DNA from: Planctomycetaceae bacterium
GTDB taxonomy: Bacteria > Planctomycetota > Phycisphaerae > SM23-33
Direction: 5' to 3'
DNA: 64,000 nt
Assembly: GCA_039680605.1 (NCBI GenBank)
Contig: JBDKTA010000004.1
Coordinates: forward strand, 124,001-188,000
Below, in pieces: positions 1-64,000 of this stretch (positions are counted from its first letter, which is position 1; each line of letters begins with the position of its first letter). Below the pieces are notes generated by a model. That model was not told where the DNA came from and did no database searches. It saw only the letters and a program-made list of their open reading frames with translations. The position numbers were made by a program, and so were the translations under genes.

Positions 1-2
1 CC

Positions 3-344
3 AAACTGGCTGGCACGCGCCGTCCGTTCGAAGGGACGCTGCACGGAGCGGTGACCTGGGGCGTGGCGACCCTGGCCAGCGCCCTGCTGCTGGGAACGCT
101 GGTCGGCGGCGCCTGGACGATGCTGGCTACGACGGAAGAGCCCGCTCTGCAGCGCGACGCCATGCCCGGAGTGACGGCTTCGCCTAATCTGCAGCAGTAT
201 CTTGGCCCCACCGCCGGGGCGGCATGGGGTCTGTTCTTTATGCTGCTTCTGGGCCTGGCTGCGGCCATCGTCGGCGGGATTGTCGGCTCGCGCCTGATAC
301 CCTACGACGCACCCGAGCCCACAACGAGGATGGGCCCAAGCTAA
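3..344 (+). CDS. C-terminal part of a small integral membrane protein (PhnA-like/YrzE-like)
   Basis: The reading frame is open from the left edge, so only the last 113 codons are present and the true start lies outside the window. A GTG at 51 is an internal codon rather than a convincing start, because in-frame coding-like residues precede it. Two hydrophobic stretches are visible (about residues 17-40 and 73-95 of the visible part), with a short polar tail. The segment LHGAVTWGVATL resembles a motif I associate with small bacterial membrane proteins annotated as PhnA-like; that assignment is from memory. A good intrinsic terminator follows at 372-402. The function is unknown, and the family call is tentative. 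Confidence 0.6.
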   Translation, partial: KLAGTRRPFEGTLHGAVTWGVATLASALLLGTLVGGAWTMLATTEEPALQRDAMPGVTASPNLQQYLGPTAGAAWGLFFMLLLGLAAAIVGGIVGSRLIPYDAPEPTTRMGPS

Positions 345-371
345 CGCCTTCTACGAACAGGCTGAACGAAC

Positions 372-402
372 GGGGGCGGCAGGATGATCCTGTCGCCCCT
401 TT
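372..402 (+). terminator. Intrinsic terminator of the partial membrane-protein gene
   Basis: A GC-rich stem GGGGCGGCAGGA (373-384) pairs with TCCTGTCGCCCC (388-399) around a TGA loop with one G-U pair, and is followed by TTT. It lies 28 bases after the stop at 344, so it separates the partial gene from the aminotransferase. Confidence 0.65.
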
Positions 403-406
403 CGCT

Positions 407-425
407 TATCCGGATATTTCACCGC
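407..425. repeat. Solo end of the CCGGATATTTCACCGC repeat family
   Basis: The string TATCCGGATATTTCACCGC recurs with small changes at 26264-26284, 35003-35021 and, inverted, at 17368-17387. In the fuller copies it forms the outer edge of the ACCGCAGAGATCGCAGAG element. Here only the edge is present, 140 bases upstream of the aminotransferase start. Confidence 0.6.
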
Positions 426-568
426 TGCCGATAGATCAACCCGCGGAGGTCGCCGCGGCGGATTTGAATTCCGAACCCAGGACCCATACCGCGCAGAAAA
501 GATTTACGCCGCCGTGCAAAAAAGGGACAATGGCGATCAGCGGCCCTTGGGCCGGTGGAGTTACAGAC

Positions 569-1867
569 ATGCGTAGAAATATCGTACATGGCGGCGCGGG
601 GTCCCTGGCGTATGCGATTCGCGAGATCGTCCAGATCGGCAACCGCTTCCAGAACCTGGGCGTGGATCTGACCTGGGAGAACATCGGCGACCCGGTGCAT
701 AAGGGCGAGAAGATCGAGCCCTGGATCCGCCAGATCCTGCACGACATCGTCGACCAGGACGCCTCGTGGGCGTACTGCGACACCGCCGGCGTCCCGGCGA
801 CGCGCGAGTTCCTGGCCGCCGAGGTCAACCTCCGCGGCGGCGCCAGGGTCACGCCCGACGACATCATCTTCTTCAACGGCATCGGCGACGCGGTGGCCAA
901 AGTCTACGGTTTCCTGCGCCGCGAGGCCCGCGTCATCGGGCCTACGCCGGCTTACAGCACGCACTCCTCCGCCGAGGGCGCCCACAGCGGCTACGAGCAC
1001 CTGACGTACGAGCTGGACCCCTACAACGGCTGGATGCCCGACCTGGACGACCTGCGCCTCAAGTGCAAGTACAACGACTCGATCGCGGCGATTCTGCTGA
1101 TCAACCCCGACAATCCCACCGGGGCCGTCTACCCCCGCGAGATGCTCGAGGGGATGGTCGCCATCGCCCGCGAGTTCGACCTGTTCCTGATCTGCGACGA
1201 GATCTACACGCACATCGTCTACAACGGGCACAGGACCCTGCACCTGTCCGAGGTCATCGGCGATGTCTGCGGGATCGTCATGCGGGGCATCAGCAAGGAA
1301 TATCCCTGGCCGGGCTCGCGCTGCGGGTGGATCGAGGTGCTCAACGGGTCGCGCGACCCGATGTTCCGCACGTATGTCAACTCGCTGCTGGCCAGCAAAC
1401 GCCTGGAGGTCTGCTCGACGACCGCCCCGCAGCTTTCGATTCCGCCGGTGATGGGCAACGGCCGCTACAAGGCCCACCTGGCCCGGCGGGCGGGCATCTT
1501 CGAGGCCCGCGCCCGCGAGGCGGCGGCGATCTTTCGAGACACCCCAGGCGTGCATGTGAACATGCCCAGCGGGGCGTTCTACATGACGGTGCTCTTCGAG
1601 AAGGGTGCGCTCAACAACCGCCAGAGGCTGGCGATCGAGAACCCGCAGATCCGCCAGATGGTCGAGCAGCAGGTCGCCGGGGCCGCCAACGACGCCCGCT
1701 TCGTCTACTACCTGCTGGGCGCCACGGGCATCTGCGTGGTGCCCCTGACGGGCTTCTACTGCAAGCGCGACGGGTTCCGCGTGACGCTGCTGGAATGCGA
1801 CGACGCCAAACGCGCCTGGACCTTCAAGACCATCGCCAACGCGATTGGCGAATATCTGGGTAGCTGA
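569..1867 (+). CDS. PLP-dependent aminotransferase, class I/II
   Basis: A 432-aa fold-type I aminotransferase. Typical landmarks run in order: a substrate-loop region with PTPAYSTHS near residue 130, the NPDNPTG motif near 185, ICDEIYTH near 208 (the aspartate that pairs with the PLP pyridine nitrogen), and RGISKEYPWPGSRCGW near 245, which carries the Schiff-base lysine and the phosphate-binding arginine. The start at 569 is chosen because GGTGGAG sits eight bases upstream. An in-frame ATG at 530 and frames open further upstream lack such a site. A strong hairpin terminator follows at 1886-1948. The amino-donor specificity cannot be read from sequence. It is probably monocistronic. Confidence 0.9.
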   Translation: MRRNIVHGGAGSLAYAIREIVQIGNRFQNLGVDLTWENIGDPVHKGEKIEPWIRQILHDIVDQDASWAYCDTAGVPATREFLAAEVNLRGGARVTPDDIIFFNGIGDAVAKVYGFLRREARVIGPTPAYSTHSSAEGAHSGYEHLTYELDPYNGWMPDLDDLRLKCKYNDSIAAILLINPDNPTGAVYPREMLEGMVAIAREFDLFLICDEIYTHIVYNGHRTLHLSEVIGDVCGIVMRGISKEYPWPGSRCGWIEVLNGSRDPMFRTYVNSLLASKRLEVCSTTAPQLSIPPVMGNGRYKAHLARRAGIFEARAREAAAIFRDTPGVHVNMPSGAFYMTVLFEKGALNNRQRLAIENPQIRQMVEQQVAGAANDARFVYYLLGATGICVVPLTGFYCKRDGFRVTLLECDDAKRAWTFKTIANAIGEYLGS

Positions 1868-1885
1868 GAATCGCGTTCCATCATG

Positions 1886-1948
1886 AAGACGCCAACCAGC
1901 AAGCTGGAATGATCGCCTGTCTTCCCGCTTGCGGGTTGGCGTCTTTTT
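1886..1948 (+). terminator. Long hairpin with T-tract after the aminotransferase gene
   Basis: AAGACGCCAACCAGCAAGC (1886-1904) pairs with GCTTGCGGGTTGGCGTCTT (1927-1945) with one mismatch over 19 pairs, followed by TTT. The 22-base loop is long for a terminator. The element sits immediately before the RAYT gene (1964), so it could instead be, or derive from, a REP-type palindrome used by that transposase. No other copy of this sequence was noticed in the window. Confidence 0.7.
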
Positions 1949-1963
1949 CTATGTAATCCGCGC

Positions 1964-2572
1964 ATGGTCATCGCCTCGCACATCATCATGACCGGGTACG
2001 GACACTGGTTACCCAACGACCCGCGCGGGAGTCTCTCAAGGGAACTGCGCGAAGTGAAGCTCGCTCCTCTGGGCGAAATTCATTTCGGTCGCAAAGCGAT
2101 ACAACCCACGCGCGAGCAGTTGCGGGCGTTCCACAAAGCTGCGAAAGAGCAACTGGAGCATCCGATCCTCTGGTTTGAGCAACCTCACCGCGCTGCCATC
2201 GCCCAAGCGATCGCGCAGGTTGTTCAGGAAGATCGCCTCACCTGCTACGCCTGCGCCATCCTCCCCAATCACGTCCATCTGCTCATCCGCCGCCACCGCC
2301 AGACGCCCCAAGTCACCCTGCATCGACTGCGAACACTTTCTCGAGAACTGCTGCGCACGCGAGAACTTTGTCCCCACGAGCACCCCATCTGGAGCGCCGA
2401 CGCCTTCACCCTCTATAAGGACAGCATTCAGCAGATGCGGACGTGCATCGCCTATATTGATGGCAACCCTCCCAAACACCGGTTGCCCCCGCAGCGATGG
2501 GATTTCGCGGTGCCATATGACAACTGGCCTTTCCATAAGCTCAATTCCTCAGGCATCGCGGATGAAACCTGA
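1964..2572 (+). CDS. REP-associated tyrosine transposase (RAYT; IS200/IS605 Y1 family)
   Basis: A 202-aa HUH single-strand transposase. The early block GYGHWLPNDPRGS (11-23) is typical of RAYT-like Y1 proteins. The metal-binding HUH motif is HVH at 103-105 in LPNHVHLL, and the likely catalytic tyrosine is Y164 in AYIDGNPPKH. The gene is intact. Its GC content is visibly lower than that of its neighbours, consistent with transfer. There are no flanking IS ends, as expected for RAYTs, which are domesticated and act on palindromic REP/BIME elements elsewhere in the genome. Many such palindromes occur in this window (see repeats). No strong ribosome site is visible, so the start rests on homology-like N-terminal residues. 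A small palindrome with T-rich tail (2574-2589) follows. Confidence 0.85.
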   Translation: MVIASHIIMTGYGHWLPNDPRGSLSRELREVKLAPLGEIHFGRKAIQPTREQLRAFHKAAKEQLEHPILWFEQPHRAAIAQAIAQVVQEDRLTCYACAILPNHVHLLIRRHRQTPQVTLHRLRTLSRELLRTRELCPHEHPIWSADAFTLYKDSIQQMRTCIAYIDGNPPKHRLPPQRWDFAVPYDNWPFHKLNSSGIADET

Positions 2573-2642
2573 CAAAGGAATTTCCTTTTGTTTCGCCCCT
2601 CATTTCGGGCAAACTTTCACCTCCTGACAGAAGGAGCCTGCT

Positions 2643-3704
2643 ATGTCGTTCAAAGACGGATGGGCGGCGGTGCATCTGGAGATGCCTCGACGCGTGCCGC
2701 GGACGGAATATTCGCTCGAAGGGCACTGGGAGTATCTCTCGGCGCTGACGGGCAAGACCATCACCATCGACTCGCCCGGCGAGGTCAAGTGGGCCGCGGC
2801 CCAGGAACTCTGGCGCAAGTGGAACTTCGACTTCTATTGGGGCACCATCATCGGCGGGCAGTACTTCGGCAAGTGGCAGACCGACATGGGCCACGCGGTC
2901 TACGCGGCCGGCGGTGTGGATTACCGCTCCATCGGCGGCTGTCCGTTCAAGACGCCCGAGGAGGCGTTGGCGCTGGACCCCGAGAGCATGTTCACCGCGC
3001 CCAACCACGCTGAGCTGGTCAAAAACTTCACTGATAGCTGGCAGAACACGCGCAAGAACCCGGCGATGGACGGCGTGCCCTCGACCGGCATCTACACCAC
3101 GTGCATCTCCGGGCTGATCGCGATCTTCGGGTGGGACATGCTGCTGCTGGCGGCAGGGACCGACCCGCAGGCCTTTGGCGAGATGACCAATCGCTACTGC
3201 CGCTGGATGCAGCGGTGCTTCAACGCCCTGGCCGAGGCCGACGCGCCGGTTGTGATGATCCACGACGACATGGTCTGGACGGCCGGGGCGTTCATCCACC
3301 CCGACTGGTATCGCAAGTACGTCTTCCCCAACTTCAAGAAGTACTTCGCCCCGCTCAAAGACAGCGGCAAGAAGATCACCTTCACCGCCGACGGCAACTA
3401 CACCGAGTTCATCGACGACCTGGTCGACGCCGGCGTGGACGGCTTTGTGCTCGAGCCCATGACCGACATGGCGTACATCGCCGAGAAGTACGGCCGCACG
3501 CATTACTTCATCGGCAACGCCGACACGCGGATCCTGCTGCACAACGACAAGAAAGCCATCCGCGCCGAAGTCGAGCGCTGCATGGCCATCGGCAAGAAAT
3601 GCCCGGGCTTCTTCATGGCCGTGGGCAACCACATCCCCCCGAACACGCCGGTAGACGCGGTGATCTATTACAACGAGGTGTACGAGGAACTCGCCAAGCG
3701 GTAA
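2643..3704 (+). CDS. Uroporphyrinogen-decarboxylase (URO-D) family protein, MtaA/CmuA-like branch
   Basis: A 353-aa (beta/alpha)8 URO-D-type protein with AGGAG seven bases before the ATG. In planctomycetes such proteins are more often corrinoid-dependent methyltransferase relatives than heme enzymes (family knowledge). Visible conserved parts are the IHDDMVW block near residue 200 and the C-terminal GNADTRILL and AVGNHIPPNTP blocks. Where many MtaA-like proteins read HSCGNV, this one reads TADGNYTEF, so the usual His/Cys metal ligands are replaced and methyl transfer by the standard zinc mechanism is doubtful. It lies alone between the RAYT gene and convergent rpsT. A second paralogue at 30764 keeps HSCGR. 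Confidence 0.8.
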   Translation: MSFKDGWAAVHLEMPRRVPRTEYSLEGHWEYLSALTGKTITIDSPGEVKWAAAQELWRKWNFDFYWGTIIGGQYFGKWQTDMGHAVYAAGGVDYRSIGGCPFKTPEEALALDPESMFTAPNHAELVKNFTDSWQNTRKNPAMDGVPSTGIYTTCISGLIAIFGWDMLLLAAGTDPQAFGEMTNRYCRWMQRCFNALAEADAPVVMIHDDMVWTAGAFIHPDWYRKYVFPNFKKYFAPLKDSGKKITFTADGNYTEFIDDLVDAGVDGFVLEPMTDMAYIAEKYGRTHYFIGNADTRILLHNDKKAIRAEVERCMAIGKKCPGFFMAVGNHIPPNTPVDAVIYYNEVYEELAKR

Positions 3705-3739
3705 CCGCCTGGGTCCACAGCGCGTGTCGCAGGCACTCC

Positions 3740-3779
3740 AAAAAAAACCTCGATCCTCGGGGCGAGCCGAGGATCGAGG
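3740..3779 (-). terminator. Intrinsic terminator of rpsT
   Basis: CCTCGATCCTCGG (3748-3760) pairs perfectly with CCGAGGATCGAGG (3767-3779). On the minus strand the stem is followed by a run of eight T (3740-3747 read in reverse), so it terminates rpsT transcription. It may also stop readthrough from the convergent URO-D gene. Confidence 0.9.
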
Positions 3780-3803
3780 ATCTGCTATTGCGGAATTCGT
3801 TTT

Positions 3804-4073
3804 TTACTTCTTGGCGGCCGCGGCGACTTGCTTGGCCAGACGGCTCTTGCGTCGGGCGGCGGTATTTTTGTGGATGGTGCCCTTGGCGGCGATTTTGTCG
3901 AGGCGCTTGTAGACGACCTTGAGGTCAGCGGCGGCCTGGTCGGCCTTGCCCGCGTCGATCGAGGCTTCGAGCTGGCGGACGGAGTCCTTGATCTGGTTCT
4001 TGCGCCAGCGGTTGCGCATGTTCTGCTTGACGTTCTGTCGGATGCGTTTCTTTGATGAGGGTCTGTTGGCCAC
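3804..4073 (-). CDS. rpsT: 30S ribosomal protein S20
   Basis: An 89-aa, very basic protein of normal S20 length. It opens with MANRPSSKKRIRQN and has the expected helical hairpin rich in Lys/Arg/Ala, ending VAAAAKK. S20 binds 16S rRNA early in assembly of the small subunit. The start has GGGAG at the correct distance. A TATAAT at 4131-4136 on this strand serves as -10, and the gene ends in a textbook terminator at 3740-3779, so it is a single-gene unit. Confidence 0.97.
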   Translation of the reverse strand: MANRPSSKKRIRQNVKQNMRNRWRKNQIKDSVRQLEASIDAGKADQAAADLKVVYKRLDKIAAKGTIHKNTAARRKSRLAKQVAAAAKK

Positions 4074-4130
4074 GTCATACTCCCGGGCCCGCAGGCCCGC
4101 ACGTTTCAGTTAACCGTTCGAAGATCGGGG

Positions 4131-4159
4131 ATTATACAGCACCGGTCGCCGGACACAAG
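4131..4159 (-). promoter_or_regulatory. Promoter of rpsT
   Basis: A perfect TATAAT lies on the minus strand at 4136-4131, with a TTG-containing -35-like hexamer about 16 bases upstream. The expected transcript start gives a leader of about 50 bases. Confidence 0.65.
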
Positions 4160-4170
4160 CAAAAATACGC

Positions 4171-4202
4171 TTCTTCCTGCGACCTCGGCGTCCTCAGCGG
4201 CT
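4171..4202. repeat. Half copy of the CTCTGCGACCTC repeat family
   Basis: The segment TTCCTGCGACCTCGGCGTCC continues into TCAGCGGCTC and closely matches the last 35 bases of the window (63962-63998). It lies just past the 3' end of the TPR gene, and no inverted partner was seen nearby. Confidence 0.5.
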
Positions 4203-4210
4203 CCAATCGT

Positions 4211-5593
4211 TTATTCCGTTCCGAGTTTCTTTCGCACGTTGTCGAGGCGCTGGCGCACGTCGCGGTAGTTGTAGTCGAGCTGGGCTACCTGCGAGAACTG
4301 GTCTTCCGCTTCCTTGAAGCTGCCCATGTCGACCAGAACGTTTCCGAGGTTGAACCGCAGTTCCTTGCTCTTGTCTTCGCTGACGTCGCCTTCCAGAGCC
4401 TTGGCGTAGGTCTCGGCGGCTTCTCGGAGCATGCCTTTGCGGTGGAACGCCTGGCCGAGTTGGCTCAGGGCTCCCAGGCGGCGGCGCGGGTTGCGCTGGG
4501 CCTGCTGGAAGGACCCGATGGCCTCGTCGTAGCGCCCGGCGAGGAACTGGCGTCGGCCCAGTTCGAACTTGATGTCCAGATCGGTGGGATAGTTGGTGGC
4601 GCGCTCGGCGTATTCCTCGAGTTCGAAGGCCAGTTGGCGTTTGAGCTGGGCGGCGGCGCCTTCCTTGTCGCCCTTGGCCATCAGTTCGCGCCAGCGGCGG
4701 GTCATCTGCTTGATGCGCACCTCGCCGATGCGCAGCTTGAACTGGTAGGCGCCGATCTGGTGGTGGGCCTGCGTGAGGATGTCGACGGCCTGGTTCTCAT
4801 GTTCTTCGTCTTCGATCTTCAGCAGCGCGTCGACGACGGCATTGACCTTGCCCGGCACGGTGGGCGCCTGGTGGTACTCGGTCTTGGCCCGCTCGATCTG
4901 CTGGAGCAGGAACGCGCGGTCCTTGACCATCGAGTCGTCCTGCGCCAGGCGCGTCTGCTCGGCCATATCGGCCACGGTATCGGTGAATTTGTGTCCGTCT
5001 TCCACGAACTTGCCTTGCCGGATGGCAAACTCGCCGGCGGTGTCCGAGAGCAGCTTGGCGATCTCGCCGTCGGCAGGATCGATCCGCTTGGCGTGGTCCA
5101 GTGCCTGCAGGGCCGTACCGTAATCGCCCAGTTCCTTCAGGGCCTTGCCCAGTTGTATCAGCGTGCGCTTGCTGGGCTTGTCAACCTGGCGCATCGCCAC
5201 GAGCATGATGTTGCACATCCAGCGCACCACGTCGTTGAGCGACATCGCCTGCGCGGCCTTGAGCACCTGCTCCATGTAGACCATCGAGCCGGGGTCTTTG
5301 CCCAGCAGCCACTCGGCGTTGATGAGCGTCTCGAGCGGGTCCTTCACCGGACGGTGCTTGAGCTGGTCCATCATGCCCGCGGCCTTGCCGCCGGCGGCCT
5401 TGCGCTTCACCGCCGTCAGGCGCAGCGGCTCATGCCCGCGTTCGACGTTGGCCGGTTCGCGCCGGATGCCTTCGAGGTACATCTCCAGGGCGAAGTCCCA
5501 GTTGCCGGTTTCGGCGACCTGGTCGGCGCGGTCAAAAAACGCCTTGCCCTTGATCGTCGGCCGCGGAGTATTGTTTTGTGGTGTGCTGCTCAT
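4211..5593 (-). CDS. Tetratricopeptide-repeat protein
   Basis: A 460-aa soluble TPR protein with no signal peptide. TPR-like helix pairs are visible at about 18-50, 145-180 (LGKALKELGDYGTALQALDHA) and, most clearly, in the C-terminal third (LGRRQFLAGRYDEAIGSFQ, LGQAFHRKGMLREAAETYAKA, LGNVLVDMGSFKEAEDQF). A charged, coiled-coil-like middle (about 230-330) separates them. TPRs are protein-docking scaffolds, and no partner can be named. It lies 22 bases downstream of rsmA on the same strand, so it is probably cotranscribed with miaA-rsmA. No clear ribosome site precedes the ATG. Confidence 0.85.
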   Translation of the reverse strand: MSSTPQNNTPRPTIKGKAFFDRADQVAETGNWDFALEMYLEGIRREPANVERGHEPLRLTAVKRKAAGGKAAGMMDQLKHRPVKDPLETLINAEWLLGKDPGSMVYMEQVLKAAQAMSLNDVVRWMCNIMLVAMRQVDKPSKRTLIQLGKALKELGDYGTALQALDHAKRIDPADGEIAKLLSDTAGEFAIRQGKFVEDGHKFTDTVADMAEQTRLAQDDSMVKDRAFLLQQIERAKTEYHQAPTVPGKVNAVVDALLKIEDEEHENQAVDILTQAHHQIGAYQFKLRIGEVRIKQMTRRWRELMAKGDKEGAAAQLKRQLAFELEEYAERATNYPTDLDIKFELGRRQFLAGRYDEAIGSFQQAQRNPRRRLGALSQLGQAFHRKGMLREAAETYAKALEGDVSEDKSKELRFNLGNVLVDMGSFKEAEDQFSQVAQLDYNYRDVRQRLDNVRKKLGTE

Positions 5594-5614
5594 GTTCGGG
5601 AGGTACCCTGAATA

Positions 5615-6637
5615 TTACGTCGCAGGAGGCCCCGACGCAAGGGCATTCGCCATCGCCAGCACCTGTTGCGGCGAGAGGTCCTGCGGACGGTCCGCCGCCC
5701 GGGCGCCGGCCGCTTCGAGCGCAGCGAGATTCATCCCGCTCTTGCGCAGGATGGTCCCGATCTGTTTTCGGCGATGGCCAAAAAGCGTCGAGAGCAAATC
5801 CTGCAGCAGGTCCAGGTTGGCGACTGCGGCGCCCCCCGCGGCGTCAACGTCGATCCGCATCATGCGGCTGTACACGTTCGGCGCCGGCCAAAATGCCGTC
5901 GGCGGCAGGACCGGCCCCAGCATGCATCGCCCCAGCAGCGCCACGAGGATGCTGACGGGCCCATACTCGCTGGAACCGACGGCGGCCGTGAACCGCTCGG
6001 CCACCTCCCGCTGCACGGTAAACGTCAACCGCTCGAACACCGTAGCATGGGCATCTTGCCCATGAGTCGCATGGGCGTCTCGCCCATGCTCCCCCTCTTG
6101 TGGCATGGGCGTCTCGCCCATGCTCCCGGTGGCATGGTCGCCCCGCCCATGCTCCCCGTCGTCCCCATCCTTCAAGACCAGCGGTGAGACGCCCGTGCTA
6201 CGGCGCATCGCGTGCCAAGACTCGATCAGGCACTGCGCCACCAGCGGCGTGGCAATGTTGTACGGCAGATTGGCCACCAGGTGCGCTGCGCCGCCGAGGC
6301 GTTGCATGATCGCGGGATTGATCTGGTGCTTGCCCGACAGGGCGTCGGCATGCAGCAGCGTGACGTTGCCCAACCGCGCCAGGCGCGGCCAGAGCATCCG
6401 GTAAAGTCCGGCGTCGATTTCGACGGCCACGACGGCCGCGGCGCGGGCGGCGAGTTCTTCGGTCAGCGCGCCGGTTCCGGGCCCCACCTCGAGCACGGTC
6501 GCTCCGGGCGGCACGTCGGCCAGTTCCAGCAGGAGGCGCATGAGGTTCTGATCGATCAGGAAGTTCTGACCGAACTTGCGATTGGGCGCCAGTCCCGCCT
6601 CGTCGAGCATCGCCCGGATTTCCGTGAGCGTTTGCAT
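5615..6637 (-). CDS. rsmA: 16S rRNA (adenine1518/1519-N6)-dimethyltransferase RsmA with an in-frame repeat insertion
   Basis: RsmA (KsgA) dimethylates two adjacent adenines near the 3' end of 16S rRNA during small-subunit maturation. The window protein has FGQNFLIDQ near residue 23, the SAM motif VLEVGPGTGALTE near 50 and the catalytic NLPYN near 122, and continues through VQREVAERF to the C-terminal domain. It is 340 aa, about 55-70 longer than usual. The extra length is a block at about residues 145-198 encoded entirely by palindromic repeats at 6043-6202 (motifs SMGETPMP and HGRDAHATHG). The block stays in frame and falls between the NLPYN segment and the strand that follows, so the core fold can remain intact. 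The start has no visible ribosome site. Confidence 0.95.
   Translation of the reverse strand: MQTLTEIRAMLDEAGLAPNRKFGQNFLIDQNLMRLLLELADVPPGATVLEVGPGTGALTEELAARAAAVVAVEIDAGLYRMLWPRLARLGNVTLLHADALSGKHQINPAIMQRLGGAAHLVANLPYNIATPLVAQCLIESWHAMRRSTGVSPLVLKDGDDGEHGRGDHATGSMGETPMPQEGEHGRDAHATHGQDAHATVFERLTFTVQREVAERFTAAVGSSEYGPVSILVALLGRCMLGPVLPPTAFWPAPNVYSRMMRIDVDAAGGAAVANLDLLQDLLSTLFGHRRKQIGTILRKSGMNLAALEAAGARAADRPQDLSPQQVLAMANALASGPPAT
6043..6202. repeat. Cluster of ATGGGC-type palindromes inside rsmA
   Basis: Four hairpin units of the form CATGGGC-(5-7 nt)-GCCCATG lie at about 6045-6063, 6070-6088, 6103-6121 and 6132-6151, plus a partial CACGGGCGTCTCACC unit (inverted) at 6184-6202. The first is preceded by GTAG; three others are followed by CTCC, which reads GGAG on the opposite strand. 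Spacing is irregular and all units are self-complementary, unlike CRISPR. The same unit occurs at 10823-10845 and 38975-39132. Confidence 0.85.
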
Positions 6638-6717
6638 GGCGATGAATCTTAACCGCTACTTGCGCGGCGCGAAGGTGCGTTTATCGAGAACCGCGTTGGC
6701 ATATCGTTCTCTGCCAT

Positions 6718-6752
6718 CTAATCCGAAATCTGAAATCCGTTATCCGCAATCA
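6718..6752. repeat. AATCCGAAAT repeat forming the 3' end of miaA
   Basis: The stretch CTAATCCGAAATCTGAAATC continues to CCGTTATCCGCAATC. It belongs to the AT-rich family seen at 25039-25180 and 37368-37543. It supplies the last ten or so codons and the stop of miaA. Confidence 0.65.
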
Positions 6753-7674
6753 CCAACACCCGCTCGGCCAGATGCTCGGGCGTTTCGTCGGGTGCGGCGT
6801 CGAGCCATTGGACGGCGGCCCAGCGGCGGTGCCAGGTTCGCTGTTTCTTGGCCAGGCGGCGGGTGTTGATCTTGATCTGTTCGGCCGCCTCTTCGAGGGT
6901 GCAGCGCCCTTGGAGGTGCTCGATCATTTCGGCGTATCCGACGGCCTGGGCGGCTTGCATGCTCAGGCCGGGCGGTTCGGCGAGCAACGCGGCGACCTCG
7001 TCGCGCAGGCCCGCTTCGATCATGAGTTTTGCCCGCAGGTTGATCCGGCGGGCCTGGTCGGCCTTGTCGCGCCGCAGACCGATGAACGTGCAGTCGTACC
7101 GCCCCGCCGCGCCGGGGGCGTCCCACTGTTCCTGATGGGCGCTGATGGGCTTGCCCGTCACGCGAAAAACTTCCAGCGCCCGCACGATGCGACGCTGGTC
7201 GTTGGGATGAATGCGCCGCGCCGCCTCCGGGTCCGCCGCCGCCAGCTCGGCGTGCAAGGCCGCCAACCCCTCTGCCGAGGCGCGGGCCAGCAGTTGCTCC
7301 CGCACCGCCGCGTCGGCCGAAGCGCCCTCGAAAAGCCCCTCCGACAGGGCCTTGATATACAGGCTCGTGCCGCCTACGGCGAGAATCGGCCGGTCCGCGG
7401 CGGCGATCTGCGCCACGGCCGCATCGGCATGAGCGAGGTACTGCGCGACCGAGAAGCCCTCGCTGGGTTCGACCAGGTCGATGCAGTGGTGCGGGATCTC
7501 CGCCCGCACGGCGGCCGAAGGTTTGGCCGTACCGATATCCATGCGGCGGTAGACTTTCATCGAGTCGACGCTGATGATGTGCGCCCCCGTCCGGCGCGCG
7601 AGCTGGCGCCCCAGCGATCCCTTGCCGCTGGCGGTGCAGCCAAGAATAAACGTAATCCTCGGTCGGGGCATCAT
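6718..7674 (-). CDS. miaA: tRNA dimethylallyltransferase (MiaA)
   Basis: MiaA transfers a dimethylallyl group from DMAPP to A37 of tRNAs that read UNN codons. Landmarks are the P-loop GCTASGKG near residue 14 (Cys where Pro is usual), the DSMKVYRRMDIGTAKP block near 36, IPHHCIDLVEP near 60, and AVGGTSLYIKAL near 100. I place the start at ATG 7674, nine bases after GGAG, rather than the upstream TTG at 7689, giving 318 aa. The last residues (IADNGFQISD) and the stop are written by a copy of the AATCCGAAAT repeat at 6718-6752. It begins a leftward group with rsmA and the TPR gene. Confidence 0.95.
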   Translation of the reverse strand: MMPRPRITFILGCTASGKGSLGRQLARRTGAHIISVDSMKVYRRMDIGTAKPSAAVRAEIPHHCIDLVEPSEGFSVAQYLAHADAAVAQIAAADRPILAVGGTSLYIKALSEGLFEGASADAAVREQLLARASAEGLAALHAELAAADPEAARRIHPNDQRRIVRALEVFRVTGKPISAHQEQWDAPGAAGRYDCTFIGLRRDKADQARRINLRAKLMIEAGLRDEVAALLAEPPGLSMQAAQAVGYAEMIEHLQGRCTLEEAAEQIKINTRRLAKKQRTWHRRWAAVQWLDAAPDETPEHLAERVLVIADNGFQISD

Positions 7675-7739
7675 GCTACTGTACTCCAAGCCGGCGGCTT
7701 TGGGCTATCCCGGTTTCACGACATTGGCTGCCGCGCCCA

Positions 7740-7768
7740 TTGACAGCCGCCCCACGTTGCTCTACGTT
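7740..7768 (+). promoter_or_regulatory. Candidate promoter of the MoxR-DUF58 operon
   Basis: A perfect TTGACA at 7740-7745 is followed after 17 bases by TACGTT (7763-7768), 44 bases before the first gene of the operon. A TATCCT at 7779-7784 is an alternative -10 without a matching -35. Confidence 0.45.
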
Positions 7769-7812
7769 TGTGGGCTGCTATCCTCTCTGGGCCTGTGTGA
7801 AAGGAATTACGG

Positions 7813-8442
7813 GTGGACTGGTACTACGCTAACGGCGGCGTGCAGAGCGGGCCTGTGTCGCAGGAGACCTTTCAGTCGCTGGTCGACAACGGCACCATTA
7901 CCGTCAACACGCTGGTATGGCGCCAGGGCATGGCCAACTGGCAGACGTGGAGCGCCCTGCAGGCGTCCGAATCGGCTGCCCAGTCGTCGGCAGAACCGCC
8001 GCGCCAGCAGCTTTGCAGCCGGTGCGGGCTGTACTGCTCGAGCGACGACATGATCCAGTACCAGGGGCGGTGGATCTGCGCCACGTGCAAACCGGCGTTT
8101 ATTCAGCAGGTGCAGGAAGGCGCCCCCGTGGCGCCGCCGGTACAGGGTCCCTGGGCGATGGGCGAGCGCAACAGCGGGTACGCCGTCGCCTCGCTGGTGC
8201 TGGGGATTCTGGCGATCCCGACGTGCCTCTGCTACGGTCTGCCCGGAGTCATCTGCGGGATCCTGGCGGTGGTCTTCTCGAGCATGGCCCAGCGCCAGAT
8301 CGAGGCTGGCGGCGTTTCGGCCTCGTCGGCGGGCCTGGCCAAAGCGGGCAAGATCTGCGGTTGGATCGGCCTGGGTCTGAGTTTGGTGGCCGTGATCGGG
8401 ATCGTCATCGCCTTTGTGGTTGCCGCGGCAAGCCATCCATGA
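7813..8442 (+). CDS. GYF_2-domain, zinc-ribbon membrane protein with DUF4190-like C-terminus
   Basis: A 209-aa protein that opens with WYYANGGVQSGPVSQETF, a GYF_2 fold that usually acts as a peptide-binding or regulatory module. It continues with LVWRQGMANWQTW (about 35-50), then a zinc ribbon (CSRCGLYC at 73-80 and CATC near 97). The C-terminal half has two hydrophobic helices (about 122-150 and 178-203) around a glycine-rich linker, like DUF4190 proteins. Start is GTG with AAAGGAA upstream. It opens the ten-gene operon, and its stop overlaps the next start (ATGA). Confidence 0.85.
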   Translation: MDWYYANGGVQSGPVSQETFQSLVDNGTITVNTLVWRQGMANWQTWSALQASESAAQSSAEPPRQQLCSRCGLYCSSDDMIQYQGRWICATCKPAFIQQVQEGAPVAPPVQGPWAMGERNSGYAVASLVLGILAIPTCLCYGLPGVICGILAVVFSSMAQRQIEAGGVSASSAGLAKAGKICGWIGLGLSLVAVIGIVIAFVVAAASHP

Positions 8443-9032
8443 GCCTGGGATCACACATCGCTCCCGAGAGCGTCGTTCGCTGCGGCAAGTGCTACTCGCC
8501 GCTGCCGGCGGAGGCGTGCAATCGCTCCGACGCCACCCGCTGCCCATCCTGCGGCACGGCGCAGATGGCATGGGTGTTCCCTGCCGCGCAGCGCCCGCAC
8601 GAGGCCGGCCGCAGCGGACGCACACTGCTGGGCGAGGACCAGGCAAGTTGTTTCTATCATCCCAATAAGCAGGCGTCGGTTCCCTGTGACCGGTGCGGGC
8701 GGTTCCTGTGCGACCTCTGCGACGTGCGGGTGGGGCAGCATCATTACTGCCCGCAGTGCCTGGACCAGCCGGCCCAGGGCATGGTGGACCTGCAGAACTC
8801 GCGGGTGCTCTACGACAAGATCTGCCTGAGCGTGGCGATCCTCCCGCTGGCGCTGGGGGTGTTTCCTTCGCTGCTGGGCGCTCCTGCCGCGGTGGTGCTA
8901 TGCTTCATCTTCTGGCGGCGCCCGCCGAGCATGCTCGGCGGCAGCGGCGCGCGGCGCCTTCTGGCGCTGGTGCTGGGGGCCGTGCAGATCTTCTGCTGGA
9001 CCTGGTACTTCTACGTTCTCGCGGGGTCATGA
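8439..9032 (+). CDS. B-box-type zinc-finger membrane protein
   Basis: A 197-aa protein. The N-terminal half has two paired Cys clusters (CGKC and CPSCG, about 15-40), then a B-box-like finger starting CFYHPNKQASVPCDRCG and continuing through CDLCDV and HHYCPQC (about 70-112). Two hydrophobic segments lie at about 129-155 and 170-193. It is translationally coupled to both neighbours by ATGA overlaps. The B-box/zinc-finger N-terminus suggests a cytoplasmic protein-interaction head on a membrane anchor. No specific function is recognised. Confidence 0.8.
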   Translation: MSLGSHIAPESVVRCGKCYSPLPAEACNRSDATRCPSCGTAQMAWVFPAAQRPHEAGRSGRTLLGEDQASCFYHPNKQASVPCDRCGRFLCDLCDVRVGQHHYCPQCLDQPAQGMVDLQNSRVLYDKICLSVAILPLALGVFPSLLGAPAAVVLCFIFWRRPPSMLGGSGARRLLALVLGAVQIFCWTWYFYVLAGS

Positions 9033-9511
9033 CCATGGAAAAAGGCTACAGACGCGCGCCGGGGTCCGCCCGCATGGGGCGCAGCCGACTGCTGCAGGGC
9101 GACGACCACCTGCTGTCGGTGACATGCGCGTTGTATTGGCCTTTTGTCGAAGAATACCGGCGTTTCTTCTTCAAAGACATCCGCGCCGTCACGGTCCACC
9201 AGACCTCCATGGGCACGTGGCGCAGCGTCGTCTTTGCGGTTCTGGCCCTGGTGCTGCTGCCTTGGCCCTTCGTCGCCAACGACCGCTGGGCGCGGCTGAT
9301 CCTGGTGATTCCGCCGGCCCTGTTCATGCTGGCGCTGGCATACAATATCGCTGCCGGGGCGACGTGTTGCTGCAGGGTCCACACCGCCGTACAATCGAGG
9401 GTGTTGGGCGCGCTGGGGCGAATGCGCCAGGCGCGCACGTTTCTTCGCACGATGGGGCCGCTGATCCAGAGCCATCAGCAGGCCGCCTCGCCGGGGCTGA
9501 CAACGCCATGA
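9029..9511 (+). CDS. Small membrane protein of unknown function
   Basis: A 160-aa protein with a basic N-terminus, a region that resembles a membrane-bound PH-like start (VTCALYWPFVEEYRRFFFKDI, here split for brevity), and two hydrophobic helices at about 68-82 and 92-112. The tail holds a CCC run near residue 117 and a basic helix. Starts at 9029 (overlapping the previous stop) or 9035. No family was recognised. Its conserved position in the operon is the only functional hint. Confidence 0.7.
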   Translation: MTMEKGYRRAPGSARMGRSRLLQGDDHLLSVTCALYWPFVEEYRRFFFKDIRAVTVHQTSMGTWRSVVFAVLALVLLPWPFVANDRWARLILVIPPALFMLALAYNIAAGATCCCRVHTAVQSRVLGALGRMRQARTFLRTMGPLIQSHQQAASPGLTTP

Positions 9512-9801
9512 CTGTCTTGACTCATCAGCGCTGCTTCCACCACGCCTCGCGCGAGGCGGCGGCGCGCTGCCCGCAGTGCCGGCGGTTTTTCTGCCGCGAG
9601 TGCGTGACCGAACACGACGGGCGCGTGATCTGCGCCGCCTGCCTGGCGGCCATGATGAACCCGCCGCGGCGGGGCAGCGGGCTGTTGGCCGGGGCGGCTG
9701 CAACGCTGCTGGCGATGATGAGCCTGCTGATCGCATGGATGTTCTTTCACTACCTGGGCGCCGTCCTGCAGAGGCTGCCCGACACGTTCCACGGCGGCTG
9801 A
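9508..9801 (+). CDS. Short B-box zinc-finger membrane protein
   Basis: A 97-aa protein with a B-box-like finger in its first 45 residues (CFHH, CPQCRRFFCREC, CAAC) followed by one hydrophobic helix (about 57-85). It looks like a shortened version of the protein at 8439 and may have arisen from it by duplication. Its start overlaps the previous stop by ATGA. Confidence 0.75.
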   Translation: MTVLTHQRCFHHASREAAARCPQCRRFFCRECVTEHDGRVICAACLAAMMNPPRRGSGLLAGAAATLLAMMSLLIAWMFFHYLGAVLQRLPDTFHGG

Positions 9802-9816
9802 AGCGGCGGTTTGTGC

Positions 9817-11661
9817 ATGAGTATCGCATCGCATAGCGCGTCTTCGCGGGCGGCGGTTTCGCCGCAGAAGCGCCGCGCGCGATCGGCCCCCACGGCGCTG
9901 CAGATGGTCGAAGAGTCCATCCACCTGCTGCGAGTGGCCTCGCCGGCGACGCTGGGGCGGTACTACGCCGGAGCCCTGCCCTTCATCGCGGCGCTGCTGT
10001 ATTTCTGGTCGGACATGCTCTACGCCAACAGCGCCGCCCAGCGATGCACCCCCATGGCCCTGGGGCTGGCGCTGCTGTACCTGTGGATGAAACTCTGGCA
10101 GGGGGCGTTCTGCCGGCGCCTGATGGTCGCGGTGCATAACGGCGGGCAATCGCCAGCCGCACCGCAAGGGGCGCCCGCGGCGTTCAACTTCCGCGCCGCT
10201 GCCCGGACGGCGGTTCTCCACGCGATCGTTCAACCGCTGCAGTTGCTCCTGCCCGCCATCCCGCTGATGATGATCGCCGGCGAGAACAACGTTACGGCCG
10301 CATTCGTCATGCTGGTGGTGCTGCCGTGGTCGGTCGCGGCCTGGGGGCTGCTGGCGTGGCTGTACGCGTACTGCCAGAACCTGCTGGCGCTGGCGGGGGC
10401 GGGGCAGTCAGCCGCGGCGGTGCTGCGCCAGGCGTGGCGGGCGGTATTTTTCAGCTTCTCAACGCACGCCGCGACGCTGCTGATCCTGTCGCTGATGACA
10501 TGCGTGGTCTTCATCAACGTCTGCATCACCCTGGCGATGTTGCCGTACCTGCTGCGGATGCTCACCGGATGGGAGACATCGCTGACGCTCAGCGTCGGGT
10601 CGCTGCTGAACACGACGTTCTTCGCCATCGCCGCGGCACTGACGTTCCTGTGCGTCGATCCGCTCGTCAAAGCTCTGTACGTGCTGCGGTGCTTTTACGG
10701 CCAGGCGCGATTCACCGGGCAGGACCTGCTGGCCCAGGTTCGCCGCCAGGCCCTGCGCCGCCGCAGCGCCGCGCTGGTGGTGGTCGCGGTGGTTTTTACG
10801 ATCGGGCTGGCCGCCGGCCCAAGCATGGGCGAGACCCCCATGCCACACAACGGGACCGCCTCGCGGGCCGATCAGCTCGATCAGAGCATCGACAAGACCC
10901 TCCAGCGCAGCGAATACGACTGGCGCAGCCCCAATGAAAACAAAGCCGACAAGAGCGATGCGGCCTCGTTCTTCGACTGGTTGACCCGGAAGACCGATGG
11001 GTTCTTCCAGGTTGTGCGCAAGTTGTGGGAGGATTTTCGCCAGTGGCTGCGCGAGCTTGGGCAGGACCCGCCATCGCGTGAGGGCAGGCATTCGCCCGCC
11101 CGCCAAAGCGAGGACAATAGCGGGGGCGGTGGCGGCGGGATGGACCTCAGCGGCGGCGAAGCGGCTCTCAAGCTGCTGCTCTACGGGGCCATCGGCGTGG
11201 TCGCCGTGGCCGTTATCGTTCTGGCCGTCAAGTTGATCCGGGCGCGGCGGAAGAAAGATGATGACGACGCCGAAGCGCCCGCCGCCGCCAGCGAGGCGGC
11301 CCCGGACGTGGCCGACGAGACCGTCACCGCCGACGCCCTCAGCGAAGACGGGTGGATGTCGATGGCCGCCGAGCTGCTGGCCCGCGGAGAACTGCGCCTG
11401 GCGCTGCGGGCGATGTACCTGGCCAGCCTCAAGCAGCTCGCCCAGCGCGGGCTGATCCGAATTCAAAAGTTCAAGAGCAACCAGGACTATCGCCGCGAAT
11501 TGCAGCGCCGCGAGCACGTGGCCGGCGAACTGCTGGGCGCCTTCGGCGAAAACGTCGACCTCTTCGAGTACACCTGGTACGGCCTCCACGACGTCAGCGA
11601 GACCATGCTGGGCACCTTCACCGCCAACCAGGAAAGGATGCGCTCGCATGTCGAAGCTTGA
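9817..11661 (+). CDS. Large membrane protein with C-terminal DUF4129-like domain
   Basis: A 614-aa protein. The first half is a polytopic membrane region with about five to seven hydrophobic helices. It is followed by a helix near 322-337, a soluble charged stretch rich in Gly/Asp, a further transmembrane helix near 455-475, and a C-terminal DUF4129-like domain (MAAELLARGELRLALRAMYL and the FGENVDLFEYTWYGLHDV end). DUF4129 proteins commonly accompany MoxR and DUF58 genes. A palindromic repeat (10823-10845) is inserted in frame just after the membrane region and encodes SMGETPMP. Start is ATG 9817; an upstream TTG is less likely. Confidence 0.85.
   Translation: MSIASHSASSRAAVSPQKRRARSAPTALQMVEESIHLLRVASPATLGRYYAGALPFIAALLYFWSDMLYANSAAQRCTPMALGLALLYLWMKLWQGAFCRRLMVAVHNGGQSPAAPQGAPAAFNFRAAARTAVLHAIVQPLQLLLPAIPLMMIAGENNVTAAFVMLVVLPWSVAAWGLLAWLYAYCQNLLALAGAGQSAAAVLRQAWRAVFFSFSTHAATLLILSLMTCVVFINVCITLAMLPYLLRMLTGWETSLTLSVGSLLNTTFFAIAAALTFLCVDPLVKALYVLRCFYGQARFTGQDLLAQVRRQALRRRSAALVVVAVVFTIGLAAGPSMGETPMPHNGTASRADQLDQSIDKTLQRSEYDWRSPNENKADKSDAASFFDWLTRKTDGFFQVVRKLWEDFRQWLRELGQDPPSREGRHSPARQSEDNSGGGGGGMDLSGGEAALKLLLYGAIGVVAVAVIVLAVKLIRARRKKDDDDAEAPAAASEAAPDVADETVTADALSEDGWMSMAAELLARGELRLALRAMYLASLKQLAQRGLIRIQKFKSNQDYRRELQRREHVAGELLGAFGENVDLFEYTWYGLHDVSETMLGTFTANQERMRSHVEA
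10823..10845. repeat. Single ATGGGC palindrome inside the DUF4129 gene
   Basis: The unit reads GCATGGGCGAGACCCCCATG then CCA. It is one hairpin of the family clustered in rsmA and encodes SMGETPMP, identical to eight residues of the rsmA insertion. It stays in frame. Confidence 0.8.
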
Positions 11662-12931
11662 TCGCGTCCTGCGCGTGGCGGTGCTGCTGGGAGCCGTGGG
11701 GTTCGCCGCGGCCATGCTCGACCTGCTCCTGGGGCGCCTCGGTCGCGGCGACGTGTACCCGCCCTACTCCTCCTACCGCGCCGACCCGATGGGCACCAAG
11801 GCGCTCTACGACAGCCTCGCGAGCCTGCCGGGCCTGTCGGTCGAACGCAACCTCGACGCCCTGGAGCGGTTCTCCGGCGGCCAAGGCCAGATGATGATCC
11901 TCGCCGGCGAGGCCGGCAACCGGTTCGACCGCTGGCAGGACGCCGCCGCCGTCGAAAGGCTCGAACGTTTTGTCAACGCCGGCGGGCGGCTGGTGATTGC
12001 CCTGGTGCATCACCGCGACGCGTGGTCGGACTTCGATTGGGACCACCGCCCCACCTCGCGCCCCGCTCGCAGCAAGAGCCGCCCCGCCTCCGACAAAAGC
12101 ACAACCGCCCCCGCCGAGCCCAAGGACGACGAACCGTCAGACGTCGAGCTGGGCCCGCGATGGGGATTCGCCGTCGGCGTCGCCACCGCCCCGCAAGCGG
12201 AACTGCGCGGCCGCAAGGACACGCGGCACGGCGTGGCTAGCCGAGAGGCCCGCCGCATCGCCGCGCTGGGCACCGAAGAGAGCGTGAGCTGGTTGGGCGG
12301 GCTGCACCTGGAGCCCAAGGACCCGCTCTGGAAGGTGATTTATCGCACCGATGCCGGCGCGGCGATCATCGAGCGTCCCATGGGTCGCGGCTGGCTGGTG
12401 CTGTGCAGCGACAGTTTTTTTCTCAGCAACGAGGGCTTGCGCCACCGCCGCAATCCGCGGCTGCTGGCGTGGCTGATCGGCGCCTCGGCGCGGTCGGTGA
12501 TTTTCGACGAGACGCACCTGGGGATCCAGTCGGACCTGACGGTGATGGCGTTGATGCGCCGTCACAATCTCCAGACCGCCCTGGCGGCGCTGGCGGTGGT
12601 GGCGGGGCTTTATCTGTGGCGGAGCCTGTCGCACCTGGGCCCGGTGACGCGCCCCGAGGGCGCCATCGACACCGGGGCCGTCGCCGGCCGCGACTCCATC
12701 AGCGCCCTGGTGAGCCTGTTGCGCCGCGCCATCGGTCGGCGCGACCTGTTGACGATGTGCGTTCGCGAATGGTCGCGCCCGACCAAGGCCGCCTCAACGG
12801 TCTCGGCGGGCGAGGCGTCCGACGCCCGGGCGGCGCAGTTGCGCGCCGCGGCGGCGGCAGCCGGCGCCGACGATCGCACACTCGTCAACGCCTACAAAAC
12901 TATGTGCCGGATTCTGGCAGAGAGGAAGTGA
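11648..12931 (+). CDS. DUF4350-type membrane-anchored protein
   Basis: A 427-aa protein with an N-terminal transmembrane helix (about 9-30). An extracytoplasmic domain follows that begins with the DUF4350-like [18 protein letters not shown] and has an inner core with GGRLVIAL near 110 and [19 protein letters not shown] near 247. A second transmembrane helix lies near 305-325, followed by a cytoplasmic tail. In other bacteria DUF4350 proteins neighbour MoxR/DUF58 pairs and are thought to serve in envelope or stress functions (family knowledge, mechanism unknown). It overlaps the previous gene by 14 bases. Confidence 0.85.
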
Positions 12932-12935
12932 CTTT

Positions 12936-13901
12936 ATGGACGTGTCCGTGAAAGAGTTGCTGGACGTACTGGCCGCCGCCCGCGCCGAGGTGGGCAAGGT
13001 CATCATCGGGCAGCAGCAGGTGATCGACCACGCGCTGATCGTAATCTTCAGCGGCAACCACGCGCTGGTCGAGGGCGTACCGGGCGTGGCCAAGACGCTG
13101 CTGGTGCGGTGCCTGGCGCGCGTGCTCGGCTGCGAGTTCGGACGCATCCAGTTCACGCCCGACCTGATGCCCACCGACATCACCGGCACCAACGTCTTCG
13201 ACTTCCAGAATCACCAGTTCACGCTGGTCAAGGGGCCGGTCTTCACCAGCTTTCTGCTGGCCGACGAGATCAACCGCGCCCCGGCCAAGACGCAGGCCGC
13301 CCTGCTGCAGGCCATGCAGGAGCGCCGCGTCACCATCGACCGCCAGACGCACGAACTGGGCGACAACTTCACCGTCTTCGCCACGCAGAACCCCATCGAG
13401 TACGAAGGCACCTACCCGCTGCCCGAGGCCCAGAAAGACCGCTTCATGCTCAAGATCATGATGGACTGCCCCGCACGGGCGGAGGAACTGGCTTTGGCGC
13501 GGCGGATGCTCGGGCCCGACTCGCCCGAGACAGTTCTGGACGCCGGCGGCGTGGCGGCCGTCATCCAGGGCAGCCACCTGAAGGCGTTTCGCCGCTGCCT
13601 GCAGACCATCACCGTCAAGGACGACCTGCTGGCGTACGTCGTCGACGTCGTGCGCGGGACGCGCGAGCACGAGAGCGTGCTGGTGGGCGCCGGCCCGCGC
13701 GGAACGCAGGCGCTGCTGGCAGCCGCCCGCGCCCGCGCGGCCATCGTCGGGCGCGACTTCGTCACCCCCGATGACGTGCGGGACATGGCCGGCCCTGCCC
13801 TGCAGCACCGCCTGATCCTGCGCCCCGAGTACGAGATCGAAGGGCTGACCGTCGAGGAAGTGATCTCGCGGATTCTTCAAGGACTCACGGTACCGCGCTG
13901 A
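12936..13901 (+). CDS. MoxR-family AAA+ ATPase
   Basis: A 321-aa MoxR ATPase with Walker A GVPGVAKT (47-54), Walker [11 protein letters not shown] (D110, E111), sensor-1 TQNP near 150 and the MoxR signature [14 protein letters not shown] near 157. MoxR ATPases act as chaperone-like remodelers that load or activate partner proteins, often with VWA or DUF58 proteins encoded next door. AGAGGAAG precedes the start. The stop overlaps the DUF58 start (TGATG). Confidence 0.95.
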
Positions 13902-15271
13902 TGGCCCCGCAGAACCGACTGATCTGGCTGGTCGCATTGACCGCCGTCCCGCTGACGGTGGCGGCGGCGCTGTCGCCGGCGATGGCGACGGCGGTGATCG
14001 TCATCGTGGCGATCGTGATGGTGATCGCCGCCGGCGACGCCGCCGCGGGGATCGGCATCTTTGCCGGCCTGACCGTCAGCGCCCCGCGCGGCGCGCGCCT
14101 GACGCGCGACGCCGAGGGCAAGATTGAGCTGGCGGTGATCGACCGGCGCGGGCGGGCCCTGCGCCTGCGGGCGGTCCTGGCGCTGCCGCCGGAGATCTCG
14201 TGCCCGCAGGCCGACATCGCGTTCAGACTCAAGCCCCAGCCCGCAGGCCCCAGCAGCGCCTACGCCGTCTGGGACTGCCGCCCTGCCCGGCGCGGGCGGT
14301 TCATCCTCGAGACCTGCTGGGTCGAGACGCCCTCGCCGCTGGGCCTGTGGGCGATGCGCAAGGCTTTGCCCGTCCGCGTCGAGGTCAGCGTGTACCCCAA
14401 CCTGGGCGCCGAGCGCCGCAGCGTGGCGGCCCTTTTCCTCAACCGCGGCGGCTACGGCATTCACGCCCAGCGCCAGATCGGCCAGGGACGCGACTTCGAG
14501 AAACTCCGCGCGTACATTCCCGGCGACAGCTACGCCGACATTCACTGGAAGGCCACCGCCAAGCGCGGGCGCCCCGTCACCAAGATCTACCAGATCGAGC
14601 GCACACAGGAAGTGTACGTGCTGATCGACTCGTCGCGCCTCAGCGGGCGGGCCATCGCGGTGCCCGGGGTTCCGCGGGGCGACGGCCTGGAGGACCTGGG
14701 CGGCACGACGAACATGCTCGAGCGGTTCGTGACGGCCTCGCTGGTGCTGGCGATGGCCGCCCAGCGCCAGGGCGACCTGCTGGGCCTGCTGACGTTCACG
14801 ACGCAGGTGGACCGCTTCCTGAGCGCCCGGGGCGGTCGCGGGCATTTCCGCGCCTGTCGCGACACGCTGCTGAATGTCCAGCCCAGCGCCGTGACGCCGG
14901 ATTTCGGCGAGCTGTTCTCGTTTGTCCGCACCCGCCTGCGCCGCCGGGCGCTGCTGATCATCCTGACCAACCTCGACGACCCGATCATCGCCGAGCAGTT
15001 CGCCCATCACGTGCAGGTCGTTTCCCGCCAGCACCTGGTGCTGGTCAGCTCGCTGAAGAACCCCGACGTGGCGCCGCTGTTCGAGCGCGAAGCCGCCAGC
15101 GTCGAGGAGATCTACGCCGGCCTGGGCGGGCACCTGCAGTGGCGGCGCCTGCGCGAGCTGGAGTGGACGCTGCGCCGCCGCGGGATCAACTTCCACCAGC
15201 TCAACAACGAAACCCTCAGCGCCCAACTGATCTCGCAATACGTCGCCGTCAAGCAGAGGCAGCTCCTGTGA
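13901..15271 (+). CDS. DUF58 protein (VWA-like fold, MoxR partner)
   Basis: A 456-aa protein with two N-terminal hydrophobic helices (about 5-45), a beta-rich domain and the DUF58 core. The signature [20 protein letters not shown] is followed by [12 protein letters not shown] near 200. A VWA-like stretch starts [13 protein letters not shown] near 240, with a degenerate metal site. DUF58 proteins are nearly always paired with MoxR and are inferred to be its substrate or adaptor at the membrane. The start overlaps the moxR-like stop and the end overlaps the next start (GTGA). Confidence 0.92.
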
Positions 15272-16365
15272 TTATCGACTTGCGACAATTCGTGGACGCC
15301 GAACAGCCGTACTGGCAGCAGCTCGAGTCGATGCTGGGCATGCTCGAGACCGACCCGGCCTGGCGGCTGGTGCGCGTGGCACAGGCTTTCCAGCCTGTGA
15401 GCTCAGAACCTGTGGAGTCACAGCCTGGAAAGGCTGTGCCACTGGACCGGCTCGCCGCACAGATCGAGCAGGTGCGGCGCTTGCACTACCTCTACGAGCG
15501 CGCCTCGGCCGATTTGGCGCGCCTGGACACATTCTGCGCCGAACCGCAGCTTCGATCATACCTCGAGGCGCTGGTAGCCCGCGCGTACGCGGTGATCCAC
15601 GCCACCGCCGCCCCGCGCCGGCGCGTGCGGCCGCTGTTCTGGTTCCTCAACACCTTCCCGCAGACGTTCCGCAAACACATCAATGCGTTCTGGTTGTCGC
15701 TGGCGGTCTCGCTGGGCGCGGCGCTGATCGGGGCGCTGCTGACGGCCATCGACACCCAAGGCAAGCCGACAATCCTTCCCTTTGCCCATCTGCGTGGCGA
15801 CCCGCGCGACCGGGTCAAAGACGAAGAGCAGAAGGTGCAGAACCCCTTCGGCGGGCACAAGAGCGAAGCGGCCGGCATGTACATGACGCACAACACGCGC
15901 GTGTCGATCAACACGATGGCGCTGGGGATCACCTGGGGCGTCGGGACGATCCTGATGCTGTTCTACAACGGCTTGGTCCTGGGCTCGGTGACGCTGGACT
16001 ACTTCCGCGCCGGGCAGGGGACGTTCCTGGTCGGCTGGCTGCTGCCTCACGGGTCGATCGAACTGCCGGCGATCTTTCTGGCCGGACAGGCGGGCCTGGT
16101 GCTCGGCCGCGCCGTCATCGGCTGGGGCGACCGTCACCGCCTCTCGGCGCGGCTCAAGAGCATCGCGCCGGACCTGGTCACGCTGATCATCGGCGTGGCA
16201 ATCATGCTCGTCTGGGCCGGACTCATCGAGGCCTTCATCTCGCAGTACCACTGGCCGGTGCTGCCGTACTGGGCGAAGATCACCTTCGGGTGCCTGGAGT
16301 TGAGCGCCCTGGTGCTGCTGCTGGGCTTTTCCGGGCGCAGCGCCGCGGGGGCCGGCGATGTCTAG
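15268..16365 (+). CDS. SpoIIM-like (stage II sporulation M family) membrane protein with repeat insertion
   Basis: A 365-aa protein with GTG start overlapping the preceding TGA. The N-terminal cytoplasmic part is followed by about five or six transmembrane helices, and the family landmarks HNTRVSINTMALGITWG (near 218) and LPHGSIELPAIFLAGQAG (near 260) are clear. In sporulating bacteria SpoIIM works in engulfment; in non-sporulators this family is mostly seen in MoxR/DUF58 clusters, role unknown. Residues about 37-58 (AQAFQPVSSEPVESQPGKAV) are encoded by a 67-bp inverted repeat at 15376-15442 and are probably not ancestral. Confidence 0.88.
   Translation: MIIDLRQFVDAEQPYWQQLESMLGMLETDPAWRLVRVAQAFQPVSSEPVESQPGKAVPLDRLAAQIEQVRRLHYLYERASADLARLDTFCAEPQLRSYLEALVARAYAVIHATAAPRRRVRPLFWFLNTFPQTFRKHINAFWLSLAVSLGAALIGALLTAIDTQGKPTILPFAHLRGDPRDRVKDEEQKVQNPFGGHKSEAAGMYMTHNTRVSINTMALGITWGVGTILMLFYNGLVLGSVTLDYFRAGQGTFLVGWLLPHGSIELPAIFLAGQAGLVLGRAVIGWGDRHRLSARLKSIAPDLVTLIIGVAIMLVWAGLIEAFISQYHWPVLPYWAKITFGCLELSALVLLLGFSGRSAAGAGDV
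15376..15442. repeat. GTGG-flanked inverted hairpin pair inside the SpoIIM-like gene
   Basis: The left half is GTGG followed by CACAGGCTTTCCAGCCTGTG; the right half is CACAGCCTGGAAAGGCTGTG followed by CCAC (GTGG on the other strand). Each half folds alone and the two also pair with each other, a BIME-like layout. The same family is at 51646-51698. The insertion is in frame. Confidence 0.88.
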
Positions 16366-17170
16366 CCGCCGCACCAACACGCTGGTCATCCGCACGCCCG
16401 AAGGGTATGCGTTCTCGTATCCACTGGCCGGCCCGGTGGCGCGCATGCTCGCGTGGATCGTCGACCTGTTCGTCCAGGTGGTGCTGTTCATCGGCCTGGC
16501 GATGCTGCTGGGCCCGCTGACGCCGCTGCTGGGCGGGCTGGTGCAGGCCCTGTACGCGGTGCTGGTCTTCCTGGTGGGCATCGGGTACGCCACGGTGCTC
16601 GAATGGCGCTGGGGCGGACGCACGCTGGGCAAGAAGGCCCTGGGTCTGCGCGTGATGGACAACCAGGCCATGCCCCTGACCTTCAGCCAGGCGCTGATCC
16701 GCAACCTGCTGCGACCGGTCGACTCGCTGCCGCTGCTGTACCTCGTCGGCGGCCTGTCGATGCTCCTGACCCGCCACGCTCAGCGCCTGGGCGACCTGGC
16801 GGCAGGAACCGTCGTGGTCGCCTCCCCGCGCACGTACGAACCGGACCTCAGCGTCGTGCTGGCCGACGACAAGTTCAACTCCTTCCGCGCCTGGCCGGTT
16901 CTCGAAGCACGCCTGCGCCACAAGGTCTCAGCCGACGAAGCGCGCCTGGCGGCCCAGGCCATGCTCCGCCGCGAAACTCTCCACGCCGAAAACCGCCTGC
17001 AGGTCTTTACTGAACTGGCCGAATATTTTCAGACGCTCTCGCCCTTCCCCCAGGACGCCACCGACGGCTTGTCGAGCGAGCAGTACATCCGCAATATCGT
17101 CGACAGCCTCTACCGCCCCATGGTCGCCAAAGCCCAAGCGGCCGCCAAAAAATCGAAGAGCGAGAATTGA
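16358..17170 (+). CDS. RDD-family membrane protein
   Basis: A 270-aa protein. The RDD signature is visible as RMLAWIVDLFVQ (about 28-40), with membrane helices near 33-52, 58-80 and 128-140, and the typical GGRTLGKKALGLRVMD block near 87. A long charged cytoplasmic tail follows. RDD proteins are small transporter-like or accessory membrane proteins; some have been linked to cation exchange, but no substrate can be assigned. It overlaps the previous gene by eight bases and closes the operon. Confidence 0.88.
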   Translation: MSSRRTNTLVIRTPEGYAFSYPLAGPVARMLAWIVDLFVQVVLFIGLAMLLGPLTPLLGGLVQALYAVLVFLVGIGYATVLEWRWGGRTLGKKALGLRVMDNQAMPLTFSQALIRNLLRPVDSLPLLYLVGGLSMLLTRHAQRLGDLAAGTVVVASPRTYEPDLSVVLADDKFNSFRAWPVLEARLRHKVSADEARLAAQAMLRRETLHAENRLQVFTELAEYFQTLSPFPQDATDGLSSEQYIRNIVDSLYRPMVAKAQAAAKKSKSEN

Positions 17171-17183
17171 CCCCGGAGGAGGC

Positions 17184-17388
17184 TTAGCCCGAAAACTGCA
17201 TGAACCGCAGAGATCGCAAAGTACGCAGAGAAGAAATTGGCTCAAAACAAGACCATCTAACGTCGTAAGCGGCGCTAATCTGGAAAACAGACTGTCCATG
17301 AGGCCCACTCCGTGAAGTTTCTGTAGGTCTTTTAATTCAAGACGCCTCTGCGGTCTCTGCGATCTCCGCGGTGAAATATCCGGGTTAG
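17184..17388. repeat. Inverted-arm element of the ACCGCAGAGATCGCAGAG family (fills the 17171-17515 gap)
   Basis: The left arm (17184-17233) has TTAGCCCG followed by TGAACCGCAGAGATCGCA and the right arm (17355-17388) is its inverse, GCGATCTCCGCGGTGAAATA then TCCGGGTTA. The arms match with several changes, and the middle 120 bases are unique. The gap between the RDD gene and the ferritin-like gene holds only this element and a short leader. Confidence 0.8.
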
Positions 17389-17515
17389 GGACCACTGAGT
17401 GATAGGGTCGGGACCTTCTGGGGTGGCAGGGCGACCCGCAACGGATTGGCGGGAAAAGTTCGGCAAGGTCTTTCGCGGCGACTATCATACGGGCGGGGAG
17501 GACGGGAGTTGCATC

Positions 17516-17998
17516 ATGGGCATCGAGTTGACAGCCAATGACGTCATCGCCTTGGCCGAACAGATCGAGAAGGCCGCGTGCAATTTTTACGCTCGTGCGG
17601 CCAAGGCCGTCGGCGACCGGCGCACGCGGCAGCTCTTGTCGGAGCTCGCTGCGCTCGAACAGGTGCATGAAGACATCTTCTCGGGCCTGCGGCTGGGCAA
17701 GGAGACCCTGCCCGCCCGCATAGAAGCGGCCGCGGGGCCGATCTCGGCCGAGGTGGGGATGCTGGCCCGAGGTCTCGAAGAGACGCTGGGCGAGGTGGCG
17801 GCTTCACAAAGCAGCGCCGAGATGCTCCGCCGCGCCCTGGCCTTCGAGCAGGACAGCGTGAAGTTCTTCCAGGGGATGCGCAAGATGCTCCCCCGCGGCG
17901 CTGCGCAGAAACGCGTCGATGCGATTATCGAAGAAGAGGTTTCGCACGTCCTGATGATCTCCAGCGCCCTGAACTGGCACGGGCAGGCCGATGCGTAA
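17516..17998 (+). CDS. Ferritin-like (rubrerythrin-type) diiron protein
   Basis: A 160-aa four-helix-bundle protein. A diiron pattern is visible: E18 in EQIEKAACNFY, E48xxH51 in ALEQVHEDIF, a Glu in AFEQDSVKFF near 112, and the ExxxH-like EEEVSHVLM near 143. That is a rubrerythrin-like erythrin domain without the rubredoxin tail, so the expected role is peroxide reduction or iron handling in an anaerobe (family inference). GGGAG lies nine bases upstream of ATG 17516. The gene is followed by the CAGTAATCAGT repeat at 17999. Confidence 0.85.
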   Translation: MGIELTANDVIALAEQIEKAACNFYARAAKAVGDRRTRQLLSELAALEQVHEDIFSGLRLGKETLPARIEAAAGPISAEVGMLARGLEETLGEVAASQSSAEMLRRALAFEQDSVKFFQGMRKMLPRGAAQKRVDAIIEEEVSHVLMISSALNWHGQADA

Positions 17999-18175
17999 GG
18001 GAAAACAGTGATCAGTGAAATGTAATCAGTAACCAGGCAGGGGGGAAAAACAGTAATCAGTGAAACGTAATCAGTAACCAGCAGAAGCAGAACGGCCGCT
18101 TTACCGATTCCACCGATCGATCACCGATCACCGATCACCGATTACTGATTACTGATTACTGACCACTGTTTTCCT
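17999..18175. repeat. CAGTAATCAGTAATCAGT element with inverted arms
   Basis: Two direct copies of a 38-40-base unit (GGGAAAACAGTGATCAGTGA onward at 17999 and GGGGAAAAACAGTAATCAGT at 18042) are inverted relative to a run of CACCGATCAC and ATTACTGATT units ending CTGTTTTCC (18108-18174). The element separates two convergent genes and its right end supplies the last codons (ENSGQ) and the stop of the pseudo-phosphatase gene. Confidence 0.8.
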
Positions 18176-18836
18176 TAATCACGCTGACCAGTTGGCCGTA
18201 GTCCCAGACGTTGACGTCCAGGCGGTGCCATTCGTGCATGGCCCGATCGTACGACCACTTGTCTTTATGGATGCGGTAGTGCGCCATCAGCGCTCCGGCC
18301 CGCAGCGTGCCGTCAAAGTCGTGTACGTAGATCGGCTTGGGGCTCTTGTCTACCGCCGACATGAACTGCGACAGATGGTCGGCTGACATGTCCATGGCGC
18401 CGAAGGGAATCTCCACAAGCGTCATTGCGCCTGCCGCGGCCAGTTCGCGCTCCCGATCGCTGGGCGTGATGGAGATGATCGTCTTGATGCCCAGCTCCTT
18501 CAGGGCGGCGATACCGGCCTCGGATGTGATGTCGCCGCCGCGATAGATCTTGTCGGCGTACTGCACGATGTAGAAGCGGATACCGTCGCGGTAACCGGTT
18601 ACCTTGTACGCATCGCCCTCGGGCCAGGGGCCCACGGCCACGCCGCCGACGTATGCCCGCTGCGGCGCGCCGGAGCCCATGTCGGTGGCGTCGTTGGGCT
18701 GCGGCGGAAGCGGCGCCGGAATGTTCCCGCCCGTCATCGGCTGCAGGATCGGGCACTGATAGGCCGTGTGGCATCCGCCACCCAGCATCGCCGCAACGGT
18801 TGCTGCCGCCAGGACGATCATGATTCGCGCGCTCAT
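18156..18836 (-). CDS. Dual-specificity-phosphatase-like lipoprotein lacking the catalytic cysteine
   Basis: A 226-aa exported protein with a lipobox (LGGGC, C22), a proline-rich linker (38-50) and a DSP/PTP-like fold: IYRGGDITSEAGIAALKELG near 97, then KTIISITPSD. The P-loop reads HDFDGTLRAG (H172 to G181) where the family has HC(X5)R. The arginine (R179) is kept but the catalytic Cys is Asp (D173), so phosphocysteine chemistry is not possible. It may be a phosphate-binding pseudo-enzyme or use another mechanism. AAAGGAG and a perfect -10 precede it. The C-terminus (ENSGQ) is repeat-derived. Confidence 0.85.
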   Translation of the reverse strand: MSARIMIVLAAATVAAMLGGGCHTAYQCPILQPMTGGNIPAPLPPQPNDATDMGSGAPQRAYVGGVAVGPWPEGDAYKVTGYRDGIRFYIVQYADKIYRGGDITSEAGIAALKELGIKTIISITPSDRERELAAAGAMTLVEIPFGAMDMSADHLSQFMSAVDKSPKPIYVHDFDGTLRAGALMAHYRIHKDKWSYDRAMHEWHRLDVNVWDYGQLVSVIKENSGQ

Positions 18837-18860
18837 TTCGGGCTCCTTTACGGTTCAGGC

Positions 18861-18866
18861 ATTATA
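18861..18866 (-). promoter_or_regulatory. -10 element for the pseudo-phosphatase gene
   Basis: TATAAT on the minus strand, 24 bases before the ATG at 18836, gives a short leader that contains AAAGGAG. No convincing -35 was seen. Confidence 0.55.
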
Positions 18867-19049
18867 CCGCCGCGGACACGAAAACGAGCGATTTCGTGCG
18901 CCGCGGCGCCACGGCGAGCGATTGATTCAACTGGAAATCACAGCCGCTGCTGATACGATATAAGAGATTGATGTTCTTGACATCTTCAGGCACCGCCCGG
19001 GGCGGCGTGTTAAAGCCGACCCGTCCGCGGGCCTGAGCGGAGCACGGCC

Positions 19050-20300
19050 ATGATGTATCCTCATTTTTTCCGGTTGGTCGTATGGGTGGTGGTTCTTTCG
19101 AGCGGGGCGGCGGCGATGGGACAACCCGGCGGCGGCGACGCCGTCGCGGCCATCCAGCGGGCGTCGAACATGAGCGAGGCCGGCAAGGCCTACCTGGCCG
19201 CTCTCGATGCCGACAGGAAGAACCCACAGGTCTACCAGGCGTATATCAGCAAGCTGCTGGAACTCGGTCAGGCGCGCGTGGCGGTTCCGGCGGCAGAACA
19301 GCTCAGGAAACTGGACAACCAGCAGGATAACGCGCTGGCGGCCGGCGTGATCGGGTACAACCTGGCGTCGCGTCACAAGATCGGCGAGGCGCTGCCGCAC
19401 CTGGTTCGGGCGGCCAAGGGCGACCCGGACAACTCGGGGCTGATCCATAACATTGCGACGCTGTCGGTGTGGGTTGCGCGCAGCGACGAGAAGGCGGGGG
19501 TTCCCAATGACGGCGCGGCGCTGGTGGGCGAGGTGTCCGAGCAGATGAAGTCCAAAGACGGTTACGAGCAGGCCGCCGCGGCCGCCACCGCCGCTTTCGA
19601 CAACCGCGCCAACGCGGCCAAAGCGCTGCAGGATAAGCTGCCGGAGTACCAGGACGCCCTCAACCGCGCCAACTCGGAAGGGTCGCAGCTCGAAGCGCGC
19701 TGGGGGCAGTTGCAGACGCAGTGGAACACGTGTGACTCGAACTTCCGCCAGGCCCAGCAGGATCTGCAGCGGGTGATCAGCGCCAGCGGGTACTCCCAAC
19801 TGACGCCCGAGCAACAGCTCTCCTCCCGCCGCCTGTACGAAGACCGCATGCGCCAGGCCCGCAGCGAAGCCGCGCGCGTCGATCAGGAACGCAACCGCGT
19901 CAAGGCGCTCAATATCCAACGCCAACAGCGCATCAAGAAAGCCCAGCGAGATATCGAGATCGCGACCAAGGCCATCGAGCAGGCGGGCAAACGCGACCCG
20001 GTGCTGGAGTGGAAGCCCCCGGCCGTCAATGGCAAGATGATCGCCCAGACCCCAGACGCACAGCCCCCCGCCGCCGAACCGCCCGCGGCTGTTCCGCCCG
20101 CCGGCGAGGGCGAGGGCAAAGCGGCTGCCGTGCCCGACGGCGCGCCCGACGCGGCGGTGGTCGCGCAGTTGAAGCGGGCCAAGCTATTCCTGGCCAACGA
20201 CATGAGGGCCAAGGCCGTCAAGCTGCTCGAAGAGATCATTGACAAGCATCCCGGAACCGACGCGGCCAAGGAAGCCGAGGAGCTGCTCAACAAGCGATAG
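19050..20300 (+). CDS. Exported TPR/coiled-coil protein
   Basis: A 416-aa protein with a signal peptide (hydrophobic 7-20, cleavage likely after AAAMG-Q). TPR-like helices cover about 30-150. A long Gln/Arg/Glu-rich coiled coil runs from about 180 to 320. A Pro/Ala-rich linker (about 330-365) leads to a final TPR pair (LKRAKLFLANDMRAKAVKLL near 372). The final repeat resembles the tail TPR of secretin-associated or envelope scaffold proteins. The specific role is unknown. It ends six bases from the convergent PBP4-type gene. Confidence 0.8.
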   Translation: MMYPHFFRLVVWVVVLSSGAAAMGQPGGGDAVAAIQRASNMSEAGKAYLAALDADRKNPQVYQAYISKLLELGQARVAVPAAEQLRKLDNQQDNALAAGVIGYNLASRHKIGEALPHLVRAAKGDPDNSGLIHNIATLSVWVARSDEKAGVPNDGAALVGEVSEQMKSKDGYEQAAAAATAAFDNRANAAKALQDKLPEYQDALNRANSEGSQLEARWGQLQTQWNTCDSNFRQAQQDLQRVISASGYSQLTPEQQLSSRRLYEDRMRQARSEAARVDQERNRVKALNIQRQQRIKKAQRDIEIATKAIEQAGKRDPVLEWKPPAVNGKMIAQTPDAQPPAAEPPAAVPPAGEGEGKAAAVPDGAPDAAVVAQLKRAKLFLANDMRAKAVKLLEEIIDKHPGTDAAKEAEELLNKR

Positions 20301-20306
20301 GGCGGT

Positions 20307-21770
20307 TCATTGCCGCGGGGGCTGCGGCGGGGCGGAGGCGTCGAGCGTTTCCACCAGCAGGCGGCAGATGTTGTCCTGCACATCCTTGAAGTTCTGGGCG
20401 CGTCCTTTGAACCCATTGGCGAACATCGCAAAGGCGATCTGCGGCTTGCCTGAGCGGTCCAGCACGTATCCGCTGAGGCAGCAGACGCCATGAATGTATC
20501 CGGTCTTGCCCAGGACGCGCTGGTCGAGGGCGGTCATCCGCTTGCCCAACGTTCCGTCGGCGCCGGCGACCGACATGCTCCCGAGCACGCTGGCGGCGTC
20601 GGGGCGGGCCGCCAGGGCGGTCAGCATCGTGGTCATTCCTGCCGGCGAAACCCGGTTGCCGCGCGAAAGTCCTGAGCCGTCACGAATCGCCAACTTCGCC
20701 GGGTCCAGGCCAAACGTCTTTACCAGCGTCTCGACGGCGATTCGCGCGCTGCCTTCCCAGGTTCCGTCGCCGCTGCGCAGCAGGAGACATTCCGCCGCCA
20801 TGTTCAGGCTGTCTTTGCCCGCTCGCGCCATCGCCAGCCCCAGCGGGCGGCGCGTGACGGCTACGAGTTTGGCCCCGGTCAGGTCGGCCGACCCGGGCGC
20901 CTGGGCGGGCACGATGGCGACGGGGTCCGGAGTCTGCGGATCGAACGTCAAGCCGGCCAGCACGAGGCGCTGGGCCAGCGCGCGGCCCAGCAGCAGCGGG
21001 GGGGATTTGACCGCGACGCTGACGCCGCCGCGGGTCGACGCCGACGCCACGACCGACCCCTTGAGCGTCAGGATCGAATCGTCGGCGTTGCCCGTCAGCG
21101 ACCAGGTGGCGGTGCGACCGGGGCGCGTCTGGTCGATCACGCGATAGAACCGGCTGTACGGGAATATCCGCGGCGTGACCTGCCCCGAACGCAGCACGAA
21201 GGTCACGTCCAGGCAGTTGTTGTTATAGTTCAGCCGACAGGCCGGCGCCACGTAGGCCGCCCGGGCATTGGGCTCGGACCAGTCCGGCGGCGTGTACGTG
21301 CTGTCGTCGGGATTGTCCTCGATCAGCACCCGCTTGATCGCCGCGCCGCCAAGGGCGGTTTTGACGGCCGCGGCCCAGCGGTCCAACTCGTCGTAGCGCC
21401 CCAGGCCGAGGGAAGATTCCACGTCGGCGTCGCCGAGGGTCGGATCGAAGTCGCCGGCGACGAGCACGCTGGCGTCGGCCAGCAGGTAGACGCGCGTGGT
21501 GAACTGGTAGGTACTGCCCAGCCGTGCCAAAGCCGCTCCGCACGTCAGCAACTTTTGGTTGCTGGCGGGGATGAACGTTTCATCGGCGGCCAGCGCCGCC
21601 AGAGGCTGGTTGGGAAGCTGCACGATCGATACGCCGGCGCGTCCGCCGTGGGCGCGGAGATAATCGTTGACCATCGCCTCAACCCGCTGCTGCACCGCCG
21701 CCGGCTGGGGCTGCTGAGCCATGGCGGCAGTCGCCACAGAGAGCACGGAGAGCAGAAGAAGGAAGTTCAC
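20307..21770 (-). CDS. dacB: D-alanyl-D-alanine carboxypeptidase/endopeptidase, peptidase S13 (PBP4 type)
   Basis: A 487-aa periplasmic penicillin-binding protein that trims peptidoglycan peptides. The three active-site motifs are present: SxxK as SNQK (S70, K73 in the numbering used here), SLN near 308 (GKDSLNMAAE) and KTG near 425 (VLGKTGYIHG). The start is uncertain. GTG 21770 gives a hydrophobic signal peptide (NFLLLLSVLSVATAAMAQQ), while ATG 21722 gives no export signal. The DNA encoding the region around this start is part of a CGCAGAGG repeat element, so a repeat seems to have replaced the native start and part of the signal peptide. No ribosome site is visible. Confidence 0.88.
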   Translation of the reverse strand: MNFLLLLSVLSVATAAMAQQPQPAAVQQRVEAMVNDYLRAHGGRAGVSIVQLPNQPLAALAADETFIPASNQKLLTCGAALARLGSTYQFTTRVYLLADASVLVAGDFDPTLGDADVESSLGLGRYDELDRWAAAVKTALGGAAIKRVLIEDNPDDSTYTPPDWSEPNARAAYVAPACRLNYNNNCLDVTFVLRSGQVTPRIFPYSRFYRVIDQTRPGRTATWSLTGNADDSILTLKGSVVASASTRGGVSVAVKSPPLLLGRALAQRLVLAGLTFDPQTPDPVAIVPAQAPGSADLTGAKLVAVTRRPLGLAMARAGKDSLNMAAECLLLRSGDGTWEGSARIAVETLVKTFGLDPAKLAIRDGSGLSRGNRVSPAGMTTMLTALAARPDAASVLGSMSVAGADGTLGKRMTALDQRVLGKTGYIHGVCCLSGYVLDRSGKPQIAFAMFANGFKGRAQNFKDVQDNICRLLVETLDASAPPQPPRQ

Positions 21771-21916
21771 CGCAGAGGTCGCAGAGGACGCAGAGAATAA
21801 AAAGGATGAGAAGCGGGTGCGGGAGGATGGTTGGACGATTGGATGGCGGGATGACTGCAAATGTCCCGTCACCGGTTCTCCTCCTCTGCGGCCTCTGGGA
21901 TCTCTGCGGTGAACTA
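21730..21916. repeat. ACCGCAGAGATCGCAGAG-family element at the 5' end of the PBP4-type gene (covers most of the 21771-22088 gap)
   Basis: The left core GTTCACCGCAGAGGTCGCAG continues to AGGACGCAGAG (21765-21795). It is inverted relative to the right core at 21886-21916, which ends in ATCTCTGCGGTGAAC; about 26 of 31 positions match. The left arm overlaps the signal-peptide codons of the S13 peptidase. The remainder of the gap to the PilZ gene holds nothing else recognisable. Confidence 0.8.
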
Positions 21917-22088
21917 CTGGCGCAGAAGACGCAGGCGGGCAGGCGGTCCTGAAACGTCCTTGTTCCGGTTGTGGAGTCATAATCGCCAAAAGGGTCTTCT
22001 GTTGTCGGGGCTTTGAGTATAATGCATCGCGCGCCCGATCCGATAGTGATATTGGAGGGCGTGTGTCGCGAGTAAAGGAACTGCCCGG

Positions 22089-22409
22089 ATGGTAGAAATG
22101 GCTACGCCAGAGAGGCGCGTTCACCGGCGATACCCGCTGGCCGCGGGGGTGAGCTTTGTCCACGCCCCTTCGCAGCGGCGCTTCCCCGCCCGGTGCGTCG
22201 ACATCTCGCGCGGCGGGCTGCAGGTCTACGTCCCCGCCGCCGCCCCACTCAAAGCCGGACAACCCATCCGCCTGGACCTGCCCAAAGTCGAAGGCGACCT
22301 GGAAGAACTCGACCAGCGCTGCGTCGACTGCACCGTCATCCGGATCGACCGCACCACCCTGCTCGACAAAGGCTACATCTCCGTCGGCCTCCAATTTGCC
22401 CAGGCGTGA
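22089..22409 (+). CDS. PilZ-domain protein (c-di-GMP binding)
   Basis: A 106-aa single-domain PilZ protein. The two ligand motifs are ERRVHRRYPL (RxxxR, residues 8-17) and DISRGGLQV (the D/NxSxxG motif, near 38-46), so c-di-GMP binding is expected. The gene stands alone, and its output partner cannot be told. AAGGAA lies about ten bases before the ATG. Its stop is 20 bases from the convergent HDAC-like gene. Confidence 0.9.
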   Translation: MVEMATPERRVHRRYPLAAGVSFVHAPSQRRFPARCVDISRGGLQVYVPAAAPLKAGQPIRLDLPKVEGDLEELDQRCVDCTVIRIDRTTLLDKGYISVGLQFAQA

Positions 22410-22428
22410 GATCCACCTGCCGGATCTG

Positions 22429-23541
22429 CTACTTGGTGTACAACTTCTCTGACAGCGTTCGCTCCCGGCGTTGTGAGCGCGTCTCGGGGTTGGCTAAGCC
22501 GTACTTGCCGATCGTGCGCGAGACGCTTGCGTACTGGGCCGCCCACGCGCCGCGGCTGTAGCCCCCGCCAAGCACCATCACCACCGGAACGCCGCGGCGG
22601 ACGCATTCATCGATCACCATCGCATCGCGCTGGACGATGCCGCCGCTGGTCATCTGCAGGCGCGCCAGCGGGTCGCCGGCCAGCATGTCGCATCCGCCCT
22701 GGAGGAAGACGATGTCCGGCTTGGCGCGCTCGAAGGCCAGGGGCAGGCAGTGTCTCAGGGCCGAAAGCACTTCCTTGTCGCCGGCGCCGGCGGGCAGAGG
22801 TATATCCATGGGTCCGCGCTGCTTGGGGATGGGATAGATGTCGCCTTCGTGCAGGTCGAGGATGAACACGTCTTTATCGCCGCGCGTGCAGACGATGGTG
22901 CCATTTCCTTGGTGCACGTCAACGTCCACCACCAGCACGCGCCGGACCAGTCGCTCCTTCTTCAGCACGGCGATGGCGATCGGCATGTCGGCAAAAACAT
23001 TGAACCCCTCGCCGTGGTCAGGCATGGCGTGGTGATACCCGCCGGCGAGGTTGATGGCGATGCCGTGACGCAGCGCCTGGCGGGCCGCCAGGATCGTGCC
23101 GCCCGTGGCCGTGCGGAAGCTGCGGACGATTCCGGCCTCGATCAAGCCCGCCGGCACCAGCCCCACCACCGGCGCCTCAAGATATCTGGCGACAGTTGCC
23201 GGATCGGCCAAGCTGTCGAGGAATGCCTGCGACTGCACCAGCCTGACCTGGTCGTCGCGGACCGCCTCGGGCACGAAGACGTCCTGGGGCTTGATCTGCC
23301 CCTCGGTGACCAGCTTGAGATAGATGCGGGCGTACTTGTGGATGTCGAAGGGGTGGAGCTTCTCGAACCCGCCCATGTCGATCTGGTAGTACCGCGAATA
23401 CACCACCGAGACGCGATTGTTCAGCGCCGCCCCTGCCCGCGAATCTTCCACCGCCCTGAACGACTGTGGCGCGCAGCCGGGCCAGAGCATGAGCAATATG
23501 AAGACAAAGCCCGCTCTGACAACCGAAAGCAGCTCTTGCAT
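22429..23541 (-). CDS. Histone-deacetylase-superfamily protein with N-terminal export signal
   Basis: A 370-aa arginase/deacetylase-fold protein of the HDAC11-like type. Active-site residues are all visible: the His-His dyad in GGYHHAMPDHGEGFN, the metal ligands in VDVDVHQGNGT, the later Asp in GGCDMLAGDPLARL and the catalytic-loop Tyr in LGGGYS. An N-terminal hydrophobic helix (FVFILLMLWPGC) precedes the domain, suggesting a membrane anchor or a weak lipobox. That is unusual, since known bacterial HDAC-like enzymes (acetoin utilisation, polyamine or acetyl-sugar deacetylases) are mostly cytoplasmic. Start 23541 is spaced seven bases after GGAG; ATG 23547 is too close. Confidence 0.88.
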   Translation of the reverse strand: MQELLSVVRAGFVFILLMLWPGCAPQSFRAVEDSRAGAALNNRVSVVYSRYYQIDMGGFEKLHPFDIHKYARIYLKLVTEGQIKPQDVFVPEAVRDDQVRLVQSQAFLDSLADPATVARYLEAPVVGLVPAGLIEAGIVRSFRTATGGTILAARQALRHGIAINLAGGYHHAMPDHGEGFNVFADMPIAIAVLKKERLVRRVLVVDVDVHQGNGTIVCTRGDKDVFILDLHEGDIYPIPKQRGPMDIPLPAGAGDKEVLSALRHCLPLAFERAKPDIVFLQGGCDMLAGDPLARLQMTSGGIVQRDAMVIDECVRRGVPVVMVLGGGYSRGAWAAQYASVSRTIGKYGLANPETRSQRRERTLSEKLYTK

Positions 23542-23561
23542 ATTCATTCTCCGGCAATCGT

Positions 23562-23783
23562 CTATTTTTCGAACAGCTCGCGCGCCAAGCCGCTCTGGCG
23601 GATGATCGCGCGCAATGTCCCCAACTTGAGTTCGCCGTGATCGGGCACTGGGACGGTGACGGAACCTTCGGGTAGCTTCTTCTGCATGGCAACGTGGCTG
23701 CCCCGTCTGCGGACCTCGACAAAACCATTGGCCTGCAAGATGCGAATAACGTCTCTGCCGGAGAAGACCCCCAGCCTACCCAA
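23562..23783 (-). CDS. hicA: HicA-type mRNA interferase toxin
   Basis: A 73-aa HicA (YcfA-like) toxin with the dsRBD-like fold. The catalytic histidine is H30 in RRRGSHVAMQK, followed by VPVPDHGELKLGTLRAIIRQ. HicA cleaves mRNA when free of its antitoxin. The start overlaps the hicB stop by eight bases, so the two are cotranscribed and coupled. Gene order hicB-hicA is the reverse of the classic E. coli hicAB, but is common elsewhere. Confidence 0.88.
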   Translation of the reverse strand: MGRLGVFSGRDVIRILQANGFVEVRRRGSHVAMQKKLPEGSVTVPVPDHGELKLGTLRAIIRQSGLARELFEK

Positions 23784-24000
23784 TGGTGACCTCCAGGCGG
23801 TCTAGATGCACATCCCGGTCGAGCCGTTGCTGAATTTCCTCAGGGCTGGCCGTTTCCAGAAACAGACCGACTGCTTCTCTAAGATTCGCCTGTGCTTCCT
23901 CGACAGACCCGCCCTGGCTGGCCACATCCAGTTCCGGACACAAGGACACCCACATGTCGTCTTCGCGGTGAGTCAGCATCGTAAATGTTCGGGTAGCCAT
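23776..24000 (-). CDS. hicB: HicB-type antitoxin
   Basis: A 74-aa HicB antitoxin with the partial RNase-H-like fold (FTMLTHREDDMWVSLCPELD, then SQGGSVEEAQANLREAV). It has no C-terminal DNA-binding domain, so autoregulation would need the complex or another protein. GGAG lies eight bases before ATG 24000. A TATAAT on this strand (24028-24023) provides the -10. Confidence 0.88.
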   Translation of the reverse strand: MATRTFTMLTHREDDMWVSLCPELDVASQGGSVEEAQANLREAVGLFLETASPEEIQQRLDRDVHLDRLEVTIG

Positions 24001-24022
24001 ACTTGCGCTCCGCAACTGCTTC

Positions 24023-24028
24023 ATTATA
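24023..24028 (-). promoter_or_regulatory. -10 element of hicBA
   Basis: A perfect TATAAT lies 22 bases upstream of the hicB start. No clean -35 is seen at the right spacing. Confidence 0.5.
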
Positions 24029-24114
24029 CACTGTGCCGGCCAACTGGCCCACCAATCGACAATGGCCGGACATGATGCTACCATTTCACATCTCGTTTGT
24101 CAGAAAGGAACTGC

Positions 24115-25035
24115 ATGAACGGACCGACGCTGGTAGTGATGGCCGCGGGGATGGGCAGCCGCTATGGCGGGCTCAAGCAACTCGAAGGGCTCGGACCGGG
24201 CGGGGAACCGACGATCGCCTATTCGATCTACGACGCCGCGAGGTCAGGCTTCGAGAGCGTGATCTTCGTCATCCGCCCGGAGATGGAGCAGGCGTTTCGT
24301 GCCGCCATCGGCGACGAGACCGCCCGCCACCTGCGCACGCGGTACGCCTACCAGCAGCTAACGAGCTTTCTGCCAAAGGGATTTGAGGCCGCCGCGGCTG
24401 CGCGGCAGAAACCCTGGGGCACCGCCCACGCAGTGCTGTGCTGCCGCGAGTTGGTCGACGGGCCCTTCGCCGTCATCAACGCCGACGACTTCTACGGTCC
24501 GGCCAGCTATCGCGCGCTGGCCGACCATCTCAAAGCCGCCGCCGACTCCGCCGCCGGCGTGGGCGATTACTCGATGGTCGGCTTCGTGCTGGACAAAACC
24601 CTCAGCGCCCACGGCGAAGTTTCGCGCGGCGTCTGCCGCGTCAACGCCGACGGGACACTGGCCGACGTGACCGAACGAACCCGCATCAAACGCTTCGACC
24701 GCGCCGTCAAGTACGCCCAGGGCGACGAGTGGGTCCCTCTCGCCGCCGACAGCATCGTCTCGATGAACATGTGGGGCTTCACCCCCTCGTTCCTCGATCA
24801 CGTGCAAGCGGGCTTCGCCAACTTCGTGGCCGCCAACACCGACAAACCCAAGGCCGAGTACTACCTTCCCTCAGTCGTGGCCGACCTGATCGCCGCCGGC
24901 AAAGCCCGCGCAGCGGTCCTGCCGACCACCGAAACCTGGTTCGGCCTGACCTACCCCGAAGACCGCCCTCCCGCGCGAGCGGCCATCGCCGACTTGATCG
25001 ACAAGGGCGTTTATCCGGCAAAACTGTGGCGATAG
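24115..25035 (+). CDS. NTP-transferase-family nucleotidyltransferase
   Basis: A 306-aa protein with the Rossmann-like nucleotidyltransferase fold: VVMAAGMGSRYGGLKQ (residues 6-21, the nucleotide-binding GxGxR loop) and VINADDFYG near 118 (metal-binding Asp). Such enzymes make NDP-sugars from sugar-1-phosphates. AAAGGAA lies four bases before ATG 24115; a TTG at 24097 is rejected. The next gene is an APH-fold kinase like N-acetylhexosamine 1-kinase, so the pair may phosphorylate and then activate a free sugar (inference). A repeat element lies between them. Confidence 0.88.
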   Translation: MNGPTLVVMAAGMGSRYGGLKQLEGLGPGGEPTIAYSIYDAARSGFESVIFVIRPEMEQAFRAAIGDETARHLRTRYAYQQLTSFLPKGFEAAAAARQKPWGTAHAVLCCRELVDGPFAVINADDFYGPASYRALADHLKAAADSAAGVGDYSMVGFVLDKTLSAHGEVSRGVCRVNADGTLADVTERTRIKRFDRAVKYAQGDEWVPLAADSIVSMNMWGFTPSFLDHVQAGFANFVAANTDKPKAEYYLPSVVADLIAAGKARAAVLPTTETWFGLTYPEDRPPARAAIADLIDKGVYPAKLWR

Positions 25036-25038
25036 CTG

Positions 25039-25180
25039 GTGAAAATCCGAAACAACAAAAACGGAATCCGAAACAAACAACAAAGGAACAAGAAAGAACA
25101 AGAAGCCGGCATGGGATTTGTCGTTTGTTTTCATTGTTGCTTGTTTCGGATTTCGTGCTTCGAATTTTGGATTTGCATCA
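25039..25180. repeat. AATCCGAAACAAACAACAA element with inverted arms
   Basis: AT-rich arms, for example GGAATCCGAAACAAACAACA (25063-25082) and GTTGCTTGTTTCGGATTTCG (25136-25155), are inverted copies. The element fills the gap between the nucleotidyltransferase and the kinase and abuts the kinase start. The sequence contrasts sharply with the GC-rich surroundings. The same family is at 37368-37543 and 6718-6752. Confidence 0.82.
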
Positions 25181-26266
25181 ATGCACCCGCAATCAATCGT
25201 AGACCATTTTAACGTCCCCCCCGCGGCGGCCGTCGCCCTCCACGGCAGCGGGCTCATTCATGAGACCTATATCGTCACCTGCGATGACGGCACGCGGTAC
25301 ATCCTTCAACAGATCAATCACAAGGTCTTCCGCAACGTGCCTGCCATGCAGGAGAACATTCTGCGCGTGACGGACCACCTGTGGCGAAAAGTTCAGGAAG
25401 AAGGAGGCGATCCGGCACGCGAGGTGCTGACGCTGGTGCCGACGACGGAGGGCAGGAGCTTCTGCCGCACCGGCGGGGGCCGCGAGACGTTCTGGCGGAT
25501 GTACCGCTTCATCGAAGGCGCCCGCACGTACGACGCCGCCACGCCTGCCCAGGCGCGTCAGGCCGCCGCGGCCTTCGGGCGGTTTCAGCGCCGGCTGGCG
25601 GATCTGCCCGACCCGCCGCTGCACGAGACCATCGCGGGGTTTCATCACACGCCCTCGCGGTTCGAGGCGTTCATGCGCGCCGCCGAGGCCGACGCCGCCG
25701 GACGCGCCACCGACGCGGCCGCCGAGATCGACTTCGCCCTGGCGCGCCAGGACATCGTCGCCGTGCTGGAGGACCTGGCCGCCGCCGGAGACCTGCCCCG
25801 CCGCGTCGTCCATAACGACACCAAGCTCAACAACGTCCTCATCGACGACGCGACCGGCCGGGGCCTGTGCGTGATCGACCTGGACACCGTCATGCCGGGC
25901 CTGTCGGTGATCGATTTTGGCGACTGCTGCCGCACCGCCGCGGCCACCACGGCAGAGGACGACCCCGACGCGTCGCGAATGGGCGTCGATCTGGACATGT
26001 TCGCCGCCCTGGCCGAGGGCTACCTGAGCGAGGCGAGGGCGTTTCTGACGGGCGAGGAAATCGAGCACCTGCCCTTCGCCGCGCGCCTGATCACCTTCGA
26101 GCAGGGTCTGCGGTTCCTGACCGACTGGCTGGCCGGCGACGTGTATTACAAGATCACCCGCCCGGGGCACAACCTCGATCGCGCGCGGGCGCAGTTCAAG
26201 CTGGTGCGGGAGTTCGAGGACGCTCACGAGACGATGGCCGCGATCATCCGCCGGTGCCTGGATTAA
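25181..26266 (+). CDS. APH-fold kinase, N-acetylhexosamine 1-kinase-like
   Basis: A 361-aa phosphotransferase. Motifs are YILQQINHKVF near 39, the catalytic VVHNDTKLNNVLID (about 208-221) and the DFG-equivalent VIDLDTVMPG near 231. The pattern fits the NahK-like branch that phosphorylates free HexNAc at C1 using ATP. It follows the nucleotidyltransferase on the same strand. The start at 25181 directly abuts a repeat element and has no ribosome site, so the native leader may have been displaced. The stop codon overlaps the edge of a CCCGGATATTTCACCGC repeat. Confidence 0.85.
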   Translation: MHPQSIVDHFNVPPAAAVALHGSGLIHETYIVTCDDGTRYILQQINHKVFRNVPAMQENILRVTDHLWRKVQEEGGDPAREVLTLVPTTEGRSFCRTGGGRETFWRMYRFIEGARTYDAATPAQARQAAAAFGRFQRRLADLPDPPLHETIAGFHHTPSRFEAFMRAAEADAAGRATDAAAEIDFALARQDIVAVLEDLAAAGDLPRRVVHNDTKLNNVLIDDATGRGLCVIDLDTVMPGLSVIDFGDCCRTAAATTAEDDPDASRMGVDLDMFAALAEGYLSEARAFLTGEEIEHLPFAARLITFEQGLRFLTDWLAGDVYYKITRPGHNLDRARAQFKLVREFEDAHETMAAIIRRCLD

Positions 26267-26284
26267 CCCGGATATTTCACCGCA
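26264..26284. repeat. Solo CCCGGATATTTCACCGCAG repeat edge
   Basis: TAACCCGGATATTTCACCGC matches the outer edge of the element at 17184-17388. Its first three bases are the stop codon of the kinase gene. Confidence 0.6.
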
Positions 26285-26327
26285 GTCGATCATGAACCTT
26301 CGGTTCACCCGAAACCATGAAAGTCCC

Positions 26328-26426
26328 GGGTGGCATGGCGACACGCGCAGCGGGTCGCCATGGGGCCGGTGCGCTGAGCATCATGGCGACCCACGAGAAA
26401 CAGAAACGTGTGTCGCCATGCCACCC
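26328..26426. repeat. GGGTGGCATGGCGACACGCG inverted element
   Basis: Terminal arms GGGTGGCATGGCGACACGCG (26328-26347) and the inverse (26407-26426) match at 19 of 20 positions. An inner hairpin pairs GGGTCGCCATG with CATGGCGACCC. It is in the gap between the kinase and rnc. Sister copies are at 63776-63900 (whole) and 37321-37361 (inner part). Confidence 0.88.
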
Positions 26427-26441
26427 CACGGCGCGCGGGGG

Positions 26442-27143
26442 CTATTCCTGTACCGGCGGCTCCAGCACGCCCAGCTCGACCAGCGCCGCCAGGGCGGCGG
26501 CTTGCTCGGCGTCCTTCTTGCAGATGCCCCAGGCGGCTTTGAACTGCCTGCCGTTGACGCTGACCGCCACCTCAAAGCACTTGCGATGGTCGGGGCCCTT
26601 TTCGTCCAGAAGCTGGTACGAGGGGCGATGATTGAAGGTCTTCTGCAGATACTGCTGGAGAATGGATTTGTAATTGCACTGATGTTCGCTGGCCTTGGAC
26701 TGGCGGATATGAGGCCCCAGCGGGCCCATGAGAAACTTCCGCGCCGCGGACAGTCCGCCGTCGAGGAAGACCGCCCCGACCACCGCCTCAAAGACCGCCG
26801 CGGCTACCGATTCCGGCAGCGGCTGGCTGCCGCCCATCCCCTTGCCCAACACCAGCGCCTCGCACAGACCGATGGCCTGGGCCATCTCCGCGCAGGTCTT
26901 GCGGGACACGACGGCAGACTTGATCTTCGTCATGTCGCCTTCGTGCAGATTGGACGGGTCGCTGTAGAGTTCGTGGCAGACGACCAAGCCGAGGATGGAG
27001 TCGCCCAGAAACTCCAGGCGCTCGTTGCTTTCCACGCGCGTGGCGGCCACCGACGCATGCGTCAGCGCCAGTGAGAGAATGGCTGGATCGTTAAAACGAT
27101 AGCCGATGAGTTCCTGACATTTGTCTAGAGCGTGCTGATCCAC
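26442..27143 (-). CDS. rnc: Ribonuclease III
   Basis: A 233-aa RNase III of normal length. It cleaves double-stranded RNA in rRNA maturation and mRNA control. The signature NERLEFLGDSILGLVV (about 40-55) holds the catalytic Glu/Asp; the second acidic cluster is in ESVAAAVFEAVVGAVFLDGG near 110; a dsRNA-binding domain follows (NYKSILQQYLQK to the end). Start is GTG 27143 with GGAG 14 bases upstream, rather far. A -10 TATAAT (27249-27244) gives a leader of about 95 bases. RNase III substrates could include the many hairpin repeats of this genome (inference). Confidence 0.95.
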   Translation of the reverse strand: MDQHALDKCQELIGYRFNDPAILSLALTHASVAATRVESNERLEFLGDSILGLVVCHELYSDPSNLHEGDMTKIKSAVVSRKTCAEMAQAIGLCEALVLGKGMGGSQPLPESVAAAVFEAVVGAVFLDGGLSAARKFLMGPLGPHIRQSKASEHQCNYKSILQQYLQKTFNHRPSYQLLDEKGPDHRKCFEVAVSVNGRQFKAAWGICKKDAEQAAALAALVELGVLEPPVQE

Positions 27144-27243
27144 AGACTTCGATAGCTCCAGACCGCTGACGATAACCGCCGAAGGCCTCCCCGGAGCCTT
27201 GGTGGGTATAGTCAGGGGTCCAACAAGTCACTGATCTCCGCTT

Positions 27244-27249
27244 ATTATA
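27244..27249 (-). promoter_or_regulatory. -10 element of rnc
   Basis: TATAAT on the minus strand, 100 bases upstream of the GTG start, with no strong -35. The region 27144-27420 otherwise holds only the rnc leader and the upstream region of the glycosyltransferase gene. Confidence 0.45.
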
Positions 27250-27420
27250 CGATTCAGCCGCCGCGGCGTGAAGAGGAAAAACTCGCCGCCTGACGGATCG
27301 CCCTGCGCGTGAAAAGCCTATCGGGATTGCCCGCCCGCGCGTTAGCATACCGCTCGGGACCGAGGCTGTCCCCGCCCGGGTGTTATCGAGTAGTACCGGC
27401 GATAGAAGATCGTTCGAGCG

Positions 27421-28527
27421 ATGCAGACGGCAATGGAGTACGCACGAGGGGCCGCCGCGACTGGCGCCAGGCCGTCAGGGCCTGATGTCCGCCCCTGGGT
27501 TCTCATTCCCGCGTACAAACCCGATGAGGAGCTGCTGCGCCTGGTGGGCGCCCTGGCGGACTCGCCGGTCGTTCAGGCGGTGGTGGTCGTCGACGACGGC
27601 AGCGGAGGGCAGTACGCGGCGATCTTCGCGCGGCTGGCCCGGATCGCCCGCTGCAGCGTTGTCTCACACGTGACGAATCTCGGCAAGGGCGCCGCCCTGC
27701 GAACGGGCCTCAATTATGGCGCGACGCGCCTGTCCGATTCCGTCGGCTGCGTCACCGCCGACGCCGACGGGCAGCATCGCCTGGAGGATATCCTTCGTGT
27801 GGCCGCTCGGCTGGCGGAGGCTCCGCGCAGTCTGGTTCTGGGCGCGCGGGCCTTTGAAGGCGAGGTGCCTCTTCGCAGCCGGTTCGGCAACCGGGTCACG
27901 CGGACGACGCTGCGCCTGGTGACGGGGCTGCGGCTCAGCGACACCCAGACGGGCCTGCGGGGGATACCGGCGGCGTTCATCCCGGACATCGTGCGCCTGC
28001 GGAGCAGCGGTTATGACTTCGAGATGGAGATGCTGCTCGAAGCCCATCGCGTAAAGGTCGTAGTCGTCGAGGAGCCCATCGCCACGATCTACACCGACAA
28101 CAACAGCGGGTCGCATTTCAGCCCGCTGCTGGATTCGATGCGGGTATATTTCGTGCTGCTGAGGTTCGCCGCCGTCTCGCTGCTGACGGCGGGCGTCGAT
28201 TTCGTGGTCTTCGCGGTCTCGATGTGGATGGCCCCCAACGTCCTGCTGGCGATGGCGGCCGGCCGCGCGGCGGCCATCGCCTTCAACTACCACAGCAATC
28301 GCAAAATCGTCTTCCGCTCCAGGAGCACGTCGCGCTGGACGTTTCCGGGATACCTGGCGCTGGTGATCTTCAGCGGCCTGGTCAGTTACGCCCTGATGCA
28401 ACTGCTGGGCAACCTGGCCGCCCTTCCTGTTCTGGCCTCGAAAGTGGTTGCCGAATCCATCGTGTTCGTCTTCAACTTCGCCGTGCAGCGGGACCTGATC
28501 TTCCGCGGCCGAGGTGACGTGGAATGA
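27421..28527 (+). CDS. Family-2 glycosyltransferase fused to a GtrA-like membrane domain
   Basis: A 368-aa two-domain protein. Residues about 25-230 are a DPM1-like GT2 domain (VLIPAYKPDEELL, VVVDDGSGG, GKGAALRTGLNYG, TADADGQHRLED as the DxD site). About 235-365 is a GtrA-like four-helix membrane domain with NYHSNRKIVFRS. Such fusions make polyprenyl-phosphate sugars and move them across the membrane. The next two genes overlap it (a methyltransferase, then a GT39-type membrane transferase), so the three probably decorate an envelope glycan. No good ribosome site precedes the ATG. Confidence 0.88.
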   Translation: MQTAMEYARGAAATGARPSGPDVRPWVLIPAYKPDEELLRLVGALADSPVVQAVVVVDDGSGGQYAAIFARLARIARCSVVSHVTNLGKGAALRTGLNYGATRLSDSVGCVTADADGQHRLEDILRVAARLAEAPRSLVLGARAFEGEVPLRSRFGNRVTRTTLRLVTGLRLSDTQTGLRGIPAAFIPDIVRLRSSGYDFEMEMLLEAHRVKVVVVEEPIATIYTDNNSGSHFSPLLDSMRVYFVLLRFAAVSLLTAGVDFVVFAVSMWMAPNVLLAMAAGRAAAIAFNYHSNRKIVFRSRSTSRWTFPGYLALVIFSGLVSYALMQLLGNLAALPVLASKVVAESIVFVFNFAVQRDLIFRGRGDVE

Positions 28528-29162
28528 CCGCCTCGACGGACTGGCAAGCATACTACGGTCGGCCGTTTTGCGCCTCGGGGCTGTCGCGCCGGTACACGCG
28601 GCGGGTGCTGCTGGGGATGATGGAGCGCTTTATCGACCGCTCGGGCGGCGCGGCGCTGCGCGTGGCGGAACTCGGCGGCGGCGGCAGTTGCTTTCTACAG
28701 AGCGTTCTGGCCCTGCTGCCGCTGGAGGAGTATCACGTGTTCGACACCAGCGCCGCCGGGCTCGAGCGGGTCCGCCAAGAGGCCCGGCAGGGAGCGGTCC
28801 GGCTGCACCAGGCGGACGTTCTGGACGGGGCGGCCGCCTTTGCCGGCACGTTCGATCTTGTCTTCAGCGTCGGTCTCGTCGAGCACTTTGACGCCCCGGG
28901 CACCGCCAAGGCCATCGACACGCACTTTGAGATGCTCCGCGCGGGCGGCCTGGCGATCATTTCCTACCCGACGCCGACATGGTCTTACCGGCTCATTCGC
29001 GGTGCGGCCGAGGCGGCGGGCGTATGGCGTTTTCCCGACGAGAGGCCCCTGCGAGGGCAGGAGGTGCTGCCGGTCGTCGCCCGTCACGGCCAGGTGCTGG
29101 GGCGAAAACTCCTCTGGCCCATCCTGCTGACGCAGGAGATGATCGCCGCCAGGAAACGCTGA
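28524..29162 (+). CDS. Class I SAM-dependent methyltransferase
   Basis: A 212-aa methyltransferase with motif I VAELGGGGSC (about 47-56), an acidic residue at the end of strand 2 in YHVFDTSAAGLERV near 72, and FDLVFSVGLVEHF near 112. The substrate is unknown. It overlaps the glycosyltransferase stop by four bases (ATGA) and its stop overlaps the next start (TGATG), so its acceptor is probably a lipid-linked sugar or glycan precursor. Confidence 0.85.
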   Translation: MTASTDWQAYYGRPFCASGLSRRYTRRVLLGMMERFIDRSGGAALRVAELGGGGSCFLQSVLALLPLEEYHVFDTSAAGLERVRQEARQGAVRLHQADVLDGAAAFAGTFDLVFSVGLVEHFDAPGTAKAIDTHFEMLRAGGLAIISYPTPTWSYRLIRGAAEAAGVWRFPDERPLRGQEVLPVVARHGQVLGRKLLWPILLTQEMIAARKR

Positions 29163-30757
29163 TGAAGATGTTGCAGAGCATGAACCCGCCGGCGGCCCTG
29201 GAGCCGCAGAGCCTGATACCCCCGCCCTCGCGGCGATGGCGGGACGGCGTCTGGCTGATCGTCGCGTTTCTCTATCTCACTGGGGCGTCGTGGCAATGGT
29301 GGCCGACGAAGGACAGCGCCCTGTATTTGAACCTGGCGCGCTCGCTGGTCCGCGGCGAGGGCTACAGCATCAACGGCACGCTCAACACCACCGTTACGCC
29401 CGGTCTGCCGGCGATGATCGCGGGCCTGTGGCGCCTCTTCGGCGAGCACATCTATGCCCCGACCCTGGCGATGACCCTCTGCGGGCTCATCGCCCTGTGG
29501 CTGGGCTATCGACTGGTCCGGGCGATCGATTCGCCCGCGATGGCGCTGGGCGTGCTGGCGGCGACGGCCTTGTCCTTCAAGTTCTACCGCCACAGCGGTC
29601 TGGTGCTGACCGAGGCCCCGTCGGCCGCCCTGGTCGCGGCGATTTTGGCCGTGTGGTACCTGGGTCGGCGCTGGTCCCTCGCCTGGAACGTCGCGGCGCT
29701 GACGCTGCTTTCGGCGGCGGTGGTTACCGTTCGCGTTCCGCTGGTGGCGCTGATGGTGATTATCGCGGCGGGCGTGCTGCTGGAGGTGCGGGCGGTTCCC
29801 TGCCGGCGCCGCCGCCTCTGGAGCGCGGGGGCAATACTGGCCGGGGCGCTGGCGCCGACGGTAATCTTCTACTGGCTCAGCCGGTCGCTATCCCAGGAGA
29901 CGCCGCTGTACCTGAAGGTTCTGGCGGAGGAGCCCCTGGCCGGGCCGACGCTGATCGGCCGCCTGGTGGGCACGGTTCAGGGCATGACGCTGGGTCTGCC
30001 CAATGTGCTGGCGGAGATGTTTTCCGGACAGGACGGGCTGGTGATAGCCTTGGTGCTGGGTTACCCGCTGCTGGCGCTGATGATCGTCGGTCTGGTCGGC
30101 CAGTGGCGCCGCGGGCTTCGGATCCTGCCGCTGGCGGCGATAATTTTCCCCCTCGTTTCGGCGCTGAGCCTCGGGGCCTGGGCGGTCAAGGTGCGGTACC
30201 TCATTCCGCTGCACCTGGTGATGATCCTGCTCGTGCTGCAGGGGCTGCTGATCGCCGCGGCCCGACTCAAACCCTTCGCCGATCGCCGCAAACTCGCCTT
30301 CGTGCTGATCGTGGCGGTGGCTTGCAGTGTCGCCGCCAATGCGCCGCGAATGCTCAAGCGATGGTATCGCAGCGCCGTCGCGGCCCGGACGAACTCGTTC
30401 TTCAGCACGATCGATGCCGGACAGTATCGCGACCTTCCCGCCCTGGCGGCCATGTTTCGCACAGCCGGCGATGGCCCGATAGCCGTGGCGCCCGACCAGG
30501 CTCTGGTGCTCCAGTATTTTGCTGACCGTCCCGTTGAGATGATGGTTCCACCGGTGGAGACGGTTGGCGATGCTGACCGCCAGGCCGCGTCGATCCTCCG
30601 CTCTCGCTGCGCCTTGGCGGTGCTGGACCGGGAAGTGCCCGACGCGTTCGCCCGCCGCCTGGGTGAGCTTCTGACTGCCCCGGTCGACGGCGACCCGCAG
30701 TACCAGCTTGTCGAAGGGCTGAAGAACCATCGGGTCTGGCGCCGCCGCGGACCTTGA
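29162..30757 (+). CDS. Polytopic glycosyltransferase, GT39/PMT-like
   Basis: A 531-aa membrane protein with about eleven hydrophobic helices in its first 430 residues and a C-terminal extracytoplasmic domain. The first loop after helix 1 has KDSALYLNLARSLVRGEGY (about 50-68), the place of the catalytic Asp in PMT-like transferases that use polyprenyl-phosphate sugars. It completes the three-gene operon with the GT2-GtrA protein and the methyltransferase. The acceptor is unknown. Confidence 0.82.
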   Translation: MKMLQSMNPPAALEPQSLIPPPSRRWRDGVWLIVAFLYLTGASWQWWPTKDSALYLNLARSLVRGEGYSINGTLNTTVTPGLPAMIAGLWRLFGEHIYAPTLAMTLCGLIALWLGYRLVRAIDSPAMALGVLAATALSFKFYRHSGLVLTEAPSAALVAAILAVWYLGRRWSLAWNVAALTLLSAAVVTVRVPLVALMVIIAAGVLLEVRAVPCRRRRLWSAGAILAGALAPTVIFYWLSRSLSQETPLYLKVLAEEPLAGPTLIGRLVGTVQGMTLGLPNVLAEMFSGQDGLVIALVLGYPLLALMIVGLVGQWRRGLRILPLAAIIFPLVSALSLGAWAVKVRYLIPLHLVMILLVLQGLLIAAARLKPFADRRKLAFVLIVAVACSVAANAPRMLKRWYRSAVAARTNSFFSTIDAGQYRDLPALAAMFRTAGDGPIAVAPDQALVLQYFADRPVEMMVPPVETVGDADRQAASILRSRCALAVLDREVPDAFARRLGELLTAPVDGDPQYQLVEGLKNHRVWRRRGP

Positions 30758-30763
30758 CAGGTT

Positions 30764-31807
30764 CTACAACCGCGCGGAGCAAGCTCCGCCGCTAAACGAT
30801 GTCAGCACCTCCTGCATCGCCTGGAGATTTTTCGGCGGCGTGTCGCGGGGAACGGCGTGCGAGGGGGCGAAGATCAGCCCGCCCCGAGCGCCGGCCGACA
30901 GCAGACGCCGCGTCTCCTCCCGCACCTGCTCGACCGTCCCGAAGGGCAGCACCTTCTGGACGCTCATCCCGCCGTGGAACGCCAGCCGCCCGCGGTACCG
31001 CTCGATCAACGCGGGGCAGTCCATCACCTCCGGCTGGAACGGATTGAAGCAGTTCAGCCCGATCTCGACCAGATCGTCGAAGAGGCTGTCCACGCGGCCG
31101 CAGGAGTGCAGGAAGATGTACTTGCCCGCCGCGCGGATGGGCGCCCACATGCGGGCCAGGCGCGGCTTGATGAACGTCCGCCAGTGGTCGATGCCCATGA
31201 TCAGGCCGCTTTGCATGCCGTAGTCGTCGCCGAAGAGGAAGGCGTCGAAGTCGTGCCGCAGGGCGTGGCGGATCTGGCGGAGGTTCTCGTCGGCGATCGC
31301 GTCGAGCAGCTCGTGGACGAACTGCGGGCGCTCGAGCATGTCCATCAGCAGCGGCTCCATCCCGCGCATCGTCCAGGCCCGCTCGTAGAGCGAAAAGCCG
31401 ATGTTGAACAGCGTGAACAGCCCCTGCCCCCGCGCCCAGGTCAGAAAACCCGCGATATGCTCGTATGCGCGCGGGTCGTCGGCGTTGGGCCATTCGTACC
31501 TCGCCAGGTCCTGTGGGCTCTTCAGCGGCCAATCGCACGGCGTGCCGATATCGACGTCAATGGTCTTGTCCCACACCACGCCAAAGGCGTCGCGCCAATA
31601 TCCCGGCCGAACCTCCCCACTGCGGCCGGCGATGGCCGCGCCGCCTGTGACCATGTGCGGCGCCAGCCAGTGCCAAAGGTCGTCGACTCCCAGGTGCGCC
31701 CGCAACTTCACCGCGCAATCCTGCGTCGGGTCCCACGACCACGGCACATAAGGCGGCGGCCGAAACTCCAGCGCCTCGATAACGATCTCTCTCCGCGTTG
31801 CCGGCAT
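30764..31807 (-). CDS. URO-D family protein with HSCGR motif, MtaA-like
   Basis: A 347-aa (beta/alpha)8 protein. Unlike the paralogue at 2643 it keeps FLHSCGRVDSLFDDL near 228, the region that supplies His/Cys zinc ligands in methylcobamide methyltransferases, and GDDYGMQSG near 193. Methyl transfer from a methylated corrinoid or small molecule is plausible; heme synthesis is unlikely. Start ATG 31807 is preferred over the TTG at 31828. The last residues are written by the GCGGAGC palindrome at 30774-30789. It faces the GT39 gene, six bases apart. Confidence 0.82.
   Translation of the reverse strand: MPATRREIVIEALEFRPPPYVPWSWDPTQDCAVKLRAHLGVDDLWHWLAPHMVTGGAAIAGRSGEVRPGYWRDAFGVVWDKTIDVDIGTPCDWPLKSPQDLARYEWPNADDPRAYEHIAGFLTWARGQGLFTLFNIGFSLYERAWTMRGMEPLLMDMLERPQFVHELLDAIADENLRQIRHALRHDFDAFLFGDDYGMQSGLIMGIDHWRTFIKPRLARMWAPIRAAGKYIFLHSCGRVDSLFDDLVEIGLNCFNPFQPEVMDCPALIERYRGRLAFHGGMSVQKVLPFGTVEQVREETRRLLSAGARGGLIFAPSHAVPRDTPPKNLQAMQEVLTSFSGGACSARL
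30774..30789. repeat. GCGGAGC-AA-GCTCCGC palindrome at the end of the second URO-D gene
   Basis: A perfect 7-bp stem with a 2-base centre, lying between two convergent genes and encoding part of the URO-D C-terminus (GGACSARL). It may terminate transcription weakly, though T-runs are absent. Confidence 0.55.
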
Positions 31808-31970
31808 ACACTCATCATACCGCTGCAACCCAGCCGTGACTACCGCCTGTGGTGGCGCGGAACAGCCACGAGGCTATCAGAAAAGGGGGGCTCGAAGACG
31901 TGGAATGTCCGATGCTTGGCGCTTGTCCTGGGAGCAAGCACTGCGATCTTAAGATTTTCCCCCACTTTAC

Positions 31971-31999
31971 TTGAATCAGGTCATTACCCTACCTACAGT
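31971..31999 (+). promoter_or_regulatory. Promoter of the GH36-like gene
   Basis: TTGAAT (31971-31976) and TACAGT (31994-31999) are spaced by exactly 17 bases. Transcription would begin near 32006, leaving a leader of about 180 bases. The stretch 31808-31970 upstream shows nothing else clear beyond a small GCTTG/CAAGC hairpin (31921-31939). Confidence 0.55.
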
Positions 32000-32011
32000 A
32001 ACAGTGGCGGG

Positions 32012-32089
32012 AGACCTTAGCGAGGGTCGGGTGGAAAGCATCGCGGAGCCGATCGGACGCAAGAGAAGTCCGAAGGGTCCCGCGATGCT
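32012..32089 (+). ncRNA. Candidate structured leader RNA of the GH36-like gene
   Basis: Two hairpins sit just after the predicted transcript start. The first pairs GACCTT with AGGGTC around an AGCG loop (32013-32028). The second has a perfect 10-bp outer stem AGCATCGCGG/CCGCGATGCT (32037-32046 with 32080-32089), a 6x6 internal loop and an inner 6-bp stem TCGGAC/GTCCGA (32053-32058 with 32068-32073). I cannot match it to a known riboswitch class. Local GC is lower than in the flanking genes. Confidence 0.4.
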
Positions 32090-32187
32090 CATTTGGTCAC
32101 TTCATTGGCACTTTCTTGCTCATTGGGGCTCGTTCTACTATTCTCTCAAGCCATCGGTTGATCCCTACCTTCGTGGAGCCAGGACTG

Positions 32188-34239
32188 ATGATCTCGACAG
32201 ACTGCTGCACCATCACCTTCCCCGGCATCAAAGAAACGCTTTGGGAGTATCGCCTTGCCGGTTCGTCCCGCGCATATGGCTTTGCTCCCCCGGCGATCGA
32301 GATCGACAATCGCCGCGTGACCCTGGCGTGGGATAAGCAGGAGATGCCCCCGCGCGCGGCCGCGGCGACGGTTCTTGCCAACGGGGCAGTCGAGCACCGT
32401 TTCGCCGCGCCCGTGGCGGGCAATCCGAACCTGCGGCTGGAGCTGGTTCTTCGCATCAAGGACGGTTGTCCCGTCGTGCGGTTCTGCTACAAGGTGCATA
32501 GCACGGCCGAACACAGCCTGACCAAGTCGAGCGGGCGCGACGAATTGACATACCTGGCGTTTTCGCTGACCGATCTGCCGGCGGCCACGGAGGTGCGGCT
32601 GAGCGAGTTCACGCACCGCCTCTACAGTTACATGCCCGGCGAGTATGACCTCGAACCGCGGCACTTCGAGAGCAGCCAGGCCGTCGTCGGCCCGATCATT
32701 GCCGCCAGCGGTGCCAGCGAGAGCCTGCTGGTGGCGTATGAACACGGATCGGTTTCGTCGGATCCGTATCTGATGTTCCATCTCGATTCCACGCGCGGCG
32801 TGACACTGCGGGCGGTGAAAGGCAATTACTTCAGCGGGCAACCTCTCGCTCCCGGCCAACCGTTCGAGACGATCTGGTTCGATGTGGCCGCTGTCGCCGG
32901 CGACGAGGCCGACCTGGCGGCGGCGTTTCGCAGCTTCCTGCTCAAGGTGCAGTGCCCCAACCTCGAAACCCGCAAGCCGTACATCTTCTATAACACGTGG
33001 ATCAACCAGTGCCTGGGCAAGGCCGCCGCGGGCGAGCAGGGCAGCCTGCTCGACGGTCTTAAACAGGAACGCATCCTGGCCGAGATCGATCGCGCCGCCA
33101 AGATGGGCGTCGAGGTCTTCGTGCTCGACGCCGGATGGTTCACGCGCTGCGGCGATTGGCCGGTCAACACGAAGCTTCTTGACGGCGACCTGTCTGCCGT
33201 GCGCGAGCGGCTGGCGCGGCACGGCATGAAGCTGGGCCTGTGGCTGAGCACACAGGCGGGCATCAACAGCCCGATCTACCAGGCGTATCGCGATTGTGCG
33301 ATGTCGTGGCGCGGCACCGAGATCGGCATCTGGAAGGTCTGGGAGACCGAGCCCGGCCAGCACCTGTGCCTGGCCAGCCGGTACGTGGAGGCCTTCGCGG
33401 ACCAGATCGTCCGCCTGGCGCGCGAGCTGGGGGCGACGTATTTCAAGTGGGATGCATTCGGGCATTACGGCTGCGACCGCCCCGAGCACCTGCACGGCGA
33501 CGCGTCGACGAGCGTCGAGGAGCGAGGGCAGTGCTACACGTTCCTGTTCGACCGGTTCATGCAGCGTCTGGCCGATGCGGTGACGGCCGCGGTGCCCGAG
33601 GCGATCTGCGATTTCGACGTGACCGAGCCGTACCGCAATTTCGGTCTGGGGTTTCTCGCCAGCGGCAAGTACTTTTTGATGAACGACCCGACGACGATGA
33701 CGAGCGGATACATTGCCGCCCCGATCGTGCGCTCGTGGGGCGCGCGGACGACGCTGGCATACGACAAGTGGATTCCCTCGGTGCTGACGCTGACGCATTA
33801 CATGCCCGACGAACCGCTCGACAGCCAGATGGTCAACATTGCCTCGCTGATCCTGGGGCACAACGGGATCTGGGGCGACATCATGGTCATTACCGAGGAA
33901 GGCGCCGCGCGCTTCGGGCGATGGCTGGGCCTGTACAAGCAGGTCCGCGACGACATCACCGCCAGCACGCTGGCGGCTACCGGCAGCCCCGGCGGCAATC
34001 CCGAGATCTACGAGAAGATCTCCCAAGCCGGGCGCGGCGTCGTGTGCATTTTTGCGACGATCAGCCCCAATGCCGACGTGCGCGGCGGATACACGTACAT
34101 GACCCGGCGCCCGGTCAGCCGGCAGTTCGTCGCCAGCGATGGCGTGGAAGTGACGTTCGACGGCGCCTCAAGAGCGATCATCCGCTGCACCTTCGGCGCG
34201 CCGTCAGCCAAGATTATTTTCTTCGGCGCCTCAGAGTGA
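32188..34239 (+). CDS. Glycoside hydrolase, alpha-galactosidase-like (GH36/GH-D clan)
   Basis: A 683-aa protein without a signal peptide, so probably cytoplasmic. An N-terminal beta-sandwich (about 1-260) precedes a TIM barrel. Barrel landmarks are NTWINQCLGKA near 272, EVFVLDAGWFTRCGDWPV near 310, and YFKWDAFGHYG with the likely nucleophile D422. The segment CDFDVTEPYRN (around 473-483) may carry the acid/base. A C-terminal beta domain ends the protein. The expected reaction is retaining hydrolysis of alpha-linked galactose-like sugars. Start ATG 32188 has GGAG/AGGA upstream. The long structured leader suggests RNA-level control. Confidence 0.82.
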   Translation: MISTDCCTITFPGIKETLWEYRLAGSSRAYGFAPPAIEIDNRRVTLAWDKQEMPPRAAAATVLANGAVEHRFAAPVAGNPNLRLELVLRIKDGCPVVRFCYKVHSTAEHSLTKSSGRDELTYLAFSLTDLPAATEVRLSEFTHRLYSYMPGEYDLEPRHFESSQAVVGPIIAASGASESLLVAYEHGSVSSDPYLMFHLDSTRGVTLRAVKGNYFSGQPLAPGQPFETIWFDVAAVAGDEADLAAAFRSFLLKVQCPNLETRKPYIFYNTWINQCLGKAAAGEQGSLLDGLKQERILAEIDRAAKMGVEVFVLDAGWFTRCGDWPVNTKLLDGDLSAVRERLARHGMKLGLWLSTQAGINSPIYQAYRDCAMSWRGTEIGIWKVWETEPGQHLCLASRYVEAFADQIVRLARELGATYFKWDAFGHYGCDRPEHLHGDASTSVEERGQCYTFLFDRFMQRLADAVTAAVPEAICDFDVTEPYRNFGLGFLASGKYFLMNDPTTMTSGYIAAPIVRSWGARTTLAYDKWIPSVLTLTHYMPDEPLDSQMVNIASLILGHNGIWGDIMVITEEGAARFGRWLGLYKQVRDDITASTLAATGSPGGNPEIYEKISQAGRGVVCIFATISPNADVRGGYTYMTRRPVSRQFVASDGVEVTFDGASRAIIRCTFGAPSAKIIFFGASE

Positions 34240-34250
34240 GGCCGCAATGC

Positions 34251-34422
34251 CTCCGTTGCGGGGAAAAGTCGCGGCGGAGGCACCAAGTATTTATCAAAGC
34301 CGTTGTGTGGCTTTGATGAATACTTGCGATGGTGAGGTACACGAGCCCAAATGAAGAAGTAATTCAAACAGCGAATTACTTCTTCATTTAGTGCCTCCGC
34401 CGCGACTTTTTCCTCTAACGGA
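34251..34422. repeat. 172-bp nested palindrome (three stacked hairpins)
   Basis: Outer arms CTCCGTTGCGGGG...GGAGGCAC (34251-34283) and the inverse (34391-34422) match at about 28 of 33 positions. Inside lie two independent hairpins: AAGTATTTATCAAAGC with its inverse around CGTTGTGT (about 34285-34325), and AAATGAAGAAGTAATTC with a perfect 17-bp inverse (34349-34389). The inner loop motif CCGTTGTNTGGCTT is shared with the repeat at 40511-40601. The palindrome occupies the whole gap between the GH36-like gene and the convergent TlyA-like gene. Confidence 0.9.
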
Positions 34423-34990
34423 GTGGATGCGCCGGCTCGATCAGAACCAGGAACTCACTGTTGCCGCCCTTGCCCTCCAGCGGCGACTGCACGCGGGACG
34501 TGACGGGATAGCCCTGGCGTTCAAGCCCACGGCAGACTTCGTCGGCCACCGCCGCCGACTCTTCCAGCGATAGCGCCGCCACAGGTTTGCGACCGGCCAG
34601 TTTGGCCTGTTCGTAGTGCGGTTTGAGCAGCGCGACGATGCGTCCGGAAGGGGTGAGCCACTTCGCCGCCGCCGGCACCGACATCGCCAGCGGCGTCCAG
34701 GCCATATCGATGACGACCAGATCGACTGCCGCGGCAACCGGGCAGTGCAGGGCGTTGGTGCGCTCCATCACGACCACGCGGGGGTCCTTGCGGAGCGTCC
34801 ACGCCAGGTCGCCATAGCCGGTGTCGATGGCGTACACCTGCGCCGCCCCGCGCTGGAGCAGGCAGTCAGTGAAACCACCGACGTTGGCGCCGAAATCCGC
34901 ACACGTCAGCGCCCGCACGTCGATGGCAAACGCATCGAGCGCGGCCGCCAGTTTTTCGCCCCCTCGGCTGACATAGGGATTCTTGGCCAT
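34415..34990 (-). CDS. TlyA/FtsJ-type rRNA methyltransferase lacking the S4 domain
   Basis: A 191-aa methyltransferase beginning MAKNPYVSRGGEKLAAALD, exactly where the catalytic domain of TlyA starts. The usual N-terminal S4 RNA-binding domain is missing, and no open frame upstream could encode it. Motif I is ADFGANVGGFTDCLLQRGA and the motif IV region is VDLVVIDMAW; SRVQSPLEGKGGN is near the C-terminus. Family members 2'-O-methylate rRNA. The -10 TAGAAT ends only eight bases before the ATG, so the mRNA may be leaderless. The 3' end reads into the nested palindrome at 34251-34422. Confidence 0.85.
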   Translation of the reverse strand: MAKNPYVSRGGEKLAAALDAFAIDVRALTCADFGANVGGFTDCLLQRGAAQVYAIDTGYGDLAWTLRKDPRVVVMERTNALHCPVAAAVDLVVIDMAWTPLAMSVPAAAKWLTPSGRIVALLKPHYEQAKLAGRKPVAALSLEESAAVADEVCRGLERQGYPVTSRVQSPLEGKGGNSEFLVLIEPAHPLR

Positions 34991-34998
34991 GGAGGACT

Positions 34999-35004
34999 AT
35001 TCTA
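34999..35004 (-). promoter_or_regulatory. -10 element of the TlyA-like gene
   Basis: TAGAAT on the minus strand. A transcript starting seven bases further would begin within about two bases of the ATG, and no ribosome site fits in between. Confidence 0.45.
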
Positions 35005-35040
35005 ACGCGGATATTTCACCGCGGGGACCACAGCGGCGGC
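35003..35040. repeat. CGGATATTTCACCGCGG repeat edge upstream of the TlyA-like gene
   Basis: TAACGCGGATATTTCACCGC followed by GGGGACCACAGCGGCGGC; the first part matches the edge of the 17184-17388 element. It overlaps the promoter region of the TlyA-like gene. Confidence 0.6.
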
Positions 35041-35074
35041 TCGGGCGATCTTGGGCCACAGAGCTCGCGAGGCA

Positions 35075-37156
35075 TCAGATATTCAGGTTGGACAGATAGT
35101 CCTGCAGCTTCTTGCGCTGCTGCTCGATCTGCTGGCGCAGTTCCTCGATCTGCTTACTCATGGTTTCGAGCTGGTCTTCCTGTTCGGCGAGCTTCTTGAT
35201 GTACCGCTGGCCGAGCTGCGAGTCCTTGCCGACCGAGGCGATATTCTGGCGAAGGCGCTCCTGCCCGGCTTCGATCTGCCGCTTCTGGTTTTCGAGATTG
35301 TTGAGATTGCGCTCCAGATCGGCCAGGCGGTTCTTCATCGCCAGTGCTTCGCTGAGGGCGGCCTTGACGTTGTCCGGCACCTCGCCGCTGCGGACGTAGT
35401 ACGCCAGCATGTCCAGCGAGATGTCGATCAGGGCGATCCCCTGCGACTGCGTCTGCTCCTGCTTGACGACGAAATCGCGCGTCGCTTCCTTATCGACTTC
35501 CACGCGGAAGCGGTACACCGACGGCGTCTTCTCCTCAAACTTGGCCGGCTCGATCAGCTTCATCGCGGCGTTGAAGGGGTGCTCGATAATCAGCGTTCGC
35601 TTCACGTCGGCCGTGCTCTTGATGCGGTACGTGTGGCTGTACGTGTGCAGGCGCGTGATCTGCAGCGTGCCGCGCACGATCTTGACGCTCGTGATCTGGC
35701 TTGCGCTGGTCTGTGACGGGTCGACGGTCACGTTGAGGTCGACGGCGTAGCTGATCAGGCGTTTGTCCTTGGGGGCGATGTTGTCGATCCGCGCGTCGCC
35801 GGCGTACATGCCTTCATCAAGCACCGTAATGGGCCCGCCGAGCATCTTGAGGCCGGTGTCGTTGGTCAGGTACACGCCGTTGAGCGGATAGCGCTGCATG
35901 ACGGCCTGGTTGTAGATGCTGACCTTCTCGGCCTCGATGGGCGTGTTGAGGATCGGCAGCATGGCCGAGCGGCGGCGCTGGAGCGTGACGGGCTTTTCCA
36001 GCGTGAAGTTGAACAGCTCGCCGATCTTGCCCGCCGCGGCCATCGCGTTGGCGGCCGACTGTCCCAGCGACATTTCGCCGCTGGCCCCGCCGCCGCCGTA
36101 GACGCCGGCGGCCTGCTGGGCCTGGAGGCCCATGGCCTGATCTTCGGCGATATTTTCGCGGGCCATGCGAGCGCGGGCGGCGTAGGCTCGCGGCGCCGCG
36201 GGCGCTGCGGCGACTTTGGCCTCGGGGGCGATCCCGCCTTCATACGTCTGGGGGCGCAGGTGCGCGTACATCTCGGGCACCACGGTGGGGCGCTGCAGGT
36301 ACAGCGGGGTGTAGAGGTCCATGATGAACGAGATCGGCCGACCGCTGACCAGCGAGAGCTTCACGTCCGTCCAGTCCTGGTCGGAGGTGTTCTCGACGAT
36401 GGCCCAGCCCTGCAGCAGCGGTTTCTTGGGCGTCAGGTCGAGGCGGTACGACACTTTCCACACCGGCGTCTCGGAGACGTAGCCGATGCGGACCTTGCTG
36501 GCGCCCTTGCCGGAGAAGCGGATGTCGACGGGCTTGCGCTCGGTGTCGTGCGAGGTGATCAGCAGTTCCAGGGCCTTGTTCAGGTCACCCTGCAGGCGAG
36601 CGTCGGTGAGCTCGAGGCTCTGGATTGTGTCCATGGGCACGGCCTTGAGCTTGCCGCCGGCCAGCACGTTGAGGATAACCTCGGTGATGATCGTGGGCTG
36701 GCCGCCGACGATGATCTCCTTCTTGCGCGTCTCGACGGTGATGATCTTGCCGACGATTTTCTCCGGGGCCATCAACACCACCTCGGCGCCGCGGAGCTGC
36801 TTGAGCAGGTCGCCCATCGTGGGGTCGCCCGAGAGGTCGACGGCAAAGCTCTTGAGCGCCCGCACGAGCGGGTCGCGGCTGGCGTAGTTCACGCCGGTGA
36901 CGAACCCGTTGTCGGCCATCACCAGCATGCTCTTGAGCACGTCGTTGATCTGCTCGGTCTTGAAGTTCAGGCGGATGTCGGCGTCGCCCTGCACGGTGCC
37001 GTTGTGCTCGAAGTATCCCACGCCGCTGGAAAACAGCACCACGCGCGTAACGGGCACTTCAGCCTTGCCCGCGGCCGGGGCGGTCCTGGTTTCCTGCGCC
37101 AGGGCAGGGGCGGCGAGCAACAGGGCGATCAATGATAGAGCGACAAGATGTTTCAT
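35075..37156 (-). CDS. Exported DUF4139-like protein with C-terminal coiled coil
   Basis: A 693-aa secreted protein. The signal peptide is MKHLVALSLIALLLAAPALA. DUF4139-type beta domains follow (VTRVVLFSSGVGYFEHNGTV near 34; VRIGYVSETPVWKVSYRLDL near 225, typical of the family). A low-complexity Ala/Arg linker (about 320-390) separates it from a second beta-rich half, and a Gln/Glu/Arg-rich coiled coil (about 595-690) ends it. The function of DUF4139 proteins is unknown; an envelope role is inferred. AAAGGAAG precedes ATG 37156. A TAGAAT at 37236-37231 with TTGGCG 18 bases upstream is a plausible promoter. Confidence 0.82.
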   Translation of the reverse strand: MKHLVALSLIALLLAAPALAQETRTAPAAGKAEVPVTRVVLFSSGVGYFEHNGTVQGDADIRLNFKTEQINDVLKSMLVMADNGFVTGVNYASRDPLVRALKSFAVDLSGDPTMGDLLKQLRGAEVVLMAPEKIVGKIITVETRKKEIIVGGQPTIITEVILNVLAGGKLKAVPMDTIQSLELTDARLQGDLNKALELLITSHDTERKPVDIRFSGKGASKVRIGYVSETPVWKVSYRLDLTPKKPLLQGWAIVENTSDQDWTDVKLSLVSGRPISFIMDLYTPLYLQRPTVVPEMYAHLRPQTYEGGIAPEAKVAAAPAAPRAYAARARMARENIAEDQAMGLQAQQAAGVYGGGGASGEMSLGQSAANAMAAAGKIGELFNFTLEKPVTLQRRRSAMLPILNTPIEAEKVSIYNQAVMQRYPLNGVYLTNDTGLKMLGGPITVLDEGMYAGDARIDNIAPKDKRLISYAVDLNVTVDPSQTSASQITSVKIVRGTLQITRLHTYSHTYRIKSTADVKRTLIIEHPFNAAMKLIEPAKFEEKTPSVYRFRVEVDKEATRDFVVKQEQTQSQGIALIDISLDMLAYYVRSGEVPDNVKAALSEALAMKNRLADLERNLNNLENQKRQIEAGQERLRQNIASVGKDSQLGQRYIKKLAEQEDQLETMSKQIEELRQQIEQQRKKLQDYLSNLNI

Positions 37157-37230
37157 AAGGCTTCCTTTCATCGAGACCATTCGTGGATACGGCTCAGACG
37201 CGTGCGCGGGGAAAAAGTTCCCGCTGAATG

Positions 37231-37260
37231 ATTCTAGCCGCGCCACCGCCGCTACGCCAA
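37231..37260 (-). promoter_or_regulatory. Candidate promoter of the DUF4139-like gene
   Basis: On the minus strand TTGGCG (37260-37255) is followed after 18 bases by TAGAAT (37236-37231), about 75 bases before the ATG. A small GCGGGAA/TTCCCCGC hairpin lies in the leader (37206-37222). Confidence 0.4.
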
Positions 37261-37279
37261 CAGTGCAACCAATCGGGTG

Positions 37280-37361
37280 CCACGCACAACTCCGTTGTGC
37301 GTGTCCCCGAGCTTTCAGCCGCGGGTCGCCATGATGTCCCAGCGAGCCCATGGCGACCCGC
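37280..37361. repeat. Two palindromes: CACGCACAAC hairpin and GCGGGTCGCCATG hairpin
   Basis: The first is CACGCACAAC-TCC-GTTGTGCGTG (37280-37302), perfect over 10 pairs. The second pairs GCGGGTCGCCATG (37321-37333) with CATGGCGACCCGC (37349-37361), perfect over 13 pairs, and matches the inner hairpin of the elements at 26328 and 63776. Confidence 0.85.
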
Positions 37362-37367
37362 CAAGTG

Positions 37368-37543
37368 GCGGAAATCCGAAATTCGAAAAACAAAATCCGA
37401 AACAAACAACAAAAAGACAAACAACAATAAGAAAAAAACAAAGGTTGTCGCTGCTGAATGAGGCCGCGTGTGCTTGTTCCTTTTCTTTTTGTTCCTATTG
37501 TTGTTTGTTTCGGATTTCGAGTTTCGGATTTCGAATTATCCCG
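37368..37543. repeat. AATCCGAAACAAACAACAA element with inverted arms (rest of the 37157-37535 gap)
   Basis: Left arm GGAAATCCGAAATTCGAAAA onward to CCGAAACAAACAAC (37370-37410). The right arm, GTTGTTTGTTTCGGATTTCG onward (37499-37536), is its inverse. The element sits at the 3' end of the MttB gene, whose last codons lie at its inner edge. Together with the two palindromes before it, this accounts for nearly the whole gap. Confidence 0.85.
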
Positions 37544-38960
37544 CCAGGTGCCGCTTCGCATCGGCCCGGATCCGCTCCACGTCGCGCTGCACGCTGTCGG
37601 CCACAGGCGTGGGTTTGTATGCCGCCAGCAGGGCCTCGAGTTTGTCGCGCGTGCGTTTGCGGGCATCGGGTCGGCCGTTGCTGACCCAGGCCGGCCAGTA
37701 GTCGCGGTCCAGCAGCGTGGGCATCCAGAGGGTCTTGCGGAAGTTTTGCGCGGTGTGCGGCTGGTCGATGAACGTCCCGCCGGGGCCGACCTCGTCGATC
37801 AGGTCCAGCGCCAGCGACTCGTCGCTGATCTCGAACCCGCGGGCGATGCGTTCGACGTACTCGATCACCTCGTTCTGCCAGACCAGCATGTCCAGGTCCG
37901 TCGCCTGGTCCACGCCGGCGATGCCCATGTGCCCGAAGATGTCCGCCCCCGCCAGCACGCCCATCAGCAGCGTCGCCGCCGGCTCGAGGCCCGCCTGGGC
38001 GTCGACGGTCTTGCTGTCGGTGAGGCCGACGTTGATGTAGTTGGGCAGACCGTAGAACTTGCCCATCTCGGTACACGCCACGGCCATCAGGCCCTGCTCG
38101 GGGCCGGAGAAGATAAGCTGCGTCGTGCGCATGTCGAAGGCATGGGGAATACCGCCGAAGCAAACCGGCGTGCCCGCGCGGATGAGCTGCACCACGCACA
38201 CGCCCGCCAGAATCTCGGCGGTCTCCTGCGCGACGGTGGCCGCCAGCGTGGCCGGGGCGCTGAGGCCCGTCTGGGCCATCGGCCCGATCGGCACCGGCAG
38301 GGGGATCTTGGCCGTCTCGAACAGCAGGTCGATCCCGTTGGTGTTGAACCGCAGCGGACTGATCGGCTCCAGAAACGGATATGCCGGCGGGAAGGCTTTG
38401 AGATTCTCTGCAGAGCCTGCATGGGCGGCGAAGACTTCCATCACGAACGCGGCGCTGGCGCGATCGTGGAACCAGAACGTGATGGGTTTGGTCGTCGTGG
38501 CAAGCTGTGCAGCCGCAACGTCCACCACGCGGTGTCGCACATCGAGCTCGTGCGGGTCGGCCATCGCCCCGACGACGTTGATCATCGACAGCATCTCGCC
38601 CAGCCTGGCGGCCTGGACGACATCGTCGAGGCAGCAGAAGCGGCGCTGCCCGCCCATATCGACCCAGTACGCCTCGCCGGCGATCGAGTTGTAGTTGCGC
38701 TGCCCGACGCCAAAGGCCGCCTTTTTGCTCCGGTCGCGCCCGTAGATGGTAAACGTCTTGCCCGCCTGCGCGACGCACTGGTCGACCAGCTCCGGCGGAA
38801 TCCGCACACGCCCGCTGGCGTGGTCGACGCTCGCGCCGGCCTTTTCGAACAGGCGGCACATCTCCGCGTGCGGCACCAGCACGCCGGTGCGATGCAAAAT
38901 GCTCTTGGCGGCCGCGTCAATCTTGCGGCACCCGGCAGGGCCGAGAATCTCAAGCTTCAT
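37536..38960 (-). CDS. Trimethylamine-methyltransferase (MttB) family protein, non-pyrrolysine type
   Basis: A 474-aa MttB-superfamily TIM-barrel protein. It opens with LEILGPAGCRKIDAAAKSIL, and KPITFWFHDRAS, PIGPMAQTGLSAPATLA, GLPNYINVGLTDSKTVDAQAG (about 310-330) and ADIFGHMGIAGV follow in family order. There is no in-frame amber codon, so it is not a pyrrolysine enzyme. Such members demethylate other quaternary amines (glycine betaine is the known case) onto a corrinoid protein; no corrinoid partner gene lies in the window. GAGGAG precedes the start. Upstream is a cluster of ATGGGC palindromes, then GH4 on the same strand. Confidence 0.88.
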   Translation of the reverse strand: MKLEILGPAGCRKIDAAAKSILHRTGVLVPHAEMCRLFEKAGASVDHASGRVRIPPELVDQCVAQAGKTFTIYGRDRSKKAAFGVGQRNYNSIAGEAYWVDMGGQRRFCCLDDVVQAARLGEMLSMINVVGAMADPHELDVRHRVVDVAAAQLATTTKPITFWFHDRASAAFVMEVFAAHAGSAENLKAFPPAYPFLEPISPLRFNTNGIDLLFETAKIPLPVPIGPMAQTGLSAPATLAATVAQETAEILAGVCVVQLIRAGTPVCFGGIPHAFDMRTTQLIFSGPEQGLMAVACTEMGKFYGLPNYINVGLTDSKTVDAQAGLEPAATLLMGVLAGADIFGHMGIAGVDQATDLDMLVWQNEVIEYVERIARGFEISDESLALDLIDEVGPGGTFIDQPHTAQNFRKTLWMPTLLDRDYWPAWVSNGRPDARKRTRDKLEALLAAYKPTPVADSVQRDVERIRADAKRHLAG

Positions 38961-38974
38961 AATCTCCTCATCTC

Positions 38975-39132
38975 AGTAGCACGGGCGTCTCGCCCGTGAG
39001 TTCCACGGGCATCCTGCCCGTGGTCTTGGGTGGCATGGGCGTCTCGCCCATGCTCTTGGTTTCTGCACGGGCGGGACGCCCGTGCTACTCATGGGCAAGA
39101 CCTGCCTGCCGGCAGGCAAGTGCCCATGCTAC
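38975..39132. repeat. Array of GTAG-flanked CACGGGC/CATGGGC hairpins between GH4 and mttB
   Basis: The left end reads AGTAGCACGGGCGTCTCGCC followed by CGTG, and the right end GCCCATGCTAC, so GTAG marks both outer edges in inverted orientation. In between are further hairpins: CCACGGGC-GCCCGTGG (39003-39022), CATGGGC-GCCCATG (39033-39052), CACGGGC-GCCCGTG (39066-39083), and CCTGCCTGCCGGCAGGCA (39101-39118). The right edge supplies the TAG stop of the GH4 gene. Confidence 0.9.
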
Positions 39133-40499
39133 GCAAAAAACTGTCCCAGCATGTCTCGCGAGGCTTCGAGCAGCTCGTCGAGCATGTCCTGGGCCTTGTC
39201 GGGGTGGATCGCCATTTCGTCCAGCATCAGAGCCTGCAGAGCGATCCTGCGGTCGCCCGTGACGGCCGCGTCTACCACCAGCTCCTGCCAGGCCAGACGT
39301 TTTTCGAGAATGCCCTTGAGCACCAGCGGGCACTCACCTACGGTGATCCCGCGCACGCCGAGGGTGTCGGTGACGCCCTCGATCTCGATGATCGCCTCGG
39401 CTGGCAGGTTCGCCACGGCGCCGCGGTTGGGAATGTTGACGATGAAGACTTCGCGCCGCCCCTGGGCGATCGCGCTGATCATTCGCGCGATGCCTTCCTC
39501 GCTGACGTGGTCGCGATGGCCGGGCGCGGGCAACTTCATCATGTCCAGGAACTCCTGGAAGCCCTTGAAGAACTCGCGGCGGGTTTCTTCCGTCGGCTCG
39601 CTGCGAACCGGCGCCGGTCGCGACTCGTCGAAGCCGTGGCCCTTCGCGTCGTGCGCAAGGCCATACGGCAAATCCGCCTGGTTCGCCACGCGCGTCGCCC
39701 ACGAATAAAACTCCACCAGATGCCCCGCGCCGGGATAGCCAACCTTGTATCCGTAGACCGCCGAGAGGCGGTGCGCGAGATTGTCGCTGCCCTTGGCGCC
39801 GAGCCTCTCAGCCGCCGCGGCGAGCTTGTCTGTCACGTCCACGCCCTTGTGAGCGGCGCGGAGGATCCAGTAATAGTGATTCGTGCCGATCCACGTGCAG
39901 TGCAGTTCGGCCGCAGGCACGCCGAGCATCTCGGCGGCCTGGGCGATGGTCGCCTGCACGCCGTGGCAGATGCCGATGACCTTCACCCGCGAGTGCTTGT
40001 TCATCGCGCGGCAGAGCACGCCCATCGGGTTGGAATGGCTCAAGAGCACCGCCCGCGGGCAGCGCCGCTCCACCTGGCGGCAGATCTCCAGGTACGGGCT
40101 AATCGACCGCAGGCCCATCATCATGCCCGCGGGCCCGGCCGTGTCGCCCACGACCTGGTGAATCCCGTAGCGCGCGGGGATGTGCATGTCCGCGGCGTGG
40201 TGGTGCGAGGTGTAGACGTCCTGGCTGATGTCGGCGCCGCTGCCGCCGATCGAGGTGATGATAAAATCCGCCCCATCCAGCGCCTCGCCCAGCTCGCTGG
40301 CGGCCGTCACGCGCGTCCCGTGCCCCGCCTCGGCTGTCATGCGCTGCCCCAGGGCCGCCATGCGGGCGGTCTTCTCGGCGTCGAGGTCATAGAGCGACAG
40401 CTCCGATCCAGCCAGATCGTCGCGGACGACCAGGTCGCCGATGGCGCGCGGAAAGTACAGGCTCCCCGCGCCCAGGCACGCGATTTTCACGCTGCTCAT
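39129..40499 (-). CDS. Glycoside hydrolase family 4 protein (NAD- and metal-dependent)
   Basis: A 456-aa GH4 enzyme. Family landmarks are the N-terminal Rossmann loop IACLGAGSLYFP, ITSIGGSGADISQDVY near 82, the LLSHSNPMG block near 155, ICHGVQAT near 175 (Cys metal ligand), WIGTNHYYWI near 203 (His metal ligand) and HLVEFYSWA near 261. GH4 enzymes cleave alpha- or beta-glycosides by an oxidation-elimination route using NAD and Mn. The exact sugar is not clear. GH36- and NahK-like proteins nearby fit a sugar-degrading lifestyle. The stop codon belongs to a repeat. Confidence 0.9.
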   Translation of the reverse strand: MSSVKIACLGAGSLYFPRAIGDLVVRDDLAGSELSLYDLDAEKTARMAALGQRMTAEAGHGTRVTAASELGEALDGADFIITSIGGSGADISQDVYTSHHHAADMHIPARYGIHQVVGDTAGPAGMMMGLRSISPYLEICRQVERRCPRAVLLSHSNPMGVLCRAMNKHSRVKVIGICHGVQATIAQAAEMLGVPAAELHCTWIGTNHYYWILRAAHKGVDVTDKLAAAAERLGAKGSDNLAHRLSAVYGYKVGYPGAGHLVEFYSWATRVANQADLPYGLAHDAKGHGFDESRPAPVRSEPTEETRREFFKGFQEFLDMMKLPAPGHRDHVSEEGIARMISAIAQGRREVFIVNIPNRGAVANLPAEAIIEIEGVTDTLGVRGITVGECPLVLKGILEKRLAWQELVVDAAVTGDRRIALQALMLDEMAIHPDKAQDMLDELLEASRDMLGQFFA

Positions 40500-40510
40500 T
40501 GCTTCTCCTC

Positions 40511-40601
40511 TATGGAGTGCGGCAGCCTTAGCTGCCGCTTAAGCCGTTGTTTGGCTTGTGAGAAACTTCCAAAGCGGCAGCTACGGCTGCCGCACTCCAT
40601 A
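40511..40601. repeat. TATGGAGTGCGGCAGCC inverted element encoding the GNAT C-terminus
   Basis: Perfect 17-bp terminal inverted repeats TATGGAGTGCGGCAGCC (40511-40527 and 40585-40601) enclose three hairpins: GCGGCAGC-CTTA-GCTGCCGC, AAGCC-GTTGTTT-GGCTT and GCGGCAGC-TACG-GCTGCCGC. The middle loop matches that of the 34251 element. The left unit provides the stop and the whole encodes the last 20 or so residues of the GNAT gene. Confidence 0.9.
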
Positions 40602-41586
40602 TCGTCACGTCCACTCGCTTGTCGCTTCGTCTCGCGGCAGGCAGCAGTCCTGGCATCACCGCCGTCTGCACAAAGCCCGCCTTGGCGAGCACAGCCGCCT
40701 TGGCCGGGCACGGCGAGTCGCTGCAGGCTTCATACCGCTGCGCCGGCGGCAAGGGCAGCGCCGCCAGCAGGTCACCGCCGCGGTCCCAGAAAGCACTGTG
40801 GCAGTATACATCAACGAGCACCGTCCCGGGCCACATCGGGTGCCATCGCCACGCCGCAAAGCCGACCATCGCCCCGCTGGCGACGCTCGCCATCGCCACA
40901 GCCGCCGGCGGCTGATGGTTCGCGCAGCGATCGATCTCCTCCTGCAGCAGCGGCAGAAGTACGCCCTCGGTGAGCTCGCGCCCCATCAGCCGCAGCGGCG
41001 CGCATCGCACGACAGGCGGCTGATCCGCCAGGAACAGCGGCACGGAGGCGACCCACTGCTTCCATCCGAGCGCCTCGATGCGGACCGGCCCCGGCGCGAA
41101 CCAGGCCTCCTCGAACGCCGCCTGCGGCTTGGCATACCACGCCATGTAACCCGAAGGCGGCTCGATGTCCTCGAATCCAAACCGGCGATAGATGTGCCAG
41201 GGCGGCGAGTCGTAGCCGGTCCCCAGGAACATCGCCTGCCCGTCGCGGGCGGCAAAGTCGGCCATCGCCGATTCCATCAGCAGCGAGCTTGCTCCCAGCC
41301 GCCGCCGCGCCGGGTCGGTGTACACGTGCCCGAGCAGCCCCACGCCGCCGACGTCGCAAGTCATGACATTAGCAAACGGCCGGCCGTCTTCGCACAGCAC
41401 AAAGAACCGCGGATTGACCGGCGTCTCGCTCGTGAGCAGCCGCTCATTCTGCCAGTTCCAAACCCCGCCCTTATGCCCCAGCAGCGGCAATATCTTTTTC
41501 GCCCAGCCCTCATCCGGCCCGACAACCACGCCGCGCTCGACCGAGCGCCCGTCTTTGAGCTTCACATTTCCCAGCGATTCAAACAT
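40528..41586 (-). CDS. GNAT-family N-acetyltransferase with repeat-derived C-terminus
   Basis: A 352-aa protein (from ATG 41586; ATG 41595 and 41622 are alternatives without ribosome sites). The N-terminal half is a GNAT domain with the acetyl-CoA loop in VYTDPARRRLGASSLLMESA (about 95-115) and FLGTGYDSPPWHIYRRFGFE. The second half is a separate alpha/beta region, possibly a second degenerate GNAT fold. The substrate is unknown. The final stretch (AAAVAAALEVSHKPNNGLSG) is encoded by the palindrome at 40511-40601, so the ancestral C-terminus has been replaced or extended. Confidence 0.8.
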   Translation of the reverse strand: MFESLGNVKLKDGRSVERGVVVGPDEGWAKKILPLLGHKGGVWNWQNERLLTSETPVNPRFFVLCEDGRPFANVMTCDVGGVGLLGHVYTDPARRRLGASSLLMESAMADFAARDGQAMFLGTGYDSPPWHIYRRFGFEDIEPPSGYMAWYAKPQAAFEEAWFAPGPVRIEALGWKQWVASVPLFLADQPPVVRCAPLRLMGRELTEGVLLPLLQEEIDRCANHQPPAAVAMASVASGAMVGFAAWRWHPMWPGTVLVDVYCHSAFWDRGGDLLAALPLPPAQRYEACSDSPCPAKAAVLAKAGFVQTAVMPGLLPAARRSDKRVDVTIWSAAAVAAALEVSHKPNNGLSGS

Positions 41587-41740
41587 GGGCGGCATTGTGG
41601 CCCAGATAGCCCATCGCGGCAAGGGCTGTCTTTATGGGGTGCGGGGGCAGCGATGCCGCTTTCGATGTTGTTGGGACGGGAAAGATCTTCCCCATGGCAA
41701 GAGCCCAGCCCGAGGCCTCGTTGTTACCGGAGGACCTCTC

Positions 41741-41769
41741 TTCACGCCGGACACGCCGCCGGATAGAAT
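41741..41769 (+). promoter_or_regulatory. Candidate promoter of the sulfatase-apt group
   Basis: TTCACG (41741-41746) and TAGAAT (41764-41769) are 17 bases apart, 55 bases before the sulfatase start. The rest of 41587-41740 holds a GGGAAAGATCTTCCC palindrome (41679-41693) and nothing else clear. Confidence 0.45.
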
Positions 41770-41824
41770 GGGGTTTGCGCCTGAGGCGGCAGGTTGTTCG
41801 GGCGGATGCTCTTGTGGAGTGATA

Positions 41825-43963
41825 ATGAGCGCGACATCGGCAAACGGTCCGGGTGACGGCCTGGGCGAACAGACCCGCCTGCGGCGGGTGGGACGGATGC
41901 TGCTGGACCATCGCCTGCGCGCCATCTGGGTTCTGCTGGTGTTCGGTCTGCTGCTGTTCAGCGGATCGCGCCTGGGGCTGTTCCTGGCGCGGGCGGGGCA
42001 GATCGACCTGCCGCCGGCGACGTGGGCGCATTGTTTCGCCCTGGGGGTGCGCTACGATCTGATGGCGTTGGGGTACGTGCTGCTGCCGCTGGTGCTGGTG
42101 CTCTCGACCGTGCGCGACCAGACGCTCCAGCGCGTCTGGCTGCGCCGCCTGGTGACGGGGTACGTGACGTTCGTGATGGTGCTGGGGGTGTTCGAGGAGA
42201 TCGTCGGCGGGTACGTGTTCCTCTACGAGGGCACCCGACCGGACTGGATGCTCGGCTACCTGCGCCATCCGCGAACCATCGTTTCGCACATCTACAACGA
42301 ATACCCGCTGTGGCTGGTGATCACCTTCACCATCGCGCTGAATTACGCCGTCTACGTCCTCCTGCGCAGGGTGCTGTGGTCCGGGCGGCCACCCGTCAAG
42401 GCCAAGTGGCGCCGCGTAGTCCAGCCGATTGTGCTCTCGGCGCTGTGCCTGCTGGCGGTCCACGGGACATTCACCTTCCAGCCGCTGCGCAAAGGGGCGG
42501 CCTTCATCACCACCAACAACATGGCCTGCCAGTTGACGATGAACAACTTCTTCACCATCGCCGACGCGGCCAAGTACTGGCTCACCGAGGGCAACAGCGA
42601 CTACGACGACTACGCCTATCCGGACCTGGACGAGTCGCGCCGCGTCGTTCGCGAGATGATCTATCAGGAGCACGACGTCCATATCGCCGGACCGACCCTG
42701 TGGCGCCAGACCAGCACCGGTCGGCCGATGCGGCGGCCGAACGTCGTCATGATCATCATGGAAAGCCAGTCCGGCGAAGCCGTCGGGGCTTTCAGCGAAG
42801 AACCCCCCGCCGGCGAGAGCACGGCGGTGCAGAGCTACATCCCCAGCTTCACCCCGCGCATGGACGAGATGTGCCGCCAGGGGCTGTTCTTCGACCGCAT
42901 GTACGCCGTCGGGCACCGCACCGTGCGCGGACTGGTGGGCACGCTCTGCGGCCATCCCGACCTCAAGGGCTCGAGCCTGATGGAACTGCCCCTGGCGCAG
43001 GGCAAGTTCCTCACCCTGCCGCAGATCTTCCGCCAGAGGGGCTACCAGACGATGTTCGTCTACGGCGGCGAAGCCGATTTCGACAATATGCGAGGCTTCT
43101 TCGGCGGACCCGGCGGCATCGATCGCGTCGTCGAACGCCTGCACATGGACCAGACCAAGGTCCCGGGAAACTGGGACGACAACGCCTGGGGCCTGCCCGA
43201 CGAAGTCGCCCTGGACAAAGCCGTCGAGGAGTTCACGCGCCTGGCCGGCGACGCCAAGCCCTTCTTCGGCGCCATCCTGACGATCTCGAACCATGATCCA
43301 TACCGGATCCCGCCCGGGCGCATCCGGGCGCTGCGGGGCAACAGCATCGAGATCCGCCGCCTCAACGCCTATCTCTACGCCGACTGGGCCCTGGGGCGGT
43401 TCTTCGACCAGGCGGCCCAAACCGACTGGTACAAGGACACGCTGTTCGTGCTGGTGGCCGACCACGGGCACCCGCCGCTCAACCAGGCAGTCATGCTCGA
43501 CGTTCCGGGCTTTCGCGTGCCTTGCCTGTTCTACGCTCCAGGCATGCCGGACCTGGTCCCGCGGCGCCGCGTCAGCACGATCTGCAGCCAGGCCGACATC
43601 CCCGTGACGTTGCTGAGTCTCCTCGGCGGCGACTTCGAGCACTGCTTCATGGGGCGCGACATCCTGGCTTTGCGCAAGGACCAGGGCTGGGCGATGATGC
43701 ACCGCGGCAATCCGTGCCTGCTGATGGGCACCGACGCGCTGGTGCTGCCGCCGATGCCTCGCGATCCCAAGTTCCCCCTGACGCTGATGTATCATGTCGA
43801 TGCTGACGGCATGGTCCCCATCGCCCCGGCGGCGACCGATCCGGTCAAACTGGCCCGCATGCAGGAGATGCTGCTGTCGTATTTTGCGGTTGCACGCGAC
43901 GTGTACGTGAGGCAAACTCACCGCTTGCCCGCCGCGCCGACTTCCGGACCGGCCAAACCCTGA
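41825..43963 (+). CDS. LtaS/MdoB-like membrane sulfatase (alkaline-phosphatase superfamily)
   Basis: A 712-aa protein with five N-terminal transmembrane helices (about 25-250) and an extracytoplasmic sulfatase-fold domain. Metal and active-site motifs are [15 protein letters not shown] near 310, VGHRTVRGL with the likely catalytic T366, and [10 protein letters not shown] near 540. In LtaS-type enzymes the threonine attacks phosphatidylglycerol and transfers glycerol phosphate to a glycolipid or glucan. A phosphoglycerol or related head-group transferase role is expected; substrate unknown. GGAG lies six bases before ATG 41825. It is followed 13 bases later by apt. Confidence 0.88.
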
Positions 43964-43976
43964 GGCAGGAATGCAG

Positions 43977-44501
43977 ATGATCGAACTGGCCAAAGTGATT
44001 CGCGACGTTCCCGATTTCCCAAAGCCCGGGATCATCTTTAAGGACATCACTCCCCTGCTGGCCAGCGCCGAGGCCATGGATCAGTGCATCGGCGATCTGG
44101 TGGCCCCCTTTCGCGACAAGGGCATCCGCGCCGTCGTGGGCATCGAAAGCCGCGGATTCATCTTCGGCGCCGCTGCCGCCTGCCGCCTCGGCGCCGGGTT
44201 CGTCCCCGTCCGAAAGCCCGGAAAGCTCCCGGCCAAGACCCTGAGCATCAGCTACGAACTCGAATACGGAACCGACAGCATCGAGATCCACGCCGACGCC
44301 CTGGTCCCCGGCCAGCGCGTCCTCATGATGGACGACCTGCTGGCCACCGGCGGCACGATGGCCGCCGCCTGCCACCTCGTCGAAAAACTCGGCGCCCAGA
44401 TTGTCGGCGTGGCCTTCGTCGTCGAGTTGTGCTTCCTGCCCGGGCGGGCGAAGCTCGCCGGCCGCGACGTGCATTCCCTGATCAAGGTCGCCGGCGAGTA
44501 A
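43977..44501 (+). CDS. apt: Adenine phosphoribosyltransferase
   Basis: A 174-aa type I phosphoribosyltransferase that salvages adenine to AMP using PRPP. Landmarks are [20 protein letters not shown] at the N-terminus, [10 protein letters not shown] near 55, [11 protein letters not shown] near 80 and the PRPP-binding [14 protein letters not shown] near 118. The ATG at 43977 lies six bases after AGGA and is preferred over ATG 43971, which abuts it. It probably shares a transcript with the sulfatase and mntP. Confidence 0.96.
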
Positions 44502-44514
44502 TCGGGGCCTTCCC

Positions 44515-45102
44515 GTGCAGATCTGGGCAATCCTGATGGTGGCCGCCGGATTGGGCATGGACGCGATGAGCGTCTCGATGGCTATCGGCGTGCGCTGGCA
44601 CGGGCGGCGGCAGATCTTCCGCCTGGCCTGGCACATGGGTCTCTTCCAGTTTCTCATGCCCCTGGCGGGCAGCCTGGCGGGCATCAGGCTTGCCGGCGTG
44701 CTGGTCGGCGTCGGCGCGTACATCGCCGCGGCGATGGTGATCGCCCTGGGCGCCAAAATGCTCTACGAAGCCCTCAAGTCCCACCCCGGCGCCGCGGCAG
44801 AAAAAACCGAGCACGCCCTTGAAGGCCGCCACGCAGCCGGCAAAGATCCCACGCGCGGATGGTCGCTGGTGGCTCTATCGGTAGCCACCAGCATCGACGC
44901 GCTGGTGGTGGGCGTCTCGATGGGACTCAAGCAGATCAACGACGTGGTCTGGCCGGCGGTGATCATCGGCCTGGTGGCCGCCCTGATGAGCATGGTCGGC
45001 ACGATGATCGGGCGCCGCATCGGCAAAGCCGTCGGTCGCTACGCCGAAATCGCCGGCGCCCTCGTGCTGATCGTTCTGGGCTGCCTCTTCTTGTGGATCT
45101 GA
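44515..45102 (+). CDS. mntP: Manganese efflux pump MntP
   Basis: A 195-aa, six-helix membrane protein. The two symmetric ion-site motifs are GLGMDAMSVSMAIG (about 11-24, first repeat) and ATSIDALVVGVSMG (about 122-137, second repeat), as in MntP. A Lys/Glu/His-rich loop (about 87-112) connects the halves. It exports Mn2+. Start is GTG 44515, 13 bases after apt. No yybP-ykoY type leader is apparent because the gene lies inside the operon. Confidence 0.92.
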   Translation: MQIWAILMVAAGLGMDAMSVSMAIGVRWHGRRQIFRLAWHMGLFQFLMPLAGSLAGIRLAGVLVGVGAYIAAAMVIALGAKMLYEALKSHPGAAAEKTEHALEGRHAAGKDPTRGWSLVALSVATSIDALVVGVSMGLKQINDVVWPAVIIGLVAALMSMVGTMIGRRIGKAVGRYAEIAGALVLIVLGCLFLWI

Positions 45103-45141
45103 AGACGGGCAATTGCCCCAGAGACAGCTCTGCAAAGTTTC

Positions 45142-46077
45142 TCACGCCACGCCGTCGGGACCGGGCTCTTCGCCCTTGGGGCGGTGCTTCCAGCGGCGAT
45201 GCACCCAAAGGTATTGCTCGGGATAGCGGCGGATGGCGTCTTCGAGCCCGCGCGTGTAGGCCTGCGTGATCCACCGCACCGGGTCGTCCTGGTCGGCCCA
45301 CTGCTCGGGGCGGATCACGCACGAGACGCCGAAGTCGAACGAGAACTCCTCGTTGAGCCGGTGCCCGTACCCGACGATGATCGTGGCCTTGTGGTTGATC
45401 GCCAGCAGGGCGATGGACTTGTACGTGCTGGCCTTGCGGCCGAAGAAGTCGACGAACATGCCCTTTCGCCCGGCGTCCTGGTCGGCGATGAACCCCACCA
45501 CGCCGCCGGCGTCGAGGATGCCGTCGACCTGCTCGGTGGCGCCTCGCTTGTCGAGGATTTTCAGCCCGGTCTTCTCGCGGTAGCCCAGGATGTACTCGTT
45601 GACGTACGGGTTGTCCAGCGAGCGGGCGATGGCGTAGCAGTCGAAGCCCAGCGTCGCCAGCGTGTACCCCAGCACCTCCCAGTTGCCCAGGTGGCCGGTG
45701 ATCAGAATGATCGGCGTGCGGTGCTCGGTGAGGGTGCGGATCTGCTCGGGGTCCTGCAGCAGCTTGACGTACCGGCGCCACGAGGTCGGTTTGATCAACC
45801 GCGTCGTCAGCAGCACCTCCATCCCCAGGTACACCAGGCTCCGCACCGATGCCCGGGCGACCTGCTCGCAGCGCGCCTCGGACCAGTCCGGAAAGCTCAG
45901 CCGCAAGTGCTGCAGCGCCCGGTTGCGGTGCCGCTTGTCCAGGCGATACAGAATGTCGCCCATCAACCGGGCGGTGGCGTAGTTCGCCCGCCAGGAAAAC
46001 ATGTGGACGCCCATGGCAAAAAGCCGCAGTCCCACGTACTGCAGATAATCGAGCATCTTGTTGCGGGGCTTGGCCAT
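45142..46077 (-). CDS. LpxL/HtrB-like lysophospholipid or lipid A acyltransferase
   Basis: A 311-aa inner-membrane acyltransferase. The catalytic HxxxxE is in ITGHLGNWEVLGY (about 125-137), and later family blocks are FIADQDAGRKGMFVDFFGRKA near 193 and YLWVHRRWKHRPKG near 289. Members transfer acyl chains from acyl-ACP to lipid A precursors, so an LPS-containing outer membrane is implied (inference). A TAGAAT (46110-46105) on this strand is a possible -10. Upstream (46129-46165) is an AATTTCCAATTTGG repeat. Confidence 0.9.
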   Translation of the reverse strand: MAKPRNKMLDYLQYVGLRLFAMGVHMFSWRANYATARLMGDILYRLDKRHRNRALQHLRLSFPDWSEARCEQVARASVRSLVYLGMEVLLTTRLIKPTSWRRYVKLLQDPEQIRTLTEHRTPIILITGHLGNWEVLGYTLATLGFDCYAIARSLDNPYVNEYILGYREKTGLKILDKRGATEQVDGILDAGGVVGFIADQDAGRKGMFVDFFGRKASTYKSIALLAINHKATIIVGYGHRLNEEFSFDFGVSCVIRPEQWADQDDPVRWITQAYTRGLEDAIRRYPEQYLWVHRRWKHRPKGEEPGPDGVA

Positions 46078-46128
46078 CGGGCGCGTCCTGATGCAAAGGG
46101 CGGTATTCTACACCATTGCGCGCCGACG

Positions 46129-46165
46129 CGATTTCCAATTTCCAATTTGGAATTTCCAATTGAAA
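46129..46165. repeat. AATTTCCAATTTGGAATTTC AT-rich palindrome
   Basis: A short AT-rich direct and inverted repeat built on AATTTCC and TTCCAATTTGGAA. It lies between the acyltransferase gene and the small ORF and stands out against the GC-rich surroundings. Confidence 0.55.
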
Positions 46166-46214
46166 GACTCCGCCGCGCGGAATAACGCGCCCGTCGGCGG
46201 TCCATGCGTCGCCG

Positions 46215-46301
46215 TCAGAGGGCGCTGACCGTTATGAACGCCACAAACGTCAGCATCCCCGCAACCAGCGCAACAACGACGGCCTGTCGAATATCCTTCA
46301 T
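46215..46301 (-). CDS. 28-aa small membrane protein (smORF)
   Basis: ATG 46301 opens a 28-codon frame: polar start MKDIRQ, then a continuous hydrophobic helix (AVVVALVAGMLTFVAFITVS) and a stop. An unusually strong purine-rich ribosome site (AAGGGGGG) lies five bases upstream and a perfect TATAAT lies at 46355-46350 on the same strand, giving a leader of about 45 bases that also contains a CCCCG/CGGGG hairpin. It would be a single-pass membrane peptide. No family was recognised. The combination of promoter, ribosome site and clean transmembrane segment argues that it is real, but no comparative evidence is available here. Confidence 0.55.
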   Translation of the reverse strand: MKDIRQAVVVALVAGMLTFVAFITVSAL

Positions 46302-46349
46302 TTTGTCCCCCCTTGTGGGCAATGAGCCCGGTCCCCCCGGCGACGGGGA

Positions 46350-46355
46350 ATTATA
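46350..46355 (-). promoter_or_regulatory. -10 element of the small membrane ORF
   Basis: A perfect TATAAT on the minus strand, 49 bases before ATG 46301. No good -35 at 16-18 bases. Confidence 0.5.
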
Positions 46356-46463
46356 CGTGGCAAATCGCGCTGGTTTTGGCCGGCGGCGGTGTGTACCATA
46401 CGCACCCTGATTGAGGCCATTGGTTTCGGCCAGACTCCCCCCTTACAGTGAACAGGTATATCC

Positions 46464-46937
46464 ATGATGACGCGAATGGTTCGACATGCGGGCGTGGCGG
46501 TGCTGATGGCGGCCGCGTGCTGCGGCGGCTGTGCCGGCGAGAAGCTCCAGTCGCTCCAGAACGAGGACCAGTTCCAGTCCAAGGTGCTCGACGCGGACAA
46601 GCCCGTGCTGGTCAACTTCTACAAGACACTGTGCCCGACGTGCATCCTGTTGGAGCCGGAACTGGACAAGCTGTCCGACCAGTACAAGGGGCGCGTGCTG
46701 TTCTTCAAATTCGAGCGGGTGCCCAGCGAGAAAGTTCGCGAGCAGTACGACGCACAGCTTTTCCCCACCGCCATCCTGTTCGTCAACGGCCAGGACGTCA
46801 AACACTTCGTCATGCACTACAACATGGAAGATTACCACAAGGAACTGACGGCCCTGGTGGGCCCGCCGACCGGGGCGACGACGACTCAGCCGGCGTCACA
46901 ACCGGCCAGTGGCCCGGCCAGCGCGCCGGCGAAATAA
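46464..46937 (+). CDS. Thioredoxin-fold lipoprotein with CPTC active site
   Basis: A 157-aa protein with a lipoprotein signal (VLMAAACCGGCAG; lipobox Cys near 20 or 23) and a thioredoxin domain: VLVNFYKTLCPTCILLEPEL (redox motif CPTC near 57-60), FKFERVPSEK and a cis-Pro in LFPTAILFVNG near 100. A Thr/Ser/Pro/Ala-rich tail ends it. It probably handles thiol-disulfide exchange outside the cytoplasmic membrane. CPTC differs from the usual CGPC and is less reducing in known cases. The gene precedes the radical SAM gene by 180 bases. Confidence 0.85.
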   Translation: MMTRMVRHAGVAVLMAAACCGGCAGEKLQSLQNEDQFQSKVLDADKPVLVNFYKTLCPTCILLEPELDKLSDQYKGRVLFFKFERVPSEKVREQYDAQLFPTAILFVNGQDVKHFVMHYNMEDYHKELTALVGPPTGATTTQPASQPASGPASAPAK

Positions 46938-46939
46938 CA

Positions 46940-47016
46940 CCATTGCCACAGAGATCACAGAGAGAAAAGACGATGTTCGCGATCCCTCCGTGTGGTCTTT
47001 GTGATGTCAGTGGCAA
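46940..47016. repeat. GCCACAGAGATCACAGAGAG inverted element
   Basis: The left arm ATTGCCACAGAGATCACAGA (46940-46959) is inverted relative to TCTTTGTGATGTCAGTGGCAA (46994-47014). It is a diverged small member of the CGCAGAGG/CACAGAGG repeat group, located between the thioredoxin and radical SAM genes. Confidence 0.65.
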
Positions 47017-47080
47017 AGTTTTTCCGGCCGACCGCGCGGGTTCTTGGACCAAACTTGTGGACTATCTCGACGACGTTTTC

Positions 47081-47086
47081 TATAAT
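47081..47086 (+). promoter_or_regulatory. -10 element of the radical SAM gene
   Basis: TATAAT, 33 bases upstream of ATG 47119. The nearest -35-like sequence (TTGTGG, 47055-47060) is 20 bases away, so the promoter call is moderate. Confidence 0.5.
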
Positions 47087-47118
47087 GGCCGGAGTTCTAG
47101 AGAAGGAGAGGTGTGCTG

Positions 47119-48681
47119 ATGGCGTTTGTGAATCCGGGAATCTGTAACAAGTGCGCCAAGCGCGTTCCGGCCGAGTTCTTCACCCGCAACGGGCAGAAGT
47201 GGATCCGCAAGGACTGCCCCGACTGCGGGGCCACCGAGTCGCTCGTCAGCACCGACGCGGCTGTCTGGCAGGCCAAACGCGATATGTGGCAGTACGTCCC
47301 ACAAGACAAGACCGCCTGCTCGCTGCACTGCGACAAGTGCAAGGTCGACCACAAGCCCGGCATGGTCTTTCTCGATGTGACCAACCGCTGCAACATGAAC
47401 TGCCCCATCTGCATCGCCACCATCAAGGGCATGGGCTTCGAGTTCACCCCGCCGCTGGAATACTTCGACAAGATTTTCGCCGAGATCAGCACCTGGAACC
47501 CCGTGCCGATGGTCGAGCTCTTCGGCGGCGAGCCCACCATGCGCGAGGACCTGCTCGACATCATCGGCCTGGGGCGAAAGTACGGCCTCAAGCCCCGCGT
47601 CGTCACCAACGGTCTCAAGCTGGCCAACGAGGAATACTGCAAGAAGCTCTGTGAATCCGGCGTGCGAATGCGTTTCGCCTTCGACGGACGCAACGCCGAC
47701 ATCTACGAAAAGCTGCGCCACAATCGCGCGGCGTACGACCTCAAGCTCAAGGCCATCGAGAACCTCAAGAAGTACAGCCGCCGCAAGCACGCAATGATCT
47801 CGTGCGCGGCGTACGGGTTCAACGACCAGTACATGCCCGACCTGATCCAGTACGTGCATGACAACCGCGACCTGTTCTCGGAAATGGGCATCATCCCCCT
47901 GACGGAGAACTGGGAGCCCGGCGCGTTCCAGGCCGGCACGCATACGACCATGGAAGACGTCGAGAAGATGGTCAAGGAATCCGTCCCCGGCGGCGATGTC
48001 GAGTTCGTCCCGGCCGGGCTGTCCTACGCCATGCGCAAACCGCGATCGTTTTTCCGCAAGAACACCCGCAGCGAGACGCTGCTGCTGGCCGGCGTACACC
48101 CCAACTGCGAGTCGATCACGCTGCTGGTGTCCGACGGCAAGTGCTTCCGCAGCGTCAATCACTACCTCAAGAAGAAGTTCAGCGTCGCCACCGTCGAGTT
48201 CCTGACGATGATGAAGGCCATCGAGCCCAAGCTCAATGCCCTCGACCCGGCCAAATTCTTCCCGCGCATGCGAGGGCGGTGGCTGCTGATCCGCACCTTC
48301 ACGCCGTGGGTCTTCAAGACCGTCAGCTTCAAACGCCTGCTCGAGGGCAAGCCGGTCCGCAACCTCTTCAAGATGGTCGGCCACCAGATCAGCCGCATGT
48401 TCTCCAAGGATGATCCGTGGAACCGCCGACGCCCGCGCCGCATCCTGCGACTGGCCATGCTGCCCTTCGAGGAAGTCCACTCCGTCGATGGCGCCCGCAT
48501 GGAGCAGTGCAAGGCCGTCTTCGGCTACGTGGACACCGCCGACGACAAGGTCAAGAGCATCCAGGCCTGCATGTGGTACCCCTACCGCAACAAGCTGCTG
48601 GAGAATATCTCCAAGAAGTACGGCATCGTCGGCAAGAAACCCGCCGACGCGCAACTGCCCCTGGCCCCGCCGCAGCAGTAA
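47119..48681 (+). CDS. Radical SAM protein resembling MJ0619/tetraether synthase (Tes) family
   Basis: A 520-aa radical SAM enzyme. The N-terminal metal-binding segment has Cys pairs C9/C12 and C33/C36, then CSLHCDKCKVDH (67-78). The canonical cluster is CNMNCPIC (C91, C95, C98) followed by VELFGGEPTMRED near 132. This order matches the MJ0619-like family that includes archaeal tetraether synthase and pterin dimethyltransferase. A long C-terminal region ends with more Cys and aromatic residues. The product is not known; a role in lipid coupling or methylation is possible. ATG 47119 lies ten bases after GGAG. A good terminator follows. Confidence 0.72.
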   Translation: MAFVNPGICNKCAKRVPAEFFTRNGQKWIRKDCPDCGATESLVSTDAAVWQAKRDMWQYVPQDKTACSLHCDKCKVDHKPGMVFLDVTNRCNMNCPICIATIKGMGFEFTPPLEYFDKIFAEISTWNPVPMVELFGGEPTMREDLLDIIGLGRKYGLKPRVVTNGLKLANEEYCKKLCESGVRMRFAFDGRNADIYEKLRHNRAAYDLKLKAIENLKKYSRRKHAMISCAAYGFNDQYMPDLIQYVHDNRDLFSEMGIIPLTENWEPGAFQAGTHTTMEDVEKMVKESVPGGDVEFVPAGLSYAMRKPRSFFRKNTRSETLLLAGVHPNCESITLLVSDGKCFRSVNHYLKKKFSVATVEFLTMMKAIEPKLNALDPAKFFPRMRGRWLLIRTFTPWVFKTVSFKRLLEGKPVRNLFKMVGHQISRMFSKDDPWNRRRPRRILRLAMLPFEEVHSVDGARMEQCKAVFGYVDTADDKVKSIQACMWYPYRNKLLENISKKYGIVGKKPADAQLPLAPPQQ

Positions 48682-48700
48682 CCGGTAGCCTGTATGGAAC

Positions 48701-48732
48701 AAAAGGGACGGTCTTCCGAGGCCGTCCCTTTT
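48701..48732 (+). terminator. Terminator of the radical SAM gene
   Basis: AAAAGGGACGG (48701-48711) pairs with CCGTCCCTTTT (48722-48732) in a perfect 11-bp stem. Both strands carry a T-run, so it can also stop the convergent membrane-protein transcript. Confidence 0.85.
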
Positions 48733-48811
48733 CCTATTAGCCTCTGAGGTCGCTGAGGAGAGCAATGGGTGGGTACGCGCCACTTGTGCTGATGTTCTAT
48801 ATCGCCCGCAT

Positions 48812-50515
48812 TCAATGCGGATTGGTCGTGCGGCGAGTCGTCGGCTGTGAGGCTGCGGGGAATGTCATTCTGATGATATCCTGAACTTGTTCCTCATACC
48901 GTCGCACGTCTTTCTCCAGGCTCTCGACGCCACCCTCGCGCCACTGCGGCGAGGGGATGTCCATCTGGGCTCTGGCCTCTCGCATCAAAAGGTCGAGTTG
49001 CACAGTAACCCTGTCGGCGTCAGGAACTCCTGCGAATATTTCCGCAGCGGAGGGGCGAGGTTGCTTTTGGAAAAGCGAATGAATCTTCGCGGCCTTCTGA
49101 AGTAGATCGTTATCGCCCGACTGCTGGAGTTTGCGCCTGTAGAGGGCCTGCGTGGCCCGCTGGAGGCGGGTGCGGGCATTGCCCCACGCGTTCAAAGAGG
49201 CCACAACTCTATCCACTTCAGATTGATACGGTCCGGGCAGCGCGCTGGGCGTCGAATCGAGCTTGCCAAGGTACGATTCCCACATGCTGAACATGGCCCC
49301 GGCGTCTGTCTTGAAGATGCGAACCAGTTTGTCGCGGGCCATCTGGTTGATGGGAAAATCCTCGGCTGAATTCATAGGCCGATCGAAAGCCGAAGCGTGT
49401 CCCAGGATGCGAATGGCCGCACAAGGCAGGTTCATCGCCTCCAGCGCCGCCTGGCATTCTTCGCCGGTATGCGGTTGCCCTGCATACCAGAGAAGAACAG
49501 CAGCGGCTTCGTATCGTTTCTGCTCCGCCATTAAGGGCGCGAGGGTAGCGGCCAACGGGTCTTGCGGCTTTTCGCGCAGGAGCCTGGCCAATCGAGGGGC
49601 GAAAATCTCGGGGCGATGAGTCGCGAGCAGTTGAACAAGAAACTCGCGGCGCCGGTCCGGGCGCGGCATACTCCAATCGCGTGGCTTGCTCCAGTCAGCC
49701 TTCTCAACTTGCCGCCAGATCGCTTCGAAATCGCTGTCTCTGCCCCGCGTTGCCAGAACCCAGGCGCTGGCAGATGGATCCAGTGGGCCCTGTCCTTCCA
49801 ACGAGCGCAAGGCCAGGGGGTGAATTCCTATGCAGAAGACAAGAAAGAAGAGCGAGGCGGATATCAGGCTGGCCGCTACGCCGGCATATCGTAAAGGCGT
49901 GGTCCCTGTTCGGGATAGCCCGAAAGCCAGCGGCAGGAAGATCCACATCAGCAGGGTCAGCAGAAGCGGAAAGATGAACGCTCCGGGATACCCGTAGCTG
50001 CCTCCCCAAACGTCGATCACCCCAAGCCAGACGTCTCCCAAGTTGCAGATCAGACCAGTTATTCCGCCGACAAGGAGCGAACACAGGCCGATAGCCCAAA
50101 GTCCAGCGCGCTGCCGTGGAGGCCTCTGGGCCCACTCGAGGATTCCAATAATCGCTACCGATACCGCTGGACCGATGAACCGCGAGTATGGCACGGGGAT
50201 ATTCAGAACCAGATCGATCAGGAATTGCAGTCCCAGCACCAAGGCGCCGCCGACGCACATGATGATAATCCCGAGCAGCTTGAGCCGCCGGATGGCCCCG
50301 GACGCCCCCAGCCCGGCTATGATCAGCGGGATAAGAGTGATCTTCAGCCACGGTTCCTTGTAAGGTTGCCCCGCTATGTTGAAAAGGAAAGGCCCGATTC
50401 CCAGGGTCAAAGCAATTACCCACTCCGGAGTACGCTGTATCAGTCGGGCCAGCCGGCCCCAAATTGAGGGTTTGCCCTGAGGCTTCAGGTCCGCGGTGGT
50501 CTGCTGTTTGGTCAT
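48812..50515 (-). CDS. Membrane protein of unknown function with soluble helical C-terminal half
   Basis: A 567-aa protein. About seven hydrophobic helices occupy residues 33-240 (for example ITLIPLIIAGLGASG, LLGIIIMCVGGALVL, FIFPLLLTLLMWIFLPLAFG). The rest (about 255-567) is soluble and helical, with TPR- or HEAT-like pairs and a Gln/Arg-rich end. No family was recognised. GC content and codon choice are visibly less GC-biased than in neighbours, which suggests recent acquisition. It is divergent from the 50707 gene, and their starts are 191 bases apart. Confidence 0.75.
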   Translation of the reverse strand: MTKQQTTADLKPQGKPSIWGRLARLIQRTPEWVIALTLGIGPFLFNIAGQPYKEPWLKITLIPLIIAGLGASGAIRRLKLLGIIIMCVGGALVLGLQFLIDLVLNIPVPYSRFIGPAVSVAIIGILEWAQRPPRQRAGLWAIGLCSLLVGGITGLICNLGDVWLGVIDVWGGSYGYPGAFIFPLLLTLLMWIFLPLAFGLSRTGTTPLRYAGVAASLISASLFFLVFCIGIHPLALRSLEGQGPLDPSASAWVLATRGRDSDFEAIWRQVEKADWSKPRDWSMPRPDRRREFLVQLLATHRPEIFAPRLARLLREKPQDPLAATLAPLMAEQKRYEAAAVLLWYAGQPHTGEECQAALEAMNLPCAAIRILGHASAFDRPMNSAEDFPINQMARDKLVRIFKTDAGAMFSMWESYLGKLDSTPSALPGPYQSEVDRVVASLNAWGNARTRLQRATQALYRRKLQQSGDNDLLQKAAKIHSLFQKQPRPSAAEIFAGVPDADRVTVQLDLLMREARAQMDIPSPQWREGGVESLEKDVRRYEEQVQDIIRMTFPAASQPTTRRTTNPH

Positions 50516-50599
50516 GAACGGTTACCCCTATAAAGCACTCCGCATGATGCAATAGTCAGCCAGCATTGTAATGCCAGGAAAGATTTTCTGAAACAAATC

Positions 50600-50647
50600 G
50601 CCCGCTGGTGCGTCTCATCAACATTGCCGGGCGGGAGCGGGCTTTTT
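50600..50647 (+). terminator. Terminator-like hairpin in the leader of the 50707 gene (possible attenuator)
   Basis: GCCCGCT (50600-50606) can pair with AGCGGGC (50636-50642), followed by TTTTT. The same left strand can instead pair as CGCCCG (50599-50604) with CGGGCG (50628-50633). The two structures are mutually exclusive, as in terminator/antiterminator pairs. No gene ends on this strand upstream, so the hairpin lies between a promoter (TATAAA at 50529-50534 is a candidate -10) and the gene start at 50707. Confidence 0.4.
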
Positions 50648-50706
50648 CCCTGTCCTGGCGGTACCATGGCATGCGCTGGATTCGTCAATCTCTTGGAGAC
50701 TCGCTC

Positions 50707-53700
50707 ATGAACGCCTCTCGCTCGATTCGCCCGGTCGTTACGCTGCTGGTGCTGCTGGCGGTGTCAGTTCCGCTGTGGGCGGCCCCGCCCGAGCCGGCCA
50801 AGGCCCCCGACAAGGTCTACGTGCCCTACGACAAGCTCAAGGGCCTGCTCGACGACGAAGGCCAGGGCGTCTTCCTGCCGTACAAAGACTTCCAGCGACT
50901 CTGGCAGGCGGCGCAGGCCTCGCCCGCCCAGGCTGCCGCCGCGCCGGGGGAGTACCTGATCTCCACCGCGCGATTCAGCGGCAGCGTCGGCGGCGAACTG
51001 GCGTCGCTCAAGCTCGAGCTGACCGTTGACATCCTCGCCGACGGCTGGGTCAACGTCCCGCTGGGGCTGGGCGAGGCCGCCATCGCCCGCACGGCAATCC
51101 AGGGCGACGACAAGACCCAGCCGCTGCTGCGCGTCGTCAACGGGCAGTACGTCCTGCTGACCAAAGGCGCCGGACGAAAGGTCGTGCAGATCGACTTCGT
51201 CCGCCAGATCACCACGCAGCCGGGGCTGAACATCCTGGACCTGGCCCTGCCGCGAGCGGCCATCACCACCCTGGAGTTGACCATCCCCGAGCAGGACATG
51301 AAGGTGGACGTCGAGCCGATGCTGGCGGCTACCACCAGCCAGGACAGCGCCGCCGGCAAGAGCGTCACGCGATTGCAGGCGTTCCTGGGCGCCGCCCAGC
51401 GCGTCAAGCTCTCGTGGAAGCCCAAGACGCAGGCCGCCGCCGACCTGCAGCCGGTGATTATCTCCAACCAGCTCCAGCACCTGTCGGTCAGCGAGGCGCT
51501 GGTCTCGTACGACATCACGTTCAACTACGAGATCCGCCGCCGCGGCGTCGATGCCTTCACCATCGAATTGCCGGCGGGCTTTCGCGTCACCAGCGTCGAG
51601 GGCGCCAACATCGGCAAGTGGGACGTCGCCGACGCCCCGGCCGCCGGTGGCACGGCCTTTCCAGGCCGTGAACCACAGGCTGGAAAGCCTGTGCCACCGC
51701 AAGGTCAACTGCTCAAGGTGAAGCTGTTTTCGGCCGTCACCGACAGTTACACGCTGGTTCTGAAGATGGAACGCCTGCTGAAGGAGTCGCAGGTGGACCT
51801 GCCGCTGACGCCGGTGCTGACGCACGAGGTGCTGCGGCGCAGCGGTCTGCTGGCCGTAACGCATTCGCCGCGCCGCTCGGTGGAGCTGCGCGACCTGAAA
51901 AACCTCTCGCGCGTCGACACCGGTCGCCTGCCTGGCAACCTTTCCACGCAAAGCGGCGTCACGGCCTATCAGTTCATCTCGGCTGACTACGCGGCCACGC
52001 TGGTCATCGGCACGGTGGAGCCGCGGGTGGCGGTGTTTCAGCAGTGGTCGCTGGCGGTGAATGATTCGTGGCAGCAGCTCCAGGGGAACATCAACTACAG
52101 CATCGAGCGGGCGGGGCTGTTCCGCATCTCGATGACGCTGCCCGAGCCGTGGGAGGTGCAGTCGATCGGTCCGGCCGACGTGGTCGACGACCACCAGTTC
52201 AGCGGCAAGGGCGACACGCGACAGCTCAACATCCTGCTCAAGCGCGAGATCCTCGGCAACGTCTCGCTGAACCTCCAGGCCCGGCGCCCGCGGGCCAAGC
52301 TCGACGACAACGTGGCCTTCGCCCTGCCCCAACCCGACAAGACGAACCTGCGCCACTACGCAGGGCAGTTCGTGCTGTACATGCCCGCGCATCTGGGCGC
52401 GCAGGTCGAGCGGCTCGACCAGTTCCAGTCGCTGCCGCTGCGGCAGATCGGCCAGCGCAGCGCCTTCGGCATGGCGCCGCAGATGGCGTTCCAGTTCGGC
52501 GCCATCGCCGCCGACAAGCCCGCCGGGGCGGTCTTCAAGATCGCCGTCAAGCCCTCGCAGGTCTCTGCCGTCGTACACCGCCTGGTGAACATCCAGCCCG
52601 GGGCGATCGTCGACCAGGCCGCGATCGCCTACACCGTGCTGTATTCGCCGCAGGACGTGTTCTACGTTCAGGCGCCCGCCGAGTTGGCCGACGCCGGCCT
52701 GACCCTCACCGGCGAGAACATCAAGGAAACGCCGCGCGTCGACGCTCCGCCGGCCACCGGTCCGGCGCAGGGGCCGGCCGGCGAGGTTGCCCCCGCCACC
52801 GCCCCGGCCAGCCGCAGCGGCGTGGTGTACTATAAGGTTGTGCTCCAGTCGCCGGTGACGGGCACGTACTGGCTGTACGTCAACGTGCGCCGCCCGTTCA
52901 AGGCCGGGGAGGTCGGTTCGGCCGCCACTGTCAAGGTCGAGCCGATCCTTGCGGCCGGTCGCCTGAGCGACCAGAGCGGCTATATCGCCATCGCCAAGGG
53001 CGAGACGCTGGCGATTGGCCAACCCGCGTCGACTAATCTCACGCCCGGCGACCCGACCAGCGCCGTTGACCTTCCCTACGCCCCGCATCGCGCCGCCGCC
53101 TCGCTGGCGCTGCGATACAATCGCCCTCCTTTCGAACTGTCGCTGCCGGTGGTGACGCAGGAAGAAGCCGCCGTCATCACGACCATGGCCACCGCGACGA
53201 TCGTCGAGCAGGTGCTCGGGTACGACGGGCAGCTTAACGGCCGCGTCGTGTACCTCCTCAAGACCAGCAAGGGCGACCGCCTGCCCATCACGCTGCACGG
53301 GGCCAAGCTGCGCCAGGTGCTGCTCAACGGGGCCGAGGCGCCGGTGGAGGCCTCGACGGCAGCCGACCAGCGCATCGTGCGCCTGCCGCCCTCGGCGGGG
53401 CAGGTTACCAACGTGGTGCTGGACATCCGCTTCGGGCAGGACAACGCCTCGGCGTCGAAGCTCGAAGTGCCTTCGCTGCCCAAGGAGGTCGCCTTCCAGG
53501 TGACGCTGTGGCGGCTGTGGATCCCCGAGCAGGACATCGTGCTGGGCAACGACCGGGCGTTCTCGCCGGTGCCCGGCGGCGATCATCAGTTATCGATGCT
53601 GGGGGCCAATCAACCCGTCCAGGTGACCTGGGCCCTGCCCGGTCAGGGGCGGGTGATGACCTTCCAGCGTCAAGGCGCGCCGGGGACGCTATCGGTGACG

Positions 53701-54024
53701 ACGGTCGGGCGCGAGGTCTTCGCCCTGGCGGTCTGGCTGGTGGTGCTTGCCGCCGGAGCGGTCATGCTCAAGCTGCGGGGCTTCACGCGACTGGTGATCG
53801 TGCTGGCGGCCATCGTGCTGCTGGCGGTCATCAACCTGTACTGGCCGAAGTTCGCCGTGCGCCTGGGATGGCACGCCTTCCTGGCGGCGCTGGTGGTCGC
53901 GGCGCTGTGGGCGGGGCAGTGGTTCTTCGCCATGCTGCGCCGCCGCGCGGCCCGCGAGAGTAGTCCCCCGCCGATGCCCGCAGCCGCCGGCGATCAGCCG
54001 CAGACGCCCGCGGGCAAGGAGTAA
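50707..54024 (+). CDS. Large exported membrane-anchored protein, module copy 1
   Basis: A 1105-aa protein. A signal peptide (about 10-27, ending LWAA) leads into an extracytoplasmic region of beta-rich repeats. The region opens with KVYVPYDKLKGLL and FLPYKDFQRLWQAA (about 35-65) and includes IELPAGFRVTSVEGANIGKW near 290. Three hydrophobic helices (about 1000-1085) and a basic/Pro-rich tail end it. It is clearly homologous to both halves of the next protein. The segment GGTAFPGREPQAGKPVPP (about 314-331) is encoded by an in-frame repeat (51646-51698). GGAG lies eight bases before ATG 50707. The gene ends four bases before the next start, whose ribosome site overlaps its end. Function unknown. 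Confidence 0.85.
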   Translation: MNASRSIRPVVTLLVLLAVSVPLWAAPPEPAKAPDKVYVPYDKLKGLLDDEGQGVFLPYKDFQRLWQAAQASPAQAAAAPGEYLISTARFSGSVGGELASLKLELTVDILADGWVNVPLGLGEAAIARTAIQGDDKTQPLLRVVNGQYVLLTKGAGRKVVQIDFVRQITTQPGLNILDLALPRAAITTLELTIPEQDMKVDVEPMLAATTSQDSAAGKSVTRLQAFLGAAQRVKLSWKPKTQAAADLQPVIISNQLQHLSVSEALVSYDITFNYEIRRRGVDAFTIELPAGFRVTSVEGANIGKWDVADAPAAGGTAFPGREPQAGKPVPPQGQLLKVKLFSAVTDSYTLVLKMERLLKESQVDLPLTPVLTHEVLRRSGLLAVTHSPRRSVELRDLKNLSRVDTGRLPGNLSTQSGVTAYQFISADYAATLVIGTVEPRVAVFQQWSLAVNDSWQQLQGNINYSIERAGLFRISMTLPEPWEVQSIGPADVVDDHQFSGKGDTRQLNILLKREILGNVSLNLQARRPRAKLDDNVAFALPQPDKTNLRHYAGQFVLYMPAHLGAQVERLDQFQSLPLRQIGQRSAFGMAPQMAFQFGAIAADKPAGAVFKIAVKPSQVSAVVHRLVNIQPGAIVDQAAIAYTVLYSPQDVFYVQAPAELADAGLTLTGENIKETPRVDAPPATGPAQGPAGEVAPATAPASRSGVVYYKVVLQSPVTGTYWLYVNVRRPFKAGEVGSAATVKVEPILAAGRLSDQSGYIAIAKGETLAIGQPASTNLTPGDPTSAVDLPYAPHRAAASLALRYNRPPFELSLPVVTQEEAAVITTMATATIVEQVLGYDGQLNGRVVYLLKTSKGDRLPITLHGAKLRQVLLNGAEAPVEASTAADQRIVRLPPSAGQVTNVVLDIRFGQDNASASKLEVPSLPKEVAFQVTLWRLWIPEQDIVLGNDRAFSPVPGGDHQLSMLGANQPVQVTWALPGQGRVMTFQRQGAPGTLSVTTVGREVFALAVWLVVLAAGAVMLKLRGFTRLVIVLAAIVLLAVINLYWPKFAVRLGWHAFLAALVVAALWAGQWFFAMLRRRAARESSPPPMPAAAGDQPQTPAGKE
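51646..51698. repeat. GTGG-flanked inverted hairpin pair inside the 50707 gene
   Basis: The left half is GTGG plus CACGGCCTTTCCAGGCCGTG; the right half is CACAGGCTGGAAAGCCTGTG plus CCACC. It is the same family and layout as 15376-15442, inserted in frame in an unrelated gene. Confidence 0.88.
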
Positions 54025-54028
54025 CGCC

Positions 54029-57000
54029 ATGAAGAACCTTCCGACGTGGCTGATGACCGCCGCCCTGCTCGCCGCCGCCGGCCCGGCCGACGCCCAGCAG
54101 CGACCCGCCGAAAAGGGCAACCTCTACGTGCCCTATCGCGATATCGCCGCCGCGCTCGACCCTGCCGCCAAGAGCATCCTCATGGACCGCGGCGAGTTCG
54201 CCGCCCTGCTCGCTGCCGCCAAGGCCAACCAGGCCGCCGCCGACAGTCAACAGCTCGGCCAGGTGACATCCGCCCGCTACCAGGCCGATGTCACTGGACA
54301 GTCGCTGCGACTGACGGGCGAGCTGGAAGTGATCTCCCTCAGCGATAAGGGCGTGGCCGTGCCACTGGCATTTGCGCGCCTGGGGCTGCTGAAGGTCGCC
54401 CTCGACGGCAAGAGCGCCCCGCTGGGCTACGACGACGGGGCGTTGGTGCTGCTGGTGGCGGGCAAGGGCAAGCACGCCGTGACGATCGAGGCCTCGGCCG
54501 CCCTGACCGAACTGCCCCTGGCGCGCTTTCCCGCCGGCGGGCTGCAGTTTGGCATCTCGATTCCCCCCGCCGTGGCGGGCACGATGACCCTGACGGCCCC
54601 GGGCGATCTGGAGATCTCCGCCTCGGCGGCAATGGACAAACCGACGTACGATCGCGCCGCCGATCGCACGCGCGCCGAGCTCACCATCGGCGGGCGCGAC
54701 TCAGTGACGGCCGTGCTGCTGGGCAACGGCCGCCAGGAAGCCCAGAAGCCCATCCTGCTGGGCGAGAGCACCGCCAGCGTTGAGATCGAAGCCGACAGCC
54801 AGACGCTGCACTGCCTGTATATGGTCGACGTGCTGCGCCGCAGCGTGCGCGAGCTGCAGTTCGCGGTGGATGCGTCGTGGACGATCACGGCTGTCACGTG
54901 CCCGGGCCTGGTGCGCTGGTCCGTCGAGGCCGGCCAGGACGGGTCGAACATTCTGACCGTTCGCCTGGGCTCGGCCAGCCGTGGGCTGCAGGCGCTGCAC
55001 ATCAAGGCCACCGCCGTGGAAAAGATCGCCGGCCAGTGGCGCAGCCCTCGCGTGATATTGCAGGACGCGGCGTTTCAGCGGGGGTATCTGCTGGTCAACA
55101 CGCAGCGCGACCTTCGCGTGCGCGGGCATGAGCTGTCCGACGCCCGCCGCGAAGACGCCGGCGCCACGCAAGTCCCGGCGCTGTTTGGCCTGCTCACCGG
55201 GCGGCTGTACTACCACTGGGGCGCCGACTGGTCCGTCAAGCTGCGCACCGCCAAGGTGCCGCTGCGCCGCGAGAGCCAGGACCGCCAGCGCCTCGCCGTG
55301 GGCGACAAGAGCCTCACGCTGACGGGCGAGTTCCAGGTCACAGCCGTCGGCAGCGAGATGTTCGACATGAACTTCCGCCTGCCGCCGGGGGCGTGGGAAC
55401 TGGTAAGCGTGACCGTCAACGGCAGCGGGGAGGGCTTTGAGTATCACGTGACCGACGACGCAGCGCCCGCGACGCAACCGGCCGCTTCGGCCCCGGCGGC
55501 GTTTCGGCGGCTGCGCATCGAGCTGGCCCGCCCGGTGCAGCCCGAGGGCGTGGCGAACGTGGTCATCACGCTCCAGCACGTGCCGCAGAATTGGCTCTGG
55601 CGCGCCGGCAGCACGCCGCGCGTCATCGCCATGCCTCTGCTGTCGTGCCAGGCCGATCAGGTTTCCGGCGTCGTCAGCGTTTCGACCTCGGACGATCTGG
55701 ACGCCGCGCCTGATGCCGTGCCCGATGCCATCAAGGGCGTCAACGTCGGGCGCATGACGTCGATGGGCCTGGGCTCCGACGTGCAGCTTGCCTGGACGTA
55801 CGACCAGCAGCCCCCGCCCGCCGATGTGCGACTGCAGATCAGCCGCCGCTCCGCGCGCCTGTCGGCCGAGTCCGTAGGGCTGGTCTCGCTGACCAGTGAA
55901 CATCTGCGCGCCCACTGGCGCGTGACGTACACCATCACCCGCGCCCGCACGGCAGAATTGATGGTCCTGGTGGACAAGTCTCTGGGTGAAGAGGTATCCA
56001 TCGAAGTGCCCGGCCGGCGGATCGCCAGCAAAACCCGAGTGCTCCCTATTGAGTTGCCTGATCTTGATAAAGATGTGCTTGTTACAACACAGAAAGCTGT
56101 CCCACTAGAGAATCTGGAACCTTTGCCCGTATTACCTCAGGCAAAAGGTTACGATCTCTGGAAGCTCACGCTCGATGCCGAAGCCGTGGGACAGGTGGCT
56201 GTCGATGTTTCATACAGCCGCCCGCTGCCGGCCAAAGACTTCACGCTGCCCCTGGTGCGCCCCTTCGGCGCTGACCAGGTCACCGAGTACCTGGCGCTTC
56301 AGGCGGCCGAAGAGCTGGCCGTCGACGCCAAGGCAAACGCCGCCGGTCGCGCCATCGACAGCGCCGACCTGCCGCCGCTGCCCGAGGACGCCAACCGCCT
56401 GCTGGCGGCCTGGCGGTTCGACAGCGGTAGCGAGCAACCGGTGGTCAACGTCTCGACAACCGTGCATCAAACGGTTGCCATCCCCGCAGCCCTGGCCGGC
56501 TCGGCCGAGCTGACCACCTATCTCGACGGCCAGGGCAACCAGCGCACGCAGGCGCTGTTCAGGCTCGTCAACGCCGGCATGCAGTTTGCCAGCGTTCAAC
56601 TGCCCGCCAACGCGACGCTGTGGTCGATCACCGTCGACGGCGCCGTCGCCAAACCCCAGCGCGACACGGCCGGCAACTACATGGTGCATCTGCCCCGCGA
56701 CTCGCGATCGCCGCTGATCAAGGTCGTCTACGGCGCCGCCGGCACTGGCGGCAGCATGCACGCCCTGGCGCGGGCAACCCTGCCCGGCGTAAAGGTCAAC
56801 ACCGTCTCCTGGACCGTCGTCACCGCCCCGGGCCTGCGCATCACGGCCCAGGACTCCGACATGACCAGCGACGGGCTCTACAGCGTCGCCCCGGCGTACC
56901 AGCAGACGTTCGATCTCGCCTTCGGTCCCAGGGAACCCTCGCTGGACGCTATCGCGTATTCAGCCCCTCCCGCGGCAGCGGCGAGGGCTGTGGCGACGGA

Positions 57001-60000
57001 AAGCCTCCACGGCGGCCTCACAAGGAAGGACGCGGCGCCGGCGACGCAGCCTGCGGAGGTCAAGTCCAAAGTCTCTCTGGACCATTCCCGCGGCCTCGTC
57101 GTCAGCGGCAAGTACACGCTGCCGGTGGAGTTGGCCCAGACGGGCGACTATGGCCACCGCGTCACGTTTACCTCGCTGGACCCGCTGCCGCTGGCGGTCG
57201 AGCTGACCGATGAGTCCGGCCTCGACAGCTTCGCGCTGCTGGGGTTCGTGATGGCGGGGCTGGCCGGGCTGATGCGCCTCAATGCTCGGGCATGGCACAA
57301 GGCGCGGTTCATCATCGCCGTGCTCATCGCCGCCAGCCTCGTCGCCGTGTGGTGGCGGGACGCGGCGCCGTTCATGAACGGAATGTTCTGGGCCGCCCTG
57401 CTGCTTATCCCCTTCTACCTGGCGGTGGGTCTGGTGCGGATCATCCTCCGCGCCATGCGCCGCACGGCGATACCGGTCCTGCAGCGCGCCGCGGTGCTGC
57501 TGGCGGCGGTGCTGCTGATGGCCCAGTCGGCCCGGGCGGCCGATGCCCAAGCCAACAACGCGCCGCCTCAAGCCGGTGAGCCTGGCGCGGCCCCGCTGAT
57601 CATCCCCTACGAGGGCGACCCGGCCAAGGCCGACCAGGCCAAGAAGGTGCTCGTCTCCTACGCGAAGTTCATCGAGCTCTGGAACGCCGCCCACCCCGAC
57701 CAGGCCATCGATATCGCCCCGGCCGCGGGCAAGCTCTGGCTGGCCGACGTGCGTTACGCCGCGACCGTCAAGGCCGACACGCTCACCCTGACGCTGACCG
57801 CCCAGGCCCAGACCACCGGCAAGGGGCTGGTGGTCGTGCCGATCCCGTTCGAGGGCGTGGCCCTGACGGGCGCCTCGCTCGACGACAAGCCCGTGCCGAT
57901 TGCATCCGCCGAGAAAGGGATGGTGCTGACGCTCGAAGGCGGGGCCAAGGGCACGCTGCGCCTCACGGCGGTCACCACCGCCAAACCGCAGGCGGGACGG
58001 CCGACGGTCAACCTCACGCTGCCGCCGCTGCCGGCGGGCGTGATGACGGTCGCTCTGCCGGCCGACGACCTGGTGCTCGAAGTGCCCCAGGCCCAGGGCA
58101 GTCTCACCAGCCGCAAGACCGACGGCGGCGTCGAGTGGACCGTTCCGCTGGGCCTGGCCCGCGCCCTGACGCTGCGATGGAGCCCCAAGGCCGGCGGCGG
58201 CACGGTCGACCGGACGCTGTCCGCCGCGGCCAATCATGACGTGAGCTTCAATCACTGGGGCATCGTCGGCGCCACGCAGATGGTCTTCACCTTCAGCGCC
58301 ACCGACTACGACCAGTTCCGCCTGCTGGTTCCGGCGGGCGTGAGCGTGACCAGCCTGACCGGGGCGAACCTGCGCGATTTCGCCGTGGTCGCCACGAGCA
58401 AGACCGAAGGGCAGGATTACAGCGTGGTGCTCGTCCGCCTGCACCGCCCCGCGACCAAAACGTATGAGATGACCGCCAAGTGGGTCGCGCCGCTTCCCAC
58501 GCTGGACAAGCCCTTCACGCTGCCGCTGCCCCAGGCCGGCGACGTGGCCCGCGAAAGCGGCGCCGCAACGCTGCGGGTCGCCGGCGGAATGACGCTCACC
58601 GAAATCGGCGTCGAGGGCGGACGGCGCCGAGCCTCTGCCGCCGGCGGGCGAGACGCCCAGACCGCCGCCGACGCCACGCGGGAAGTCTCGTCCTACTACT
58701 GGCCATACCGCCCCTTCGCCCTGACGCTCAAGCTGCACCGAGCCGAAACGGAAACGGCGGCCGTGGTGAACCAGCTCGTCCGCATCGACGCGCGTCGCTG
58801 CCAGTTGCTGGTCCAGGCGAACCTGACCGCCCGCCGCGGGCGGTTGTTCGAAGCCTCCTTTGCCCTGCCCGACGGCTACGAGCTGCTCAGCGCCGCCGGG
58901 GCGGCGGTGGAAGACTTCCACGTCGAGCCCGCTCCGACGGGGCGGCGGCTTTACGTCAATCTCCGCGGCGGCGCCGCGAGCACCAGCCTGGCGCTGGTGC
59001 TGGTCAAGGCGCCGCTGGAGCTGGGGCGCCTCAGCGTGCCCAAGGTCACCCTGCTCGACGCCGGCGGGGCGCCGCTGGCCGAGCAGACCGGGCGCCTGGC
59101 GGTGCAACTGGCCGACTCGCTCGAGGCGCACACGCTGAACAGCGAAAACCTCGGCAGCGCCCCGCCGGCGAGTGTGCTGACCGGATGGCTGGCCAGCCAG
59201 GACATCCGGGCCACCCAGTTCGCCTACCAGTACGACCGGCCGGCCATCGCCCTGGACCTCGATGTGCGGGCCAAACCCACCCGCACCCGCGTCGAGATCG
59301 TCGCCGGCGTGACGGTGCAGCCGACGGCGGCCTGGTACACCTACCGCCTGCGATACGCCATCAGCGGCTCGCCCATCGACCACGTCAGCTTCACCCTGCC
59401 GACGCAGTACGCCGCCCTGGCGGCCGTCACCTGCCCGGCCATGCGGAGCGTCAAGACCGAAGACGCCGACGGCGGCCGCACGCGGTGGACCGTCTCGCTG
59501 ATCAACGAGGTCACCGGCGTGCTGGACGTGGCGGTGAACTTCGCCGTGCCGATCTCGCAGCAGACGACCGCCCTGGCAGTGCCTCGCGTGGTCACGGCGG
59601 CGCCGGAGGGGTACCGATGCGTCGTGGCGGTGCAGAACCTCTCGCGCCACGAATTGTCTCTCGACACGGCGGCCGAGATGACCGCCCTGCCCGCCAGCCA
59701 GCAGCGCGACCTGCTCGGGGCCGCCCACGCGTCGCTGCAATATGTCTTCCAGGCCTTCAGCGACACCTGGACGCTGGCCCTGAAACTCAAGCCCGCCGAG
59801 CCGGCCAAACGCACCACGGCCATCATCGACCTGATGACCGTGGCGACGACGATCGACCTGGCGGGCAACAGCCGCTACGAGGTCGAGCTGATGCTGCAGA
59901 ACCGCAGCGAGCAGTTCCTGCACGTCAAGGTTCCCCCCGAGCTGACGCTCTGGAGTGCGTACGTGGACGGCAAGGCCGTCAAACCCGCCTCGGCCGACCA

Positions 60001-61636
60001 TTATGTTTCTGCCAATGATAAGGGCGAACCCGTCGTCGAGAATGTGCTCATCCCGCTGATCAAGACCTCGGCGACGGGCCTGCCGTACTCGGTCAAGCTC
60101 TACCTGGCCGGGCGCGCCAGCGAACCGCTGGGGCGCATCACCAAGATCACGCCGCCGGCGATCCGCATCATCGGCATCCCGGTCGAACAGACCACCTGGA
60201 GCCTGCAACTGCCCCGCGGGTACCGCTACAGCGAGGGCGTCGGCATGGCCCGAAAAGGCGCCATCGGCGACCAGGAGCAACAGGCCAAACGCGCCGAAGC
60301 GTATCGCCTCCTGAGCCGCGTGGCGGCCAGGGGAAAACAAACCAAACGCCTCCTCGATGCCGACGAATACTCCAGCGCCGGCAACGGCACGGGCTTGAAC
60401 TCCTGGACAGACAACATTCGCCTGCAGAATGACAAATGGAACAAGAGTCGCGAAGAGGCGCGGCAGTTCATCGTCGAAAATCGCGAGACTCTGGGCGGCG
60501 AGGCCCAGCGCCTCGAACAGACGCTCACCGACGACTCCAACACCCAGTACGGACTGAACACGGTCTGGCAGCAGCGGCAGGAGCAGGCCGCCGCCGTCAC
60601 CGGCGTTAACAACTTCCTCAACGGCTCGGTGAATAACGCCGGCGTTTCGGACGCGGCGGCCAACGAGTGGCTGGACCGCTCGACCGAGTTCGTCATTCGC
60701 GCCAACGACGAGCAGCAGCGGCGCATTGCCGGCGAACTGGAGAAAAACGACGCCGGCGGCAATAAGATCGTCGAGCAAGCCCTGGGCCGCAAGCTCCAGG
60801 AACAGCGCAAGGTCGGCGGGCGCGCCGGCGTTGACGATGAGAAAAAAGAAGAAGCCCTCAAGGAACTCACCAAGCAGTTGGAAGACGAAGGCCGCCGGAA
60901 CTTCGTCAAGCAGCGCGACCAGCTCCGCCAGCAGCAGGATGAACTGCAGTTCAACCGCCTCACCCGCAGCCAGTCCGACGGCAAGGACCTGGCCAAGAAG
61001 CCCGGCGGCAAGGGCACGGGCAAGGGCGAGATGTACCAATCGCAACGCGCCGCCGAATCGCCGCCGGCGCTGCCCGGACAGCCTCAGTCCTCTGAGGAAA
61101 GCTGGACTTACGATGGGCGCGGGCGGGCAAGCGGCGGAGCGGCCGAACCGTTGGCATTGGGCGTGCGAGGCCCAGTCGCCGGCCAACCCGGCGGCGGGCC
61201 CGTTCCCGCCGATAGGCCCGCGTCGGAACGCGGCGGCGATGCTATCCCCGCCCAGGCCGCCGTGGCGCTGGGCACCTTCTCTCTGCCGGTGAGCCTGCCC
61301 CGCGCCGACGGCGTGTCCATGGACTTCGCCGGCAGCGGCGGCGACGTCAGCGTCACCATCTGGGCCGTCAAAGACTCCACCGCCCGCGCGTGGGAATCGA
61401 CAGCCGCGGCTGTCATCCTCCTGGTGCTGCTGGCACTGGCGGTTCGGATCTGGCGGCATGTCTGGCGCATCGGCTCGCCCGCCGCCGCGACGCAGCGCAT
61501 CGTCCTGTACGCGATCCTCGCCCTGGCTGGGTGGGTGCTCTGGGGCCTCGTGCCGGCGGTGGTGCTGACGGCAACTGCCGCCGCACTCGCCGAAGCCGCC
61601 CGCTACCTCCCCCAGCGCCGGGCTAAGCAGTTGTGA
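54029..61636 (+). CDS. 2535-aa exported protein made of two further module copies (polyprotein-like)
   Basis: AAGGAG precedes the ATG, and the gene is coupled to the 50707 gene. Copy 2 runs from a signal peptide (about 8-22) through LYVPYRDIAAAL (near 30) to three hydrophobic helices (about 1066-1142). A second, complete signal-peptide-like segment follows directly (VLLAAVLLMAQSARAADA, about 1157-1174). Copy 3 then starts with LIIPYEGD and KVLVSYAKFIELWNAA (near 1190-1225), has VPAGVSVTSLTGANLRDF near 1435, a Gln/Arg/Glu coiled coil (about 2130-2320), a Gly/Pro-rich stretch and two or three C-terminal helices (about 2455-2525). A stretch near residues 668-710 uses AT-rich codons unlike the rest. 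No enzyme motif was recognised; a structural or adhesive envelope role is a guess. Confidence 0.85.
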   Translation: MKNLPTWLMTAALLAAAGPADAQQRPAEKGNLYVPYRDIAAALDPAAKSILMDRGEFAALLAAAKANQAAADSQQLGQVTSARYQADVTGQSLRLTGELEVISLSDKGVAVPLAFARLGLLKVALDGKSAPLGYDDGALVLLVAGKGKHAVTIEASAALTELPLARFPAGGLQFGISIPPAVAGTMTLTAPGDLEISASAAMDKPTYDRAADRTRAELTIGGRDSVTAVLLGNGRQEAQKPILLGESTASVEIEADSQTLHCLYMVDVLRRSVRELQFAVDASWTITAVTCPGLVRWSVEAGQDGSNILTVRLGSASRGLQALHIKATAVEKIAGQWRSPRVILQDAAFQRGYLLVNTQRDLRVRGHELSDARREDAGATQVPALFGLLTGRLYYHWGADWSVKLRTAKVPLRRESQDRQRLAVGDKSLTLTGEFQVTAVGSEMFDMNFRLPPGAWELVSVTVNGSGEGFEYHVTDDAAPATQPAASAPAAFRRLRIELARPVQPEGVANVVITLQHVPQNWLWRAGSTPRVIAMPLLSCQADQVSGVVSVSTSDDLDAAPDAVPDAIKGVNVGRMTSMGLGSDVQLAWTYDQQPPPADVRLQISRRSARLSAESVGLVSLTSEHLRAHWRVTYTITRARTAELMVLVDKSLGEEVSIEVPGRRIASKTRVLPIELPDLDKDVLVTTQKAVPLENLEPLPVLPQAKGYDLWKLTLDAEAVGQVAVDVSYSRPLPAKDFTLPLVRPFGADQVTEYLALQAAEELAVDAKANAAGRAIDSADLPPLPEDANRLLAAWRFDSGSEQPVVNVSTTVHQTVAIPAALAGSAELTTYLDGQGNQRTQALFRLVNAGMQFASVQLPANATLWSITVDGAVAKPQRDTAGNYMVHLPRDSRSPLIKVVYGAAGTGGSMHALARATLPGVKVNTVSWTVVTAPGLRITAQDSDMTSDGLYSVAPAYQQTFDLAFGPREPSLDAIAYSAPPAAAARAVATESLHGGLTRKDAAPATQPAEVKSKVSLDHSRGLVVSGKYTLPVELAQTGDYGHRVTFTSLDPLPLAVELTDESGLDSFALLGFVMAGLAGLMRLNARAWHKARFIIAVLIAASLVAVWWRDAAPFMNGMFWAALLLIPFYLAVGLVRIILRAMRRTAIPVLQRAAVLLAAVLLMAQSARAADAQANNAPPQAGEPGAAPLIIPYEGDPAKADQAKKVLVSYAKFIELWNAAHPDQAIDIAPAAGKLWLADVRYAATVKADTLTLTLTAQAQTTGKGLVVVPIPFEGVALTGASLDDKPVPIASAEKGMVLTLEGGAKGTLRLTAVTTAKPQAGRPTVNLTLPPLPAGVMTVALPADDLVLEVPQAQGSLTSRKTDGGVEWTVPLGLARALTLRWSPKAGGGTVDRTLSAAANHDVSFNHWGIVGATQMVFTFSATDYDQFRLLVPAGVSVTSLTGANLRDFAVVATSKTEGQDYSVVLVRLHRPATKTYEMTAKWVAPLPTLDKPFTLPLPQAGDVARESGAATLRVAGGMTLTEIGVEGGRRRASAAGGRDAQTAADATREVSSYYWPYRPFALTLKLHRAETETAAVVNQLVRIDARRCQLLVQANLTARRGRLFEASFALPDGYELLSAAGAAVEDFHVEPAPTGRRLYVNLRGGAASTSLALVLVKAPLELGRLSVPKVTLLDAGGAPLAEQTGRLAVQLADSLEAHTLNSENLGSAPPASVLTGWLASQDIRATQFAYQYDRPAIALDLDVRAKPTRTRVEIVAGVTVQPTAAWYTYRLRYAISGSPIDHVSFTLPTQYAALAAVTCPAMRSVKTEDADGGRTRWTVSLINEVTGVLDVAVNFAVPISQQTTALAVPRVVTAAPEGYRCVVAVQNLSRHELSLDTAAEMTALPASQQRDLLGAAHASLQYVFQAFSDTWTLALKLKPAEPAKRTTAIIDLMTVATTIDLAGNSRYEVELMLQNRSEQFLHVKVPPELTLWSAYVDGKAVKPASADHYVSANDKGEPVVENVLIPLIKTSATGLPYSVKLYLAGRASEPLGRITKITPPAIRIIGIPVEQTTWSLQLPRGYRYSEGVGMARKGAIGDQEQQAKRAEAYRLLSRVAARGKQTKRLLDADEYSSAGNGTGLNSWTDNIRLQNDKWNKSREEARQFIVENRETLGGEAQRLEQTLTDDSNTQYGLNTVWQQRQEQAAAVTGVNNFLNGSVNNAGVSDAAANEWLDRSTEFVIRANDEQQRRIAGELEKNDAGGNKIVEQALGRKLQEQRKVGGRAGVDDEKKEEALKELTKQLEDEGRRNFVKQRDQLRQQQDELQFNRLTRSQSDGKDLAKKPGGKGTGKGEMYQSQRAAESPPALPGQPQSSEESWTYDGRGRASGGAAEPLALGVRGPVAGQPGGGPVPADRPASERGGDAIPAQAAVALGTFSLPVSLPRADGVSMDFAGSGGDVSVTIWAVKDSTARAWESTAAAVILLVLLALAVRIWRHVWRIGSPAAATQRIVLYAILALAGWVLWGLVPAVVLTATAAALAEAARYLPQRRAKQL

Positions 61637-61852
61637 GTGGTGAGTGGTGAGTGGTGAGAAGAAACAAAGGGGACGGGAGTCGTTCTCTGCCGGTGTCGTG
61701 GCGACTTCAAATGGCGACTGAACGCCTGCCGGTGCCGTGGCGGGAGGGCTTCAGCCCGACAGCCACGACTATGCGCAGATTGCGGCGTTCGCTCCTCCTG
61801 GGGTCGGCGATCGTGGCTCTCCGGGCCTCCGGCCCTGCGCGCCACGGCACCC
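61633..61852. repeat. Mixed repeats in the 61637-61962 gap
   Basis: GTGAGTGGT is repeated three times (61633-61658), beginning inside the stop codon of the giant gene. Next, GGTGCCGTGGCG (61731-61742) is inverted relative to a GCCACGGCACC block (61841-61851), with inner AGGGCTTCAGCCC and GGGCCTCCGGCCC hairpins. Confidence 0.7.
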
Positions 61853-61900
61853 CAGCCAGCGTGGCTATGACTGGGTGGCAGAGGCCGCCGGTTCTTATTG

Positions 61901-61932
61901 TTACCTCTGCGCCCTCTGTGCCTCTGTGGTAA
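61901..61932. repeat. CCTCTGCGCCCTCTGTGCCTCTGTGG repeat before recN
   Basis: This is a half-copy of the CACAGAGG group read in the inverted orientation, close to the recN promoter region (TAAAAT near 61950). Nothing else was seen between it and recN. Confidence 0.6.
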
Positions 61933-61962
61933 GTTTCTTCCCGATTCTGTAAAATACCCGCC

Positions 61963-63729
61963 ATGCTTCGCGAGTTGCACATTTCGAACCTGGCGATTAT
62001 CGAAAAGGTCGACATCGAGTTCGGCCGGGGGCTTAACGTCTTCACTGGGCAGACCGGCGCGGGCAAGAGCCTGATCCTGGGCGCGCTGGAACTGCTGCTG
62101 GGCCTGCGCGGCGGCGGCGAAGACGCGGCCATGTTCGTCCGACCCGGCAGCAGCGAGGCGCGCGTCAGCGGCGTGTTCGAGGTTGCCCGAGCCGCCACGG
62201 CTGAGGCGCTGGGGCAGATCCTAGACCAGGAGATCGCCCCCGCCGAGCCGATCCTGATGACCCGCCGCGTGCTGGCCTCGGGACGCTCGAGCGTCTCGGT
62301 CAACGGCAACGCGGTGACGGCGGCCATGCTCCGCCAGGCCGGCGAGCTGCTGGTGGACATCCATGGACAGCACGACCAGCAGTTCCTGCTCAAGAACGCC
62401 AACCAGTTGCAGATCCTCGATGCCTTCGCCGACGCGCTGGAGCTGCGCGAGCAGTTCGCCGCGGTTTTCAGCGAGCTTCGCCACAGTCGCCAGCGCCTGG
62501 CCGACCTGAAGGCCTCGTGCCAGACCCGCGACGACCAGCTCGACCTCTACCGATTCCAGATGGAAGAGATCGACGCCGCGGCGCCGGAGGCCGGCGAGTA
62601 CGCCCGGACCAAGAGCCGCTACAGCGTCCTGAAGAACCTCGCCCGACTCAAGGAACAGTCGCTGGCGGTGCTGGGCGGCCTGGCCGAGGGTGACGAGGCG
62701 CTGCTGGATAACCTCGGGCGGTTGTCGGCGGCAGTCAAAGACCTCGTGCGTCTCGACGAGTCGCTGGGCGCCCTGGCGGCGCAGCTCGAGCAGGGCGAGG
62801 ATATCCTGCGCGACGCCGCCCGCGAACTCGAGCGGTACCAGGACAAGCTCGATGTCGACGAGGGGCAGTTCGAGAAGATCCAGCAGCGCCTCGACGAACT
62901 CAACGCCATCATCCACAAGTACGCCCGCGCCTCCGCCGCCGGCGACGACCCGCTCGAAGCGGTTCTGGAATACCGCCGCGCCATCGGCGAAAAGGCCGCC
63001 GCCCTCGAGGCCGACTCGCAGTCGCTGGAAGGGCTCGAAGAGGAAATCGCCAAGCTGCAGCGGCGGCTGGGGCAGATCGGGCCCGAGCTCTCGCGCCGCC
63101 GAAAGGACGCCGCCAGGCGGCTCAAGACGCTCGTCGAGGCGCAGTTCGCCGAGCTGGAGATGCCCGAGGCCACCTTCGACGTCGAGATCGTTACGCGCAA
63201 GGCCGACGATGCGGGCGTCGACGCAACCGGCCTCGATGCGGTGGACTTTCTCGTGCGGACCAACCCCGGCCAGGAGCGACTGGCGCTGCGCAAGATCGCC
63301 AGCGGCGGCGAGCTGTCGCGCATCATGCTGGCGCTCAAGACGATCCTGGCCGACAAGGACCAGATCACCGTGCTGGTCTTCGACGAGATCGACGCCAACA
63401 TCGGCGACCGCCTCGGCGCCACCATCGGGCGCAAGATGCGCGCCCTGGCCCGCGGGGCGGCAGGCAGGAAGAGCGCCGCCAACTCGCACGCCCACCAGAT
63501 CATCTGCATCACGCACCTCTCGCAGATCGCCGCCTGCGCGGACCATCACCTGCAGATCCGCAAAGACGTGGCCGGCAGCGGCGACGGGCGCCAGACCTCC
63601 GCCTCCGTCTGCGTGCTCGAAGGCGACGCCCGCGTGCAGGAACTGGCGGAGATGATGGCCGGCAAGAACCCCACGCCCGCGACGCTCACCCACGCCCGGC
63701 AACTCCTGGCGGCCAATTCAAAGACGTGA
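61963..63729 (+). CDS. recN: DNA repair protein RecN
   Basis: A 588-aa SMC-like ATPase for double-strand-break repair, of slightly long but normal length. Walker A is GQTGAGKSLILGAL (about 29-42), the Q-loop-like HGQHDQQFLL lies near 135, a central coiled coil spans about 150-360, the ABC signature SGGELSRIMLALK is near 447 and Walker B VLVFDEIDANIGD near 468, with ITHLSQIAACADHH near 510. No ribosome site is visible; TAAAAT about ten bases before the start suggests a very short leader. It is followed by two repeat elements to the window end. Confidence 0.95.
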   Translation: MLRELHISNLAIIEKVDIEFGRGLNVFTGQTGAGKSLILGALELLLGLRGGGEDAAMFVRPGSSEARVSGVFEVARAATAEALGQILDQEIAPAEPILMTRRVLASGRSSVSVNGNAVTAAMLRQAGELLVDIHGQHDQQFLLKNANQLQILDAFADALELREQFAAVFSELRHSRQRLADLKASCQTRDDQLDLYRFQMEEIDAAAPEAGEYARTKSRYSVLKNLARLKEQSLAVLGGLAEGDEALLDNLGRLSAAVKDLVRLDESLGALAAQLEQGEDILRDAARELERYQDKLDVDEGQFEKIQQRLDELNAIIHKYARASAAGDDPLEAVLEYRRAIGEKAAALEADSQSLEGLEEEIAKLQRRLGQIGPELSRRRKDAARRLKTLVEAQFAELEMPEATFDVEIVTRKADDAGVDATGLDAVDFLVRTNPGQERLALRKIASGGELSRIMLALKTILADKDQITVLVFDEIDANIGDRLGATIGRKMRALARGAAGRKSAANSHAHQIICITHLSQIAACADHHLQIRKDVAGSGDGRQTSASVCVLEGDARVQELAEMMAGKNPTPATLTHARQLLAANSKT

Positions 63730-63775
63730 AGAACGCTGCGATCTTTGCTCCGCAAATAACCGCAGAATCAGAGAT

Positions 63776-63900
63776 GGGTGGCATGGCGACACACGTTTTT
63801 GTTTTTTCGTGGGTCGCCATGATGCTCATCAGCGCACACCCATGGCGACCTGCCTGCCGGCAGGCAGGCCTGCCGAACAACGCGTGTCGCCATGCCACCC
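63776..63900. repeat. GGGTGGCATGGCGACACACG inverted element after recN
   Basis: Terminal arms GGGTGGCATGGCGACACACG (63776-63795) and its inverse (63881-63900) enclose a GGGTCGCCATG/CATGGCGACC hairpin and a CCTGCCTGCCGGCAGGCAGG palindrome (63850-63869). It is the sister of 26328-26426. The CCTGCCTGCCGGCAGGCA palindrome also occurs at 39101-39118. Confidence 0.9.
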
Positions 63901-63915
63901 GGCCGGTAGATTAAG

Positions 63916-63998
63916 CCGCAGAGGTCGCAGAGGACGCTGAGGATGTGAGAGACAAAACAAACTTCTTCCCTCTGCGACCTCAGCGACCTCAGCGGCTA
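63916..63998. repeat. CCGCAGAGGTCGCAGAGGAC inverted element at the window end
   Basis: The left arm CCGCAGAGGTCGCAGAGGAC plus GCTGAGG (63916-63942) is inverted relative to the right arm ending GACCTCAGCGACCTCAGCGG (63977-63996). It is a compact member of the same group as 17184 and 21730. The window stops within a few bases of its end. Confidence 0.75.
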
Positions 63999-64000
63999 AT

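Follow-up and report, generated by a model that had tools for sequence, protein, structure and literature searches.

Probable In-Frame Insertion of a GTAG-REP Element in rsmA of a Planctomycetaceae Bacterium and RAYT Genes Nested in Host Genes of Its Class

Results and Discussion

The rsmA/ksgA gene of the Planctomycetaceae bacterium (5615..6637, minus strand, 340 aa) carries an array of GTAG-tagged REP palindromes within its reading frame (6042..6201, minus strand). The array comprises 160 bp, corresponding to about 53 codons (residues 146-199), and is very likely a nonautonomous GTAG-REP element that transposed in frame into a permissive surface loop of the protein. The gene lies in a stretch of 64,000 nucleotides, which will be referred to as the window. 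It matches TIGR00755 with 190.6 bits (cut-off 171) as well as PF00398, and no second rsmA above the TIGR00755 cut-off was found in this genome (G000).

The frame of rsmA is open across the whole array without a stop or frameshift, which bears out the sequence-only reading that a palindrome array of this length is read in frame within the gene. The palindromic units are built on GCATGGGCGTCTCGCCCATGC, and five of them were located. The GTAG-tagged unit 1 (6042..6069, plus strand) reads HGQDAHAT in the rsmA frame, unit 2 (6066..6093, plus strand) reads HGRDAHAT, unit 3 (6100..6127, plus strand), which has the same core as the most frequent unit in this genome, reads SMGETPMP, and the diverged unit 4 (6129..6156, plus strand) reads HGRGDHAT. 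The last is a degenerate inverted unit with an outward GTAG tag (6176..6201, minus strand; inverted repeats I1 and I2) that reads STGVSPL. The earlier description of four units and a partial one needs a small correction, since the unit nearest the 5′ side of rsmA is inverted with respect to the other four. This layout, with GTAG at 6042 and CTAC at 6201 as outer ends, is that of an inverted (HH-type) REP element expanded to an array rather than of a tandem.

The TIGR00755 match is interrupted exactly at the array, with positions 2-117 matched on one side, positions 119-256 on the other and 177 bp in between. At this site the protein encoded in the window reads SWHAMR[RSTGVSPL...HGQDAHAT]VFERLTF, and the insert occupies the loop that leads from the helix behind NLPYN to the following strand. 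In this methyltransferase fold, a loop entering this strand generally lies away from the SAM site. AlphaFold2 modelling with 30 relatives yielded pLDDT values of mostly 92-98 for the RsmA core and 44-52 for the insert; the latter was modelled as coil, preceded by helix 125-146 and followed by strand 199-208. The best Foldseek matches of the model were KsgA structures (6ift, 3fux). According to this model the RsmA fold is retained and the insert is left disordered. The loop position proposed from the sequence was thereby supported.

Some bacteria can do without KsgA, and one might consider that the enzyme was damaged by the insertion and that rsmA is a pseudogene in the making. We regard such decay as quite unlikely, as the window RsmA retains every column that is invariant in 18 RsmA homologues, the frame is unbroken, the coding score is normal on either side of the insert, and the core was modelled with high confidence.

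The length of the insert is 1 mod 3, so that it is frame-neutral only with a change of 1-2 nucleotides at the site or a later change in the array. Element length was also considered as a built-in frame-keeping trait and rejected, as inverted elements with intact tags were distributed 6:3:3 over the classes 1:0:2 (mod 3) with no clear bias.

The array is absent in over 30 other RsmA homologues compared, and relatives have a short loop at this position, for example, SWRAMHEGRPGGFGRLTF in G005. This argues against an old RsmA domain and for a mobile array, as the sequence-only reading had assumed, and the sequence comparison indicates that the insertion is recent. The only other REP insert found in rsmA is that of G002, which belongs to the same family but another genus and carries [STGILPVRRMGVSPM...HGRDARAT] in the same loop. 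The inserts of G000 and G002 have lengths of 160 and 139 bp, respectively, and different spacers, while the units of G002 still match the REP consensus. The 300 nucleotides following the insert are only 59% identical between both genomes, with 45% identity at third positions. Since the flanks are saturated at third positions whereas the units are near consensus and the spacers differ, the two inserts very probably represent separate events. A single insertion common to both genomes was rejected on the same grounds; the RsmA tree does not decide, as the fork of G000 and G002 is open (AU p = 0.26 for holding both together).

Unrelated inserts were detected in the same rsmA loop of G006, G075/G182, G091 and G077, arguing for a permissive hotspot. 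In G075 and G182, which belong to another family, the long loop insert contains repeats of another GC-rich motif, GCCGAGGGCGGCGGYTCCACATTTT. In G247, G264, G280 and others, the RsmA match also falls into two pieces, but the break lies elsewhere, ahead of NLPY.

The mRNA strand of the insert folds with −86.4 kcal/mol (z = −6.4 versus shuffles), and the RNA hairpins possibly affect translation. This strong fold, together with the REP arrays in the same loop of two genera, would be in accordance with an insert that has been adopted by RsmA for a selected role, for example, rRNA contact or translation pacing by mRNA hairpins. Such a role appears unlikely, however, because the unrelated inserts speak for a permissive loop and not for a role tied to a particular sequence, spacer and length are not the same in the two REP inserts, and the insert is predicted to be disordered. 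Strong hairpins might also draw both ends of the insert together and allow removal of the segment from the RNA or the protein, as in introns or inteins, leaving a mature RsmA without it. We consider this highly improbable, as removal from the RNA would not need a kept frame, the array is variable and occurs in many hosts without any splicing feature, and Pfam yielded no match to an intein Hint domain in RsmA or in the RAYT hosts described below.

The window contains 11 matches to the REP pattern compared to 0.05 expected by chance. In the whole genome (5.23 Mb), 365 forward and 370 reverse matches were obtained at ≤3 mismatches and none with the reversed-pattern control; near-palindromic REPs count on both strands, so these numbers correspond to approximately 370 copies. 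The insert itself resembles 56 places in the genome, with up to 90% identity over 115 bp. Among 189 units scanned, the commonest tags were GTGG (62) and GTAG (53). The family thus shows the features of the GTAG-REP superfamily, namely, palindromes in the 20-40 bp range with a GTAG (or GTGG) tag at one end, a high copy number with mostly intergenic location, and RAYT association. The rsmA array has an inverted layout with outward tags and may have moved as one unit, as REPIN/BIME do.

Noncoding flanks were observed at 50 of the 79 REP clusters. Ten of 75 evaluable clusters lay in one open coding frame, compared to 251 of 600 random positions (42%), indicating that REPs are depleted from genes, yet far from absent. 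These intragenic counts are derived from a stricter scan, as a uniform 3-mismatch scan gave many single false matches, and cover 1.46 of the 5.23 Mb, part of it picked for known REPs. With approximately one in eight evaluable clusters of the sampled part in frame within genes, and a second genus carrying its own array in the same rsmA loop, the presumed rarity of such insertions was not supported for this genome.

Within the window, a single REP (10820..10846, plus strand) is read in frame as SMGETPMP in a DUF4129-like ORF (9802-11658; the DUF4129 match is just under the Pfam cut-off), and an intergenic array of the same family (38976..39112, no strand assigned) lies between two codirectional ORFs. 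Pfam-supported hosts of in-frame REPs elsewhere are an ABC transporter (two inserts), a U32 peptidase, a Lar_N protein and EtfB; TruB, a DUF255-type protein and a Ser/Thr kinase were recognized as further hosts by sequence. The Ser/Thr protein kinase (G000:C6:41474-43066) has its in-frame array in the activation loop, after DFG and ahead of APE. Those intragenic inverted elements that were examined start with a unit read as S/G[MT]G[VI]xP and end with one read as HGxDAxAT. The peptide ATHNSVVRVPD was observed beside REPs in two unrelated proteins (G000:C22:183314-184747 and G000:C21:97591-99942), and it may belong to another small repeat that moves together with the REPs.

Fifteen Y1_Tnp matches were obtained in the genome, only one of which (C4:19346-19918) is REP-flanked in the fetched flanks, with arrays of the rsmA-type family on both sides. 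This complete RAYT gene is nested in etfB (G000:C4:18785-20419) in one open frame of 545 aa, with ETF positions 2-88 and 87-180 matched at one end of the frame each. The gene immediately downstream belongs to the ETF family, and another ETF pair is encoded elsewhere in the genome. The nested domain matches PF01797 with 35.5 bits, corresponding to the Y1 transposase fold, and has the HUH motif and a putative catalytic tyrosine. MPNHVH and E.yDH are conserved in 23 RAYT sequences, and dN/dS was about 0.08-0.17 in close pairs with estimable dS. Judged from these sequences, the RAYT is under purifying selection and its HUH motif is intact. A further Y1_Tnp match in the window (2174-2395, plus strand) is weak, with 21.6 bits against a cut-off of 23, and may represent a diverged transposase; no REPs of the rsmA family were found in its fetched flanks.

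We propose that a REP element consisting of an inverted pair, which has grown into an array, transposed into the RsmA loop after the NLPYN helix. Both junctions preserve the frame of rsmA, the palindromes are stop-free in the frames used, and the product would be RsmA with about 53 extra hydrophilic residues that are probably disordered. Selection presumably purges frame-breaking insertions, with in-frame ones lasting in permissive loops. The likely mobiliser is the RAYT of this genome, an HUH tyrosine transposase nested in etfB between arrays of the same family, although the fourteen other Y1_Tnp matches weigh against this assignment. We infer this mobilisation, translation of the insert and retained RsmA activity, as well as activity of the RAYT fusion proteins.

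To see how widespread nested RAYTs are, genomes of the class were searched, and 52 of 397 contained a RAYT match. Among the RAYTs with at least 53% identity, 31 of 32 are located inside a longer host frame, the frames of G022 and G270 ending at contig ends. The host is valS in 18 genomes, at two sites (the editing-domain loop in 17 and the C-terminal part in G006), a DinG-like helicase in seven, and etfB in G000; restriction-modification-type genes, namely DUF1156, type ISP and methyltransferase-like genes, are hosts in single cases or pairs, with the hosts of G366, G321, G311, G070, G141 and G179 assigned by motif only. Pfam confirmed ValRS (two sites), the helicase, DUF1156 and type ISP as hosts. 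More distant RAYTs were found inside Eco57I/TaqI_C proteins, and the RAYT-bearing families are many across the class. Among the matches listed for G015, G020, G027 and G006, no valS other than the interrupted one exceeds the family cut-off. Relatives without a RAYT have a short valS loop at the RAYT site. The valS loop of G011 carries a lone REP-like STGVSPV at that site, which may be what is left of an insertion since lost. Among close RAYT relatives from outside the class, most are free-standing and some lie in long frames.

RAYT presence and REP number were positively associated in 40 genomes (p = 6e-5, kinship ignored). This link is correlative, as G024, G023 and G008 contain many REPs without a close RAYT match.

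Most genomes compared are draft assemblies, that of the window comprising 72 contigs, and repeats misassemble easily. An assembly or binning artefact is nevertheless hardly conceivable, as the insert is well away from the ends of its 294-kb contig and has intact rsmA sequence to either side, a similar insert is present in the unrelated assembly of G002, and more than 30 assemblies contain nested RAYTs.

Comparison with Known Systems

GTAG-REPs have been described as inverted dimers and groups within ORFs of several species by Di Nocera et al. 2013 (PMC3733652), who recognize 24 families; in that work, intragenic clusters encode 43-82 aa, truB is one of the hosts, and a recB insertion site is common to two Xanthomonas species. 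The elements described here resemble them as GTAG-tagged inverted palindromes within ORFs, including a truB host and shared sites. The host here is rsmA, which is not named in the main text of that paper, and the RAYTs there are not described as nested in host genes. The same paper refers to the Rickettsia RPEs, palindromic repeats inserted into the reading frames of numerous unrelated proteins that are probably functional. RPE-4 and RPE-6 are CGTC-type and RPE-1 is longer, whereas the rsmA element is tagged with GTAG rather than CGTC and goes with a RAYT; it is not an RPE but is RPE-like in behaviour.

Frame-keeping REP insertions are reported from within tnpA_REP genes of subclass 2.4 (PMC6006769). 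The nested RAYT is 2.4-like, with the NHVH HUH motif, WQ and Y..NP-type signatures and REP flanks, but differs in that it is carried in its entirety within the frame of another gene. As unexpectedly long proteins were left out of that study as gene fusions or annotation errors, nested RAYTs would have been hidden. The rsmA array shares with REPIN/BIME the two inverted REPs with outward tags, there a mobile unit, whereas rsmA-type units are expanded in tandem and have spacers that are not constant from copy to copy. Inteins with homing endonucleases are likewise DNA-cleaving mobile domains within conserved proteins, repeatedly at one site, as in the valS loop; in contrast, no splicing domain was found in the RAYT hosts, which appear to keep the domain as a permanent loop fusion.

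Intragenic REPs, the truB host, shared sites, Rickettsia RPEs and REP inserts in RAYT genes were thus already known, and the rsmA insert alone is another intragenic REP case. The new aspect is a transposase that resides within the reading frame of a gene that is probably essential; no description of RAYTs nested in tRNA synthetases or other host genes, or of nested HUH domains, was found in the mostly open-access literature searched, an absence that is weak evidence.

Conclusions

We consider it somewhat more probable than its opposite that in Phycisphaerae-type bacteria the RAYT is a permanent in-frame passenger of essential or housekeeping proteins, which is expressed by its host and guarded against loss. 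REP arrays would serve as flexible linkers, and the RAYT-less element would seed other loops, for example, that of RsmA. This reading bears on the open question of how REP/RAYT systems maintain a transposase over long periods without obvious benefit: with an in-frame RAYT in a sole-copy valS, a stop or frameshift in the RAYT would destroy the host enzyme, and the RAYT would be coexpressed with its host. The rsmA insert represents a small testable example, as the uninserted loop is present in relatives. If true, nesting would be a new way of maintaining a transposase and would provide a direct route for mobile DNA to add loops and domains to conserved proteins.
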